NCBI GenBank assembly: GCA_017615835.1
Contig: JAFZZI010000003.1
Coordinates: forward strand, 1 to 48,730
Source: Bacteroidaceae bacterium
GTDB lineage: Bacteria; Bacteroidota; Bacteroidia; Bacteroidales; Bacteroidaceae
DNA: 48,730 nt
Direction: 5' to 3'
Shown here: piece by piece, positions 1 through 48,730 of the stretch
Numbering within the stretch: position 1 is the stretch's first letter
Layout: every line of letters starts with the position of its first letter
The notes under the pieces: generated by a model
The model's database searches: none
What the model was told of the DNA's origin: nothing
What the model saw: only the letters and a program-made list of their open reading frames with translations
Program-made: the position numbers and the translations under genes

Positions 1-1
1 G

Positions 2-163
2 GATCTTACCGAGGCCGTTTGCTGGTTCAGCAAGGCTGCATCCAACGGCGATGTCTATTCGAGCGAGATGCTCGCCGAGATATTCTCTGACAGTTCCGCC
101 AACCTTGCCAGCGTTGCATCGGCAGCCGGCAGGAACGCCAGCTCGACCCTGGCTTCACTTTGA
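2..163 (+). CDS. C-terminus of a Sel1-like repeat protein (partial, cut by left edge)
   Basis: An open frame enters from the left edge and stops with TGA at 161-163, giving 53 residues. It contains EAVCWFSKAASNGDVYSSEM, which fits one Sel1-like (TPR-related) repeat: the A-V-x-W-F-x-K-A-A-x-x-G-[DN] pattern followed by a second helix. The tail is rich in Ala and Ser. Sel1-like repeats are helical protein-interaction scaffolds; nothing here gives a specific partner. A strong terminator follows about 50 bases later, so this is the last gene of its transcript. The repeat assignment rests on a single unit, so it is moderate only. Confidence 0.55.
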   Translation, partial: DLTEAVCWFSKAASNGDVYSSEMLAEIFSDSSANLASVASAAGRNASSTLASL

Positions 164-216
164 CTCCTTTCCAATAAATAATAATGTGTGATAATAAAAA
201 ATCTGGTATTGTGAAT

Positions 217-244
217 TCCCGGTCATCCGACCGGGATTTTTTTT
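217..244 (+). terminator. Rho-independent terminator after the Sel1-like gene
   Basis: An 8-bp perfect stem (217-224 with 229-236, TCCCGGTC/GACCGGGA) with a four-base loop ATCC is followed directly by eight T (237-244). It separates the left-edge gene from the yigZ-like gene. Confidence 0.9.
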
Positions 245-258
245 CTCCTTTTCTTTTG

Positions 259-266
259 TATATTTG
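259..266 (+). promoter_or_regulatory. -7 promoter element of the yigZ-like gene
   Basis: TATATTTG matches the Bacteroidota -7 consensus TAnnTTTG. Transcription would start near 273, leaving about 13 bases of leader before the ATG at 286. No good -33 TTTG is present at the usual spacing. Confidence 0.5.
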
Positions 267-285
267 CATAGAGATTGCAGATTGA

Positions 286-966
286 ATGGTAGATTCATAC
301 TGGACCATAGGGAGAAGGGCGGAAATTCAGTTTACAGAAAAAAGAAGCCGCTTCATTAGCTTTGCTATTCCAGTACGGAATGTTGACGAAGTCAGGACTG
401 CCGTTGGCTCTTTTCAGAAGGAGTATTATGATGCCCGTCACATTTGTTATGCCTATATGCTTGGTCCGGAAAGAAAAGAATGGCGTGCCAATGATAATGG
501 CGAACCATCGGGTACGGCCGGAAAACCAATATTGGGACAGATTAACAGCAGCAACCTTTCTGATATTCTAATTGTTGTAGTCCGTTATTTCGGAGGTGTT
601 AAACTTGGAACAAGTGGCTTGACAGAGGCTTATCGTAGGGCCGCTGCCGAAGTGATAAGCGTAACAGAAACAGTTGAGAGGTTTGTTGAGAGGGAAGTCG
701 TGTGTTATTTTACATACGGCCATATGAACGATGTGATGCGCGTTGTCAAGGATCTGGAACCTAGAGTTATTTCCCAGGATTACGGATCGTTTGCGTCAGA
801 CACTTATCCTGACCGCTTTTTTGATTGTCGTCTGACACTTTGCGCCAGGTTGTCTGTGGCAGATACTGTAGTGCTGAGGCTTAAGAAGTTGACAGAGACA
901 CAGCGGGTTCCTGAAATAGTGATCTTGGGTGATGGGATTGAACAGTTCTGTTGTCTCTCGGAATGA
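286..966 (+). CDS. YigZ/IMPACT family protein
   Basis: 226 residues, about the normal length for bacterial YigZ. The N-terminal UPF0029/Impact domain (about residues 10-120) is clear: KRSRFISFAIPV, the DARHICYAY segment, the DNGEPSGTAGKPIL loop and VVVRYFGGVKLGTSGLTEAYRRAA. The C-terminal half is the less conserved YigZ-type domain. Eukaryotic IMPACT regulates the Gcn2 kinase; the bacterial role is not settled, and a ribosome or nucleic-acid link has been suggested for the family. The ATG at 286 follows a -7 element with a short leader. The next gene lies about 60 bases downstream and need not be co-transcribed. Confidence 0.9.
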   Translation: MVDSYWTIGRRAEIQFTEKRSRFISFAIPVRNVDEVRTAVGSFQKEYYDARHICYAYMLGPERKEWRANDNGEPSGTAGKPILGQINSSNLSDILIVVVRYFGGVKLGTSGLTEAYRRAAAEVISVTETVERFVEREVVCYFTYGHMNDVMRVVKDLEPRVISQDYGSFASDTYPDRFFDCRLTLCARLSVADTVVLRLKKLTETQRVPEIVILGDGIEQFCCLSE

Positions 967-1025
967 GAATGCTCTGTATAGGACGAGAAATAACATTATT
1001 ATAAATAAAGAAAAGTTACGATTAA

Positions 1026-3140
1026 ATGAAGACAAGGTCAATTACAGCGGCCATGGTGTTGCTGGCAATAGTGTTCGTATCTTGCGGAGTGAAGAAACCT
1101 GCTGATAATGATGGCCACAGTCTCTGGCTGGGCTATTCATCTGAAAGAGATAACTCTGGTGCTGTTGGAGTCGGAGACCTTAGCCGGAATGGTGTCAAGA
1201 TTGCACTTGAGGAACTGAATGGTTATCTCAAGGACAATCCCGTTTCAGAAATAAAAAGTTGGAGATGTGGACTGTTGAACGAGAAAGATCCAAAACTTGG
1301 CGATGAAGGTTTCCGTATTGTCTTCTCGGAAGATGGTGATGTCAACATTCGGGCCAATTATGACGCAGGTGTTCTTTATGGAGCATACCACTTCATCAGA
1401 TTGTGCAGGAACAAGGAACTTAAACCCGGAGTGATAGAGGAAGTTCCGGCTTTCCAATACCGCATCCTGAATCACTGGGATAATCCTAATGGTACAGTCG
1501 AGCGTGGTTATGCCGGCAAGTCGCTTTGGAAGTGGAATGAACTTCCCGGCACCATACGCCCGGAATATGAGGAATATGCACGTGCAAACGCTTCAGTCGG
1601 CATCAATGGTACCGTACTTAATAACGTAAATGCTGATCCGAGAATGCTTTCTGCCGAATACTTGCAGAAGGTCAAGATCCTTGCCGACATATTCCGTCCA
1701 TATGGAATCAAAGTATACCTGTCGCTCAACTTTGCTGCCCCTAAACACAATGGACTGAAAACGTCTGATCCTCTGGATAAGGATGTGATCAATTGGTGGA
1801 AAGACAAGGTGGAAGAAATTTATTCAATAATACCTGATTTTGGGGGCTTTCTGGTGAAGGCAAACTCGGAAGGACAGTCAGGGCCGCAAGACTACGGACG
1901 GACTCATGCAGATGGCGCCAATATGCTTGCTGATGCACTGAAGCCATATGGTGGCATAGTTATGTGGAGAGCTTTCGTGTATGCTTCCACATCGCCTGAC
2001 CGGGCAAAGCAGGCTGTTGAGGAATTTTTGCCGCTAGATGGTCAGTTCCGTGATAATGTGATTATCCAGATAAAGAACGGACCTGTGGATTTTCAGCCTC
2101 GTGAGCCTTTCAGTCCTCTTTTCGGTCAGCTCGAGAAAACCAACGTCATGGCAGAATTCCAGATAACACAGGAATACATGGGTCATAGCAACCATATGGT
2201 ATATTTGCATCCGATGTGGAAGGAGTGTCTTGACTCTGACACATATCAGAAAGGTGAGGGAAGCACTGTTGCGGCCATCACCGAGGGTAAGATACACGCA
2301 AACAACATAAGTGCAATAGCCGGTGTCACAAACATTGGTGACAGTGTCAATTGGTGTGGGCATCACTTGGCGCAGGCCAACTGGTATGCCTTTGGACGAA
2401 TGGCGTGGAATCCTGAGATATCTTCCGAACAGATTGTTGACGAGTGGCTCAGGCAGACGTTCACAGACAATAAGGCTTTTCTGAACGCTGTGGAAGGAAT
2501 GATGTTGGCGTCGCATGAGGCATCCGTCAGTTATGAGATGCCTTTGGGGTTGCACCATTGTTTCGCTGGAGCCGGACATTACGGACCAGGTCCATGGGAG
2601 GGAGCTTCGCGCCCAGACTGGTCGCCTCGCTACTACCATAAGGCTTCTGCCGACGGAGTGGGTTTTGACCGCACTTCTGAAACAGGAACTGATGCCGTAT
2701 CGCAGTATCACGAGCCGCTCAAGTCCCTGTACGACGATGTAAAAACCTGTCCGGATGAACTGCTGCTGTGGTTCCATCACCTTCCGTGGGATTATAGGAT
2801 GAAGAGTGGCAATACTTTATGGGATGAGCTTTGCTATAAATTTGAAAGTGGAATCAAGCTTGCCCGCGGATTTATAGATACGTGGGAGAGCGTTGAGAAA
2901 TATGTTGACAACCATCGCTATTCACAAATACATGACAAACTGGTGCGCCAGGCTAAGGATGCTATCTGGTGGAGAGATGCGATGATTCTCTATTTCCAGA
3001 CATTCTCAGGAATGGAGATACCGGCAGACTGTACTCCGCCACAGCATACACTTGATGAGTTGCGTAATTTCCGTCTCAGAATTTCCAACTACGAAACTCC
3101 TGCGCTCGACGTACTTCCCGAATACACTCTTTCTGATTGA
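1026..3140 (+). CDS. aguA: GH67 alpha-glucuronidase, lipoprotein
   Basis: 704 residues, the usual size of GH67 enzymes, which release (4-O-methyl)glucuronic acid from the non-reducing end of glucuronoxylo-oligosaccharides. The signal peptide ends in a lipobox (FVSC, Cys20), so the enzyme is probably lipid-anchored in the cell envelope. After an N-terminal domain comes the TIM barrel with the signatures NHWDNPNGTVERG (149-161) and KANSEGQSGP (278-287). By family homology Glu282 is the general acid, and Asp355 (NGPVDFQ) and Glu383 (ITQEYMGH) are the catalytic-base pair. GH67 usually acts late in xylan breakdown, on oligosaccharides imported to the periplasm. No SusC/SusD pair or endo-xylanase lies beside it, so it is a stand-alone gene here. 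Confidence 0.95.
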   Translation: MKTRSITAAMVLLAIVFVSCGVKKPADNDGHSLWLGYSSERDNSGAVGVGDLSRNGVKIALEELNGYLKDNPVSEIKSWRCGLLNEKDPKLGDEGFRIVFSEDGDVNIRANYDAGVLYGAYHFIRLCRNKELKPGVIEEVPAFQYRILNHWDNPNGTVERGYAGKSLWKWNELPGTIRPEYEEYARANASVGINGTVLNNVNADPRMLSAEYLQKVKILADIFRPYGIKVYLSLNFAAPKHNGLKTSDPLDKDVINWWKDKVEEIYSIIPDFGGFLVKANSEGQSGPQDYGRTHADGANMLADALKPYGGIVMWRAFVYASTSPDRAKQAVEEFLPLDGQFRDNVIIQIKNGPVDFQPREPFSPLFGQLEKTNVMAEFQITQEYMGHSNHMVYLHPMWKECLDSDTYQKGEGSTVAAITEGKIHANNISAIAGVTNIGDSVNWCGHHLAQANWYAFGRMAWNPEISSEQIVDEWLRQTFTDNKAFLNAVEGMMLASHEASVSYEMPLGLHHCFAGAGHYGPGPWEGASRPDWSPRYYHKASADGVGFDRTSETGTDAVSQYHEPLKSLYDDVKTCPDELLLWFHHLPWDYRMKSGNTLWDELCYKFESGIKLARGFIDTWESVEKYVDNHRYSQIHDKLVRQAKDAIWWRDAMILYFQTFSGMEIPADCTPPQHTLDELRNFRLRISNYETPALDVLPEYTLSD

Positions 3141-3253
3141 TTGCAGACTCTGTTGAGAGTTTGTTGGGCGTGAAGAAGTGCCCCTGTGTGTTCGACATGG
3201 CTAAGGGTAATGCCAAAAAAGCTTAATGCCATCCAATGAGGCGTGAAATGCGT

Positions 3254-3261
3254 TAATTTTG
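3254..3261 (+). promoter_or_regulatory. -7 promoter element of the HAD phosphatase gene
   Basis: TAATTTTG fits TAnnTTTG exactly. It overlaps an in-frame TTG at 3259, which therefore cannot be the translation start. The predicted transcript start near 3268 leaves about 12 bases before the ATG at 3280. Confidence 0.6.
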
Positions 3262-3279
3262 CAGGAAAATTTCGCAATC

Positions 3280-3921
3280 ATGTTGCATTTGGGCTATCAC
3301 CGTGGAGTAAAGGCTGTACTGTTTGACATGGGCGGCGTTCTTATTGATCTTGACGTTGAGCGCTGCGTGGAGGCTTTCATAAAGAATGCCGGGTTTACTA
3401 CAATCCGTCAGTACCTTGATACATCGCATCAGCGTGGTTTCATTGGTCTGTTTGAACAAGGTTTGATTAGTGAAAACGAGTTCTATGCCGAGTGTCTCAG
3501 CCGATCCAAAAAGGGAACGACTCGTGAAACCATCAGCAAATGCATAGGCTCATTACTGGTCGGAATTGCTCCCGCCAAGGTTGATTTTCTGCGCAAACTT
3601 TCAAAGTATTGCAGTCTCTATATGGTCAGCAACAACAATCCTGTTGCCATGTACTACATTGAAAAACATTTTGCCGATTCAGGCATCCCGATAGATGAGA
3701 TTTTTAAGGGGGTGTTCTGCTCATATAAGCTTAAGGTGATGAAACCTGCCAGAGAGTACTTTGCAAAAGTTTTGGACAAAGTTCCATATAGCCCGTCAGA
3801 CATGGTGTTTGTTGACGACTCAAAATTGAATGTGGAAGCTGCAGCCGAATTCAACATAGATTCCAGACACTACAGACAGGGCGACGACCTTGAAGCATTC
3901 CTGCAACCGTCATACAACTGA
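3280..3921 (+). CDS. HAD-superfamily phosphatase (subclass IA, YihX-like)
   Basis: 213 residues from the ATG at 3280; an earlier in-frame TTG lies inside the promoter and is rejected. HAD motif I is FDMGGVLIDLD (nucleophile Asp16; the usual second Asp is Gly, common in the FDxGGVL subgroup). Motif II is MVSNNN (Ser117), motif III is the Lys of VMKPAREYF (Lys155) and motif IV is VFVDDSKLN (Asp179-Asp180). Such enzymes hydrolyse small phosphate esters such as sugar phosphates; the substrate cannot be read from sequence. Only 13 bases separate it from the downstream CstA-type transporter, so the two are probably co-transcribed. Confidence 0.85.
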   Translation: MLHLGYHRGVKAVLFDMGGVLIDLDVERCVEAFIKNAGFTTIRQYLDTSHQRGFIGLFEQGLISENEFYAECLSRSKKGTTRETISKCIGSLLVGIAPAKVDFLRKLSKYCSLYMVSNNNPVAMYYIEKHFADSGIPIDEIFKGVFCSYKLKVMKPAREYFAKVLDKVPYSPSDMVFVDDSKLNVEAAAEFNIDSRHYRQGDDLEAFLQPSYN

Positions 3922-3934
3922 TCATCTGACAGAT

Positions 3935-5359
3935 ATGATTACATTTCTTGTCTCCATCGCATTACTGATTTTGGGATATGTCCTATACGGGCGTTTTGTT
4001 GCCGGTTTTTGGGGGGTTGACGAAAAACTTGCCACTCCTGCGGTGAGAATGGAGGATGGTGTTGACTACAAGGTTATTCCAACATGGAAGGTGTTCATTA
4101 TACAGTTTCTGAACATAGCAGGACTGGGTCCTATATTCGGTGCAATCCTTGGTGCCGCATATGGATATATGGCATATGTGTGGATAGTTTTTGGATGTAT
4201 CTTCATGGGTGCTGTACATGACTTCTGTTCCGGGATGCTCTCAATACGCAATGATGGCGCAAATGTACCTGCCATCATAGGAAAGTATCTGGGAAAGAAT
4301 GCTGCTATATTGATAAACATTGTCTGTGCCGCGCTGTTATTCGCTGTTGGTGCCACTTTCACCAACGGACCAGCAGGTTTGCTCTCCTCTCTTACCGGAT
4401 GGAACCAGTTCTGCTGGGTGCTGATTATTTTTGCATACTATCTGATAGCCACGTTACTTCCGATAAATAAGATAATCGGAAGAATTTATCCTTTTTTCGG
4501 AGCATTTCTTTTATTCATGGCATTGGGCGTAGCAGTGGTTATGGTTGTTAAGGGAATGACAGGAGAACTCCATATCCCGGAACTTTCATTTGCAGCCATG
4601 AGGAACATGCATGCCGATTCAGATACCAACATCCTTTTCCCAATGCTTTTTGTGGTGATTTCATGCGGTGCCCTGTCCGGTTTCCACTCGACACAATCTC
4701 CTTTGATGGCACGTTGTATCAGCAATGAGAAGTACTGTCGTCCCATCTTCTATGGTGCCATGATTTGCGAGGGAATTGTTGCCATCATCTGGGCGACTGC
4801 AGCTATTGCCTATTGTGGTGGAGTGGAAGGGCTGAATGCTGCTGCATCAGCCGGCAAGACACCTGCCATACTGGTAAATGAAATATGCAACTCCTGGCTC
4901 GGAAAGTTCGGGGCGGTCATTGCAGTACTGGGTGTGATAGTATGTCCTGTTTCAACAGGAGACACCGCTCTGCGCAGTCTGCGAATCACGTTGGCTGATG
5001 CCTTCAGATTCAGTCAGAAAAGTATTGTCAACAGGCTGATTGTCACAATCCCGATTTTTGCAATAGTATTCAATCTTTGTCTGTACGATTTTGCAAAAGT
5101 ATGGTGTTACGTAGGCATCACAAATCAGATTCTATCATCCGTAATGCTTTGGACTATCTCGGCATATCTCAAGAAGAATGGCAAGAAGCATTGGATAACA
5201 TCTGTATCCGCCACTTTCATGACATTCGTCTGTGTGTCTTACTTGATTATGGCACCATTCAATGCAGGTGGATTCGGCCTGAACCAAAAACTGGCTTACG
5301 TCTCTGGTGCTGTCGTGTCGGCCATGTTTCTGGTCTTGTTTCTTCGCAGAAAAAAATGA
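3935..5359 (+). CDS. cstA: CstA-family carbon starvation transporter
   Basis: 474 residues from the ATG at 3935 (MITFLVSIALLILGYVLYGRF). A further in-frame ATG at 3890 lies inside the HAD gene and would add a polar, non-family N-terminus. Many hydrophobic helices are visible, with the family signatures VIPTWKVFIIQFLNIAGLGPIFGAILGA, FMGAVHDF, SGFHSTQSPL and VCPVSTGDTALRSLR. This is the short form; E. coli CstA and BtsT are about 700 residues. CstA/BtsT proteins import peptides or pyruvate when carbon is short. The stop codon touches the end of the HD-domain gene on the other strand with no spacer. Confidence 0.9.
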   Translation: MITFLVSIALLILGYVLYGRFVAGFWGVDEKLATPAVRMEDGVDYKVIPTWKVFIIQFLNIAGLGPIFGAILGAAYGYMAYVWIVFGCIFMGAVHDFCSGMLSIRNDGANVPAIIGKYLGKNAAILINIVCAALLFAVGATFTNGPAGLLSSLTGWNQFCWVLIIFAYYLIATLLPINKIIGRIYPFFGAFLLFMALGVAVVMVVKGMTGELHIPELSFAAMRNMHADSDTNILFPMLFVVISCGALSGFHSTQSPLMARCISNEKYCRPIFYGAMICEGIVAIIWATAAIAYCGGVEGLNAAASAGKTPAILVNEICNSWLGKFGAVIAVLGVIVCPVSTGDTALRSLRITLADAFRFSQKSIVNRLIVTIPIFAIVFNLCLYDFAKVWCYVGITNQILSSVMLWTISAYLKKNGKKHWITSVSATFMTFVCVSYLIMAPFNAGGFGLNQKLAYVSGAVVSAMFLVLFLRRKK

Positions 5360-6001
5360 CTATTTGGGCGAGTTGACGTATTTGTCATAGAAACGTTCAA
5401 ACAGAGCTCTCAGACGGCTTCTGTCGCGTATTATGGCACGCAGGCTTTCAAGGCCTTCTGCATTTGGAGAATCCTTTAGCCACAGCTTAAGATAGCCTTC
5501 CTCTCCATATTTTTCGACTAGGTGTTTTAGGGCCCGATTCCATTGTCCTTCCTTGTCCAACTCTGCGTAGTGACTAAGGCCATACCTTACCGTGCGGCAG
5601 ACAATAGTTTCGGGCTCAATGGTTCGGTCTGCCTCCGCAAGAATCAGTCCATATATGCTGCGAGGTTCTCTTGCCGCTGAGGCTCTGTGGTCTTCGGCAG
5701 CCTGAGCTATCACTTCAATCTGCTCGGGACTGAACCACTTGGCAAGAGTGACGTCGCTTCTGATTATCCGTCCTGACTCCAGGTGATGAGTTTCGCGGCA
5801 AATGGATAACCCTGTATCATGATATGCCGCTGCTGTGTACAGCATGTTGCGGTCTGTACCAAATCTGTCTGCCAATGACATGCATCTGTCAATAACCGTC
5901 AGCACATGGTCTCTGTCATGACTACCGTCAAAGCAGTCATACATTGGTATGATGTTCTTTCTGATGTATTCCGCTAATCCGGAGTTAATACCTTCTGTCA
6001 T
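5360..6001 (-). CDS. HD-domain phosphohydrolase
   Basis: 213 residues. HD metal-binding pattern: GSHDRDHV (His28 and His32), AAYHDTG (His61-Asp62), AAEDHR and later AEADRTIE. HD proteins of this size are metal-dependent phosphohydrolases, often acting on nucleotides; the substrate is unknown. It starts 6 bases after the proA stop, so it is probably the last gene of the MFS-proB-proA-HD transcription unit. I see no direct functional link to proline synthesis. It ends tail-to-tail against cstA. Confidence 0.85.
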   Translation of the reverse strand: MTEGINSGLAEYIRKNIIPMYDCFDGSHDRDHVLTVIDRCMSLADRFGTDRNMLYTAAAYHDTGLSICRETHHLESGRIIRSDVTLAKWFSPEQIEVIAQAAEDHRASAAREPRSIYGLILAEADRTIEPETIVCRTVRYGLSHYAELDKEGQWNRALKHLVEKYGEEGYLKLWLKDSPNAEGLESLRAIIRDRSRLRALFERFYDKYVNSPK

Positions 6002-6007
6002 TTTTGT

Positions 6008-7249
6008 TTATGGACGTGTCTGCCCGTATCCGTTGACCAGCCATTTGTATGTGGTCAGTTCCTCTAGTCCCATGGGACCACGTGCACCCAGTTTCTGTGT
6101 ACTGATGCCTATTTCAGCTCCAAGGCCAAACTGGCCGCCGTCGGTGAAACTGGTCGGTGTGTTGACATATACGCAGGCGGCATCTACAGCTGTCTGGAAT
6201 GTTTCAGCGGCATTCAAGTCATCAGTTATGATGCTCTCGCTGTGTCCGGAACCGTATTTGTCAATATGAGCAATTGCCTCTTCAAGGCTGTCCACTGTGC
6301 GTATGGCCATTTTGTAATCCATGAATTCGGTACCAAAACTGTCATCCGTGGCCTTGGACAACAGGGGATAGGTGTCTTTCAGTGCATTATACGCCTGCTG
6401 GTCAGCGTATAATTCAACGCTCTTTTCTGCAAGGGGGGCACATAGTTGGGGCAGGTCTTTGAGTCTGTCCTTGTGGATAATCAGACAGTCCAAAGCATTG
6501 CAGACACTTACCCGACGTGTCTTTGCGTTGAACACGACAGCTTTGGCTATCTCGATATTGCCTGCTTTGTCAAAATAAGTGTTCACAACCCCTGCACCCG
6601 TCTCAATGCAGGGTACCTTGGCGTTGTCGCGGACAAAGTCTATAAGCCTGCGGCTACCACGCGGAATGACCAGATCTACATAGCCGACAGCATTGAGCAT
6701 CTGCTGGCTGGACTCGTGCGTTGCAGGTAACAGTTGTACAGCATCGGGACATATACCATCCTTAATCAGTGTGTCCCGTATAATAGACACAGCCATTCTG
6801 TTTGAGTCGTCAGCATCCTTTCCACCTTTCAAAAGTGACACATTGCCACTTTTGAAGCATAGTGTGAAAACGTCTATCGTAACATTCGGCCGGGCTTCAT
6901 AGATGACTCCAACTACTCCATATGGAACACTCTTTTTTCGGAGCCTGATTCCATTGGGCATTGTCCTGTCAAGCAAAATGCGTCCGAGAGGCGAGGGGAG
7001 TGCCGATACAGACCGCATGTCCCTGGCAATTGATATGATGCGCTGTTCAGTCAGTAGTAACCTGTCATACAAAGGCGATGACTTGTCCATTCGCGACAAG
7101 TCTGACTGGTTAGCGTCTATGAGACGTCCGATATTGCTTTCAACAGCATCGGCAACATCCATTATAACACTGTTCCTGCATTCGTCAGAAATTGTGGCAA
7201 TGCTTCTGCATGCATTCTTAGCATCGATGAATATATTATCCATAGTCAT
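6008..7249 (-). CDS. proA: Gamma-glutamyl phosphate reductase
   Basis: 413 residues, normal length. It reduces L-glutamyl 5-phosphate to glutamate 5-semialdehyde with NADPH, the second step of proline synthesis, in the cytoplasm. Aldehyde-dehydrogenase-fold signatures are present: VPYGVVGVIYEARPNVT, LLKGGKDADDSN, VIPRGSRRLIDFV, ETGAGVVNTYFD, and RVSVCNALDCL with catalytic Cys250. Its ATG overlaps the proB TGA (ATGA at 7249-7246), the typical arrangement for translational coupling of the two enzymes. Confidence 0.97.
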   Translation of the reverse strand: MTMDNIFIDAKNACRSIATISDECRNSVIMDVADAVESNIGRLIDANQSDLSRMDKSSPLYDRLLLTEQRIISIARDMRSVSALPSPLGRILLDRTMPNGIRLRKKSVPYGVVGVIYEARPNVTIDVFTLCFKSGNVSLLKGGKDADDSNRMAVSIIRDTLIKDGICPDAVQLLPATHESSQQMLNAVGYVDLVIPRGSRRLIDFVRDNAKVPCIETGAGVVNTYFDKAGNIEIAKAVVFNAKTRRVSVCNALDCLIIHKDRLKDLPQLCAPLAEKSVELYADQQAYNALKDTYPLLSKATDDSFGTEFMDYKMAIRTVDSLEEAIAHIDKYGSGHSESIITDDLNAAETFQTAVDAACVYVNTPTSFTDGGQFGLGAEIGISTQKLGARGPMGLEELTTYKWLVNGYGQTRP

Positions 7250-8316
7250 ACCAAATACAGATAGTCATAGTGAACCAGAGGACGGCGGTCGTGGCTGCCG
7301 ATCATTTTCTGGGCCTCTGAAGCACTGTACGAACTTCGCCCAAGGGCAATCTTCCTGCCCCGGGAGTTAAATATTCCTATCACGTCACCCTCTTCAAAAT
7401 AACCTTGAATTTCAGTTACTCCGACCAGTAGCAGACTTGCTGCACTCTTCCCCAGCAGGACTTTCTCTGCGTTGTCATCTATCCGTACCGAGCCTTTTGT
7501 GAAGTCGGTGCTGTGTGCTATCCATTTCTTTACACTAGATATTCCTTCCGTGCGTGGTACGAACTCTGTACAGACAACGTTGTCAATGTTGTCGATAATA
7601 TCCTCTATTATATTTGCCTTGCAGCCATTGGCAATAATAACGCGAATACCTTCATCTGCGATCTTGCGTGCAATGGCGCTTTTTGTCAGCATGCCGCCAC
7701 GTCCGAAACCGCTTTTTTCGGCACTTATGAAAGGAGAAATGTCATCATCTGGCATAACTTTGCGTATTATGCCAGACTTAAGATCTTTAGGGGATCCGTT
7801 GTAAATGCCGTCGACATTGCTCAGTATCAGCAAAGTGTCGGCATCCATCATGGAGGCCACCAGTCCCGACAATTCGTCATTGTCAGTGAACATCAGTTCT
7901 GTAACGCTTATGGTGTCGTTCTCGTTCACTATCGGCACTACATTGTTGTTCAGCATCACTTCCATGCAGGAACGCTGATTCAGATAGTCACGCCTTGTGC
8001 TGAAGCTCTCCTTCATAGTGAGTATCTGCCCTATCGGGATGCCATACTCGTGGAAGAACTTACTGTATAAGCTTATAAGACGAACCTGACCGACAGCAGA
8101 AAACAACTGTCTTTGCTGCACTGTGTCCAGATTGTTTTTTTTGCCGAGAAATCCGCGTCCGCATGCCACCGCACCACTACTCACGAGAATCACTTGGTAA
8201 CCTGCTTTCTTAACAGCTGCCACCTGATCGACAATTGATGATATTCGGGTCAGATTTATGCTCCCGTCGCTCCTTGTAAGGACATTGCTTCCTATTTTTA
8301 TAACTATTCTCTTCAT
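7246..8316 (-). CDS. proB: Glutamate 5-kinase
   Basis: 356 residues from the ATG at 8316 (MKRIVIKIGSNVLTRSDGS). An in-frame ATG 42 bases earlier would overlap the MFS gene and add non-conserved residues. The N-terminal amino-acid-kinase domain shows KIGSNVLT, LVSSGAVACGRG, NENDTISV, FTDNDELSGLVA and LLILSNVDGIY. A C-terminal PUA domain follows (KGSVRIDDNAEKVLLGKSAASLL onward). It phosphorylates glutamate with ATP, the first and normally proline-inhibited step of proline synthesis. It lies 19 bases after the MFS stop and overlaps proA by four bases. Confidence 0.97.
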   Translation of the reverse strand: MKRIVIKIGSNVLTRSDGSINLTRISSIVDQVAAVKKAGYQVILVSSGAVACGRGFLGKKNNLDTVQQRQLFSAVGQVRLISLYSKFFHEYGIPIGQILTMKESFSTRRDYLNQRSCMEVMLNNNVVPIVNENDTISVTELMFTDNDELSGLVASMMDADTLLILSNVDGIYNGSPKDLKSGIIRKVMPDDDISPFISAEKSGFGRGGMLTKSAIARKIADEGIRVIIANGCKANIIEDIIDNIDNVVCTEFVPRTEGISSVKKWIAHSTDFTKGSVRIDDNAEKVLLGKSAASLLLVGVTEIQGYFEEGDVIGIFNSRGRKIALGRSSYSASEAQKMIGSHDRRPLVHYDYLYLV

Positions 8317-8335
8317 CTTCGGTGCAGTTAGCCTT

Positions 8336-9517
8336 TCATCTAAGCTTGTTTTTCTCAAAATGCTTTCTCACACTGCAAAAATAATATATTATTCCGATAG
8401 CATTGACTACAACTCCACCCCAGAACGCGGTATGATAACCAGACTGTTCTGCAAGAACGCCGCCAATGAGTACACCAAGTCCGACTCCAGTATCCCATGA
8501 TGTCAGTATTGACGAATTTGCCGTTCCTCGCTGACTGTTTGGCGCAAGGTTTACAAACATATTCTGGAATGCCGGATACATGTGCCCGTTGCCCATGCCT
8601 ATAATGAAAGCTGCCAGATAATAGGCCAGCCTTGTGCCGGACCAGGCAAATAACGCATACCCACAGATTGATACCAGCAATCCTAATGAGGCGTTCCGGC
8701 TGACTTTATTCTTTCTCAGGGCGTGCGCACCCGTAAGGCGTGACAGTATGAGTCCTATTGCCAATAGCGAGAAAAACAGTCCTGTACCACCTGTAATGTT
8801 CAGTTCCTCCTTCCCGAATATGGCAACATACGTTGACAAAACTCCGTATGAGAAGGAAAAGCAGATCATGGCAAGTGCTTCCCGCCATCCGTTCAGAAGA
8901 AAGAAACGGTCCAGCGAGATAATGCGTTTGTCCGGAACAAAATCCTTTTTGGGATGTTTAATTGTCGAGTCAATAATCAGTCCAAGTAATGACAGGGCCA
9001 TTGATAGCCAGAAAAGCGCTTTGAAGTTGTTGGAAAAGAGCTGCAGCAGTAAAAGTGCCGTCATTGGCCCTAATGCCATTGCCAAATTATTGCTCAAACC
9101 GTAGTAGCCTATACCTTCCGTGCGCCGGGCACTCGGCAACACGTCAATGGCGACAGTACTTGCCGCCACCGTAGTTGCTCCAAATGGAGCACCATGTAGG
9201 GTCCTGAATATTGTGAACATGGTGACAGAACCCGCTACAAGATAGCCGGCGAACAGTGCGAAAAACAGGAAATTGCAAATAATCAGTACTGCACGGCGCG
9301 GAAAAGTATCTACTATATAGCCACTGAACGGCCTTATGACAAGTGCCATAAAAGAATAACCCGCCAGACATGCGCCAATGGTTTGCTTGTTGGCTCCGAA
9401 CGTCTCGGACAAGTAGAGTGGAAGCAGTGGAACAATCAGGGTGAAAGAAAAGTGTATCAAGAAATTACCTGACCATATCTTCAGGTAGTTGCCATTCCAT
9501 AGTTTTGGCTGTTCCAT
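8336..9517 (-). CDS. Major facilitator superfamily transporter
   Basis: 393 residues with about twelve hydrophobic helices. The loop between helices 2 and 3 carries the MFS motif-A-like GYIVDTFPRRAVLI, and the RTLHGAPFGATTVAASTVAIDVLPSARR region resembles drug/sugar exporters of the YfcJ/arabinose-efflux type. The substrate is not predictable. It is first in the transcription unit ahead of proB-proA-HD; whether it moves proline-related compounds is only conjecture. A -7 element (9548-9555) lies upstream and overlaps the divergent promoter of the small membrane protein. Confidence 0.85.
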   Translation of the reverse strand: MEQPKLWNGNYLKIWSGNFLIHFSFTLIVPLLPLYLSETFGANKQTIGACLAGYSFMALVIRPFSGYIVDTFPRRAVLIICNFLFFALFAGYLVAGSVTMFTIFRTLHGAPFGATTVAASTVAIDVLPSARRTEGIGYYGLSNNLAMALGPMTALLLLQLFSNNFKALFWLSMALSLLGLIIDSTIKHPKKDFVPDKRIISLDRFFLLNGWREALAMICFSFSYGVLSTYVAIFGKEELNITGGTGLFFSLLAIGLILSRLTGAHALRKNKVSRNASLGLLVSICGYALFAWSGTRLAYYLAAFIIGMGNGHMYPAFQNMFVNLAPNSQRGTANSSILTSWDTGVGLGVLIGGVLAEQSGYHTAFWGGVVVNAIGIIYYFCSVRKHFEKNKLR

Positions 9518-9547
9518 TTATATGCACCTTTCCTTAGCTTTACTTTG

Positions 9548-9555
9548 CAAAAGTA
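9548..9555 (-). promoter_or_regulatory. -7 promoter element of the MFS-proB-proA-HD unit
   Basis: On the minus strand the sequence reads TACTTTTG, matching TAnnTTTG. The predicted start near 9541 leaves a leader of about 24 bases before the ATG at 9517. A plus-strand element begins two bases away. Confidence 0.5.
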
Positions 9556-9556
9556 C

Positions 9557-9564
9557 TAATTTTG
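9557..9564 (+). promoter_or_regulatory. -7 promoter element of the small membrane protein gene
   Basis: TAATTTTG matches TAnnTTTG. A one-mismatch -33 box (TTAG, 9534-9537) sits 19 bases upstream. The leader would be about 34 bases. The element faces away from the MFS promoter and shares its DNA. Confidence 0.5.
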
Positions 9565-9604
9565 CGTTGCATTGGTATAAAGGTAAAAAACGATTTATAT
9601 TGCT

Positions 9605-9883
9605 ATGACGGTACCAGTATTGATAGGTGGAACCATTTTTGGCTCATTGCTGGCAGCCTTGGTCGGTCTAGTCGGCTCAAAAAGGCGTATAGGCTTTGGC
9701 TGGGTTTTTCTCATTTCTGTAATCTTCTCCCCTTTAGTCGGTCTGGTCTGCGCACTTCTCAGCGAGAAACTTCCTTATGGAGAGAAACGTTGGGGTTGCC
9801 TCGGCACACTTCTGGGAATAGCTGCAATCATACTCATAGTCTTTCTGGCGCTTGTACTGATTATGGGGTTGTTTGCAGTATAG
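9605..9883 (+). CDS. Small membrane protein with three hydrophobic helices
   Basis: 92 residues. Hydrophobic segments lie near residues 5-24, 31-52 and 67-92; the first two are separated by a basic loop (GSKRRIG) and the last is preceded by the polar segment SEKLPYGEKRWG. I recognise no named family. A -7 element lies at a sensible distance upstream and the frame is not a shadow of another gene, which supports a real gene. It runs convergent with the DUF5715 gene, 36 bases away. A role at the inner membrane is inferred from hydrophobicity only. Confidence 0.65.
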   Translation: MTVPVLIGGTIFGSLLAALVGLVGSKRRIGFGWVFLISVIFSPLVGLVCALLSEKLPYGEKRWGCLGTLLGIAAIILIVFLALVLIMGLFAV

Positions 9884-9919
9884 ATCCGGTAATGCTTAGT
9901 GAGGAAACGGATCTGCCTG

Positions 9920-11074
9920 TCATCTTACCGTAATATGAAGACAGGTCTGTTTCTTTTCGTATTTCACATAGCACCTGCCGGAATTTCGCAAGTCGTACAT
10001 AACTTCCATAAGCACTTGCCTCATCTTTTCCTGCGATGCAGTACGTCCTTTCTCGGGCGCGTCGAAAGTCAGATATGAGATATCAACTGTAGTTCCGTAA
10101 ACATGACATGAGTTTTCGCTGGAATTTACATTGCTCTTCTGCAGTTCTCTTACCATCTCCCGGGTTCGCAGAACGCTTGTGACAGTGATTCTATGGTTCC
10201 GGTTGTATCCTCTGTTGAAAAGTGAATCCTGAAATGCGCGTCCAATATCCTCAACCAGTTCAGCTGCCTTGGGTACTAGGTATGGACTGGAGTGGGTGAG
10301 CTTGTCCACTACGTAGAAACGGTTAGTTTCAATTAACTGCAATTGTCTGTTATCTTCTATCTCATCCTCTTTGACAGCCTCTTTCAGACCATTTGTCCGG
10401 GCTGCTTCCAACTGAATCTCATTTAAATCGTTGAAGATAGTGTCGTATCTTCGGAATGGACCGGCATAATCTTTGTTGTGATTGATTTCTCCTTCAGTGT
10501 ATAGTTGGTAAATATCAATGCCCTGCTGGCCCAGACATGACTTCATCCGATAACCGACAATGAAGAGCATTACTGCTACAGCTCCCAAAACCGCAAAAGC
10601 GCCGATGAACAAGGCGCTATGAGTTGTTTCCAGTTTGAAAAGTTTCTTAATTCCTATGCCGTACCAATAAACAATCCTCTTGACGGCCATACAGATGACA
10701 ATTCCCAGAAAAGGCAGGACAATTGCCGATATGCGGTAACCCACAAGGTTAGGATTGTCAAGCCTGAAGAATCTGAAAGCAATAAGAGAACCTAGAAAAA
10801 CAAGATACAGGACAAGCAGTGCTGCAGTCTTGAGAGATCTTTTCCTTATGCTGTGAAAACAGAAATACAATGCTACTCCGAGAATAATGGATACGCACCA
10901 CACAAGGGCAGTAAAAAGATATGGAACATCTGCCCCTTCGGGTAGAAACCATTTGCCGATTATGTCTGCCACCAGAAACAGTACGATGCCCAGTGACAGG
11001 AACTTGACAGTTCTCAGTTTCCTTTGAAAGTTCCTGTCACTTTCAGCCTCCCGTGTTTTCTGTTGTTCGTCCAT
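9920..11074 (-). CDS. DUF5715-like membrane protein with an M15-type peptidase signature
   Basis: 384 residues. Five predicted helices fill the first 175 residues and a soluble C-terminal domain (about 185-384) follows. That domain carries the pattern of the M15/VanY D,D-peptidase fold: SVLRT (Arg303), SCHVYGTTVDISY (His324 and Asp331, an HxxGxxxD zinc motif) and a terminal LHITV (His380). M15 enzymes cut D-Ala peptide bonds in peptidoglycan. Whether this member is active is not known, and it best fits the Bacteroidota family called DUF5715. It lies 10 bases after mrp, so it is the last gene of the ilvE-trmB-mrp unit; the functional link is unclear. Confidence 0.75.
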   Translation of the reverse strand: MDEQQKTREAESDRNFQRKLRTVKFLSLGIVLFLVADIIGKWFLPEGADVPYLFTALVWCVSIILGVALYFCFHSIRKRSLKTAALLVLYLVFLGSLIAFRFFRLDNPNLVGYRISAIVLPFLGIVICMAVKRIVYWYGIGIKKLFKLETTHSALFIGAFAVLGAVAVMLFIVGYRMKSCLGQQGIDIYQLYTEGEINHNKDYAGPFRRYDTIFNDLNEIQLEAARTNGLKEAVKEDEIEDNRQLQLIETNRFYVVDKLTHSSPYLVPKAAELVEDIGRAFQDSLFNRGYNRNHRITVTSVLRTREMVRELQKSNVNSSENSCHVYGTTVDISYLTFDAPEKGRTASQEKMRQVLMEVMYDLRNSGRCYVKYEKKQTCLHITVR

Positions 11075-11084
11075 CTTCTCAGTG

Positions 11085-12188
11085 TCAATTGTTGTCAGTC
11101 GTCTTTACCGCCTGAGTCGCAGGCATGTCAGCATTTCGTTTCGATGTGCTTTCAACCAATGCCTTGGCTGCTTCTTTAAAGGCACGTCCCGTTATTGAGT
11201 CGCAGTCGAGTGCCACGGGCTTTCCGTTATCGCCGCTTTCGCAGATGCCCTGAACGATTGGAATCTGTCCCAGCAGCGGAACACTCAACTCTTGGGCAAG
11301 CCTCTTGCAACCCTCCTTGCCGAACAGGTAATAGCGCTTATCCGGAAGTTCGTCAGGTGTAAACCATGCCATATTCTCTATCAGACCCAGTACAGGAACT
11401 CCCACCTTTGGGTTGCGGAACATGTCTATTCCCTTGCGTGCATCGGCCAATGCCACCTCTTGCGGGGTACTGACAACAACTGCACCCGTCAGTCCAAGAG
11501 TCTGTACAAGAGTCAGGTGGATGTCGCTTGTGCCGGGAGGCAGATCAATCAGGAAATAGTCAAGATTGCCCCAGTCAGCCTCCTCAATCAACTGTTTCAG
11601 GGCATTGCTGGCCATTGCACCGCGCCACAAGACAGCCTGACCCGGTTCAACGAAAAAACCTATTGACAGAAGTTTTACTCCATATTGACTTACAGGTACT
11701 ATCAAGTCGCGTCCGTCGATATTCTCCGCATACGGACGGGCATCTTCTACCTGAAACATCTTTGGCTGAGAAGGACCGAAAATATCGGCATCCAGAAGTC
11801 CGACTTCGTAACCCTGTTGCGCCAGGGCAACTGCCAGATTTGCTGCAACGGTTGATTTTCCAACACCCCCCTTGCCAGAAGCAATCGCTATGGTATTTCT
11901 TACTCCTTTCAGAACCGGTTTCTCCTCGACAGCCTTCTGACGCGTCTTTACATTGACAGTCACTTGTACTTCGTCACCTGCTTTCTGCCTGATGGCAGCT
12001 TCTGCCGATTTCATGATGGATTTCATGAACGGGTCGGTAGATTTATCGAAAATCAGGGAGAAAGATACGCTGTTTCCGTTGATACGGATGTCATCCTCAA
12101 GCATATCCATTGAGATAATGTCCTTTCCCGTTCCTGGATAACGGACTGATGACAAAGCCTCTTTGATGAGGTTTGGGTATAGGGTCAT
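11085..12188 (-). CDS. mrp: Mrp/ApbC-type iron-sulfur cluster carrier ATPase
   Basis: 367 residues. The N-terminal MIP18/DUF59 domain (about 5-80) is followed by a ParA/MinD-like P-loop ATPase with the deviant Walker A GKGGVGKST (105-113), LLDADIFGPSQPKM and DYFLIDLPPGTSDIHL. Mrp proteins bind and transfer Fe-S clusters to apo-enzymes in the cytoplasm. The CxxC pair found in E. coli ApbC after the ENM motif is absent: the segment reads ENMAWFTPDELPDKRYYLFG. Cluster binding, if retained, must use other residues. It starts 6 bases after trmB and precedes the DUF5715 gene. Confidence 0.93.
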   Translation of the reverse strand: MTLYPNLIKEALSSVRYPGTGKDIISMDMLEDDIRINGNSVSFSLIFDKSTDPFMKSIMKSAEAAIRQKAGDEVQVTVNVKTRQKAVEEKPVLKGVRNTIAIASGKGGVGKSTVAANLAVALAQQGYEVGLLDADIFGPSQPKMFQVEDARPYAENIDGRDLIVPVSQYGVKLLSIGFFVEPGQAVLWRGAMASNALKQLIEEADWGNLDYFLIDLPPGTSDIHLTLVQTLGLTGAVVVSTPQEVALADARKGIDMFRNPKVGVPVLGLIENMAWFTPDELPDKRYYLFGKEGCKRLAQELSVPLLGQIPIVQGICESGDNGKPVALDCDSITGRAFKEAAKALVESTSKRNADMPATQAVKTTDNN

Positions 12189-12194
12189 AACTGA

Positions 12195-12953
12195 TTATTT
12201 TGTAGTTGTCAATCCACTTCTGCCATAGCGGCCGAAACTTCTGTAGTCATCCATTTCAATTTCGACGTCAGGTTCTTTGAGCATACCCTCAGCCGGAAGA
12301 ATGAAACGTATGAACTTGATTTTCTTTCCACGTTCGCGCCACTGCCGCTCATAGTATGTTTGAATGGAAAGTTCCGGGTCAATATCGTCTTTTGAGTATA
12401 GGTCTTCAATCAGACGTTCACACTCAAGACCGTTTTTCTCAATGAGCAAGGACGTATAAGTGAACAGGAAGTTACTGTCAGTCTTGAGACTTATTGTTCC
12501 TTCCGGCACAAGTATCCTGCGATATCTTTCAAGAAACCGTGTTGATGTCAGCCTCTTTGTGACCTTTTTCATCTGTGGGTCGGGGAACGTAAGCCATATC
12601 CCGCTTACTTCACCCTGACCGAAACAGCGGTCTATCAGCTCTATTTCTGTGCGCAGGAATGCGACGTTGGTCAGTCCTTCCTTGAGAGAAACATCTGCAC
12701 CGGTCCACATACGTGCCCCCTTGATATCCACTCCGATAAAGTTGAAGTTGGGGTACATCCTTGCCAGTCCTACGGTATATTCACCGCGTCCGCATCCAAG
12801 TTCCAGTATGATTGGGTTCCCATTGTGGAAAAAAGAGCTGTCCCAACAGCCCTTTTTTTCATATTGGATGATGTCTTTGAACGATATCTCCGGTTCAAAG
12901 ACATGCGGAAACGCGTGCATGTCGGCGAACTTCGCCAGCTTGCCCTTGCCCAT
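12195..12953 (-). CDS. trmB: tRNA (guanine-N7-)-methyltransferase
   Basis: 252 residues from the ATG at 12953 ([21 protein letters not shown]), which leaves a 4-base gap after the ilvE stop; an ATG 15 bases earlier would overlap ilvE. SAM-binding motif [16 protein letters not shown], followed by [12 protein letters not shown] and the TrmB signature [25 protein letters not shown]. The enzyme makes m7G46 in the variable loop of tRNAs. It is encoded between ilvE and mrp with very short spacers, so it is translated from the same message. Confidence 0.95.
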
Positions 12954-12957
12954 CTGC

Positions 12958-13980
12958 TCAGATGTCAAGTACGGTTACCCAACCATACTTGTCCTCAGCA
13001 TCACCATATTGTATCGCACGCAACTGGTGGTAGAGTTGTGTGAGCACCGGCCCCGGCTTGCCATCCTTGGCAATGACATAACTCTTGCCGAGCTCAATGT
13101 CGTCAATTCTCGAAATCGGCGAAATCACAGCCGCTGTTCCGCAGGCACCGGCCTCGCTCATCTCGTTCAATTCTTCGAGCGGAACTTGTCGCTGCTCGAC
13201 AGTCATGCCATTGTCCTTTGCAATCTGCATCAAGCTCTTGTTGGTTATAGACGGCAGAATCGATTCTGATTTCGGAGTAATGTAACTGTTGCCTTTAATG
13301 CCGATAAAATTGGCGGCACCGCATTCGTCTATGTATTTTTTCTCTTTCGCGTCAAGGTAGAATTCACTCCCATACCCCTTCTCGTGGGCTATGTTGTGGG
13401 CATACAGGCTTGCCGCGTAGTTGCCTCCCACCTTGTACTTGCCCATTCCGAGGGGTGCTGAACGGTCGTATGAGCGCACCAGTGCGTAAGCGTTGGCCGA
13501 GAAACCTCCCTTGAAATAAGGCCCTACAGGCATCACGAACATCAGACAAAGATACTCCTTGGCAGGCTTGACACCGATTTCCGGGCCTGTTCCAATCAGC
13601 AGTGGCCTGATATATAGCGATGCACCGCTCTCGTAGGGTGGAATGTATTCCTTGTTCAGTTTTACAACCCTTGTCACCATCTCGCAGAATGTTTCGGTAG
13701 GCAATTCCGGCATCATCGTGGCGCGGCATGTGCTTTGCATGCGTTCTGCGTTCGCCTCCATGCGGAAAATGCGTGTCTTGCCATCTTTTCCCCGGAAGGC
13801 CTTCAAACCTTCGAAGCACTCCTGTCCATAGTGCAGGCTGGTTGCCGCAATATGCATTGGAACATACTCGGAGTCTGACTCCTCTATTTCACCCCACGCA
13901 CCATTTTTATAACTGATGCGGACATTCCAATCGGTCTTCATATAACCGAATGAAAGATTTGACCAATCAAGCTCTTTCAT
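12958..13980 (-). CDS. ilvE: Branched-chain amino acid aminotransferase
   Basis: 340 residues, fold-type IV PLP enzyme of the larger BCAT group. Signatures: [48 protein letters not shown] (PLP lysine expected at Lys183), [15 protein letters not shown] and the late [15 protein letters not shown]. It exchanges amino groups between leucine, isoleucine or valine and 2-oxoglutarate in the cytoplasm. It heads an apparent operon with trmB, mrp and a DUF5715 gene. Upstream is a weak promoter-like pair and a 16-base inverted repeat (13994-14009). Confidence 0.96.
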
Positions 13981-13993
13981 TATGTCGAAAAAT

Positions 13994-14009
13994 TAACTTT
14001 GCGAAGTTA
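13994..14009. promoter_or_regulatory. Inverted repeat over the ilvE promoter region
   Basis: TAACTT-TGCG-AAGTTA is a perfect inverted repeat with 6-bp arms. On the minus strand it includes TAACTTCG (14009-14002), one base from the -7 consensus, with an ATTG 18 bases further upstream as a poor -33 box. It lies 13 bases from the ilvE ATG, so it is either the promoter itself or an operator laid over it. The role is inferred. Confidence 0.35.
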
Positions 14010-14062
14010 TAAAAAACTGAGTTACGGCAATAACCATATCCGGTTAAAAAAGACATCCCGCG

Positions 14063-14845
14063 TCATTCATTCTTTTTTGCCTTTTGCCATAAGACCTCCA
14101 TCTCGTCAAGTGTCATCTCCTTTATCTGACGCCCAGACTCTATCGCCGCTGCCTCAACGTAATTGAACCTGTCCCTGAACTTCCTGTTCGTAATCTCCAG
14201 GGCGTTGTCGGGGTGGATACCATATAGTCGGGCAACGTTTATCACAGCGAACAGCAGATCACCCAGTTCCATTTCGGCTTTCGCCTTGTCACCTGCCTTA
14301 AGCTCGGCACTAAGTTCGTCGGCTTCTTCGTATATCTTGCACAGTGCATCTTCGGGCTTGTCAAAGTCAAAACCCACGTGAGCTGCCTTCTCCTGCATTC
14401 TGAAGGCCTTGATGACAGACGGAAGAGCTTCTGGAACGCCTGCCAGGACGCGTTTGTTGCCGTCTTTCTCCTTCAGTTTCAACTGCTCCCAGTTCTGCAG
14501 TACCTGCTCCTGACCATCAACCTTCGTACTGCCGAAAACGTGCGGATGGCGGAATATCAGCTTTTCGCATATATGGTCACACACATCCTTAATATCAAAA
14601 TCACCGGTTTCGCTGCCTATCTTGGCATAGAACACGACATGCAGCAGCAGGTCTCCCAGTTCTTTGCAGATATTGGATTTATCATCCTTCATCAAGGCAT
14701 CGCACAATTCGTATGTTTCTTCAATAGTATTTTCACGCAGAGTCTCGTTCGTCTGCACACGGTCCCACGGACATTTCACCCTAAGTTCATCCATAATGTC
14801 AAGTAACCGCCCGAAAGCCTGCATCTTATCTTCCTTGTTGTGCAT
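14063..14845 (-). CDS. mazG: MazG nucleoside triphosphate pyrophosphohydrolase
   Basis: 260 residues with two MazG repeats. The first carries VKCPWDRVQTNETLRENTIEETYEL and CKELGDLLLHVVFYAKIG; the second carries the EEADELSAEL and AEMELGDLLFAVINVARLYG helices, whose acidic residues bind Mg2+. MazG cleaves (d)NTPs to monophosphates plus pyrophosphate and clears aberrant nucleotides. A -7 element (14868-14875) lies 23 bases upstream, and the valS promoter faces the other way. Confidence 0.93.
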   Translation of the reverse strand: MHNKEDKMQAFGRLLDIMDELRVKCPWDRVQTNETLRENTIEETYELCDALMKDDKSNICKELGDLLLHVVFYAKIGSETGDFDIKDVCDHICEKLIFRHPHVFGSTKVDGQEQVLQNWEQLKLKEKDGNKRVLAGVPEALPSVIKAFRMQEKAAHVGFDFDKPEDALCKIYEEADELSAELKAGDKAKAEMELGDLLFAVINVARLYGIHPDNALEITNRKFRDRFNYVEAAAIESGRQIKEMTLDEMEVLWQKAKKNE

Positions 14846-14867
14846 ACCTTTAAAGTATAATATATGT

Positions 14868-14875
14868 CAAAATTA
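14868..14875 (-). promoter_or_regulatory. -7 promoter element of mazG
   Basis: Reads TAATTTTG on the minus strand, an exact TAnnTTTG. The transcript would start near 14861, giving a 16-base leader to the ATG at 14845. Confidence 0.5.
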
Positions 14876-14899
14876 CGGCAAAAGTACTACAAAAAGAGT

Positions 14900-14907
14900 A
14901 ATTTTGC
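14900..14907 (+). promoter_or_regulatory. -7 promoter element of valS
   Basis: TAATTTTG, an exact TAnnTTTG. The predicted start near 14914 leaves about 22 bases of leader before the ATG at 14936. This also rules out the in-frame ATG at 14864, which lies upstream of the element. Confidence 0.55.
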
Positions 14908-14935
14908 ACCCGATTCAGAAAACATCATCTCTATT

Positions 14936-17629
14936 ATGAAGGAATTGGCAAGCAAGTACAACCCTGCCGAGGTTGAGGGGAAGTGGTATAAGTACTGGGA
15001 GGACAACAAGTTGTTCCACTCAGAGCCTGATGGAAGGGAACCGTTCACCATTGTTATTCCGCCACCTAATGTAACAGGCGTCCTGCACATGGGGCACATG
15101 CTGAACAATACAATACAGGATATCCTTGTGCGTCATGCCAGAATGATTGGCAAAAACGCCTTGTGGGTTCCCGGGACAGATCATGCATCGATTGCCACCG
15201 AGGCCAAGGTCGTTGCAAAGCTTGCCGCCGAAGGCATCAAGAAAACAGACCTCACCCGTGAAGAGTTCCTGAAGCATGCCTGGGAATGGAAAGAAGAACA
15301 TGGAGGCATAATACTCAAGCAGCTTCGCCGTCTGGGCTGTAGTTGTGACTGGGACCGCACAGCCTTCACAATGGATGAAATCCGTTCTGAAAGCGTCATC
15401 AAAGTCTTTTGTGATCTTTACAACAAAGGACTGATCTACCGCGGTGTCCGCATGGTCAACTGGGATCCCAAGGCAAAGACTGCGCTAAGTGACGAAGAGG
15501 TTGTCTACAAAGAGGAGCACAGCAAACTGTATTATCTCAAGTATTACATAGACGATCAGCAGAATGTCAGGCCAACCGGAGCAGAAGGCGAGGTGGTGCA
15601 TTGCGATTCCAAAGGATACTACGCCGTAGTGGCAACAACACGCCCCGAGACTATTATGGGCGATACCGCCATGTGCATAAATCCTCTGGATAAAAAGAAC
15701 CAGTGGCTGAAAGGTCACAAGGTTATTGTGCCGCTGGTCAACCGTGTCATTCCTGTAATCGAAGACGAATACGTTGACATCGAGTTTGGAACAGGCTGTC
15801 TCAAGGTTACCCCGGCGCACGATGTCAACGACTACATGCTAGGCGAGAAATACAACCTCCCTTCCATTGACATATTCGAGGATGACGGCTCTTTGAGCAA
15901 GGCCGCAGGCCTGTACGTAGGTATGGATCGTTTTGCAGTCAAGAAGCAGATAGCCATAGATCTTGACAATGCCGGCCTTCTCGAGAAGATTGAAGACTAC
16001 TCAAACAAGGTAGGTTACAGCGAACGCAATCCCGACACCGTAATCGAGCCCAAGCTCTCCATGCAGTGGTTCCTTAAGATGAAGCACTTCGCCGATATGG
16101 CCCTGCCGCCAGTAATGAACGACGAACTGCGTTTCTATCCTCCCAAATACAAGAACACATATCGCAATTGGCTCGAGAATATTAAGGACTGGTGTGTAAG
16201 CCGTCAACTCTGGTGGGGACATAGAATTCCTGCCTATTATCTTCCCGAAGGTGGCTTCGTAGTTGCCGAGACCATTGAAAAGGCCGTCGCTTTGGCGCGC
16301 GCCAAGAGCGGCAACCGGAACCTTACAGAAGCCGATCTCCGTCAGGACGAAGATGTTCTTGATACATGGTTCAGCAGCTGGCTTTGGCCGATAAGCCTGT
16401 TTGACGGAATCAATAATCCCGACAACAGGGAGATAAAATATTACTATCCAACAAACGACCTCGTCACAGGTCCCGATATCATCTTCTTCTGGGTTGCGCG
16501 AATGATCATGTCCGGTTATGAGTATCGTGGCGACATGCCATTCCGTAATGTCTATTTTACGGGTATTGTCCGTGACAAGCTCGGTCGCAAGATGAGTAAG
16601 TCGCTTGGCAACAGCCCTGATCCGATAGGACTTATTGACCAGTACGGTGCCGATGGAGTCCGCATGGGGCTGATGCTTTCAGCGCCTGCCGGCAATGACA
16701 TCCCGTTTGACGAGGCCATTTGTGAGCAGGGCCGCAATTTCAACAACAAAATTTGGAATGCTTTCCGTCTCACCCGAAGCTGGACTGTTTCTGAAAGTGC
16801 GGAACAGCCCGAACATTCACGTTTAGCTATTGAGTGGTTTGATGCGCTGCTGGCTCGTTCAGCAGCCGAGATTGAGGACCTGATGTCAAAGTATCGCATC
16901 AACGAAGCCCTCATGACTGTTTACAAACTATTCTGGGACGAATATGCAAGCTGGTATCTTGAAATTGTCAAGCCGGCATACGGACAGCCCATAGATGGCG
17001 AAACCTACAAATCAACGCTTGACCTGTTCGAAAAACTGCTGCTGTTGCTCCATCCCTTCATGCCCTTCATAACCGAAGAGTTGTGGCATGCTGTGCGTGA
17101 GCGTCAGGAAGGCGACAGCATCATGAACCAGAACATATCGGGTATAGCCTATCAGTATGACCAAGGCATCATTTCTGATTTCGACCTGTGCAAATCCCTT
17201 GTTACCGAAGTACGTTCAATCCGCAAGGGAAAGAACATCGCCATGCGCGCCCCGTTGACAGTCGAGGCTGTCGGCGACAACCCATTGAAGCGTCTTGACC
17301 CCATAATGCAGAAGATGGCAGGTCTTGATTCAATCACAGTTGTCGAAAACATGAGCGACGGTACCGCACCATTCATGGTTGGCACAGCTCAATATGCCGT
17401 CCGTCTTGGCGGACTTGTCGATGTCGAGTCCGAGTTGGCTAAACTGGATGCCGAACTTGCTCACCTTGAGGGATTCCTCAAAGGTGTCTTGTCCAAGTTA
17501 GGCAACCAGAATTTTGTCGCCCACGCCCCCGCGGCAGTTGTGGAACTTGAGAGGAAGAAACAGTCCGACACTGAGCAGAAAATTGCCACCGTCAAGGAGA
17601 ATATGCGCCGTTTGGGCCGCAATATATAA
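14936..17629 (+). CDS. valS: Valyl-tRNA synthetase
   Basis: 897 residues from the ATG at 14936 ([20 protein letters not shown]), a normal length. Class I motifs: HMGH (51-54) within [17 protein letters not shown], and KMSKS near residue 552. The CP1 editing domain shows [12 protein letters not shown] and [12 protein letters not shown]. The ADWCISRQ equivalent is [19 protein letters not shown]-terminal coiled-coil arm (about 830-890) is present. It charges tRNA-Val and edits mischarged threonine. It is first in a likely operon with a coiled-coil membrane protein (11-base gap) and a DEAD-box helicase. Confidence 0.98.
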
Positions 17630-17640
17630 CAAACACAACT

Positions 17641-18504
17641 ATGAAGAAATCAACAGCAATCATTTTGGCAATAATGGGTGCCATAACCGCAGTTATGGTC
17701 ATCTTGTTTATCCGCAAATCGGCCGAGAACCGCGATATGATCCAACTCTTCGAAATCGAGAAGGAAGAGATGGAGAACGAGTACTCCAGTTTTGCCGTCC
17801 AGTATGACGAATTGCAGGTCCAGATTTCGAACGACTCTCTTGTCCGTCAGCTTGAGAAGGAGAAACTCCGTACCCAGCAATTGCTTGAGGAACTCAGGCA
17901 GACCAAGGCTTCGAATACTGCCGAGATAACACGTCTCAAGAAGGAACTCGCCACTGTCCGCGCCGTTCTCCGCACTTACATCGTCCAGATTGATTCGCTC
18001 AATCAGGTCAATCAGCAATTAGCTTCAGAGAACGTAAAGGTCAGGGAGCAGTATCATGAGGCTACAAGAACCATCAGCGTGCTTACCGAGGCCAAGGAGA
18101 AGGCTGAGGAACAGGTACAGCTGGCCTCGCAGCTTGACGCTGTCGTAATGGCAACTCCATGCAACAAACGCGACAGAGAAGAACATAAGACAAAGAACGT
18201 GGCCAAGTTCGTCATAAACTTCACGATAGCCAAGAATATAACCACCAAGACGGGTGAGAAAACGGTCTATATCCAGATACTCAAGCCCGATGGCGAGGTT
18301 CTTCTGAAAGAGGATTACGGCTCGTTTGAGTATGAAAACACCAGCCTTTTCTACTCGATACGCAAGTATATTGAGTATAATGGAGAGCAGCAGAATGTAA
18401 CGGCATACTGGCCTGTCGAGGAATTCCTCTATCCCGGAACCTATTTGGTCTTCATCTTTGTTGACGGTGTTATGATAGGCAATACCGAGTTCCAACTGAA
18501 CTGA
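17641..18504 (+). CDS. Membrane-anchored coiled-coil protein of unknown function
   Basis: 287 residues. An N-terminal helix (about 5-24) would anchor it in the inner membrane. Residues 36-165 form a long heptad-rich, charged coiled coil without Pro or Gly breaks. A C-terminal beta-rich domain (about 185-287) follows, with KTVYIQILKPDGEVL and LYPGTYLVFIFVDGVMIGNTEF resembling an immunoglobulin-like fold. Proteins of this shape in Bacteroidota are often labelled SMC-like, but no ATPase motifs are present. It sits between valS and a DEAD-box helicase with 11- and 10-base spacers, so it is co-transcribed with them. I do not recognise a function. Confidence 0.75.
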   Translation: MKKSTAIILAIMGAITAVMVILFIRKSAENRDMIQLFEIEKEEMENEYSSFAVQYDELQVQISNDSLVRQLEKEKLRTQQLLEELRQTKASNTAEITRLKKELATVRAVLRTYIVQIDSLNQVNQQLASENVKVREQYHEATRTISVLTEAKEKAEEQVQLASQLDAVVMATPCNKRDREEHKTKNVAKFVINFTIAKNITTKTGEKTVYIQILKPDGEVLLKEDYGSFEYENTSLFYSIRKYIEYNGEQQNVTAYWPVEEFLYPGTYLVFIFVDGVMIGNTEFQLN

Positions 18505-18514
18505 TCCGGATTCG

Positions 18515-20476
18515 ATGAAGACTTTTGCAGAGCTTGGAGTGTGCGACGACATACTCAGGGCCATTGGTGAACTCGGCTTCGAGCATCCCATGCCCATTCA
18601 AGAGGAGGCGATACCGTCATTGCTCGGCAACAGGGGCGATGTCGTGGCGCTGGCACAGACAGGAACGGGCAAGACTGCCGCCTACGGAATACCGCTAATC
18701 CAACAGACCGATGTTGACATTCCAGACGCACAGGCGCTTATACTCAGCCCTACGCGTGAGCTTTGCATCCAGATTGCCGGTGATCTTGCCGACTTCTCAA
18801 AATACATACATGGGTTGCATATAATCCCAATGTATGGCGGTACCTCCATTGAGAACCAGATACGTAACTTCCGTCGTGGGGCGCACATTATTGTTGCCAC
18901 TCCCGGAAGGCTTCTGGACCTCATGAATCGTGGCGTTGTCAAGCTGGACACAATCCGTACCCTGATCCTGGACGAAGCTGACGAAATGCTCAACATGGGA
19001 TTCAGTGAAGATCTTGAGGCAATAGTCGCAGCGGTGCCCGAGGGCCGGCAGACGATGATGTTCTCGGCGACAATGAGCCGCGAGATATCGGCCATTGCTG
19101 CCAAATACCTGGACCATCCGCGTGAGATAGTCATAGGCACTCGCAATGAGGGTGCCGAGAACGTGAACCACGTCTATTACATGGTTCATGCAAAGGACAA
19201 ATACCTCGCGTTGAAACGCATTGTCGACTTCTATCCTAACATCTATGCCATTATTTTCTGTCGTACCAGGATAGAAACTCAGGAGGTTGCCGACAAACTC
19301 ATTCAAGATGGTTACAATGCCGATTCGCTTCATGGAGAACTTTCGCAGGCTCAGCGCGACCTGACCATGCAGAAGTTCCGCAAGCGTCAGTTGCAACTGC
19401 TTGTCGCAACAGACGTCGCCGCCCGTGGACTTGATGTCGATGATTTGACTCATGTGATTAACTATGGTCTTCCCGACGATACCGAGAATTATACTCACCG
19501 CAGTGGCCGTACAGGCCGTGCAGGCAAGACAGGAACCTCTATCTCCATAATCAACTTACGCGAAAAGGGTAAAATCCGCATCATTGAGAAGGCCATAGGC
19601 AAGAAGTTCGTGCCGGTCGAAATACCTTCGGGCGAGAAGATCTGCGAAAAGCAGCTGTACAAAGTCATGGACGACATAGAGCGGTTCCAGGTGAACGACG
19701 AACAGATAGCGCCTTTCCTGCCCGATATCCTGCGAAAACTTGACTGGCTGGACAAGGAGGATATAATCAAACGTGTCGTAGGGCGCGAGTTCATGCGTTT
19801 CGCCGAATATTACAGCCATGCTCCTGAAATTGAGCCCGTAATAGTCCAGAAATCCGAAGAGACCAAAAAAGAAAAGAAGGACAGGCGCCGTATTGCCCGC
19901 AGCGGTTTCTGCCGGATATTCATCAACATCGGCAAAAAGGACGGCATAAAGCCCACAAGCATAATGGAACTGCTTAACCGAAGACTTGCCGGCCCCCGTA
20001 TTGATATAGGACGCATTGACCTCAAGTCCAACTTTTCGTTCTTCGAGGTTCCCGAGGAGTATGCAGAGGAGGTTATGGAAGTCCTGAATGATTACGAGTT
20101 CAAGGGCCGGACTTTGCGCCTTGAGTTTGCCAGTGCCGAAGGTAACGACTCAAAATCCGATGGCGGACGCAGAACCGACGACCGACAAGGGCACAAATCT
20201 GACAGGGGACGGGAACGTACCCCCAGACGCCATGACGCCCGCGAAAGTGAGGACGCAAAACCCAAGGCAGGCCGCCGCTCGGATTCCAAAGATAAGATAA
20301 AGAGGCACAGTGCCAGCCGTGCCCCCATCAGTGGCTCCGAAGAGTTGTTCCGTCATCGTGGTAAAAAGTCAGTTCATGATGACGCTGACGACTTCGACGA
20401 CTGGCGCCAGTTCTTCCGCTCCTCTGACGTGTCGGCCGGCAAGGGCAGACCTGCCAAGTCGAAAAAACGCCGCTGA
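18515..20476 (+). CDS. DEAD-box RNA helicase with DbpA-type RNA-binding domain
   Basis: 653 residues, CsdA/DeaD type. The Q motif (PMPIQEEAIP) is followed by Walker A AQTGTGKT (47-54), PTRELCIQ, DEAD (153-156), SAT (184-186) and HRSGRTGRAG (from 328). After the two RecA domains comes a DbpA-like RNA-binding domain (about 455-540, GFCRIFINIGKKDGIKPTSIM onward). A low-complexity tail rich in Arg, Lys, Asp and Ser (about 545-653) ends the protein. Family members remodel structured RNA in ribosome assembly, mRNA decay and cold adaptation. It starts 10 bases after the coiled-coil gene. Confidence 0.95.
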   Translation: MKTFAELGVCDDILRAIGELGFEHPMPIQEEAIPSLLGNRGDVVALAQTGTGKTAAYGIPLIQQTDVDIPDAQALILSPTRELCIQIAGDLADFSKYIHGLHIIPMYGGTSIENQIRNFRRGAHIIVATPGRLLDLMNRGVVKLDTIRTLILDEADEMLNMGFSEDLEAIVAAVPEGRQTMMFSATMSREISAIAAKYLDHPREIVIGTRNEGAENVNHVYYMVHAKDKYLALKRIVDFYPNIYAIIFCRTRIETQEVADKLIQDGYNADSLHGELSQAQRDLTMQKFRKRQLQLLVATDVAARGLDVDDLTHVINYGLPDDTENYTHRSGRTGRAGKTGTSISIINLREKGKIRIIEKAIGKKFVPVEIPSGEKICEKQLYKVMDDIERFQVNDEQIAPFLPDILRKLDWLDKEDIIKRVVGREFMRFAEYYSHAPEIEPVIVQKSEETKKEKKDRRRIARSGFCRIFINIGKKDGIKPTSIMELLNRRLAGPRIDIGRIDLKSNFSFFEVPEEYAEEVMEVLNDYEFKGRTLRLEFASAEGNDSKSDGGRRTDDRQGHKSDRGRERTPRRHDARESEDAKPKAGRRSDSKDKIKRHSASRAPISGSEELFRHRGKKSVHDDADDFDDWRQFFRSSDVSAGKGRPAKSKKRR

Positions 20477-20508
20477 CCGGGACAGCCGCTCTTTGTGACA
20501 ATATTTCA

Positions 20509-20516
20509 TATATTTG
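20509..20516 (+). promoter_or_regulatory. -7 promoter element of umuD-umuC
   Basis: TATATTTG, an exact TAnnTTTG, giving a very short leader before the ATG at 20526. It overlaps an in-frame TTG at 20514, which is therefore not the start. A TTTG at 20492-20495 is too close (13 bases) to be a normal -33 box. Confidence 0.45.
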
Positions 20517-20525
20517 TCATCGGTT

Positions 20526-20963
20526 ATGAGCAACATTCAGATTATTGATGGGGAATTCGGCAAGAGGCTGAAACTTCATCTGGCCCCAAGCATCAAGGCC
20601 GGGTTCCCTTCGCCAGCCGATGACTATCTGCATGACAGCATCGACTTCAACCGCGACTTGATAAAGAATCCCGAATCGACATTTTACGGCAGGGTAGATG
20701 GTGACTCCATGGCCGATGCCGGCATACTTGATGGAGATATCGCAGTTATAGACCGCTCGATAGAGCCGGCTGACGGTGATATAGTTGTGGGCTATGTCAA
20801 TGAGGAGTTTACTATCAAGTATCTTGACCTGTCGCACAAGGCAGATGGCTATATTGAACTGCGCCCTGCCAACACGAGGTACAAACCGATAAAGATTGAC
20901 GATGGCGATGACTTTGAAGTATGGGGCGTGGTCGTCTGGACAATAAGGAACTGGCACAAGTGA
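20526..20963 (+). CDS. umuD: UmuD-like S24 peptidase, polymerase V subunit
   Basis: 145 residues from the ATG at 20526, close to the 139 of E. coli UmuD and sharing the same architecture. Predicted self-cleavage site Ala25-Gly26 in KAGFPSPADDY; E. coli UmuD has Cys-Gly, LexA has Ala-Gly. Catalytic Ser61 in GDSMADAGI and Lys98 in FTIKYLD form the Ser-Lys dyad. RecA-stimulated cleavage gives UmuD', which joins UmuC as polymerase V. The gene has its own -7 element and precedes umuC by 9 bases. I could not identify a LexA operator by eye. Confidence 0.93.
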   Translation: MSNIQIIDGEFGKRLKLHLAPSIKAGFPSPADDYLHDSIDFNRDLIKNPESTFYGRVDGDSMADAGILDGDIAVIDRSIEPADGDIVVGYVNEEFTIKYLDLSHKADGYIELRPANTRYKPIKIDDGDDFEVWGVVVWTIRNWHK

Positions 20964-20972
20964 GTTGACACC

Positions 20973-22268
20973 ATGTACGGAATAATTGATTGCGACAACT
21001 GCTATGTCTCGTGCGAACGTGTGTTCCGACCAGACTTGAACAACAGGCCTGTGGTCGTGTTGAGCAATAATGACGGCTGTGTGGTGGCTCTCAGCAACGA
21101 GGCCAAACAGATGGGCGTCAGGGAGGGGACTCCATATTTCGAGGTGCTGTCGCAGTTTGGCAGCCGGAGCCTGTCCGTGTTCTCAAGCAATTACGAGTTG
21201 TACGGTGAACTGACTGGCCGTGTCATGAGCATAATCAGACATGAAGTCCCGGTCTGTTTCCGTTATTCTATTGACGAATGCTTCGTCAGTCTTGACGGCA
21301 TGGAGCATATTGATTTGAAGAGCTGGGGTGAGAATCTGCATCGCAAGATAAGACGGTGTGTGGGAATGCCCGTCAGCATAGGGCTGGCACCGAACAAGAC
21401 ACTTGCCAAGATGGCGTCGCATTTCGCAAAGAAATATAAAGGATACCGTCACTGTTGTATGATAGACAGTGATGCAAAGCGTTTACAGGCACTGAAACTT
21501 TATCCCATAGATAAAGTGTGGGGAATAGGCAGACGTTATGCCGCAAAACTTAAGTTACACGGCTGCAATACGGCCTACGATTTTGCGGCCCGGCCTGCCG
21601 GATGGGTCAGGCATACCTTCGGCAATATTGTCATACAGCGTACTTGGCAGGAACTGAATGGCGAGGATTGCGTTCCCGACGAACAACTTGCGAAGAAGAA
21701 AAGCATATGTACCAGCCGTAGCTTCAATGGCATGGTCGCTGACCTTGAAACTCTGCGGACGCACGTCTCGAATTATGCGGTGCGGTGTGCGGAGAAACTG
21801 CGTGCGCAGCAGACGGTAGCATCAGTCGTAAGCGTATTTCTGACTACCAACACCTTTCGTGAAGACCTGCCGCAGTACTGGAATTCGTGTGAACTGCGAC
21901 TCATGTCACCCTCTAACTCGACAACCATAATCGTTCAGGCTGCCACTGAGGCGTTAAGAATGATGTATCGCCCCGGCTATCTGTACAAAAAGGCCGGAGT
22001 AATAGTGATGGGAATAACTGCTGACAGCCCAATCCAGCAGAATCTGTTTGACGTCAATGCCGGCCGTTTTGATAAGATGAAACGTCTGGATGCGGTAATA
22101 GACCGCATCAACAAGGTAAACGGGAGCGAGACGGTAGTTCTGGGCAGTCAGCAATACACCCGTGATGGTGGAAGAGGTAAGGCCGGCACCTTTGCCGACG
22201 CCATCAGACACAACTTCAGAAGTCCCAGCCCTACTACGAGGTGGAGCGACATAATATCCTTGAAGTGA
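20973..22268 (+). CDS. umuC: Y-family DNA polymerase V catalytic subunit
   Basis: 431 residues, normal UmuC length. Palm and finger motifs: YGIIDCDNCYVSCERVF (metal-binding Asp in IDCD), VVVLSNNDGCVVALSNEAK, and YSIDECFVSLDG with the second catalytic acidic pair. VSIGLAPNKTLAKMASHFAKK and the helix-hairpin-helix region (VWGIGRRYAAKLKLHG) follow, then the little-finger domain and the UmuC C-terminal extension. It copies across lesions such as abasic sites and dimers, with reduced fidelity. The partner umuD lies immediately upstream. Confidence 0.96.
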   Translation: MYGIIDCDNCYVSCERVFRPDLNNRPVVVLSNNDGCVVALSNEAKQMGVREGTPYFEVLSQFGSRSLSVFSSNYELYGELTGRVMSIIRHEVPVCFRYSIDECFVSLDGMEHIDLKSWGENLHRKIRRCVGMPVSIGLAPNKTLAKMASHFAKKYKGYRHCCMIDSDAKRLQALKLYPIDKVWGIGRRYAAKLKLHGCNTAYDFAARPAGWVRHTFGNIVIQRTWQELNGEDCVPDEQLAKKKSICTSRSFNGMVADLETLRTHVSNYAVRCAEKLRAQQTVASVVSVFLTTNTFREDLPQYWNSCELRLMSPSNSTTIIVQAATEALRMMYRPGYLYKKAGVIVMGITADSPIQQNLFDVNAGRFDKMKRLDAVIDRINKVNGSETVVLGSQQYTRDGGRGKAGTFADAIRHNFRSPSPTTRWSDIISLK

Positions 22269-22304
22269 ACCCCATCATCCAGGTCAGGAGTTCGCCTGTT
22301 GATG

Positions 22305-23363
22305 TCAATTGTCAAGCTTCAGATCCCTGGGACCAATCCAGCCGATTTGCCTGAACAGCATCCCGAACAACGGAGTCAGTATGGCAGGCAACACCAAGCT
22401 TATAAGCAGCAGTCCAGTCCAGTCCATACCTGTAATGGCAGTGCGTGTGCCGGCCTCAATCTCTGAAATCCAGCCTGTATAGACACCGATCTGCCCTACG
22501 AGTCCGCATGTCCCCATGCCGGAAGAGATAGCCGGCCCGTTCATTTCGAGGTGAAACAGACAAGTCGCGATGGGACCTGTAATAGCCGAGACAAGTGTTG
22601 GGGCTATCCAGATTTTGGGATTGCGTACAATGTTGCCCATCTGCAGCATACTTGTGCCTATGCCCTGCGATATGAGTCCGCTCCAACGGTTCTCTCTAAA
22701 ACTCATGAATGCGAAACCCACCATTTGTGCGCAACAACCGGCAAGTGCAGCTCCGCCTGCCAGCCCGGTCAGCCCCAGTGCAGCGCAGATGGCAGCAGAA
22801 CTGATAGGCAGGGTGAGGGCCATGCCGACAATGACTGAAACCAGAATACCCATTATAAAAGGTCGTCTGGTAGTCGCCCACATTATAACTGACCCGATGC
22901 TGCCGGCCGCCTTTCCTATTGCCGGTGCCCACCAGATAGAGAGCAATACTCCTATTGAAATAGTAACCAGGGGAGTAATCAGAATATCAATCTTGGTCTC
23001 CTTTGAGATAGCCTTGCCAAATTCCGCTGCAAACAGTGAGACTACCAGTACAGCCAAAGGGCCGCCGGCACCTCCGAGTTGGTTCGCTGCAGCTCCGACA
23101 GCTGCCAGCGAAAAAAGTACCAACGGCGGTGCCTGAAGGGCATAGCCGATTGATATGGCCATGGCGGGACCTGCCATCGCCTTTGCAAAATCTCCGATTT
23201 GTACCAGTATGCCGATTCCGAACTGCTGTCCGACAGTACTGATTATTGTGCCTATGAGCAGTGATGCAAACAGCCCTTGTGCCATAGCGCTGAGTGCATC
23301 GATAAAATAGCGTTTTGCCGAGACTACGATGTTTTTCCTTTCCAAAAAATCCCTGAAACTCAT
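22305..23363 (-). CDS. PTS EIIC type-2-like membrane protein (orphan)
   Basis: 352 residues from the ATG at 23363 (MSFRDFLERKNIVVSAKRYFIDALSAMA would begin the protein); an in-frame ATG at 23396 lies upstream of the -7 element. About nine or ten hydrophobic helices, Gly- and Ala-rich. The sequence matches the family called PTS EIIC domain 2 (PF13303), including GAAANQLGGAGGPLAVLVVSLFAAEFGKAISKETKIDILITP and the FRENRWSGLISQGIGTSMLQ loop. No EIIA, EIIB, HPr or enzyme I is encoded nearby, and such stand-alone members have no proven sugar substrate. It may be a PEP-independent transporter or a regulator. Confidence 0.75.
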   Translation of the reverse strand: MSFRDFLERKNIVVSAKRYFIDALSAMAQGLFASLLIGTIISTVGQQFGIGILVQIGDFAKAMAGPAMAISIGYALQAPPLVLFSLAAVGAAANQLGGAGGPLAVLVVSLFAAEFGKAISKETKIDILITPLVTISIGVLLSIWWAPAIGKAAGSIGSVIMWATTRRPFIMGILVSVIVGMALTLPISSAAICAALGLTGLAGGAALAGCCAQMVGFAFMSFRENRWSGLISQGIGTSMLQMGNIVRNPKIWIAPTLVSAITGPIATCLFHLEMNGPAISSGMGTCGLVGQIGVYTGWISEIEAGTRTAITGMDWTGLLLISLVLPAILTPLFGMLFRQIGWIGPRDLKLDN

Positions 23364-23374
23364 TTGTTCATAGT

Positions 23375-23404
23375 TTTGAGAAACAAATGTAGGCATTATT
23401 TTTG
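23375..23404 (+). promoter_or_regulatory. Promoter of ettA (-33 and -7 elements)
   Basis: TTTG (23375-23378), 18 bases, then TATTTTTG (23397-23404). Both match the Bacteroidota consensus. Transcription would start near 23411, leaving a 46-base leader to the ATG at 23457, longer than most leaders in this window. Confidence 0.6.
23384..23391 (-). promoter_or_regulatory. -7 promoter element of the orphan IIC-like gene
   Basis: Reads TACATTTG on the minus strand. It lies between the -33 and -7 boxes of the ettA promoter, so RNA polymerase cannot occupy both at once. The leader would be about 14 bases to the ATG at 23363. Confidence 0.5.
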
Positions 23405-23456
23405 CAAGGGTTGCGGATATCGTGTGAAAGTTGTTACTTTGTGAAAAACAACGATT

Positions 23457-25151
23457 ATGGCACAGCAGACCACCGACGACAGAAAGGTAATTTTCTCAAT
23501 GGTAGGAGTGAGCAAATCCTTTCAGAACAACAGACAGATTCTGAAAGACATCTATCTCTCTTTCTTCTATGGGGCCAAGATAGGCATAATAGGACTGAAC
23601 GGCTCAGGTAAATCCACACTGCTCAGGATAATTGCCGGTATTGAGAAAAACTATCAGGGACAGGTGGTTTTCGCTCCGGGATACAGCGTAGGGTATCTGC
23701 CGCAGGAACCTCAGCTTGACCCAGACAAGACAGTCAAGGAAATCGTGATGGAGGGCGTTCAGCAGATTTATGACGTTCTTGCTGAATATGACGAAGTAAA
23801 CCACAAGTTCGAACTGCCGGAATATTATGAAGATCCTGACAAAATGGATGCCCTTATGGCGCGCCAGGCCGAGCTGCAGGATATGATAGATGCTACGGAT
23901 GCGTGGAATATCGACAACAGGCTGGAGCAGGCTATGGACGCCTTGAGGTGTCCGCCGGAAGACCAGAAGGCCTCTGTACTGTCGGGTGGTGAGCGACGCC
24001 GTGTTGCCTTGTGCCGTCTGTTGTTGCAGAAACCCGATATCCTGTTGCTGGACGAACCGACAAACCATCTGGATGCTGAGAGCATAGACTGGCTGGAGCA
24101 GCACCTTCAGCGGTATTCAGGTACAGTCATCGCCGTGACTCACGACCGCTATTTCCTGGATAATGTGGCAGGATGGATCCTGGAACTTGACAGGGGAGAA
24201 GGCATACCCTGGAAGGGCAACTATTCAGGTTGGCTGGAGCAGAAGTCGCAGCGGCTGGCACTTGAGGAAAAGCAGGCAAGTAAGCGACGAAAGACGTTGG
24301 AACGTGAGTTGGAGTGGATAAGAATGTCGCCAAAGGCCCGTCAGGCCAAGGGTAAGGCACGTCTGAACTCGTATGACAGACTGATTAACGAAGATGTCAA
24401 ATCAAAGGAAGAGAAACTTGAGATATTCATACCTAACGGTCCGCGTCTGGGCAACAAGGTTATTGAGGCAAAGGGAGTGCGCAAGGCATTCGGCAACAAA
24501 CTTCTTTTCGATGATCTCAACTTCATGCTTCCCCCCAACGGAATAGTGGGAGTGATAGGTCCCAACGGAGCAGGCAAGACCACCCTGTTCCGTATGATAA
24601 TGGGATTTGAGAAGGCTGACTCCGGAACGTTCGAGATTGGGGAGACGGTAAAGATAGCATATGTTGACCAGCAGCACAAGGACATCGACCCGGGGAAGAG
24701 CGTGTATCAGGTAGTGAGTGGCGGCAATGAACTGCTGCGCATGGGCGGACGTGACATAAACGCCCGTGCCTATCTGGGCCGTTTCAATTTCTCGGGGGCT
24801 GACCAGGAGAAGAAGTGCTCAATGCTGTCGGGCGGTGAGCGCAACAGGCTTCAGCTTGCTATGGCGTTAAAGGAGGAAGGCAATGTGCTGTTGCTTGACG
24901 AGCCGACCAACGACATAGATGTCAATACTCTCCGGGCCCTTGAGGAGGGTCTTGAAGACTTTGCCGGCTGTGCAGTCGTAGTGAGCCACGACCGCTGGTT
25001 TCTCGACCGTATCTGCACCCATATCCTGTCGTTCGAAGGCGACAGCAGGGTAGTGTTCTATGAGGGCTCTTACAGCGATTACGAGGCATACAAAGTGAGC
25101 CAGTTGGGCTTCAGTGAGCCCAAGCGTCTGCACTACCGCAAGTTGGAATAA
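23457..25151 (+). CDS. ettA: EttA, ABC-F energy-dependent translational throttle
   Basis: 564 residues, normal EttA length. Two ATP-binding cassettes: Walker A GLNGSGKST (46-54) and GPNGAGKTT (368-376), two LSGGE signatures, Walker B LLLDEPTNHLD and LLLDEPTNDID. There is an arm insertion in the first cassette and the charged P-site tRNA interaction linker around RMSPKARQAKGKARLNSYDRL. EttA binds the ribosomal E site and gates the first peptide bond according to the ATP/ADP ratio. No membrane domain is present, as expected for ABC-F. It ends flush against the convergent sensor-kinase gene. Confidence 0.96.
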   Translation: MAQQTTDDRKVIFSMVGVSKSFQNNRQILKDIYLSFFYGAKIGIIGLNGSGKSTLLRIIAGIEKNYQGQVVFAPGYSVGYLPQEPQLDPDKTVKEIVMEGVQQIYDVLAEYDEVNHKFELPEYYEDPDKMDALMARQAELQDMIDATDAWNIDNRLEQAMDALRCPPEDQKASVLSGGERRRVALCRLLLQKPDILLLDEPTNHLDAESIDWLEQHLQRYSGTVIAVTHDRYFLDNVAGWILELDRGEGIPWKGNYSGWLEQKSQRLALEEKQASKRRKTLERELEWIRMSPKARQAKGKARLNSYDRLINEDVKSKEEKLEIFIPNGPRLGNKVIEAKGVRKAFGNKLLFDDLNFMLPPNGIVGVIGPNGAGKTTLFRMIMGFEKADSGTFEIGETVKIAYVDQQHKDIDPGKSVYQVVSGGNELLRMGGRDINARAYLGRFNFSGADQEKKCSMLSGGERNRLQLAMALKEEGNVLLLDEPTNDIDVNTLRALEEGLEDFAGCAVVVSHDRWFLDRICTHILSFEGDSRVVFYEGSYSDYEAYKVSQLGFSEPKRLHYRKLE

Positions 25152-28100
25152 TCAGATCTTGCTGTTTATTATTTCGATCAGCCTCTCGATGCTGAAGGGC
25201 TTAGGCATGTAGAAGTCCGCTTTTGCGGCATATCCCTTGGCTATCGAGTCCTCGTCTGCCCTGGCTGTCAGCATGATTACCGGAATATGGCTGAACTGCA
25301 CGGACGACTTGATTCTTGTACAAAGTTCGAGTCCGTTCATCTCTGGCATCATGACATCAGTGACAACTACGTCAATCCTGAATTCCTCAAGCTTGCCAAG
25401 CGCATCGCGCCCGTTGAATGCAGTAACAACCTGTTTGCAGTACGGCTGAAGTTCCTCTTTGACATAATCTCTAAGATCAACATTGTCATCCACATAAAGG
25501 ACAACCTTCTGTCCTATGTCCTTGGTTTCAACTTCAGTGTCGGATGTCTCACCTGGAACCTCATCGGCAGCCGGTTCATTAATGGCGGCTTTTTTTGCGG
25601 CTTTGCGATCCTCTTCCATGGCCGGCAGGTCGAAGTAGAAAGTGGCTCCCTTCATTCCGGTGTTGTTGTAAGCACCTATCCTGCCTCCATGTGCTTCGAC
25701 AATGGTCTTGGCATAAGAGAGACCGATGCCGAAGCCTGTCACCTCCTCGGTAGCCCTGTAGTAGCGCTCGAACAGCTTGTCAACATGTGTTTCGCCGATG
25801 CCTGATCCGTGGTCGCGGACAGAAATCCTTACCCACTTCCCATCCTCGATAAGGTCTGAGAAAACGGTAATGTGACGTCCTGTCTCGTTATGCTTGATTG
25901 CGTTAGACATAATGTTGGCGAAAACAATGTGGCAAAGGTGCTCGTCCATCATCACCCGGCTGATGTTCTGGTCATGCCGCAGGAAAAGATTCATGTCATA
26001 GTTGCTGGCCTCGTCGCGGAACTCGTCAATCATCGAATTAAGCCAGAGCCCCAGTTCGACAGGAGCGGGTATGACTCTCGTTGCTCCCTGCTGCAGCTTG
26101 TCTGTTGACAGCACTGTGTTCAACAGCGTGGTCATGCGGTTGGCCTGCTGACAGACACGTTTGATCGGTGGCTTGAATTCATCACCGAGTCCGGGATTCT
26201 TCAGAATCCTGTTCAGCGGCCCTATTATCAGAGTCAGGGGAGTACGCAGCTCGTGTGCCACATTTATCAGAAAATTATAGCGCTCCACTTCGTGAAGATG
26301 TTCCAACTCGCTCTTTTTGCGCTGCTTGGCATTCTGATAGCGCATGAAGAGCAGAAGTGATGCAAAAATTGTAGTCACCAAGAGCGTCAGGAACCACCAC
26401 TGGAAGAACAGGGGGCGTTTGACATCGAACGTGAAGAGTTCCTGAGTCCTGGCAGCAAGCAAATCCTGTCCCGAACACGAGATGGTCATCGTATAATGAC
26501 CTGGGGAGAGCCTTTCAAAGTGCAGGGCAGGGTTGTCGGTCTCCTCTTCGAACGTAAAATTCGGTCCTTCGACAAAAATCCTGAAAAGTGTCATGCGCGT
26601 AATATCCTTGTTCCTGGCAAAATATTTGATATCCAGTGTACTGTGATAATACGGCACTACAATGTTGTCAGTCCCGTCCTGTATTACACCATCAAGGAGC
26701 ACTTGGTAAATAACCACTTCAGGAGACTTTGTCTTGGGCATGAAGAAATCGGGCTGAATACGGACGAAACCGTTCTTGCCGCCTAGGTATATACTGCCGT
26801 CGTTGGCTACCAGTGACGCCTGGTGGACATAATCGTTGTTCTGGGCACCGTCAATCTCTCCGAGTGACATTACAGAATTGTTTTCCCTGTCAATGACATA
26901 CAGAGCATTGTAAGTTCCTACCCATAACTTGTTATGGTTGTCGCTCAGAAGCGTGGACGGTGTTGACTCATAAGTGTGTGCTCCGAACCTTGTGACACCG
27001 GTTTTTGTGTCGAAAAGAAAAGTCCTGTGGTTCACGGCCATCCAGACGGTACCGTCAGAACACAGTGTCGCGCAATTAATGTGCATTCCTTCCGGACATT
27101 CCGCTACTGGAGTTATTTTTCCCGGTTTGCTTTCATCCCATTCATAGACACGCCTGTCATCAGTCAAGTATTTACAGTCAGAGTTTGAGACAATTTTGAG
27201 GGTTCCCTCAATGGAGTCCTTGTCGAAAGGGAAAACCTCAAATAACTTCTGTTCTCCGTTCCATCGTCTGATTCCGTCGGAAACTATCAGCACATTGCCT
27301 TTCGAGTCGTTGGCAATGCTCGTGCCGTCCATTTCGGTGTTCTGGTAGTTCGGAATGTCTGTAATCACCGAGGACCTTTCTATTGAACCGTCTCTTTCCT
27401 TGAAAACGAAGAAGCCCTTGTTGGGGCATGAGAGCAACAGCAACCCGTCGTTCAGACGTGCTATCCCATATACGTAGAGGCTTTCGGTATCCGGAAAACG
27501 TTCAAAGGAATTCGACTCGGGATGATATTTCACAAGGCCGCCTCCATGCGTCCCCATCCAGATGTCACTGCTATTCTTGTCCTGATAGAAAACTGTGAAT
27601 CCTTCGGGTGGCACTATGCCGCTGAGGTCGTCTGACATCACGCTTTCAATTCTGGCATCGCTGATAATGAATACTCCGCCGAGAGGCCTTCCGCACCAGA
27701 TATGGCCGTTGTGATCGCAGGTCATATTTGTAACAGTGGTAGCAGGGAAGTGGCGAGGTCTTGCACTGTCATATGTCAGAACCTCCATGTTCCCATTGAA
27801 CGGATTGAGAATGTCTATTCCGCCGCCGTCAGTGCCCATCCATATCATGCCGTCCTTTTCCGTAAAGCACAACACGGTATTGCTGGTCATCGCCGAGTTG
27901 GACATATCGTAATGTCCGAGCATGGATGCATCGTTGGCATATCTGGTGACACCTTTGTTGAAATCTGATATCCACAGAGTCTCTTCCGAGTCAAGGAAAG
28001 CCGTCAGGTATTCCCCCTCTTCCCTGGGAATGAAATCAACGCGGATGTTGCCTGATTCGATGTTGTACGACATCATGTGCTTGCCTCCCTTGCTGAATAG

Positions 28101-28667
28101 CAACAGTGATTTGCCCAGTTGGCTGTTGTGGGTCAGGAACATTTCGTCAATCTTGAACTGTTCGTCAGAATCCAGGTCTGTCACGAACGAGAACTGTTTG
28201 GAGACATGACTGTACTTCCAGATACGGTTCAAGCCGCCAAAATAGACGTCATCGCCATCAGGAACAACCGAATAAACCTTGGTCTTGCCGTCAAGCCCCT
28301 TAATGGCCTTACCGCCGGTTTTCCCTCCATTGTAACTTGGCAGATAGCCTACAAACCCGTGATCTCCCAGAGCCCAGATTATTCCTCTGTCATCTGCAAC
28401 CACCTTGTTGACGCTTTTGTTGTTGAACTCATTGCTGAATTCATCATTCACAACATAACGGCTGATGTTGTTGTTACCGGTAATGACGTAAAGACCGTCA
28501 TCGGCTCCAAGCCAGGCGAATCCCATCTCCTCAATCAGAATTGTGTTGACCTTGGAGGGGAACCCCCTTTCGGATGAAAGAATCGAACATGAATAGTTTT
28601 CGACGGCCATACCGGTTGCAGCAGGAAGCGTCGCCAGAAGAAAATATAAAAACTTTCTCATATACAT
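25152..28667 (-). CDS. Propeller sensor histidine kinase with C-terminal receiver, no DNA-binding domain
   Basis: 1171 residues (1169 if the ATG at 28661 is used). Signal peptide 1-20, periplasmic two-component-regulator propeller repeats about 25-640, a Y_Y_Y-type beta domain about 650-748, one helix about 752-778. HisKA follows with His805 in NVAHELRTP, then HATPase (NIMSNAIKHN, DHGSGIG 952-958, GFGIGLS 978-984), an acidic linker and a receiver (about 1053-1170). The receiver keeps Asp1060-Asp1061, phospho-acceptor Asp1104, Thr1134 and Lys1156. Classical HTCS regulators continue into an AraC-type helix-turn-helix; this one stops right after the receiver, and the next gene touches its stop codon. 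It should sense a periplasmic ligand and autophosphorylate, but the output is unknown. Its kinase core closely resembles that of the gene two upstream. Confidence 0.93.
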   Translation of the reverse strand: MYMRKFLYFLLATLPAATGMAVENYSCSILSSERGFPSKVNTILIEEMGFAWLGADDGLYVITGNNNISRYVVNDEFSNEFNNKSVNKVVADDRGIIWALGDHGFVGYLPSYNGGKTGGKAIKGLDGKTKVYSVVPDGDDVYFGGLNRIWKYSHVSKQFSFVTDLDSDEQFKIDEMFLTHNSQLGKSLLLFSKGGKHMMSYNIESGNIRVDFIPREEGEYLTAFLDSEETLWISDFNKGVTRYANDASMLGHYDMSNSAMTSNTVLCFTEKDGMIWMGTDGGGIDILNPFNGNMEVLTYDSARPRHFPATTVTNMTCDHNGHIWCGRPLGGVFIISDARIESVMSDDLSGIVPPEGFTVFYQDKNSSDIWMGTHGGGLVKYHPESNSFERFPDTESLYVYGIARLNDGLLLLSCPNKGFFVFKERDGSIERSSVITDIPNYQNTEMDGTSIANDSKGNVLIVSDGIRRWNGEQKLFEVFPFDKDSIEGTLKIVSNSDCKYLTDDRRVYEWDESKPGKITPVAECPEGMHINCATLCSDGTVWMAVNHRTFLFDTKTGVTRFGAHTYESTPSTLLSDNHNKLWVGTYNALYVIDRENNSVMSLGEIDGAQNNDYVHQASLVANDGSIYLGGKNGFVRIQPDFFMPKTKSPEVVIYQVLLDGVIQDGTDNIVVPYYHSTLDIKYFARNKDITRMTLFRIFVEGPNFTFEEETDNPALHFERLSPGHYTMTISCSGQDLLAARTQELFTFDVKRPLFFQWWFLTLLVTTIFASLLLFMRYQNAKQRKKSELEHLHEVERYNFLINVAHELRTPLTLIIGPLNRILKNPGLGDEFKPPIKRVCQQANRMTTLLNTVLSTDKLQQGATRVIPAPVELGLWLNSMIDEFRDEASNYDMNLFLRHDQNISRVMMDEHLCHIVFANIMSNAIKHNETGRHITVFSDLIEDGKWVRISVRDHGSGIGETHVDKLFERYYRATEEVTGFGIGLSYAKTIVEAHGGRIGAYNNTGMKGATFYFDLPAMEEDRKAAKKAAINEPAADEVPGETSDTEVETKDIGQKVVLYVDDNVDLRDYVKEELQPYCKQVVTAFNGRDALGKLEEFRIDVVVTDVMMPEMNGLELCTRIKSSVQFSHIPVIMLTARADEDSIAKGYAAKADFYMPKPFSIERLIEIINSKI

Positions 28668-28710
28668 AGACCAAAGAACAATTGCATTTCCATAAAAACT
28701 CTCATGTCAT

Positions 28711-29538
28711 TCATGTTGTCACCATCGGTGTGGCGGAAAGGGCTGCAAAAAAGAGCAGCAATATGTATGCTACAAAGAACATCATGAACCATTTCGTTGT
28801 CTGCCTGCGCTCAATAATCAATTCATCATCGGTAAAGATTATGTCGTCCAGTTCAAACAACCGTCTGATTCTTTTGCCCGACGCCTTGGCCATGATAATC
28901 ATCAGAACCAGTACGGCGACTGTAATAATAAGTTCAGGAACGATATTCAGATCCCCAACCATAAGAATACTGTCGTACAGACCGTGAAGCAGTATGGGGC
29001 AGAGTAGGGTACAGCAGGAATAGAAACTGCGGCGTCCTTTATAGTCAGATTTTGCAAGTGAGTAGAAGTAGCCCATAGTCACCGCGAAGAAGAAATGAGC
29101 AGGGACGGCAAAGAGCGAACGTCCTATGCCTGTTGCCATAATATTGCCCATACCATTCAGAAAATAGGTGACGTTTTCAAGTGCTGCGAATCCCATGCCG
29201 ACACTTACGGCATAGACTATCCCGTCAGAGTGCTCGTCAAAGTATTTGTTTTTCCTGAGCAGAAGCCACAGCATGATCAGTTTGGAACTCTCTTCGGGTA
29301 TTGCCGCCAGAAAAAAAGCAGTGCCAAGTTTTGAGGCCACGGTCGATTCGTCAGTTACCGAAAGACCTAGCACCGACATTATACCGATGAGCACAACATC
29401 GACAAACACCGAAACTGCTCCGAACACGAAGCCCTTCAACAACTGGCTTTTGGGCTCAGGCATGTATGAGTCTCGCTTGTAGATATAATACAGCAGTACG
29501 AAAGCGGGCAGAATAGCAGAGAAAAAAACCATTCCCAT
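28711..29538 (-). CDS. PrsW-family intramembrane protease homologue
   Basis: 275 residues with about seven or eight hydrophobic helices. The PrsW motifs are intact: EExxK in IPEESSKLI (Glu82, Glu83, Lys86), FxxxE in FAALENVTY (Glu121) and HxxxD in HGLYDSIL (His185, Asp189), plus His148 in PAHFFFAVTMGY. PrsW proteins are membrane metalloproteases; in Bacillus subtilis PrsW makes the site-1 cut in anti-sigma factor RsiW. A cytoplasmic segment near 215-245 precedes the last helix. The gene begins 11 bases after one sensor-kinase gene and ends 43 bases before the next, all on one strand. No sigma/anti-sigma pair is adjacent, so its target is unknown. Confidence 0.88.
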   Translation of the reverse strand: MGMVFFSAILPAFVLLYYIYKRDSYMPEPKSQLLKGFVFGAVSVFVDVVLIGIMSVLGLSVTDESTVASKLGTAFFLAAIPEESSKLIMLWLLLRKNKYFDEHSDGIVYAVSVGMGFAALENVTYFLNGMGNIMATGIGRSLFAVPAHFFFAVTMGYFYSLAKSDYKGRRSFYSCCTLLCPILLHGLYDSILMVGDLNIVPELIITVAVLVLMIIMAKASGKRIRRLFELDDIIFTDDELIIERRQTTKWFMMFFVAYILLLFFAALSATPMVTT

Positions 29539-29549
29539 GTTGCTGACTG

Positions 29550-32500
29550 TTATCGGTTTCCTGTTTTATATGGAAGTTCAAACCAGAACGTAGCTCCGTG
29601 GAACTCATTGTTGAAGGCTCCGATCCTGCCGCCATGCGCTTCAATGATAGTCTTTGCATACGACAGGCCTATGCCGAAGCCGGTAACCTCCTCCGTCGCC
29701 TGATAGTATCGCTCGAACAGCTTGTCGCTGTCAACTGCGATTCCAATGCCGGATCCATGGTCCCTTACAGATACCCGGACCATACGTCCTCCTTCGGTCA
29801 ATTCTGTTATCACTGTTATGTGATGACCTGGCTCATTGTGCCTGATGGCATTTGACATCAGGTTGGCGAACACAATATGACACATGTCCGGATCTATCTC
29901 TGTGGTGCCTATCTGCTCATCATGCCTGAACACAAGATTCATGTCATGTGCACCTGCCTCATCGCGGAATTCGTCGACAAGTTCATTCAGCCAAAGTTTC
30001 ATGTCGGTCGGCTTTTTTCTGACAGTCATCGCTCCCTCCTGGATCTTGTGGGTCGTGAGTACTGTATTCAGAAGCATCGTCATCCTGTCCGCCTGTCTTT
30101 GGACACCGGTAAGCGGCGATGTGAATTTGTCGTCGAGGTCAGGGTCCCTTAGGATGCGTTTGACGGGACCCAGAATAAGAGTCAGCGGAGTCCGCAGCTC
30201 GTGCGCCACGTTGATAAGGAAGTTGTAACGTTCCTTCTCCATCAGACTGTTTCTTCTGGCCTGTTCCAATTCTTCCTCGTTCCTGATGTACTCGTCCCTG
30301 TCGGCAAAACCTACAAGCACCTGCGATCTGTGTTCGTTGAAATTGAACACCCGCATCATGGTCCAGCGGGGCGAACCCGAAGACATGTCCCTGAACTTGA
30401 CGGCATAGTTCTCCGATTCGTTCAGGTGCTCCATTATGGTGGTGGGCTGTATCTCGTACCTCATCATCTCGCGGTCATCCGGAAAGCACCAGTTACAGAT
30501 GAAACCTTCCATGTATTCGCTGAACTTTCCGCCGGACAACTTAATCTTGTCGCGTTCCTTGGCACGGCTCATGACGCTGTATGTGTCCTTCTTGAGATTC
30601 ACGATATATGTTGACTCATATCTAGATGAGAACTTCTCTATCATTTTCCTGCTCCGTTCCATCTCCATCCTGTTGTGAAGGTTTACAATTATCCTGTACA
30701 GTATGAAAAGCAACAGAATCAGTCCAAAGACGATTACCGATGCACGGAACAGCCAGGTCCTGTACCAGCGTTCCTTCACGTCAAAAGAGTACAGTTCCCT
30801 TGTCTCGGTCCACCTGCCGTCTATAGCGGTACACGAACCGGATATGACATAATGTCCGGCAGGAAGTCCGGACAGGAAGTGGAATTCAGGAATATCCTTG
30901 TAGAACTCCTTCCTGCCTGCAGGCTTTGGCCCGTCAATAATGAACTTGAACTGCTTGGCACGCAGCATCCTTGTGTCATTTACCATGAAGTAAACGTCAA
31001 AGTTCGTGGTGTAAGCATCCAGCGACAGGTCTGCAAAATACTCGACCGGCTGTCTGTTTACCGACACCTTGTCCACGACAAGTTCCGGTTGTCTGTGAGA
31101 ACGTTGGAAACGCTGTGGGGAAAAATACACGAGACCGGAGTGGCCCCCCATCATGACATCCCCGTCTGATGTCAGAAACTTGGCATTCGGTTCATACATA
31201 TTCTCTTCGACACCATAGGATTTGTCAATCTTGGCAAGATTCCCATTCTCGACGAAATAGAGGTAGAGATAGTCGTTTGTGCCGATGAAAACCTGTTTCT
31301 TGAATCTGTCATATAGAACAGACTGGGGGGACGAGTCGAAGACCAGGTCGGTCATTTCCATGGAAAAATCAGAAGTGTCGAAGATGGCTAGCCCCTCGGA
31401 ACAGCCCAGCCATATCTTCCTGTCGGGAGTAATGGAAGCCGAGCGTATGATGTTTGAGGTCTGGAACGTATAGATGGGGACGATTCTGTTCGGGTTGTCT
31501 TCGTCCCACCGGTAAACCGTCTTGTTGTCAATGAAGAACTGACCGTCGCTGCCATACACCTCGTTCACCCTTCCGTTCACGCACGAAGGCAGTTGCCAGG
31601 CCTCAATCGGGCCGTTAGGATCAGGATCCTTGCGGAAAATGCTGTCGATTATTCCTATGACCCGTCCCTGGTCATCGTTACACAGTGAAGCCCCTTCACG
31701 CCCGTAGAGATGCAGGTCTGTCTGGAAGTCTCCTTTGGGCACCTTGTCCAGTGTGCCGGACTTAGTGTTGAGAATGTACATTCCGCTCGGAGTACAGGAA
31801 AACGACAGATAATCCTTGCCGTAGTCGCAGATATCACAGACTGTCAACCCCTGTGTAGCCGGATACTGGGTGTAAGTGCCGTCCCTGAAAAACTGCATTA
31901 TGCCGGAACCTTTGAATCCGGCCCAGAATGAGTCTGAATCTTCATCATAATAGAGAACGCTTACTCCACCCGGACTGACTTCCGGCTTGATGTCCCTGAA
32001 ACTGACGAACGACAATACATCGTCCGGTTTCATAACGAAGGCTCCGTTGTAACATGTTCCGACCCATACATAGCCATACGAGTCACATGCCAGGGCCGAG
32101 ATATAGTTGTCCGGAAACTTGTAAAGGAAATCCTCCTTCTGCCTGAAAGTCTCAACCTTTTGAGTGTGCGGGTCGATAATGCTCAGTCCGCCGCCATACG
32201 TGCCGGCCCATACCTCGCCGTCCTTTTCCATCAGGCAGAGTACATGATTGCTTCCAAGTTCCGAATTGTCCGTCGTATAGCGCTGAACAAGGTTGTGGCG
32301 TGAGTCATAGCAGGAGATGCCGGAGCCGGAGTGCGCTACCCACAGGTGACTGTCGCTAGTCATGAGAGCAGCCGTGAAATTGGACTGTTCTTCAAAAACC
32401 AGCGGCTCGACGGTGCCCCTGTCGGGATAAAAGACATAAACACCCTTTTGCGAAGTCGAGAAAAGCAAAACCCTGTCATACTCCCACAGCATCTCAGTAA

Positions 32501-33026
32501 TGTTGAAAGGACTGTCAGTCTGGAATACTGCAACCTTTGAAAAGAATCCGCTGTCATAGTCATACTTCCAGATTATGTTTTCTCCGCCGAAGTACACGGC
32601 GTCCTTGCTGGCCAGAACAGAGAACGCCACCGATCCGGGCAGCACTTCCCTAATGCGTTGTTCCATCCTGAAAGGCTCCCTTGCCTTTAATCCCACAACA
32701 CCTCCGTTTGTCAGAATCCAGGTGTTGCCCTGCATGTCCTTCGCCGACTTGTAAACATAGTCACCCGGAAGATCATGCGGAGCTTCCGATTTGGACGACA
32801 GGTATGAGTACGAGCCATTGTTTATGCGGCAGACTCCGTTGCGGGAACATATCAGGGCATAGCCTACATCGTCCAGCATAATCGAGTTTACCGATGACGG
32901 ATAGCCTTGTTCCGGAGTGAGCCTCACATAATTATAGTGGTCGGGTTTCTGGGCATTGATGCACGCCGCACCCAGCATCACCAGTGCGACAACGGTTACC
33001 TGAAGCCTTATGTAAAACCTGTTCAT
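29550..33026 (-). CDS. Propeller sensor histidine kinase with PAS-like insert, no receiver
   Basis: 1158 residues from the ATG at 33026, which starts a clean signal peptide (MNRFYIRLQVTVVALVMLGA) and lies 23 bases from the predicted transcript start. An in-frame GTG at 33056 overlaps the -7 element. Periplasmic propeller repeats about 30-640, Y_Y_Y-type domain about 645-750, helix about 755-782. A cytoplasmic PAS-like domain follows (about 797-915: STYIVNLKKDTYSVMSR onward, ending VGFADRDEYIRNEEELE). HisKA has His942, and HATPase has DHGSGIG (1089-1095) and GFGIGLS (1116-1122). The protein ends at the HATPase: neither receiver nor helix-turn-helix is present. It is the first gene of a three-gene run with the PrsW homologue and a receiver-bearing sister kinase, which could accept its phosphoryl group. 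Confidence 0.93.
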   Translation of the reverse strand: MNRFYIRLQVTVVALVMLGAACINAQKPDHYNYVRLTPEQGYPSSVNSIMLDDVGYALICSRNGVCRINNGSYSYLSSKSEAPHDLPGDYVYKSAKDMQGNTWILTNGGVVGLKAREPFRMEQRIREVLPGSVAFSVLASKDAVYFGGENIIWKYDYDSGFFSKVAVFQTDSPFNITEMLWEYDRVLLFSTSQKGVYVFYPDRGTVEPLVFEEQSNFTAALMTSDSHLWVAHSGSGISCYDSRHNLVQRYTTDNSELGSNHVLCLMEKDGEVWAGTYGGGLSIIDPHTQKVETFRQKEDFLYKFPDNYISALACDSYGYVWVGTCYNGAFVMKPDDVLSFVSFRDIKPEVSPGGVSVLYYDEDSDSFWAGFKGSGIMQFFRDGTYTQYPATQGLTVCDICDYGKDYLSFSCTPSGMYILNTKSGTLDKVPKGDFQTDLHLYGREGASLCNDDQGRVIGIIDSIFRKDPDPNGPIEAWQLPSCVNGRVNEVYGSDGQFFIDNKTVYRWDEDNPNRIVPIYTFQTSNIIRSASITPDRKIWLGCSEGLAIFDTSDFSMEMTDLVFDSSPQSVLYDRFKKQVFIGTNDYLYLYFVENGNLAKIDKSYGVEENMYEPNAKFLTSDGDVMMGGHSGLVYFSPQRFQRSHRQPELVVDKVSVNRQPVEYFADLSLDAYTTNFDVYFMVNDTRMLRAKQFKFIIDGPKPAGRKEFYKDIPEFHFLSGLPAGHYVISGSCTAIDGRWTETRELYSFDVKERWYRTWLFRASVIVFGLILLLFILYRIIVNLHNRMEMERSRKMIEKFSSRYESTYIVNLKKDTYSVMSRAKERDKIKLSGGKFSEYMEGFICNWCFPDDREMMRYEIQPTTIMEHLNESENYAVKFRDMSSGSPRWTMMRVFNFNEHRSQVLVGFADRDEYIRNEEELEQARRNSLMEKERYNFLINVAHELRTPLTLILGPVKRILRDPDLDDKFTSPLTGVQRQADRMTMLLNTVLTTHKIQEGAMTVRKKPTDMKLWLNELVDEFRDEAGAHDMNLVFRHDEQIGTTEIDPDMCHIVFANLMSNAIRHNEPGHHITVITELTEGGRMVRVSVRDHGSGIGIAVDSDKLFERYYQATEEVTGFGIGLSYAKTIIEAHGGRIGAFNNEFHGATFWFELPYKTGNR

Positions 33027-33055
33027 CTGTAAATGTACACTTGCACTCAAAAGCA

Positions 33056-33063
33056 CAAATGTA
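33056..33063 (-). promoter_or_regulatory. -7 promoter element of the sensor-PrsW-sensor unit
   Basis: Reads TACATTTG on the minus strand; start near 33049, leader about 23 bases. No consensus -33 box is seen. Confidence 0.5.
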
Positions 33064-33097
33064 GCATAATTCCGTTGTCTTGCCTCTATTTATTACC

Positions 33098-33105
33098 TAT
33101 TTTTG
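33098..33105 (+). promoter_or_regulatory. -7 promoter element of the nitrilase-family gene
   Basis: TATTTTTG matches TAnnTTTG, with GTTG (33074-33077) 20 bases upstream as a one-mismatch -33 box. The leader is about 23 bases to the ATG at 33135. Confidence 0.5.
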
Positions 33106-33134
33106 CATCCTGTTCAGCATAAAAACCGACTCAG

Positions 33135-33902
33135 ATGATAGCATTAGTTCAGACCAACCCCGTCCAGGGCAATATAACCGCAAATCTTGATAGGGCCGGA
33201 AGGCTCATTGAAGGTATCGGCGACGTTGATCTGATTGTGTTGCCGGAGATGTTCTCATCAGGCCAGTACATAGACCCGACCGGAATTGCAGAAACAATGG
33301 ACGGAGTCACCGTCAGTTGGATGACTCAACAGGCAGCAAAGGCCAATGCCGCAGTCCTGGGCAGCGTGGCAATAGTTGAGAACGGCCTGTATTACAACCG
33401 CCTCTGCATGGCCATGCCCGACGGCTCTGTACATAAATACGACAAGCATCATCTGTTCCGCTACTCGGGTGAGGGCGACCATTTTGCCGCAGGCCGGAAG
33501 CGCGTGATTGTGGAATTCCGTGGAATAAGATACCTGTTGATGGTCTGCTATGACCTGCGCTATCCAATATTCAGCCGCAATCGCGGCGATTATGATGTAG
33601 CAATATATGTGGCCAACTGGCCTGATGTGCGCATCTCTTCGTGGGATATTCTTCTGAGGGCGCGTGCGATAGAGAACCAGGCATACGTCATAGGCGTCAA
33701 CAGGTGCGGCAGCGACGAGTTCGGCGAATATCCGGGCCACTCGATGCTGATACATCCTTACGGCCACACATTGGCGCAGTGTCCCGACTCGGCAGAGTCT
33801 GTCACCACCTGCCGGATAGACATGAAGTTTCTTGACCACTATCGCTCTGTCTTTCCTGTGTTGCCCGACGCAGACCTGCCCGCGACGGCAGACTACCTGT
33901 AA
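33135..33902 (+). CDS. Nitrilase-superfamily omega-amidase (YafV-like)
   Basis: 255 residues, normal for the family. The Glu-Lys-Cys triad is visible: Glu38 in VLPEMFSSG, Lys104 in YDKHHLF and Cys138 in MVCYDLRYPIF; the late NRCGSDEFGEYPGHSM segment is also conserved. Omega-amidases deaminate 2-oxoglutaramate or 2-oxosuccinamate, alpha-keto products left after glutamine or asparagine transamination, and so act in methionine salvage. The exact substrate is inferred from family. It has its own -7 element divergent from the sensor unit and is monocistronic here. Confidence 0.88.
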   Translation: MIALVQTNPVQGNITANLDRAGRLIEGIGDVDLIVLPEMFSSGQYIDPTGIAETMDGVTVSWMTQQAAKANAAVLGSVAIVENGLYYNRLCMAMPDGSVHKYDKHHLFRYSGEGDHFAAGRKRVIVEFRGIRYLLMVCYDLRYPIFSRNRGDYDVAIYVANWPDVRISSWDILLRARAIENQAYVIGVNRCGSDEFGEYPGHSMLIHPYGHTLAQCPDSAESVTTCRIDMKFLDHYRSVFPVLPDADLPATADYL

Positions 33903-33976
33903 GTACACAGTCTGAACATATCAGATGTCTAGACTGCCATCAGTCGCCCTCTTGTATTGTTGCTGAACTGGTCGGA

Positions 33977-35182
33977 TCAGATTCCAAGCTTTTTGCGTAT
34001 GTCCTTGGGGATGGCGTTTTTGTTGACCATGAAGTCCATGCATTTGGCGACTATGAAGTTCTTCGACATGTACCAGATGCCTTGATAATCACCGCTCTTT
34101 CCCCATGAGTTCTTCACCAGGTAGTATTCACGTCCGGTCTGGTCCTTGGCCTTGCCGTAAATGAGCATTCCGTGGTCGTCGGTGAGCGTCCAGTCGTCAA
34201 ACTCTTTCTGGCGCTGCTCCTGTGTGGGTTCCATCTCCTTGATCATGACTCCCTGTTCCTTCAGCTTGTTGCTCTTCTCAACGGCGGTCATCTTCAGCCA
34301 CCGTGCCATGTCGGAACCGTCCAGTTCGGGATTCTCCGTGTCGTACAGAAGCGCAAGACCCTGACGCGTGAAACCGTCCTCGCTGACGTCACCGCCCCAG
34401 GCAACAGTGTATCCGTTGTCAACGGCATAATCAATGACACGTGCCATCTCGTCAATAGGCAGGTTCCAGGAACCCGGCTGACGCCAGTTGTCCTGAACCT
34501 CGACGGGGAATTCCGTGTAGAAGGGGTGGTGGGTATATGACGTTATTGAGACATAGTCATCCCAGTCGAGTCCAAGGCTCTGGGCGAAACTTTTCGGGTC
34601 GTATGTCTTGCCCTCGTATTGGAACTGTTCGGGACACTTGCCCAGGTATGCGTCGAGTATGCCCTGAAGGCCGTTCTTCCATGCAGGGTTAAGAGTCTTC
34701 TGCCTTGACTGGGATACAGCGTTGACGTATGGCTCCATCACTTCGAACAACTGGCCGAAATTGGTCAGTGTGTCACCATAAAGCGTGCCGGGCAAAGGCA
34801 TGGCCTCTTCGGGGCAGATGCCGTAGTTCTTAAGTACATACAGCACATCATAGGCAGAACCGCCCTGGCTGAACTGGGCATCGCCGTGCATGCGCACCTT
34901 GAGTACGGCACGATCCATGTAGTTCTTGTTGCATACGAACATTTCGCAAAGGTCGTATGTCTTTCCGCTCTTTTTCAGAATCTCGGCCTCGAAGAACGAG
35001 AGCGTAGAGAAATTCCAGCATGTTCCCGAACGGTTCTGGTCCTTTACGGATGTTATGGGAATCTCCTTCACTACGGTAAACACCGGTTTCTTTGAGTCGG
35101 TTGAGTCCTTGGGCGCGGGTGTCTGAGCCATAGCCGGCAGGACTATGAGCATGGATACTGCAAATGATGTAATTCTTTTCAT
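33977..35182 (-). CDS. Secreted C1B-family aminopeptidase (bleomycin hydrolase/PepC type)
   Basis: 401 residues with a signal peptide (MKRITSFAVSMLIVLPAMAQ), so exported, unlike cytoplasmic PepC. Papain-like triad: Cys55 in DQNRSGTCWNFST, His337 in TDDHGMLIYG and Asn358 in VKNSWGKSG; the oxyanion Gln is in KDQNRSGTC. Bleomycin-hydrolase family members trim amino acids from peptides. A mature periplasmic form fits peptide scavenging in Bacteroidales. A complete consensus promoter precedes it. It is convergent with the nitrilase gene, and the 74-base spacer between them shows no clear terminator. Confidence 0.92.
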   Translation of the reverse strand: MKRITSFAVSMLIVLPAMAQTPAPKDSTDSKKPVFTVVKEIPITSVKDQNRSGTCWNFSTLSFFEAEILKKSGKTYDLCEMFVCNKNYMDRAVLKVRMHGDAQFSQGGSAYDVLYVLKNYGICPEEAMPLPGTLYGDTLTNFGQLFEVMEPYVNAVSQSRQKTLNPAWKNGLQGILDAYLGKCPEQFQYEGKTYDPKSFAQSLGLDWDDYVSITSYTHHPFYTEFPVEVQDNWRQPGSWNLPIDEMARVIDYAVDNGYTVAWGGDVSEDGFTRQGLALLYDTENPELDGSDMARWLKMTAVEKSNKLKEQGVMIKEMEPTQEQRQKEFDDWTLTDDHGMLIYGKAKDQTGREYYLVKNSWGKSGDYQGIWYMSKNFIVAKCMDFMVNKNAIPKDIRKKLGI

Positions 35183-35204
35183 AAAGAAGTGTATTTATTA
35201 CCTA

Positions 35205-35235
35205 CAAAATTATGAATAGTTTCTCTCAATACAAA
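35205..35235 (-). promoter_or_regulatory. Full Bacteroidota promoter of the C1B peptidase gene
   Basis: On the minus strand TTTG (35235-35232), 19 bases, then TAATTTTG (35212-35205). Both boxes and the spacing are canonical, the best promoter in the window. The start near 35198 leaves a 16-base leader to the ATG at 35182. Confidence 0.75.
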
Positions 35236-35260
35236 ACCGGACCGTCCATTTATGAAAAGA

Positions 35261-35296
35261 TCCGGCTGCCACACAAATGACGGAGTGGCAGCCGGA
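35261..35296 (-). terminator. Strong terminator after the GH3 gene
   Basis: A perfect 12-bp stem (35261-35272 with 35285-35296; TCCGGCTGCCAC pairs with GTGGCAGCCGGA) and 12-base loop, followed on the minus strand by TCTTTTCAT. It lies 28 bases after the GH3 stop and closes the rsmG-MBL-DUF1573-GH3 run. Confidence 0.85.
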
Positions 35297-35323
35297 ATAT
35301 TGGATATCGGCAGACGTAGAGTC

Positions 35324-37984
35324 TCAGATTACTTCGAAATCAAGTGACTTGAGGTCTTCGTCGCGTGAAGAACTGCCGTAGAGTATTCTGTACTTGCCGG
35401 GCATAGTGGACAGTTCATCAATTGACTCGTCATAGTACTCGAAAGATTTGGAGTCGAGTGTTATGGTGACGTCGGTTGTCTGTCCCGCGCTTATGTTGAC
35501 GCGCTTGAAGCCCTTGAGTGACTTGATGGGGGCCTCGGCAATGTCAAGACTCTTTACATATACCTGTACCACTTCGTCGCCGTCGCGGCTGCCGGTATTG
35601 GTCACAGGGATGGTAATCTCTACGCAGCCGTCTTTCCTCATGCTCTTCTTTGACAGCCTTGCATCACCGTAACTGAAGGTGGTGTAGCTCAGGCCGTAGC
35701 CGAAGGCATAGAGAGGCTCGCCCTTGAAATAGCGGTAAGTGAAGCCGTCAGCCATGTTGTAGTCCTCGATGTCGGGCAGCTGGTCGGTTGATTTGTAGAA
35801 GGTAACCGGCAGACGTCCGGCGGGGTTGTAGTCACCGAACAGCACGTCGGCGACAGCCAGGCCGCCGCCCTGTCCGCCATACCAGGCCTGGAGCAGGGCG
35901 TCATACTGATCCTCTATTGCACCGAAACCTATGGCCGAACCTGAGCAGTTGACAAGAACCACAGGCTTGCCTGTGTCGTGAAGGGCTTTCAGAAGACGTG
36001 TCTGAACAGCGGGAAGCTCAATCCTGGTACGGTCGCCTCCTGCAAAGCCGTCATAGTTGACACGCATTTCCTCACCTTCAAGACGGGCGGAGATACCGCT
36101 CACCATGATGATGACGTCAGCATCCTTGACCTTTTCTACAACCGAGGCTGTTTCGGCCAGTTTCCTTTCACTCAACTCGAAAGTAAGGTAGGCAGAACCT
36201 TCTGCGCCCTTGGTGAAGTCAAGTACGAAGTCATAACTCTGACCCTTCTTGACTTTGATGGTGGTGGCGGGAGTCTGCTGCATGCCGCGGCCGAAGCCTC
36301 CGCCGAAGCCTCCGCGTCCCTGGGCCGGCTGCTTCTGTTCGGCGATGACCTTGCCGTTTACAGTCAGTTTGTAGGTGTCGTTTCCGCGAATGTTATAGGC
36401 GAGGTCACCTGTGAAGTCGGCAATGTAGCGGCCGGTCATACGGGCTGAGAAGTTGTTGAATTCGACCCCTTCGGCAAAACGGTAGTCACCCATGGTGCGC
36501 ATGTTGATTTCACTGTAGTCGCCTTCGGCAACCGGTGCGCCGCTCATGTTGACATTGTTGTAGAACTTGGCGTGTATGCCCTTGCCGCCGTTAAGGTCAC
36601 CAAGATGGTTCAATGTAAGATAGTCGTCTGCGAGTTCGCATCCACGGTCGTAGATGATCTCGGCATTGGGTACGGCCTTCTGGATGGCCTGGCGGATTGA
36701 TATGCGGTTTTCGACGGTCGGTGTTCCGTTGTAGTTGCCGTACTGCATCGATACGTTGTCGGCATTGGGGCCTACCAGGGCAATTTTCTTTATGCTCTTC
36801 GAAAGCGGAAGGATGTTGCCCTTGTTCTTGAGAAGCACCATAGCCTCGTCGGCCGCCTTGTGGGCAAGCTGGGTGTGGGCAGGGCTGCTGATGTCGTCAG
36901 CACCGAGATTCCTCCAGGGGTCCATCTCTTCGGGGTCGAACATACCCAGTTCGAAACGGCTGCGGAGAATGCGTCTTAGCGAGACATCAATGTCAGCCTC
37001 GTTGATTTTGCCCTCCTGCAGGGCCTGTACAAGTGCATTATAGCTTGTGCCGCACTCGATGTCTGTTCCTGAAAGCACGGCATCTACGCTGGCCTCGACG
37101 GCATTGGCGTGGGTCTCGTGCTGGCCTCTGGTGTAGAAGTTGTTTATGGCGCCGCAGTCCGATACGACAAGAGCCTTGAAGCCCCACTTGTTGCGAAGGA
37201 TGTCGGTCAGCAGACGGTCGCTTCCGCAGCAGGGCTCACCCTCGTAGCGGTTATATGCGCACATGACCTCCTGGACATTGCCTTCTTGAACCAGTGTCTT
37301 GAAGGCCGGGAGATATGTCTCCCACAGGTCACGCATTGAAACGCTTACGTCGAAGCGGTGCCGCTCTGACTCCTTGCCGCTGTGGACGGCGTAATGTTTT
37401 GCGCAGGCATGGGTCTTGTAGTACTTCTTGTCGTTGCCCTGCATTCCTTTAACCAGGGCAGTTCCCATGCGTCCGGTCAGGTAGGGATCCTCACCGCTCG
37501 TCTCCTGGCCCCGTCCCCAGCGCGGGTCGCGGAATATGTTTATGTTGGGACACCAGAATGACAGTCCCTGGTGCCAGGCACCACCGGTAGCGCGGGTCTT
37601 GCCGAACTGGTTGTGGTCACTGGTGTTCCAATGGGCGCGGGCCTCGTCTGAAACGGCTGTGTAGATTTCGTACTGCTGACTGTCATCGAATGTGGCAGCC
37701 AGGGCAATAGCCTGGGGAAATACGGTGGCTCCTGTCATGCATATTCCGTGACATGCCTCCGACCACCAGTTGTATGCCGGAATTCCGAGGCTGTCAATGG
37801 AGATGGATCCGTTCATCATAAGACCGATCTTCTCCTGCGGAGAAAGCAGTGACATCAGATTGTCAACCCTCTTCTCGATTGAGAGTTTTGGATTCTGAAA
37901 CGGGTACTCATACTGTGAGTTGTCTGCACAAGCTGTCATCGCCAGTGCTGCAGCCATCCCGATAATGACTTTGGTTTTTTTCAT
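35324..37984 (-). CDS. GH3 glycoside hydrolase with PA14 insert, lipoprotein (beta-xylosidase/glucosidase)
   Basis: 886 residues. Lipobox AMTAC with Cys19, so envelope-anchored. The GH3 N-terminal barrel includes NIFRDPRWGRGQETSGEDPYLTG and KHYAVHSGKESERH; the nucleophile Asp276 is in VVSDCGAINNF. A PA14 domain (about 445-560: GIHAKFYNNVNMSGAPV onward, carrying a Gly/Arg-rich linker GRGGFGGGFGRG) is inserted in the second domain, and a fibronectin-III-like domain ends the protein (about 790-880). GH3 enzymes with this layout cleave terminal beta-glucosyl or beta-xylosyl units; the choice is not decidable here. It follows the DUF1573 gene by 33 bases and is closed by the terminator at 35261-35296. 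Confidence 0.93.
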   Translation of the reverse strand: MKKTKVIIGMAAALAMTACADNSQYEYPFQNPKLSIEKRVDNLMSLLSPQEKIGLMMNGSISIDSLGIPAYNWWSEACHGICMTGATVFPQAIALAATFDDSQQYEIYTAVSDEARAHWNTSDHNQFGKTRATGGAWHQGLSFWCPNINIFRDPRWGRGQETSGEDPYLTGRMGTALVKGMQGNDKKYYKTHACAKHYAVHSGKESERHRFDVSVSMRDLWETYLPAFKTLVQEGNVQEVMCAYNRYEGEPCCGSDRLLTDILRNKWGFKALVVSDCGAINNFYTRGQHETHANAVEASVDAVLSGTDIECGTSYNALVQALQEGKINEADIDVSLRRILRSRFELGMFDPEEMDPWRNLGADDISSPAHTQLAHKAADEAMVLLKNKGNILPLSKSIKKIALVGPNADNVSMQYGNYNGTPTVENRISIRQAIQKAVPNAEIIYDRGCELADDYLTLNHLGDLNGGKGIHAKFYNNVNMSGAPVAEGDYSEINMRTMGDYRFAEGVEFNNFSARMTGRYIADFTGDLAYNIRGNDTYKLTVNGKVIAEQKQPAQGRGGFGGGFGRGMQQTPATTIKVKKGQSYDFVLDFTKGAEGSAYLTFELSERKLAETASVVEKVKDADVIIMVSGISARLEGEEMRVNYDGFAGGDRTRIELPAVQTRLLKALHDTGKPVVLVNCSGSAIGFGAIEDQYDALLQAWYGGQGGGLAVADVLFGDYNPAGRLPVTFYKSTDQLPDIEDYNMADGFTYRYFKGEPLYAFGYGLSYTTFSYGDARLSKKSMRKDGCVEITIPVTNTGSRDGDEVVQVYVKSLDIAEAPIKSLKGFKRVNISAGQTTDVTITLDSKSFEYYDESIDELSTMPGKYRILYGSSSRDEDLKSLDFEVI

Positions 37985-38017
37985 AATGCTTGCAGTGTTA
38001 TAGAAGGTTAGTAAAAA

Positions 38018-39109
38018 TTATCTGACAGTATAACTTAGCCTGAGCTCACGTCTGGGACGCACGGGGTCGTTCGTGATGAGATTGACGGAGCACGATTCGC
38101 CGCTTCCGGCTGTTCCCCTCGAAACAGTGGCAGCATTCATTACGACAGACTGTCCCGGCTTGATTGCCGTTCCTGACTGCAGGTCGGCAGTAGTCCCGGC
38201 CGAAACCTCGACTGCGCGAACGATGAGGTCTGCTTCACCGTCATTCCGTATCAGGAACTTCTGCTTCAGGATTTTTCCTCTCTTCTGTTCACCGAAGTCG
38301 TAGTACGATGGCTCAGTTGCCAGTTTGGGCAGCTTGCCCTTGGCATTTGTAAAGTCGTCCGTGAAGATGGCGGAAACCACGAAGGGAACCTCACCGCGCA
38401 CTCCGTCGGCTGACAGCCAGACAGTATCTGTAACAGTCCCGTATTTGCCGCTTGAGGGCAGTGAGTACGTGAATATTACACTTTCGGCTTTGCCGGCGTC
38501 AAGTGAAGGCGGACACTCGACAGCCAGTATGCTGTTCTTGTCTGCCTTGACAGTTTCCAGCGACACCCTCTTCTCGCTGTCGTTCACGATGACGACGCTC
38601 TTCTGCATCGAATGCCCCTGGCCGATATACCCGAATGCCAGGTGGTTTGTCGAAGTCCTGACATCTGCGGCAACAAGATACGGATACAGTTGTCTGATAC
38701 CCATTGGGGCAGGCTTGACCGTTGCGTACAGAGCCATTCTTGCGCAAGACCGTACTCCCTTGACAAAAACTTCTATTTCGCGGAATACGCGCCCGTCGGT
38801 TCTTGCCGGGTTGAAGTTGACGGTAAACTCGCAAATCTCACCTGGCTCAACAGCGTCGGTGGGGTACGAAGCGGTGGTACATCCGCAACTTGTAGATACG
38901 TAATCGATAGTGACCGGCCTTGACGATATGTTGCTGAACATGAAAGTGTGGCTGACCACACCGTCTGCCTCGTCTATCTCGCCGAAATCGTATTCGTATG
39001 CGTCAAACTGAAGCGGCCAGTCATCATCTGCCGCAGATGCCGTCAGCGAATGGAACGGTATCAGCACAGATACCATTGCTGTAAGCGTAAGTCTGAGAGT
39101 CGTGCACAT
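38018..39109 (-). CDS. DUF1573 (ASH-like beta-sandwich) exported protein
   Basis: 363 residues with a signal peptide (cleavage near LTASA). The first domain (about 28-135) has the DUF1573 pattern: YDFGEIDEADGVVSHTFMFSNIS, then STSCGCTTASYPTDAVEPGEICEFTVNFNP. A middle domain (about 140-250) and a second DUF1573-like repeat follow (YYDFGEQKRGKILKQKFLIRNDGEADLIV, about 270-363). These immunoglobulin-like domains are common in Bacteroidota envelopes and probably mediate binding; no enzyme motif is visible. It begins 2 bases after the MBL gene and is followed by GH3, so it is part of a minus-strand run. Confidence 0.85.
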   Translation of the reverse strand: MCTTLRLTLTAMVSVLIPFHSLTASAADDDWPLQFDAYEYDFGEIDEADGVVSHTFMFSNISSRPVTIDYVSTSCGCTTASYPTDAVEPGEICEFTVNFNPARTDGRVFREIEVFVKGVRSCARMALYATVKPAPMGIRQLYPYLVAADVRTSTNHLAFGYIGQGHSMQKSVVIVNDSEKRVSLETVKADKNSILAVECPPSLDAGKAESVIFTYSLPSSGKYGTVTDTVWLSADGVRGEVPFVVSAIFTDDFTNAKGKLPKLATEPSYYDFGEQKRGKILKQKFLIRNDGEADLIVRAVEVSAGTTADLQSGTAIKPGQSVVMNAATVSRGTAGSGESCSVNLITNDPVRPRRELRLSYTVR

Positions 39110-39111
39110 TA

Positions 39112-39765
39112 TTAATAACTGTACAGGTATGGGTTATTGTTCCTTTCGAAGCCGATTGTGCTGGACGGACCATGACCCGGCAACACCACCGTGTCGTCAG
39201 GCATCGGCATAAGTTTTGAATTTATGCTGCTGATAAGGGCAGGGCCGTCGCTGTCTTCAAAGTCGGTACGGCCGATGGAACCTCTGAACAAGGCATCCCC
39301 CGTAAAAACGGTATTCTCCTTCCGGCAGTAGAATGCAAGGCTGCCCGGTGAGTGTCCCGGTATGTGAAGTACTTCAAATTCGGTATTGCCGAACTCCATC
39401 ACGCTGCTTTCGTCAATGAAGTTTTCGGGTTCTATAGAGTCAACCACCTTCTCTACGGAAAGCCCGAGCACACCGATTTTCTGGGGTAATGTCGTCAGCC
39501 AGGGCAGGTCCGCCTTGTGGGCCTTTGCCTTCAGGCCGAATGCCTCGCCGATCACAGGATTGCCGAAGACGTGGTCGAAGTGCAGGTGAGTGTTCAGCAG
39601 CAGTCTGGGCTTGATGCCGTTGTCGCGAATGAAGCTGCACAGCATCTCACTCTCGCCTCTGTACATGCAGCCGGGGTCGATCACGGCTGCTTCGCCTGTC
39701 TCATCCCACACGACGTACGTGTTGACCTGAAGAATGTTGAACTGAAATGTCTTAATTGAAATCAT
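39112..39765 (-). CDS. Metallo-beta-lactamase-fold hydrolase (glyoxalase II-like)
   Basis: 217 residues. Metal-binding motif THLHFDH (His60, His62, Asp64, His65), then HIPGHSPGSLAFY, FTGDALFRGSIGRTDF and VLPGHGPSSTIGFE. The layout matches the YcbL/glyoxalase-II-like thioesterase group, which lacks the long substrate domain of full glyoxalase II. It may hydrolyse S-lactoylglutathione-like or other thioesters, but the substrate is unknown. It lies 9 bases after rsmG and 2 before DUF1573, so it is co-transcribed. Confidence 0.9.
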   Translation of the reverse strand: MISIKTFQFNILQVNTYVVWDETGEAAVIDPGCMYRGESEMLCSFIRDNGIKPRLLLNTHLHFDHVFGNPVIGEAFGLKAKAHKADLPWLTTLPQKIGVLGLSVEKVVDSIEPENFIDESSVMEFGNTEFEVLHIPGHSPGSLAFYCRKENTVFTGDALFRGSIGRTDFEDSDGPALISSINSKLMPMPDDTVVLPGHGPSSTIGFERNNNPYLYSY

Positions 39766-39774
39766 TGAATCCCG

Positions 39775-40398
39775 TCAGAGTTGTACATAAATAACCATTT
39801 TCCCCTTGAAGTACTCTTCGCTGAACCACTCGCTGACAGGTACTGCATCCGACACTTGCCTGAAACCCGCCATCTCGGCCGTGATATCTCCACCCTTGAG
39901 GCAGAAGACACCGTTGGGGTAGGCATTGTGCTGGTTTTTGTGGTCAATCATGCCACGGGCCACCTTGCACAGGTCGGGCAATGGCATCACTCCGCGGCTC
40001 ACTGCAAAGTCGAACTTCTCCTTTACATTCTCAGCCCTGTCGTTTCTGAACTCAACGTTGGTCAGCCCGATCTCCTGAGCCACAGCCCGTGCCACACGCA
40101 TCTTCTTGGCGATGCTGTCTATGAGAGTGAAACTGCATTCCGGGAACATTATGGCCAGGGGAATGCCGGGAAAACCGCCGCCTGTGCCGATGTCTGCAAT
40201 ATTGGTGCCGTCTGCAAAACTTGTCATCTTTGCAATGGCAAGCGAGTGCAGGACGTGGTGAGGGTAGAGGTTTCCGATGTCTGCCCTTGATATCACGTTT
40301 ATTTTTGAGTTCCAGTCCAGGTAGAGCGGCATCAGCGCCTCAAATTGCTCAGTCTGCCTTGGACTCAGGTCAGGGAAATATTTTCTGATGCTGTCCAT
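39775..40398 (-). CDS. rsmG: 16S rRNA (guanine(527)-N7)-methyltransferase
   Basis: 207 residues, normal RsmG size. N-terminal helix MDSIRKYFPDLSPRQTEQFEALMPLYLDWNSKINVISR, SAM motif NIADIGTGGGFPGIPLAIMFP, then LIDSIAKKMRVARAVAQEIGLTNVEF and FAVSRGV. It makes m7G527 in the 530 loop of 16S rRNA; loss gives low-level streptomycin resistance in other bacteria. The family start matches the ATG at 40398. The -7 element ends only 7 bases before it, so the mRNA may have almost no leader. It heads the run to MBL, DUF1573 and GH3. Confidence 0.96.
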   Translation of the reverse strand: MDSIRKYFPDLSPRQTEQFEALMPLYLDWNSKINVISRADIGNLYPHHVLHSLAIAKMTSFADGTNIADIGTGGGFPGIPLAIMFPECSFTLIDSIAKKMRVARAVAQEIGLTNVEFRNDRAENVKEKFDFAVSRGVMPLPDLCKVARGMIDHKNQHNAYPNGVFCLKGGDITAEMAGFRQVSDAVPVSEWFSEEYFKGKMVIYVQL

Positions 40399-40405
40399 AC
40401 AGCCT

Positions 40406-40413
40406 CAAAAGTA
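40406..40413 (-). promoter_or_regulatory. -7 promoter element of rsmG (possibly leaderless)
   Basis: Reads TACTTTTG on the minus strand. With the last G at -7, transcription starts at about 40399, one base before the ATG at 40398. Confidence 0.5.
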
Positions 40414-40466
40414 GTAAAAAAATCATTTTGTCGCGACCGGACGGGATAATTGAACCAGATTCTCAT

Positions 40467-40474
40467 TATTTTTG
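40467..40474 (+). promoter_or_regulatory. -7 promoter element of the alkaline phosphatase gene
   Basis: TATTTTTG matches TAnnTTTG; start near 40481, leader about 17 bases to the ATG at 40498. No good -33 box and no obvious Pho-type operator. Confidence 0.5.
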
Positions 40475-40497
40475 GGGAAAAATTAAAAAAAGAACTT

Positions 40498-41925
40498 ATG
40501 AAATCAGTCAAATCTGCCATTGTCGCAATCCTGTTGTTGCTGGCCGTTACTTCAAATGCCGCCAAAACTCCAAAGTATGTATTCATGTTCATTGGGGATG
40601 GAATGGGAGTGAACCAGGTTCTTGGTACCCAGATGTATCTTGCAGAACTGGAAGGACGTATCGGCGTGACACCGCTCTGCTTTACACAGTTCCCGTTTAC
40701 GGGGCTTGTGACGACATACTCGGCATCGAGCGGAGTGACTGACTCTGCTGCTAGCGGAACGGCTCTTTCCACCGGGTCGAAGACCGACAACAATGTAATG
40801 GGGATGCTGCCTGACAAGGAAACTCCTGTCCAGAGCATCGCAGCCAAGGCACACAGCCAGGGACGCCGCGTTGCTATCTGCACCACAGTCCCTGTTGACC
40901 ACGCCACTCCGGCGGCGTTCTATGCCCACACCCCGTCCCGGAACGACCGCCACGTCATCGGTATGCAGCTTGCAGAAAGCGGATATGAGTTCTTCGCCGG
41001 AGGTGACTTTGCCCAGAACTATGACTCTGAGGATGCTTCTGCCGATGAAGGAAATTATGCCCGCTGCGAGAATAATGGCTACACCATAGCACGCGGCTAC
41101 GAAGACTACAAGAGCAAGGCTGCCTCTGCCGACAAGATGATACTGTTCCCGGGTAAACCGACAAAGGACCTTGTGCCGCGTCTCGACCGAAAATCAGGCG
41201 ACCTGTACCTGACCGAGATAACCACGGCTGCCATAGATTTCATGATGAAGGAACCCAAGAAGGGATTCTTCATAATGGTGGAAGGCGGACAGATAGACTA
41301 TTCCCTTCACAGCAACGATGCCGCGTCATGTTTCGGTGAGGTCATGGATATGGACGATGCCATAAAGGTGGCATACGACTTCTATCTGAAGCACAAGAGC
41401 GAGACGCTCATCATTGTCACAGCCGACCATGAGACCGGCGGCATGTCGCTCGGAAACGGAGCATACAGGCTGGCACTGAAGAACCTGCAGTATCAGAAGC
41501 GTACGGAACAGGGCTTCACCGATTATCTGGGAAAACTTCAGGGTTCTGACGGCGGGCCCATCACCTGGGAAGAGCTGAAGGACGAACTGAAGGACAACTT
41601 CGGCTTCTGGGACAAGGTTCAACTGACGCGCCAGCAGGAGAGCAGGCTCCAGACTGCTTATGTCGAAACCTTTGGCATGAACCCGTCATACGGATCAGAC
41701 GACAGTGACACCGGCAAAGATACAGAATATGATGTCAGCAAGATTTCGGATCTTGCTGTAAAGATACTTGACGAAACCTCGCAGATAGCATGGGGAACAG
41801 GCGCACATTCCGGCGGCTATGTCCCTGTCTTCGCTGTCGGCAACGGCGCAGAACTGTTCACCGGCCAGATTGACAACACCCAGATTCCAGTGCTGCTGTC
41901 AAAGGCTGCAGGCTATCGCTGGTAG
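40498..41925 (+). CDS. Alkaline phosphatase, exported
   Basis: 475 residues from the ATG at 40498, which begins a signal peptide (MKSVKSAIVAILLLLAVTSNA); an in-frame ATG at 40450 lies upstream of the -7 element. Alkaline-phosphatase-superfamily motifs: FIGDGMG (metal Asp34), VTDSAASGTAL (nucleophile Ser83), FFIMVEGGQIDYSLHSND, ITVTADHETGGMS-type segment (VTADHETGGMS) and GAHSGGYVPVFAVG. It hydrolyses phosphate monoesters in the periplasm to release phosphate. Its last 13 bases overlap the end of the convergent DUF3298-like gene. Confidence 0.94.
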   Translation: MKSVKSAIVAILLLLAVTSNAAKTPKYVFMFIGDGMGVNQVLGTQMYLAELEGRIGVTPLCFTQFPFTGLVTTYSASSGVTDSAASGTALSTGSKTDNNVMGMLPDKETPVQSIAAKAHSQGRRVAICTTVPVDHATPAAFYAHTPSRNDRHVIGMQLAESGYEFFAGGDFAQNYDSEDASADEGNYARCENNGYTIARGYEDYKSKAASADKMILFPGKPTKDLVPRLDRKSGDLYLTEITTAAIDFMMKEPKKGFFIMVEGGQIDYSLHSNDAASCFGEVMDMDDAIKVAYDFYLKHKSETLIIVTADHETGGMSLGNGAYRLALKNLQYQKRTEQGFTDYLGKLQGSDGGPITWEELKDELKDNFGFWDKVQLTRQQESRLQTAYVETFGMNPSYGSDDSDTGKDTEYDVSKISDLAVKILDETSQIAWGTGAHSGGYVPVFAVGNGAELFTGQIDNTQIPVLLSKAAGYRW

Positions 41926-42731
41926 GGGTTAAGTTCTTCCCACGACAGTGTGACGTGGATGGAACTGTCTCCTGCGGCTGAGAACTGCCAGGGTTCATAG
42001 ACAAAGGTCACACCCTTCTCTGATACATAGCAGTTGTCGGAAGGTTCGATGCTCTCCATATTGCCGGACAGTATCGAAGGGTTCTCTTTGAGTTTCCGTC
42101 GAATCAGGCCTGCTGTTTTTGCCCTGTTTTTGCCTGACGGAATGAATCCTTCTGCCGGTCTGCCGCTCATCATGTCAAAGCAATAGTACCGCTCAATGTC
42201 AACGCAGTCGGTATGGCCCATCTGCAGAACCGATGAACGCTTGTAGCACAGGTAATTGCCGTAAGGTTCCATAAAGCGTCCGTAATCCCTTAGGAAGTAT
42301 GAGAAGGTATTGAAGTCTTTCCTGTCATAACTCGAAAAGTCATTCTCTGCGGCAATGTCGTCAAAGTACCTCTCAATGAATCCGTGAGCGCTCTCTTCAA
42401 GTGCTGTCATGTTTGTCAGCCAGGAGCCGCTCAACCATTCGCCGAATACCGGATCCGTGGCAATGGCATTTCTCGCTGCCTCCCATTCTTTGCCAGTGGG
42501 CAGTTCCATGTCGATGGTGACCTTTACATCACGCCAGTAGATGTCGGATTCCGGGAACCTGTCTGTAAGGATGGTAGAGTCAGCATACCGGTAAAACTCT
42601 GTCATCGGGTAGGGCAAAGGCTCTGCCTGGCCGGTATTATTGCTTTTCGTATGACATGATGAGAGAAATACGGCAGCGGCAGCCAGACACGCGGCTGCTG
42701 CTGCAATCCGTTTCGACACCCACTGTATCAT
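41913..42731 (-). CDS. Lipoprotein with a DUF3298/RsiV-like C-terminal domain
   Basis: 272 residues. Signal peptide with lipobox FLSSC (Cys26), so probably lipid-anchored. The C-terminal 40 residues (GVTFVYEPWQFSAAGDSSIHVTLSWEELNPY) fit the end of DUF3298, the RsiV-type domain, in which a beta-sheet protein ends with a GVxFxYxPYEIApYAxG-like strand. The N-terminal part would correspond to the companion DUF4163-like region but is weak. Function is unknown; RsiV itself is a lysozyme-binding anti-sigma factor, but this protein lacks a cytoplasmic anti-sigma domain. It overlaps the alkaline phosphatase gene tail-to-tail by 13 bases. Confidence 0.7.
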   Translation of the reverse strand: MIQWVSKRIAAAAACLAAAAVFLSSCHTKSNNTGQAEPLPYPMTEFYRYADSTILTDRFPESDIYWRDVKVTIDMELPTGKEWEAARNAIATDPVFGEWLSGSWLTNMTALEESAHGFIERYFDDIAAENDFSSYDRKDFNTFSYFLRDYGRFMEPYGNYLCYKRSSVLQMGHTDCVDIERYYCFDMMSGRPAEGFIPSGKNRAKTAGLIRRKLKENPSILSGNMESIEPSDNCYVSEKGVTFVYEPWQFSAAGDSSIHVTLSWEELNPYQR

Positions 42732-42759
42732 ACGTGTACTTACGCGGTTTGCGTACAGT

Positions 42760-43671
42760 CTAAGGCTTGCGGACTATCCACTCGCGATACTCTATTATTC
42801 CGGCATTCCCGCAGTCGTAGCCAAGGTAACCCATGATTATATTGGATACAAACTGTTCGGGCAGCAGCAGGAAAACCGGTCTTGCAAGCATCGGGCGCTT
42901 CAGAATCCTGGCTGCCTTGCGTTCCAGACGCTTTAGGTCAGGCAAAACCTCACGGGTAAAGTCAATGGTGTTTTCAAGCACCAGACCGCTGTCGGCATAA
43001 TGGCTGTTCAACTCATCCAGAGACTCTATCATTGCTGCCGCACCGCCTTTCGAAATCAGGGCTATGGCCTTTTGGATGTTTTCGTCGAACGTCACGTATC
43101 TGTCACTGAGGGCGTAGTCGAAGACGATCATGATGCCGCCGGGCTTCAGTACGCGACAGACCTCACGGTTTATCTTGACCTTGTCGGTATTGTGAACGAT
43201 TGTCTCGACTGCATATAGCACATCCACTGAATTGTCATCAAACCTGGAAAGGTCGCTGTAGTCCGACTGGAAGGTAGAGACATTGTCCGGAACAGCCGTT
43301 CCCTCCTTCAGAGTTGCCAGGTCAACGCCGATAAAGCGGGCATCGGGATGACAGCGGGCCAGATACAACAGGTTGGCACCATGTCCGAACCCCAGTTCCA
43401 TCACCGTGCTGCCCGGCTCGATGAACTTTGAAACAGCATCCGGCTGGTAATACACATCATCGTCGTTGAAGCCTCCGTTCGAGGAGATTCTGAAATGCAT
43501 GAAGCCGTCCTGCGAATGGTAATGCCTGTACGCCCACTCATTCAGTTTATAGTACGAAAGAATCTGTTCCAGAGAGTTCTTTTCGCCCTGGATGAACCTG
43601 TCGAGGTCAATGAACTTCGACATGGCTTCTATTTTCGCATTAATCTGATAGCAACTGTATTTACTGTTCAT
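42760..43671 (-). CDS. Class I SAM-dependent methyltransferase
   Basis: 303 residues from the ATG at 43671, which leaves a 14-base leader behind the -7 element. The ATG at 43623 (MSKFIDLDRF, 287 residues) is also possible; earlier in-frame ATGs lie upstream of the promoter and are excluded. SAM motif VMELGFGHGANLLYLA, then FIGVDLA, VDVLYAVETIVH and RVLKPGGIMIVFDYA. This resembles sterol/UbiE-type methyltransferases, but the substrate is unknown. The C-terminal region (DLKRLERKAARILKRPMLARPVFLLLPEQFVSNIIMGYLGYD) is a basic, partly hydrophobic segment that may touch the membrane. It is divergent from the EEP-family gene. Confidence 0.83.
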   Translation of the reverse strand: MNSKYSCYQINAKIEAMSKFIDLDRFIQGEKNSLEQILSYYKLNEWAYRHYHSQDGFMHFRISSNGGFNDDDVYYQPDAVSKFIEPGSTVMELGFGHGANLLYLARCHPDARFIGVDLATLKEGTAVPDNVSTFQSDYSDLSRFDDNSVDVLYAVETIVHNTDKVKINREVCRVLKPGGIMIVFDYALSDRYVTFDENIQKAIALISKGGAAAMIESLDELNSHYADSGLVLENTIDFTREVLPDLKRLERKAARILKRPMLARPVFLLLPEQFVSNIIMGYLGYDCGNAGIIEYREWIVRKP

Positions 43672-43691
43672 GAAGCGGCCTGTTTTACCTG

Positions 43692-43699
43692 CAAAGATA
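43692..43699 (-). promoter_or_regulatory. -7 promoter element of the methyltransferase gene
   Basis: Reads TATCTTTG on the minus strand; start near 43685. A TTTG (43725-43722) lies 22 bases upstream, slightly too far for a standard -33 box. Confidence 0.5.
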
Positions 43700-43752
43700 G
43701 GAATAATGCACAAAAAGTACACAAAAGGAACCGTCCCTTCCGTGTACTTCCG

Positions 43753-43760
43753 TATCTTTG
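43753..43760 (+). promoter_or_regulatory. -7 promoter element of the EEP-family gene
   Basis: TATCTTTG, identical to the element of the divergent methyltransferase gene. Start near 43767, so translation begins at 43771 or 43783. Confidence 0.5.
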
Positions 43761-43782
43761 CAGAAACACTATGCCATGCAGA

Positions 43783-44826
43783 ATGAAAAATGAACTTATG
43801 CCATTTGTGAAAGTTGTCTTTACAGCAATGTTTTTGTTGACTGATTGCGGGATGTCGCATGCCCGGATGCCGGCTTCGCACGAAAGGATGTGCGTGCTGT
43901 TCTATAATGCCGAAAACCTTTTCGATACGGCCGATAACCCTTTGACTGATGATGACAGCTTTACCCCGCAGAGTCCGAGGCGGTGGACTCCCGTGCGCTA
44001 CCGGAACAAGTTGCGCAACCTGAGTCGCGTAATTGTGGCAGCCGACACCCGGAGAGCTCCTGCCATAGTCGGGTTGTGTGAGGTTGAGAATGACTCAGTA
44101 CTCTACGACCTGACGCACCGTTCGCCTCTCAGGGCACTGGGCTACAACTATGTGGTGACCTCGTCGCCCGATCCGCGCGGCATAAACACTGCCCTGCTGT
44201 ACCGCCCGGGATATTTCAGACTGTTGGAACACGAGGCAATCGAGGTAGATCTCAGCGGGACGGACAGGCCGGCAACCCGACATATACTGCACGCCACGGG
44301 TCTTGGTCCGACCCTTGACACAATCGACATTTACGTCTGCCATTGGCCGAGTCGTCTCGGCGGTGTTGCACGCAGTGAAAAACGACGCAAGGCAGCGGCT
44401 GAAGCCGTGATGAACTCTGTGCGCAGAGTAATTGCCGCGCGCAGGAAACCGCTTGTAATAATTATGGGCGATCTGAATGAGGGACCGGATGACCCGGCTG
44501 TAAAGGAGACTTTGGAAGCGTTTCCGCCCGACAAAGCCCCGCTGCTGCCGGACAGTGCGCTGGCAGCCCTGATGTACGGAGTCGGGGAGGGCACATACCG
44601 TCATGACGGCGAATGGGAAACCTTTGACCAATTCATAGTGTCAGTGCCATTCCTCAGGAATGACAGCCCACTGCGGCTTGACTCGGTGGCGGTCTGCCGT
44701 TTCGGGTTCCTGCTTGAAGAGGACAGCAAGTATGGCGGAGTCAGGCCGATGCGTACTTACAACGGCTATCACTACATGAACGGATTCAGCGACCACCTCC
44801 CGGTGGCTCTGTGGCTGAGATGGTAG
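43783..44826 (+). CDS. Endonuclease/exonuclease/phosphatase-family protein, exported
   Basis: 347 residues from the ATG at 43783; ATGs at 43771 and 43798 are alternatives. A longer frame reaching back to 43495 runs through the divergent methyltransferase gene and its promoter, so it is not used. An N-terminal hydrophobic segment (MPFVKVVFTAMFLLTDCG) suggests export. EEP-fold motifs: LFYNAENLFDT (metal Asn), VGLCEVEND (catalytic Glu), CHWPSRLGG (His), IIMGDLNEGPDD (Asp and Asn) and FSDHLPVALWL (Asp-His). Substrate could be nucleic acid, phosphoinositide or another phosphodiester. The stop lies 2 bases from the convergent rlmH end. Confidence 0.88.
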   Translation: MKNELMPFVKVVFTAMFLLTDCGMSHARMPASHERMCVLFYNAENLFDTADNPLTDDDSFTPQSPRRWTPVRYRNKLRNLSRVIVAADTRRAPAIVGLCEVENDSVLYDLTHRSPLRALGYNYVVTSSPDPRGINTALLYRPGYFRLLEHEAIEVDLSGTDRPATRHILHATGLGPTLDTIDIYVCHWPSRLGGVARSEKRRKAAAEAVMNSVRRVIAARRKPLVIIMGDLNEGPDDPAVKETLEAFPPDKAPLLPDSALAALMYGVGEGTYRHDGEWETFDQFIVSVPFLRNDSPLRLDSVAVCRFGFLLEEDSKYGGVRPMRTYNGYHYMNGFSDHLPVALWLRW

Positions 44827-44828
44827 TG

Positions 44829-45302
44829 TCAGGGATGATGGTAGGGTATGCCCTTCAGAATGGTGAAGGCCCTGTAAAGCTGTTCGACAAAGACAATCCG
44901 CACCATCTGGTGGGGGAAGGTGAGTCTTGACAGCGAAAGCTTGGCAGAAGCAGCAGAATAGACTTTGTCTGAGAATCCGTACGGGCCGCCGATTACGAAA
45001 ACCAGCCTTCTCGGTGAGGCGGCCATGCGCTTTTCAAGCCAGGCAGCAAGGCCTTCGGAAGTCATTTCGCTGCCTTTGTCATCAAGCAGTACCACATCGT
45101 CGCCCGGCATAAAATGTCGCATGATTGCCTCGCCTTCAAGTTCTTTCTGCACCTTGGCATCAATGTTGCGGGTGTTGCGTATGTCATTGACGACAACCAT
45201 CTCAAACGGGGCAAAATGAGATATCCTGCCGGTATATTCGGCTATGCCGTCGGCCAGCCATCTCATGTCTGTCTTTCCTACCGCTATAAGTACAATCTTC
45301 AT
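44829..45302 (-). CDS. rlmH: 23S rRNA (pseudouridine(1915)-N3)-methyltransferase
   Basis: 157 residues from the ATG at 45302 (MKIVLIAVGKTD), normal RlmH length. The ATG 63 bases upstream lies beyond the -7 element and is not used. SPOUT-fold signatures: LLDDKGSEMTSEGLAAWLE, FVIGGPYGFSDKV (knotted SAM site), SLSRLTFPHQMVRIVFVEQLYRAFTILKGIPYHH. It methylates pseudouridine 1915 in helix 69 of 23S rRNA on assembled 70S ribosomes. Confidence 0.96.
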   Translation of the reverse strand: MKIVLIAVGKTDMRWLADGIAEYTGRISHFAPFEMVVVNDIRNTRNIDAKVQKELEGEAIMRHFMPGDDVVLLDDKGSEMTSEGLAAWLEKRMAASPRRLVFVIGGPYGFSDKVYSAASAKLSLSRLTFPHQMVRIVFVEQLYRAFTILKGIPYHHP

Positions 45303-45322
45303 GATTGAAGTGGTTTGGGGAA

Positions 45323-45330
45323 CAAATTTA
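45323..45330 (-). promoter_or_regulatory. -7 promoter element of rlmH
   Basis: Reads TAAATTTG on the minus strand; start near 45316, leader about 14 bases. Confidence 0.5.
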
Positions 45331-45352
45331 GACAGTTTACCGGGAAAAAGAG

Positions 45353-45360
45353 TAATTTTG
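45353..45360 (+). promoter_or_regulatory. -7 promoter element of the acyltransferase-pepP unit
   Basis: TAATTTTG matches TAnnTTTG; start near 45367, leader about 13 bases to the ATG at 45380. It lies only 22 bases from the divergent rlmH element. Confidence 0.5.
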
Positions 45361-45379
45361 CGCACTTCAAGTTGATTTT

Positions 45380-46696
45380 ATGGCCAGTAAAATACAGGAC
45401 AGAACCCTCGGCTACCGCATCTGCAAGCGGATAGTTGACTTCTATACCCACAGATCATACAGAAAAATCCAGATCGAAGGAACAGAGAACATTCCAAGTG
45501 ACGGATGTGTCATCTGGAGTTCAAACCATACGAATGCCCTTATGGACCCTCTGGTGTCACTTGCATCAACCCGCAGACCCAAGGTCTATCTTGCAAGGGC
45601 AGATATCTTCAGGAGCAGTCCGCTCATCGTGAAGATTCTGACCTTCCTCAAGATAATGCCAATCTACCGCATCAGGGACGGCTTCGAATCAGTGAAGCAC
45701 AATGATGAGATTATTGACCATACAGTAGATGTCCTTACTGACAACACACCGGTCTGTCTTTATCCCGAGGCAACACACCGTGCCAGACACTCGCTGCTGA
45801 AGCTCAGCAAGGGTATATTTCACATAGCCTTTGCCGTCAACGGCAAGACTGCAGGCACAAAGCCTGTTCTTATTCTTCCCATCGGCATAGATTACGGTGA
45901 CTACTTCAGATACCGCTCCACTGCGCTGATACGTTTCGGAAAGCCTATTGACGTCTCCGGATTCCTGCAGGCCAACAGCGAGCTGACGCAGCCGCAGCAG
46001 ATGCAGAAACTCCGCGATATCCTGGCCGAAAAGATGTCAGAACTGATTGCTTTTGTCCCCGATGACGAGGACTATGATGCAGTGTGGGAATATGCCAAGC
46101 TGAAGAGTGGTAACAGAGAATACTACAAGAGAACTCTTTCTGAATGTGAGCGTATCGAGGGACGGAAACTGAAAGGCCTTCTGGGGTTGCAGGCTGTCAA
46201 CAGGCATGCCATAGCCGAGGCTCTGGCAATCCGGCGCGATGACCCCGAGAAAGCCCGGAAACTGTTTGCCGACATTGACGCACAGCGGGTGTGGCGTATA
46301 CAGCACGGAGTATCTGTAAGGTCTATAGCCAGACCGGCCGGCCGGCTCAGAACGATTGCCCGAACCTTCGTCTCCCTGCTTGGATTGCCGTACTTTCTTT
46401 TCAGCGGTCTCGCAACACTTATAGTATGGTTGCCGACACTATTCATCCTGAGACGTGTCGATGATGACGCCTTCTATAACACCGCCCGCATGGGTACCCG
46501 TTTCGCTCTGTCGTGGATTTATGTGCTGGGACTCGGCATCACATTTCTCTGTACCATGCCGCTTTGGACAGCCGTCATCTTCATTCTGCTGCTTCTGCCT
46601 GCATACAGTTATATTTACGACTACCGTGAGTATGCCCGTCGCACAATAAGCGACATCAGATGGCTGATTTCAGGCAGAAAAGCCGTATCTTGCTGA
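45380..46696 (+). CDS. PlsC-type lysophospholipid acyltransferase with C-terminal membrane helices
   Basis: 438 residues. LPLAT domain about 30-230: SSNHTNALMDPLV holds the catalytic His and Asp five residues apart rather than the usual four, IMPIYRIRDGFESV is the substrate-binding strand, and CLYPEATHRARHSLLKLSKG replaces the common FPEGTR. The NHxNALxDPL form is typical of one Bacteroidota LPLAT subgroup. The C-terminal part has a helical region and then two or three hydrophobic segments (about 320-350 and 375-415). It probably acylates a glycerolipid or lysolipid at the membrane; the acceptor is unknown. It precedes the aminopeptidase P gene by 14 bases. Confidence 0.85.
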   Translation: MASKIQDRTLGYRICKRIVDFYTHRSYRKIQIEGTENIPSDGCVIWSSNHTNALMDPLVSLASTRRPKVYLARADIFRSSPLIVKILTFLKIMPIYRIRDGFESVKHNDEIIDHTVDVLTDNTPVCLYPEATHRARHSLLKLSKGIFHIAFAVNGKTAGTKPVLILPIGIDYGDYFRYRSTALIRFGKPIDVSGFLQANSELTQPQQMQKLRDILAEKMSELIAFVPDDEDYDAVWEYAKLKSGNREYYKRTLSECERIEGRKLKGLLGLQAVNRHAIAEALAIRRDDPEKARKLFADIDAQRVWRIQHGVSVRSIARPAGRLRTIARTFVSLLGLPYFLFSGLATLIVWLPTLFILRRVDDDAFYNTARMGTRFALSWIYVLGLGITFLCTMPLWTAVIFILLLLPAYSYIYDYREYARRTISDIRWLISGRKAVSC

Positions 46697-46710
46697 AAAA
46701 TTCCTGATTT

Positions 46711-48501
46711 ATGGAGACAGTCAACAGAATAGCCGCCCTTCGGAAACTTATGGAGGAGTGGGGATGGAGTGCCGCAATAATTGTCAGTGGAGATCCCCAT
46801 GACAGCGAATACACTCCCTTGCGATGGTGTCAGCGTCAGTTCATCAGCGGCTTTACCGGTTCGGCAGGCATAGTCGTAGTAACTGCACATCATGCCGGAC
46901 TGTGGGTTGATTCACGATATCACATCCAGGCATCCCGCGAACTGCAGGGCAGCGGGATAGAACTTCACAAGATGGTTTCGGTCGAAGAAAGCGGCTGGAT
47001 GGACTGGCTTGCCATGAACCTTCCCGACGGCAGCAAAGTAGGAGTTGACGGACTCTGCATCAGCATCGGCGATGCCGGCAGACTTCAGGAAATGCTGCGG
47101 CCGAAAAGGTGCAAAGTGGTGTCGAGGCCCGATTTCCTTGACGCAATATGGCCCGACAGACCAGGCCTGCCCCAGGATGCCGTGTGGATTCACGAAGAAT
47201 GCTACTCAGGCCGTTCTGCCAAAGACAAGTTGGAGTGGTTCAGAAACCGGATTGCCGGGTATGGGTGCTCCCATGCACTCGTAAGCCGTCTGGACCAGGT
47301 TGCATGGCTCCTGAACATACGCTCAAACGACATCGCCTTCTCACCGCTTGTCATATCCTACGCCTTGGTTGAGCCTGACGGAGTTGTCCTCTTTGCCGAA
47401 GAGAGCAAGTTCACTCCGGAGGTTCTTTCCATACTTGCACGGGACGGAATCAGTGTTCGCCCATATCATTCAGTTTGCGACTATCTCTCGTCAATGCAGT
47501 GCGAAGGATCCATACTTGTCGATACTGCTTCGCTCAACTTTGAACTGGGCAGGATGGTATATGAGACATTCGGTGCTGCGCGCACCGTAGCGGCCGCATC
47601 ACCTATTGATGTGGAGAAGGCTTGCAAGAATGCCGTCGAAGCGGATGGCTTCCGCAGGGCCTACATTGCGGACGGCGTTGCCCAGACCCGGTTCTTCCGC
47701 TGGCTTGAACGCAGCATAGGCGAGGGGAGTGCTGTCACAGAGTCGGACGCGGCAGACATGCTGCACAGCCTCAGAGCCGAAAATCCCGACTTCCTGGACG
47801 AGAGTTTCGAAACGATATCAGCCTATGGAGCCAACGCCGCACTTCCGCATTATTCGACTGTACGCGGAAAGGACTCACTGCTTCAGCCCAGAGGCCTGTA
47901 TCTGAACGACAGCGGTGCCCATTACCGATACGGAACCACCGATATAACCAGGACCGTACCTCTCGGACCGCTGACCGAACTGGAGCGGCAAGATTACACC
48001 ATCGACCTCAAGGCGATGATAGACCTCTCTGTCGCAGTATTTCCCGAAGGGACACCCGGATGTCGCCTGGATGCAGTGGCGCGCCGCCCACTGTGGCAGA
48101 CTATGCGCGATTTCGGTCATGGAACAGGTCATGGGGTGGGCAATCTCCTCAACGTTCACGAAGGACCTCAGACCATCCGTCAGAATCTGAAGAACCAGTC
48201 GCTCCTGCCAGGCATGATAACCTCAAACGAACCGGGCATATACCGCGAGGGGCATCATGGCGTCCGTCACGAGAACATGATTCTGTGCAAGAGTGCCGGG
48301 TCGAACGAATTCGGTAAATGGCTTTGCTTCGAAACCCTGACGATGACATATATCGACACGACTCCGATACTGACCGAATTGCTTGATCCTGCCGAGAGGG
48401 AGTGGCTGAACACATTTAACGGCATTGTGTACGATACGCTGCGTCCGTATCTGACCGAAGATGAGGCAAAATGGCTCAGGAGCAAGACTATCAGGATATA
48501 G
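46711..48501 (+). CDS. pepP: Aminopeptidase P (Xaa-Pro aminopeptidase), M24B
   Basis: 596 residues, the three-domain long form like eukaryotic XPNPEP1. The N-terminal domain shows SEYTPLRWCQRQFISGFTGSAG, the middle domain ends near residue 300, and the pita-bread catalytic domain follows. The five metal ligands are all visible: Asp in LNDSGAHY, Asp in GTTDITRT, His in FGHGTGHGVGN, Glu in SNEPGIY and Glu in VRHENM. It removes the N-terminal residue from peptides with proline in second position. No signal peptide, so cytoplasmic. Probably co-transcribed with the acyltransferase, with no obvious functional link. Confidence 0.96.
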   Translation: METVNRIAALRKLMEEWGWSAAIIVSGDPHDSEYTPLRWCQRQFISGFTGSAGIVVVTAHHAGLWVDSRYHIQASRELQGSGIELHKMVSVEESGWMDWLAMNLPDGSKVGVDGLCISIGDAGRLQEMLRPKRCKVVSRPDFLDAIWPDRPGLPQDAVWIHEECYSGRSAKDKLEWFRNRIAGYGCSHALVSRLDQVAWLLNIRSNDIAFSPLVISYALVEPDGVVLFAEESKFTPEVLSILARDGISVRPYHSVCDYLSSMQCEGSILVDTASLNFELGRMVYETFGAARTVAAASPIDVEKACKNAVEADGFRRAYIADGVAQTRFFRWLERSIGEGSAVTESDAADMLHSLRAENPDFLDESFETISAYGANAALPHYSTVRGKDSLLQPRGLYLNDSGAHYRYGTTDITRTVPLGPLTELERQDYTIDLKAMIDLSVAVFPEGTPGCRLDAVARRPLWQTMRDFGHGTGHGVGNLLNVHEGPQTIRQNLKNQSLLPGMITSNEPGIYREGHHGVRHENMILCKSAGSNEFGKWLCFETLTMTYIDTTPILTELLDPAEREWLNTFNGIVYDTLRPYLTEDEAKWLRSKTIRI

Positions 48502-48646
48502 GTTGTCATTTTATTTGACATCTGTCATAGTTTCCGTGAGTCGGGCATCTTCCGTCCCCGATGATGTATCCAGAAGAAACCTTCCTTCAGCCTGACCGCT
48601 GCATTCACTTGTTTTGCCACTCATTTGAACCTTCTATAATAATAAG

Positions 48647-48730
48647 GTTCGCGCGCGTACGCGCGCGCGTGTAGGAAGAATAATGGGGAGCCCACGGACG
48701 AGATCAAGGAGGAGTTCGCGCGCGTATAAA
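48647..48730. repeat. CG-alternating palindrome and repeated 13-mer at the right edge
   Basis: GTTCGCGCGCGTA occurs at 48647-48659 and again at 48714-48726. The first copy runs into a perfect 18-base palindrome, (CG)4-TA-(CG)4, at 48650-48667. Strict pyrimidine-purine alternation covers 48650-48673, the kind of DNA that can adopt the Z form. The interval 48682-48729 reads in one frame as NGEPTDEIKEEFARV then stop, which looks protein-like, but no start or upstream context supports a gene. The stretch from 48502 to 48646 shows nothing else that I can identify. The window ends inside the second copy, so the full repeat structure is not visible. Confidence 0.6.

Follow-up and report, generated by a model that had tools for sequence, protein, structure and literature searches.

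A PrsW protease gene between two paralogous HTCS-related sensor kinases without a DNA-binding domain in a Bacteroidaceae genome

Three consecutive genes lie on the minus strand of the 48,730-nucleotide window (the whole stretch of Bacteroidaceae DNA analysed here): the sensor kinase gene K1 (29550..33026, 1158 aa), a PrsW protease gene (28711..29538, 275 aa) and a second sensor kinase gene, K2 (25152..28667, 1171 aa). ORF calls and coordinates bear out the layout described in the initial annotation, including the minus-strand spacers of 11 nt between K1 and PrsW (29539..29549) and 43 nt between PrsW and K2 (28668..28710), neither of which holds any of the four terminator-like sites detected. 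The promoter that had been placed before K1 is seen in half: a -7-like box, TACATTTG, occurs upstream of the gene (33056..33063, minus), whereas the -33 box found no pattern match, and a pattern search upstream of K1 with the two-box Bacteroides promoter consensus left it unmatched. Spacing indicates that K1, PrsW and K2 are probably co-transcribed, with half a promoter in view. The K2 stop codon abuts the stop of a convergent ABC-F gene, and a lone GH3 gene (35324-37984) is situated on the same strand, 2.3 kb from the gene row. SusC/SusD genes, said to be absent, were not seen among the part of the window's genes that was scanned. The GC content is 0.50 in K1, 0.46 in PrsW and 0.49 in K2, versus 0.50 for the window; the PrsW value is the lowest of the three, yet inside the range of the window genes.

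Pfam assigns Reg_prop, HisKA and HATPase_c domains to both kinases, and a C-terminal Response_reg domain to K2; no receiver is listed for K1, and no helix-turn-helix (HTH) for either protein even at E<=1. This agrees with the original description of HTCS-like kinases that lack an AraC HTH and of which only K2 has a receiver. The Y_Y_Y domain also proposed falls below the Pfam cut-off (E=0.05 in K2, unlisted in K1), yet the best PDB matches of the ectodomains, 4a2l and 3v9f, are HTCS-type sensors, both two-component sensor kinase/response regulator chains. Hydropathy places a single helix between ectodomain and kinase, as claimed (residues 763-781 in K1, 757-775 in K2), and K1 has a further N-terminal hydrophobic stretch at residues 5-23. 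The HisKA phosphoacceptors are H942 in K1 and H805 in K2, and the kinase boxes of both, as well as the receiver motifs of K2, are intact. The kinase halves are 65-66% identical and the sensors 28%; K1 and K2 are, by sequence, paralogs related to HTCS glycan sensors. One feature absent from the initial annotation is an extra cytoplasmic insert of K1 (about residues 800-925) between membrane helix and HisKA. Residues 790-925 (30252..30659, minus), which are mostly this insert and have no assigned fold, align to the same region of another kinase of the genome, E1, with 41% identity (46/113). A PAS-type insert was considered and dropped, since the insert has no Pfam match at E<=0.01 and no convincing match in a PDB sequence search.

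The protein between the two kinases matches PF13367 with E=4e-37 and 128 bits (cut-off 23.5). Against NF033739 it scores 134.8 bits, short of the cut-off of 225, and is therefore not called an equivalog of that family. The assertion that all three PrsW motifs are kept holds: E82, E83, K86, E121, N122, H148, H185 and D189, located by motif patterns and then by invariant columns, are invariant across 21 aligned sequences. A predicted model has eight helices, while hydropathy alone gives five segments. With the helices taken from that model, the protein has the eight TM helices that PMC3482391 gives for the PrsW family, along with its four conserved motifs. As far as these residues tell, the protease is predicted to be active.

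K1 and K2 have two further relatives in the same genome, K3 and E1. E1 (G000:C32:156311-158875) is an SBP_bac_3 sensor kinase with a receiver and without an HTH, adjoined by a 141-aa gene and a true HTCS. Among 47 kinase cores the four form a single clade (support 100/98), and the sensor tree (26 rows) groups K1,(K2,K3) with support of 98/99 and 100/99, while the kinase forks inside the clade are weakly supported (91/45 and 90/74). Both trees carry long-branch warnings, with H1, K3, E1 and K1 among the sequences concerned. The kinase tree was built after 26 of 73 ORFs had been dropped (H-box pattern unmatched or core too short), among them HTCS-sized ones of loci L109, L110, L112, L114 and L115 as well as three further kinases from the genome itself, and the HTH ends of 42 foreign rows were judged by C-terminal letters and lengths instead of a Pfam scan. 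Because the sensor and kinase trees agree in their branching, gene conversion between K1 and K2 is unneeded. In the first phosphotransfer helix, K2, E1 and K3 share 26, 22 and 20 of 33 residues with K1, and any of the four shares 7-9 of 33 with H1, the sole true HTCS found in the genome, whose AraC-type HTH is detected at 2e-22. We infer that the common ancestor of K1 and K2 already lacked the AraC HTH; the direction of the losses is part of that reconstruction.

The four kinases could be decaying HTCS relics and not a working network. Pfam finds an HTH in 0/4, K1 has no receiver, and K3 has leucine (codon CTT) in place of the H-box histidine on a long kinase branch (1.32, versus 0.23 for K2), as expected under relaxed kinase constraint; long branches recur in the clade. 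Against this, the genes are long open frames without stops, the kinase boxes are kept in K1, K2 and E1 and the receiver motifs in K2, K3 and E1, and four copies persist in a 2.3-Mb genome that has only 8 HisKA matches. We consider decay very improbable.

The initial annotation raised the question of a conserved three-gene order, which we addressed through PrsW loci of other genomes. With the own genome counted, PrsW was matched in 20 of 61 relatives (E<=0.001) and in 84 of 399 family genomes (E<=1e-20), while six PrsW peptide patterns run against the species-level genome_contigs, an approach that finds close relatives only, gave 21 loci. The 114 foreign loci comprise 86 from the 399-genome search, 7 further ones from the 61 relatives and these 21, some of which may share species with other genomes in the count; the six weakest rows of the 61-relative search are excluded, and three of them (L047-L049), when compared, had no K-like neighbour. 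A K1/K2-like kinase was found by kinase profile search in the fetched flanks of 0/114 loci, with 1 kb or more of sequence on each side in 104 of them. A full-length K1 match is likewise absent at E<=1e-60 from 60 foreign genomes, including all 36 same-genus genomes, and at E<=1e-70 from 392 other genomes of the order; the searches scored top candidates only (2 per genome in the 392-genome search, up to 11 in the same-genus search), so that a second-rank kinase relative could be missed. Both lines leave a conserved K1-PrsW-K2 cassette unsupported and come close to the chance occurrence in a single genome that the initial annotation had named as speaking against it. Since the arrangement occurs in no other genome searched, evolutionary support for a joint function is absent. 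The 29 loci fetched from other genomes of the genus all retain ABC-F, at 88-93%, but with varying neighbours, so no empty site can be defined; a K2 match exceeding the print threshold of 32% identity is absent from their ABC-F flanks of up to 1.5 kb. As to a mobile origin, phage records gave no megablast match, six K1 peptide patterns are absent from viral_contigs, and plasmid records gave four weak protein matches (29-35%), presumably none from Bacteroidota.

The occurrence of PrsW is sporadic and its neighbours are varied. The PrsW ORF could be isolated in all but 13 of the 114 loci, and in the 101 loci so obtained a RyR-type cluster (13), an Mfd-like gene (10), an ECF-sigma-like gene (7), a flotillin-like gene (6) and a LemA-like gene (5) recur. 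Kinase profile matches are confined to L197, L207 and L261, all of one genus, and a weak one in L085, 4 kb off; the profile included the L197 and L261 kinases themselves. These three of 114 loci carry a different kinase type, directly adjoining PrsW in one; HAMP and PAS domains were found in the two kinases scanned, those of L197 and L261, and a Sigma54-type response regulator is confirmed in L261 only. The K2 receiver also has matches in L046 and L247, to genes placed two positions away from PrsW. PrsW could be a passenger: a gene of sporadic occurrence that came to lie between tandem kinase paralogs, perhaps co-transcribed with them while functionally unlinked. Its scattered presence, its changing surroundings and the lack of K1/K2-like kinases at the foreign loci suit this idea, whereas the close same-strand spacing on both sides and the intact catalytic residues point to a common transcript at the least, and the other genus shows PrsW near a kinase too; on balance we find it somewhat unlikely.

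A different role is suggested by the ECF-sigma-like gene, which stands directly downstream of PrsW in 7 of those 101 loci: PrsW would cleave an anti-sigma factor encoded elsewhere, and co-expression with the sensors would be all that the operon provides. The genome has 9 ECF-type sigma matches, several of them with a short gene next downstream whose product we take for a membrane protein. However, no sigma/anti-sigma pair is found beside PrsW here, and a single representative of these sigma-like neighbours, when scanned, reached 22 bits, just short of the Pfam cut-off of 24. This account strikes us as unlikely. Alternatively, the target of PrsW might be K1 or K2, or the two in complex, cut close to the membrane much as RsiW is in Bacillus, so that ligand binding frees a cytoplasmic kinase or takes a sensor away. 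Each kinase has one membrane helix before its kinase part, in a tight row with an intact PrsW, and PMC3482391 predicts that PrsW fused to signalling domains cleaves proteins upon a sensed signal. The same paper gives an anti-sigma factor as the known PrsW substrate, however, the pairing is unconserved across the 114 loci, and a scan of ten genes neighbouring sister HTCSs turned up no PrsW. We hold sensor cleavage to be improbable.

The best explanation of the observed gene order, domains, motifs, paralogy and missing parts as a whole, to which we give a probability of roughly 0.4, is a cross-talking set of K1, K2, K3 and E1 with a co-encoded PrsW that would clip an unlinked partner. Without a receiver of its own, K1 would have to pass its phosphoryl group on in trans, and the simplest acceptor is the K2 receiver, K2 having almost the same phosphotransfer helix. 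Together with K3, which has a receiver but no H-box histidine, and E1, these kinases would integrate several periplasmic ligands and act either by contacting other proteins or via a response regulator encoded elsewhere; under that condition PrsW would also cut a single-pass membrane protein whose gene is unlinked. The leucine and the long kinase branch of K3 fit this reading as well, as signs of relaxed kinase constraint. Against this explanation, a regulator encoded elsewhere is just as conceivable as the target of K1. HPt domains gave 0 matches at E<=1 in the genome, which is 82% complete, leaving no visible next step by which the terminal receivers could relay to DNA. A distributed network is a long shot. 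In it, the four HTCS-related kinases would have shed DNA-binding and split the remaining steps among themselves, with K1 a kinase that has no receiver, K3 a receiver protein that has no phosphoacceptor, and K2 and E1 complete; they would phosphorylate one another by way of the shared helix, and PrsW would turn their phosphorylation state into an output by cutting a membrane partner. At this locus PrsW may have its target in an unlinked membrane protein or in the sensors, or may be a passenger, and its proteolysis may be linked to signalling.

Bacillus subtilis PrsW is the site-1 protease of RsiW (NF033739). The protein described here shares with it the matches to PF13367 and NF033739, the eight helices of the model and the conserved residues, and differs in scoring below the NF033739 cut-off and in having no sigma/anti-sigma pair seen adjoining. 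As a precedent for PrsW in signalling, PMC3482391 describes PrsW domains joined to PilZ, to cyclic-nucleotide-binding and to FHA domains and predicts signalling peptidases. The link of PrsW to the sensors, if real, would join glycan-type sensing to intramembrane proteolysis, for which gene order in one genome is the support. K2 resembles the ArcB/TorS/LuxQ type of hybrid kinase in its order of HisKA, HATPase and receiver, and differs from these kinases in lying far below the profile cut-offs and in the HPt not found in its genome. E1 is similar to K1 and K2 in its kinase clade, in the insert common with K1 and in lacking an HTH, and different in its SBP_bac_3 ectodomain. With Bacteroides HTCSs, K1 and K2 share the Reg_prop ectodomain, one TM helix and HisKA and HATPase_c domains, K2 also the receiver; they differ in having no AraC HTH, and K1 in having no receiver. 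An HTH is present in all 36 HTCSs of B. thetaiotaomicron according to PMC3878776, and PMC11253607 ascribes HTCS insulation to the tethering of sensor, kinase and output in one chain. A clade without the tethered output, whose members reciprocally lack receiver or histidine, would be a natural test of cutting the HTCS tether.

The three-gene observation of the initial annotation holds. Reading frames on the minus strand place the first sensor kinase, K1, at 33026-29550, the membrane protease PrsW at 29538-28711 and the second sensor kinase, K2, at 28667-25152, with spacers of 11 nt (K1-PrsW) and 43 nt (PrsW-K2), as had been described. Neither spacer contains any of the four terminator-like sites observed in the region (6.3 expected from shuffles), and the stop codons of K2 and the convergent ABC-F gene beyond its 3' end abut. 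As for the promoter proposed before K1, what remains is a -7-like TACATTTG at 33063-33056, the sole promoter-like signal 5' of the gene; of the three window matches to the two-box pattern none is upstream of K1, and a sigma-70 scan returned 12 sites, about equal to shuffles (10.0, sd 3.8). The window also carries a GH67 alpha-glucuronidase (1026-3140) and a GH3 gene with PA14 (35324-37984), mutually non-adjacent.

Pfam detects Reg_prop, HisKA and HATPase_c in both kinases and Response_reg in K2. Even at E<=1, no AraC-type helix-turn-helix (HTH) is listed for either kinase and no receiver for K1, in agreement with the earlier reading. The likeness to Bacteroides hybrid two-component systems (HTCS) stands for the shared domains but not for Y_Y_Y, which stays below significance (K2 E=0.05). 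Both ectodomains match the solved sensors 4a2l (K1 2e-30, K2 4e-26) and 3v9f. The K1 membrane helix spans 763-781, and a cytoplasmic insert between it and HisKA is identical at 46 of 113 aligned residues to that of E1, a related kinase of the same genome; for comparison, H1, a true HTCS on contig C32, matches PF12833 at 2e-22. The PrsW motifs are kept as claimed, E82 E83 K86, E121 N122, H148, H185 and D189 being invariant across 21 sequences, and the predicted model has eight helices (mean pLDDT 84, but 59-65 past residue 230). A second, distant PrsW-family protein of 345 aa occurs on contig C25 (L032:5077-6114), preceded by a gene whose 1000-aa product has a weak peptidase-MA-like match.

The idea that the three-gene order recurs in other genomes found no support: no K1/K2-like kinase was found at 114 foreign PrsW loci. 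At E<=1e-20, 84 of 399 family genomes, own included, encode a PrsW relative (35-50% identity), and the species-level collection has 21 such loci. A kinase of different type lies near PrsW at three loci of one genus, directly adjoining in one, and is HAMP/PAS-type in both loci scanned. With scoring restricted to each genome's top candidates, K1 relatives were found in one of 61 genomes at E<=1e-60, its own, and, across 393 genomes of the order at E<=1e-70, in two, its own and G073 (sensor part only), while K2 relatives occur in 51 of 399, own included (E<=1e-70). The foreign K2 matches listed, at 22-34% identity, mostly lie in open frames about 1,300 aa long, enough to accommodate an HTH. On the available data, the K1-PrsW-K2 layout is confined to one genome. 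A tandem pair of HTCS-sized genes is present in 14 of 14 same-genus loci fetched (L165-L178), which were chosen because the pair was already visible in the K2 search; it is mostly flanked by genes that we take to be malate-dehydrogenase-like and DprA-like.

Within four genes of PrsW at 101 parsed loci, the most recurrent families include an RyR-type cluster (13 loci, 12 immediate same-strand; Pfam confirms four of five members scanned). An ECF-sigma-like gene, its representative just under the Pfam cut-off, and a MORN-type cluster (Pfam, one member scanned) are present at seven loci each, immediate and same-strand in all seven and in six, respectively. Other neighbours, named from sequence letters, are presumably Mfd-like (10 loci, four immediate same-strand), MiaB-like (nine, opposite strand, none immediate same-strand), GH2-like and glycosyltransferase-like (seven each, none), flotillin-like (six, all), LemA-like (five, four) and Mrp-like (five, all). 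PrsW partners differ between genomes, and a fixed kinase partner is thereby unsupported. RyR-type genes lie beside PrsW at L195, L197, L207, L222, L225 and others, two scanned members being weakly RCK-like; a search of the accessible literature found no paper joining 'PrsW' with 'RyR domain'. The ECF-sigma-like gene is directly downstream on the same strand at L199, L202, L203, L210, L218, L238 and L250.

The more interesting part of the finding is the kinase clade, HTH-less and partly split. A tree of 47 HisKA-HATPase cores unites K1, K2, E1 and K3, a K2 paralog (43% over full length; L030:6814-10344, contig C32:286813-290343), in a single clade (100/98), grouped with 14 HTCS that end in an HTH and come from other genera of the family; in the sensor tree (26 rows) K1 joins K2 and K3 (98/99; 100/99), sister to those 14. 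Ten scanned neighbour genes of the sister HTCSs comprise four SusC-like, one sulfatase, one GH65-type and one esterase-type, and therefore the clade's ancestry was probably glycan regulation; the remaining three are phosphotransferase/RapZ-type, PepSY-type and one without match. K3 keeps its ATPase boxes and receiver, and its H-box histidine is replaced by leucine (codon CTT). On the simplest reading, one HTH loss would have come first, then duplication, with later losses of the receiver from K1 and the phosphoacceptor from K3. The gene preceding K3 has SGNH-lipase and BNR (sialidase-like) domains. In E1, kinase and receiver are joined to an SBP_bac_3 ectodomain; H1 and E1 stand in a row with a 141-aa gene between them that has no Pfam match (L031:6312-13209, C32), giving this genome a second kinase-small gene-kinase arrangement.

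Kinase-receiver specificity resides in the first phosphotransfer helix, which is identical at 20-26 of 33 positions within K1, K2, K3 and E1, versus 7-9 of 33 between any of the four and H1. HTCS insulation has been ascribed to tethering, contacts being otherwise promiscuous (PMC11253607, available text). Since K1 lacks a tethered receiver and shares much of its helix with the clade, trans-phosphorylation of the clade's receivers would be expected, that of the adjacent K2 first. The 82% complete genome gave seven receiver, eight HisKA and five AraC-type HTH matches, and none to HPt. Among the openly accessible papers listed by the searches, judged by titles and the opening lines of abstracts, no description of a PrsW-HTCS operon was found, and we do not claim absence from print. 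A part for PrsW in this signalling may be envisaged, with PrsW fusions to PilZ, cyclic-nucleotide-binding and FHA domains as precedent, signal-dependent cleavage having been proposed for these fusions; toxin processing was proposed for other PrsW proteins (both PMC3482391, available text). According to the available text of PMC3878776, all 36 HTCS of B. thetaiotaomicron have an AraC domain, whereas K1 and K2 have no HTH listed.
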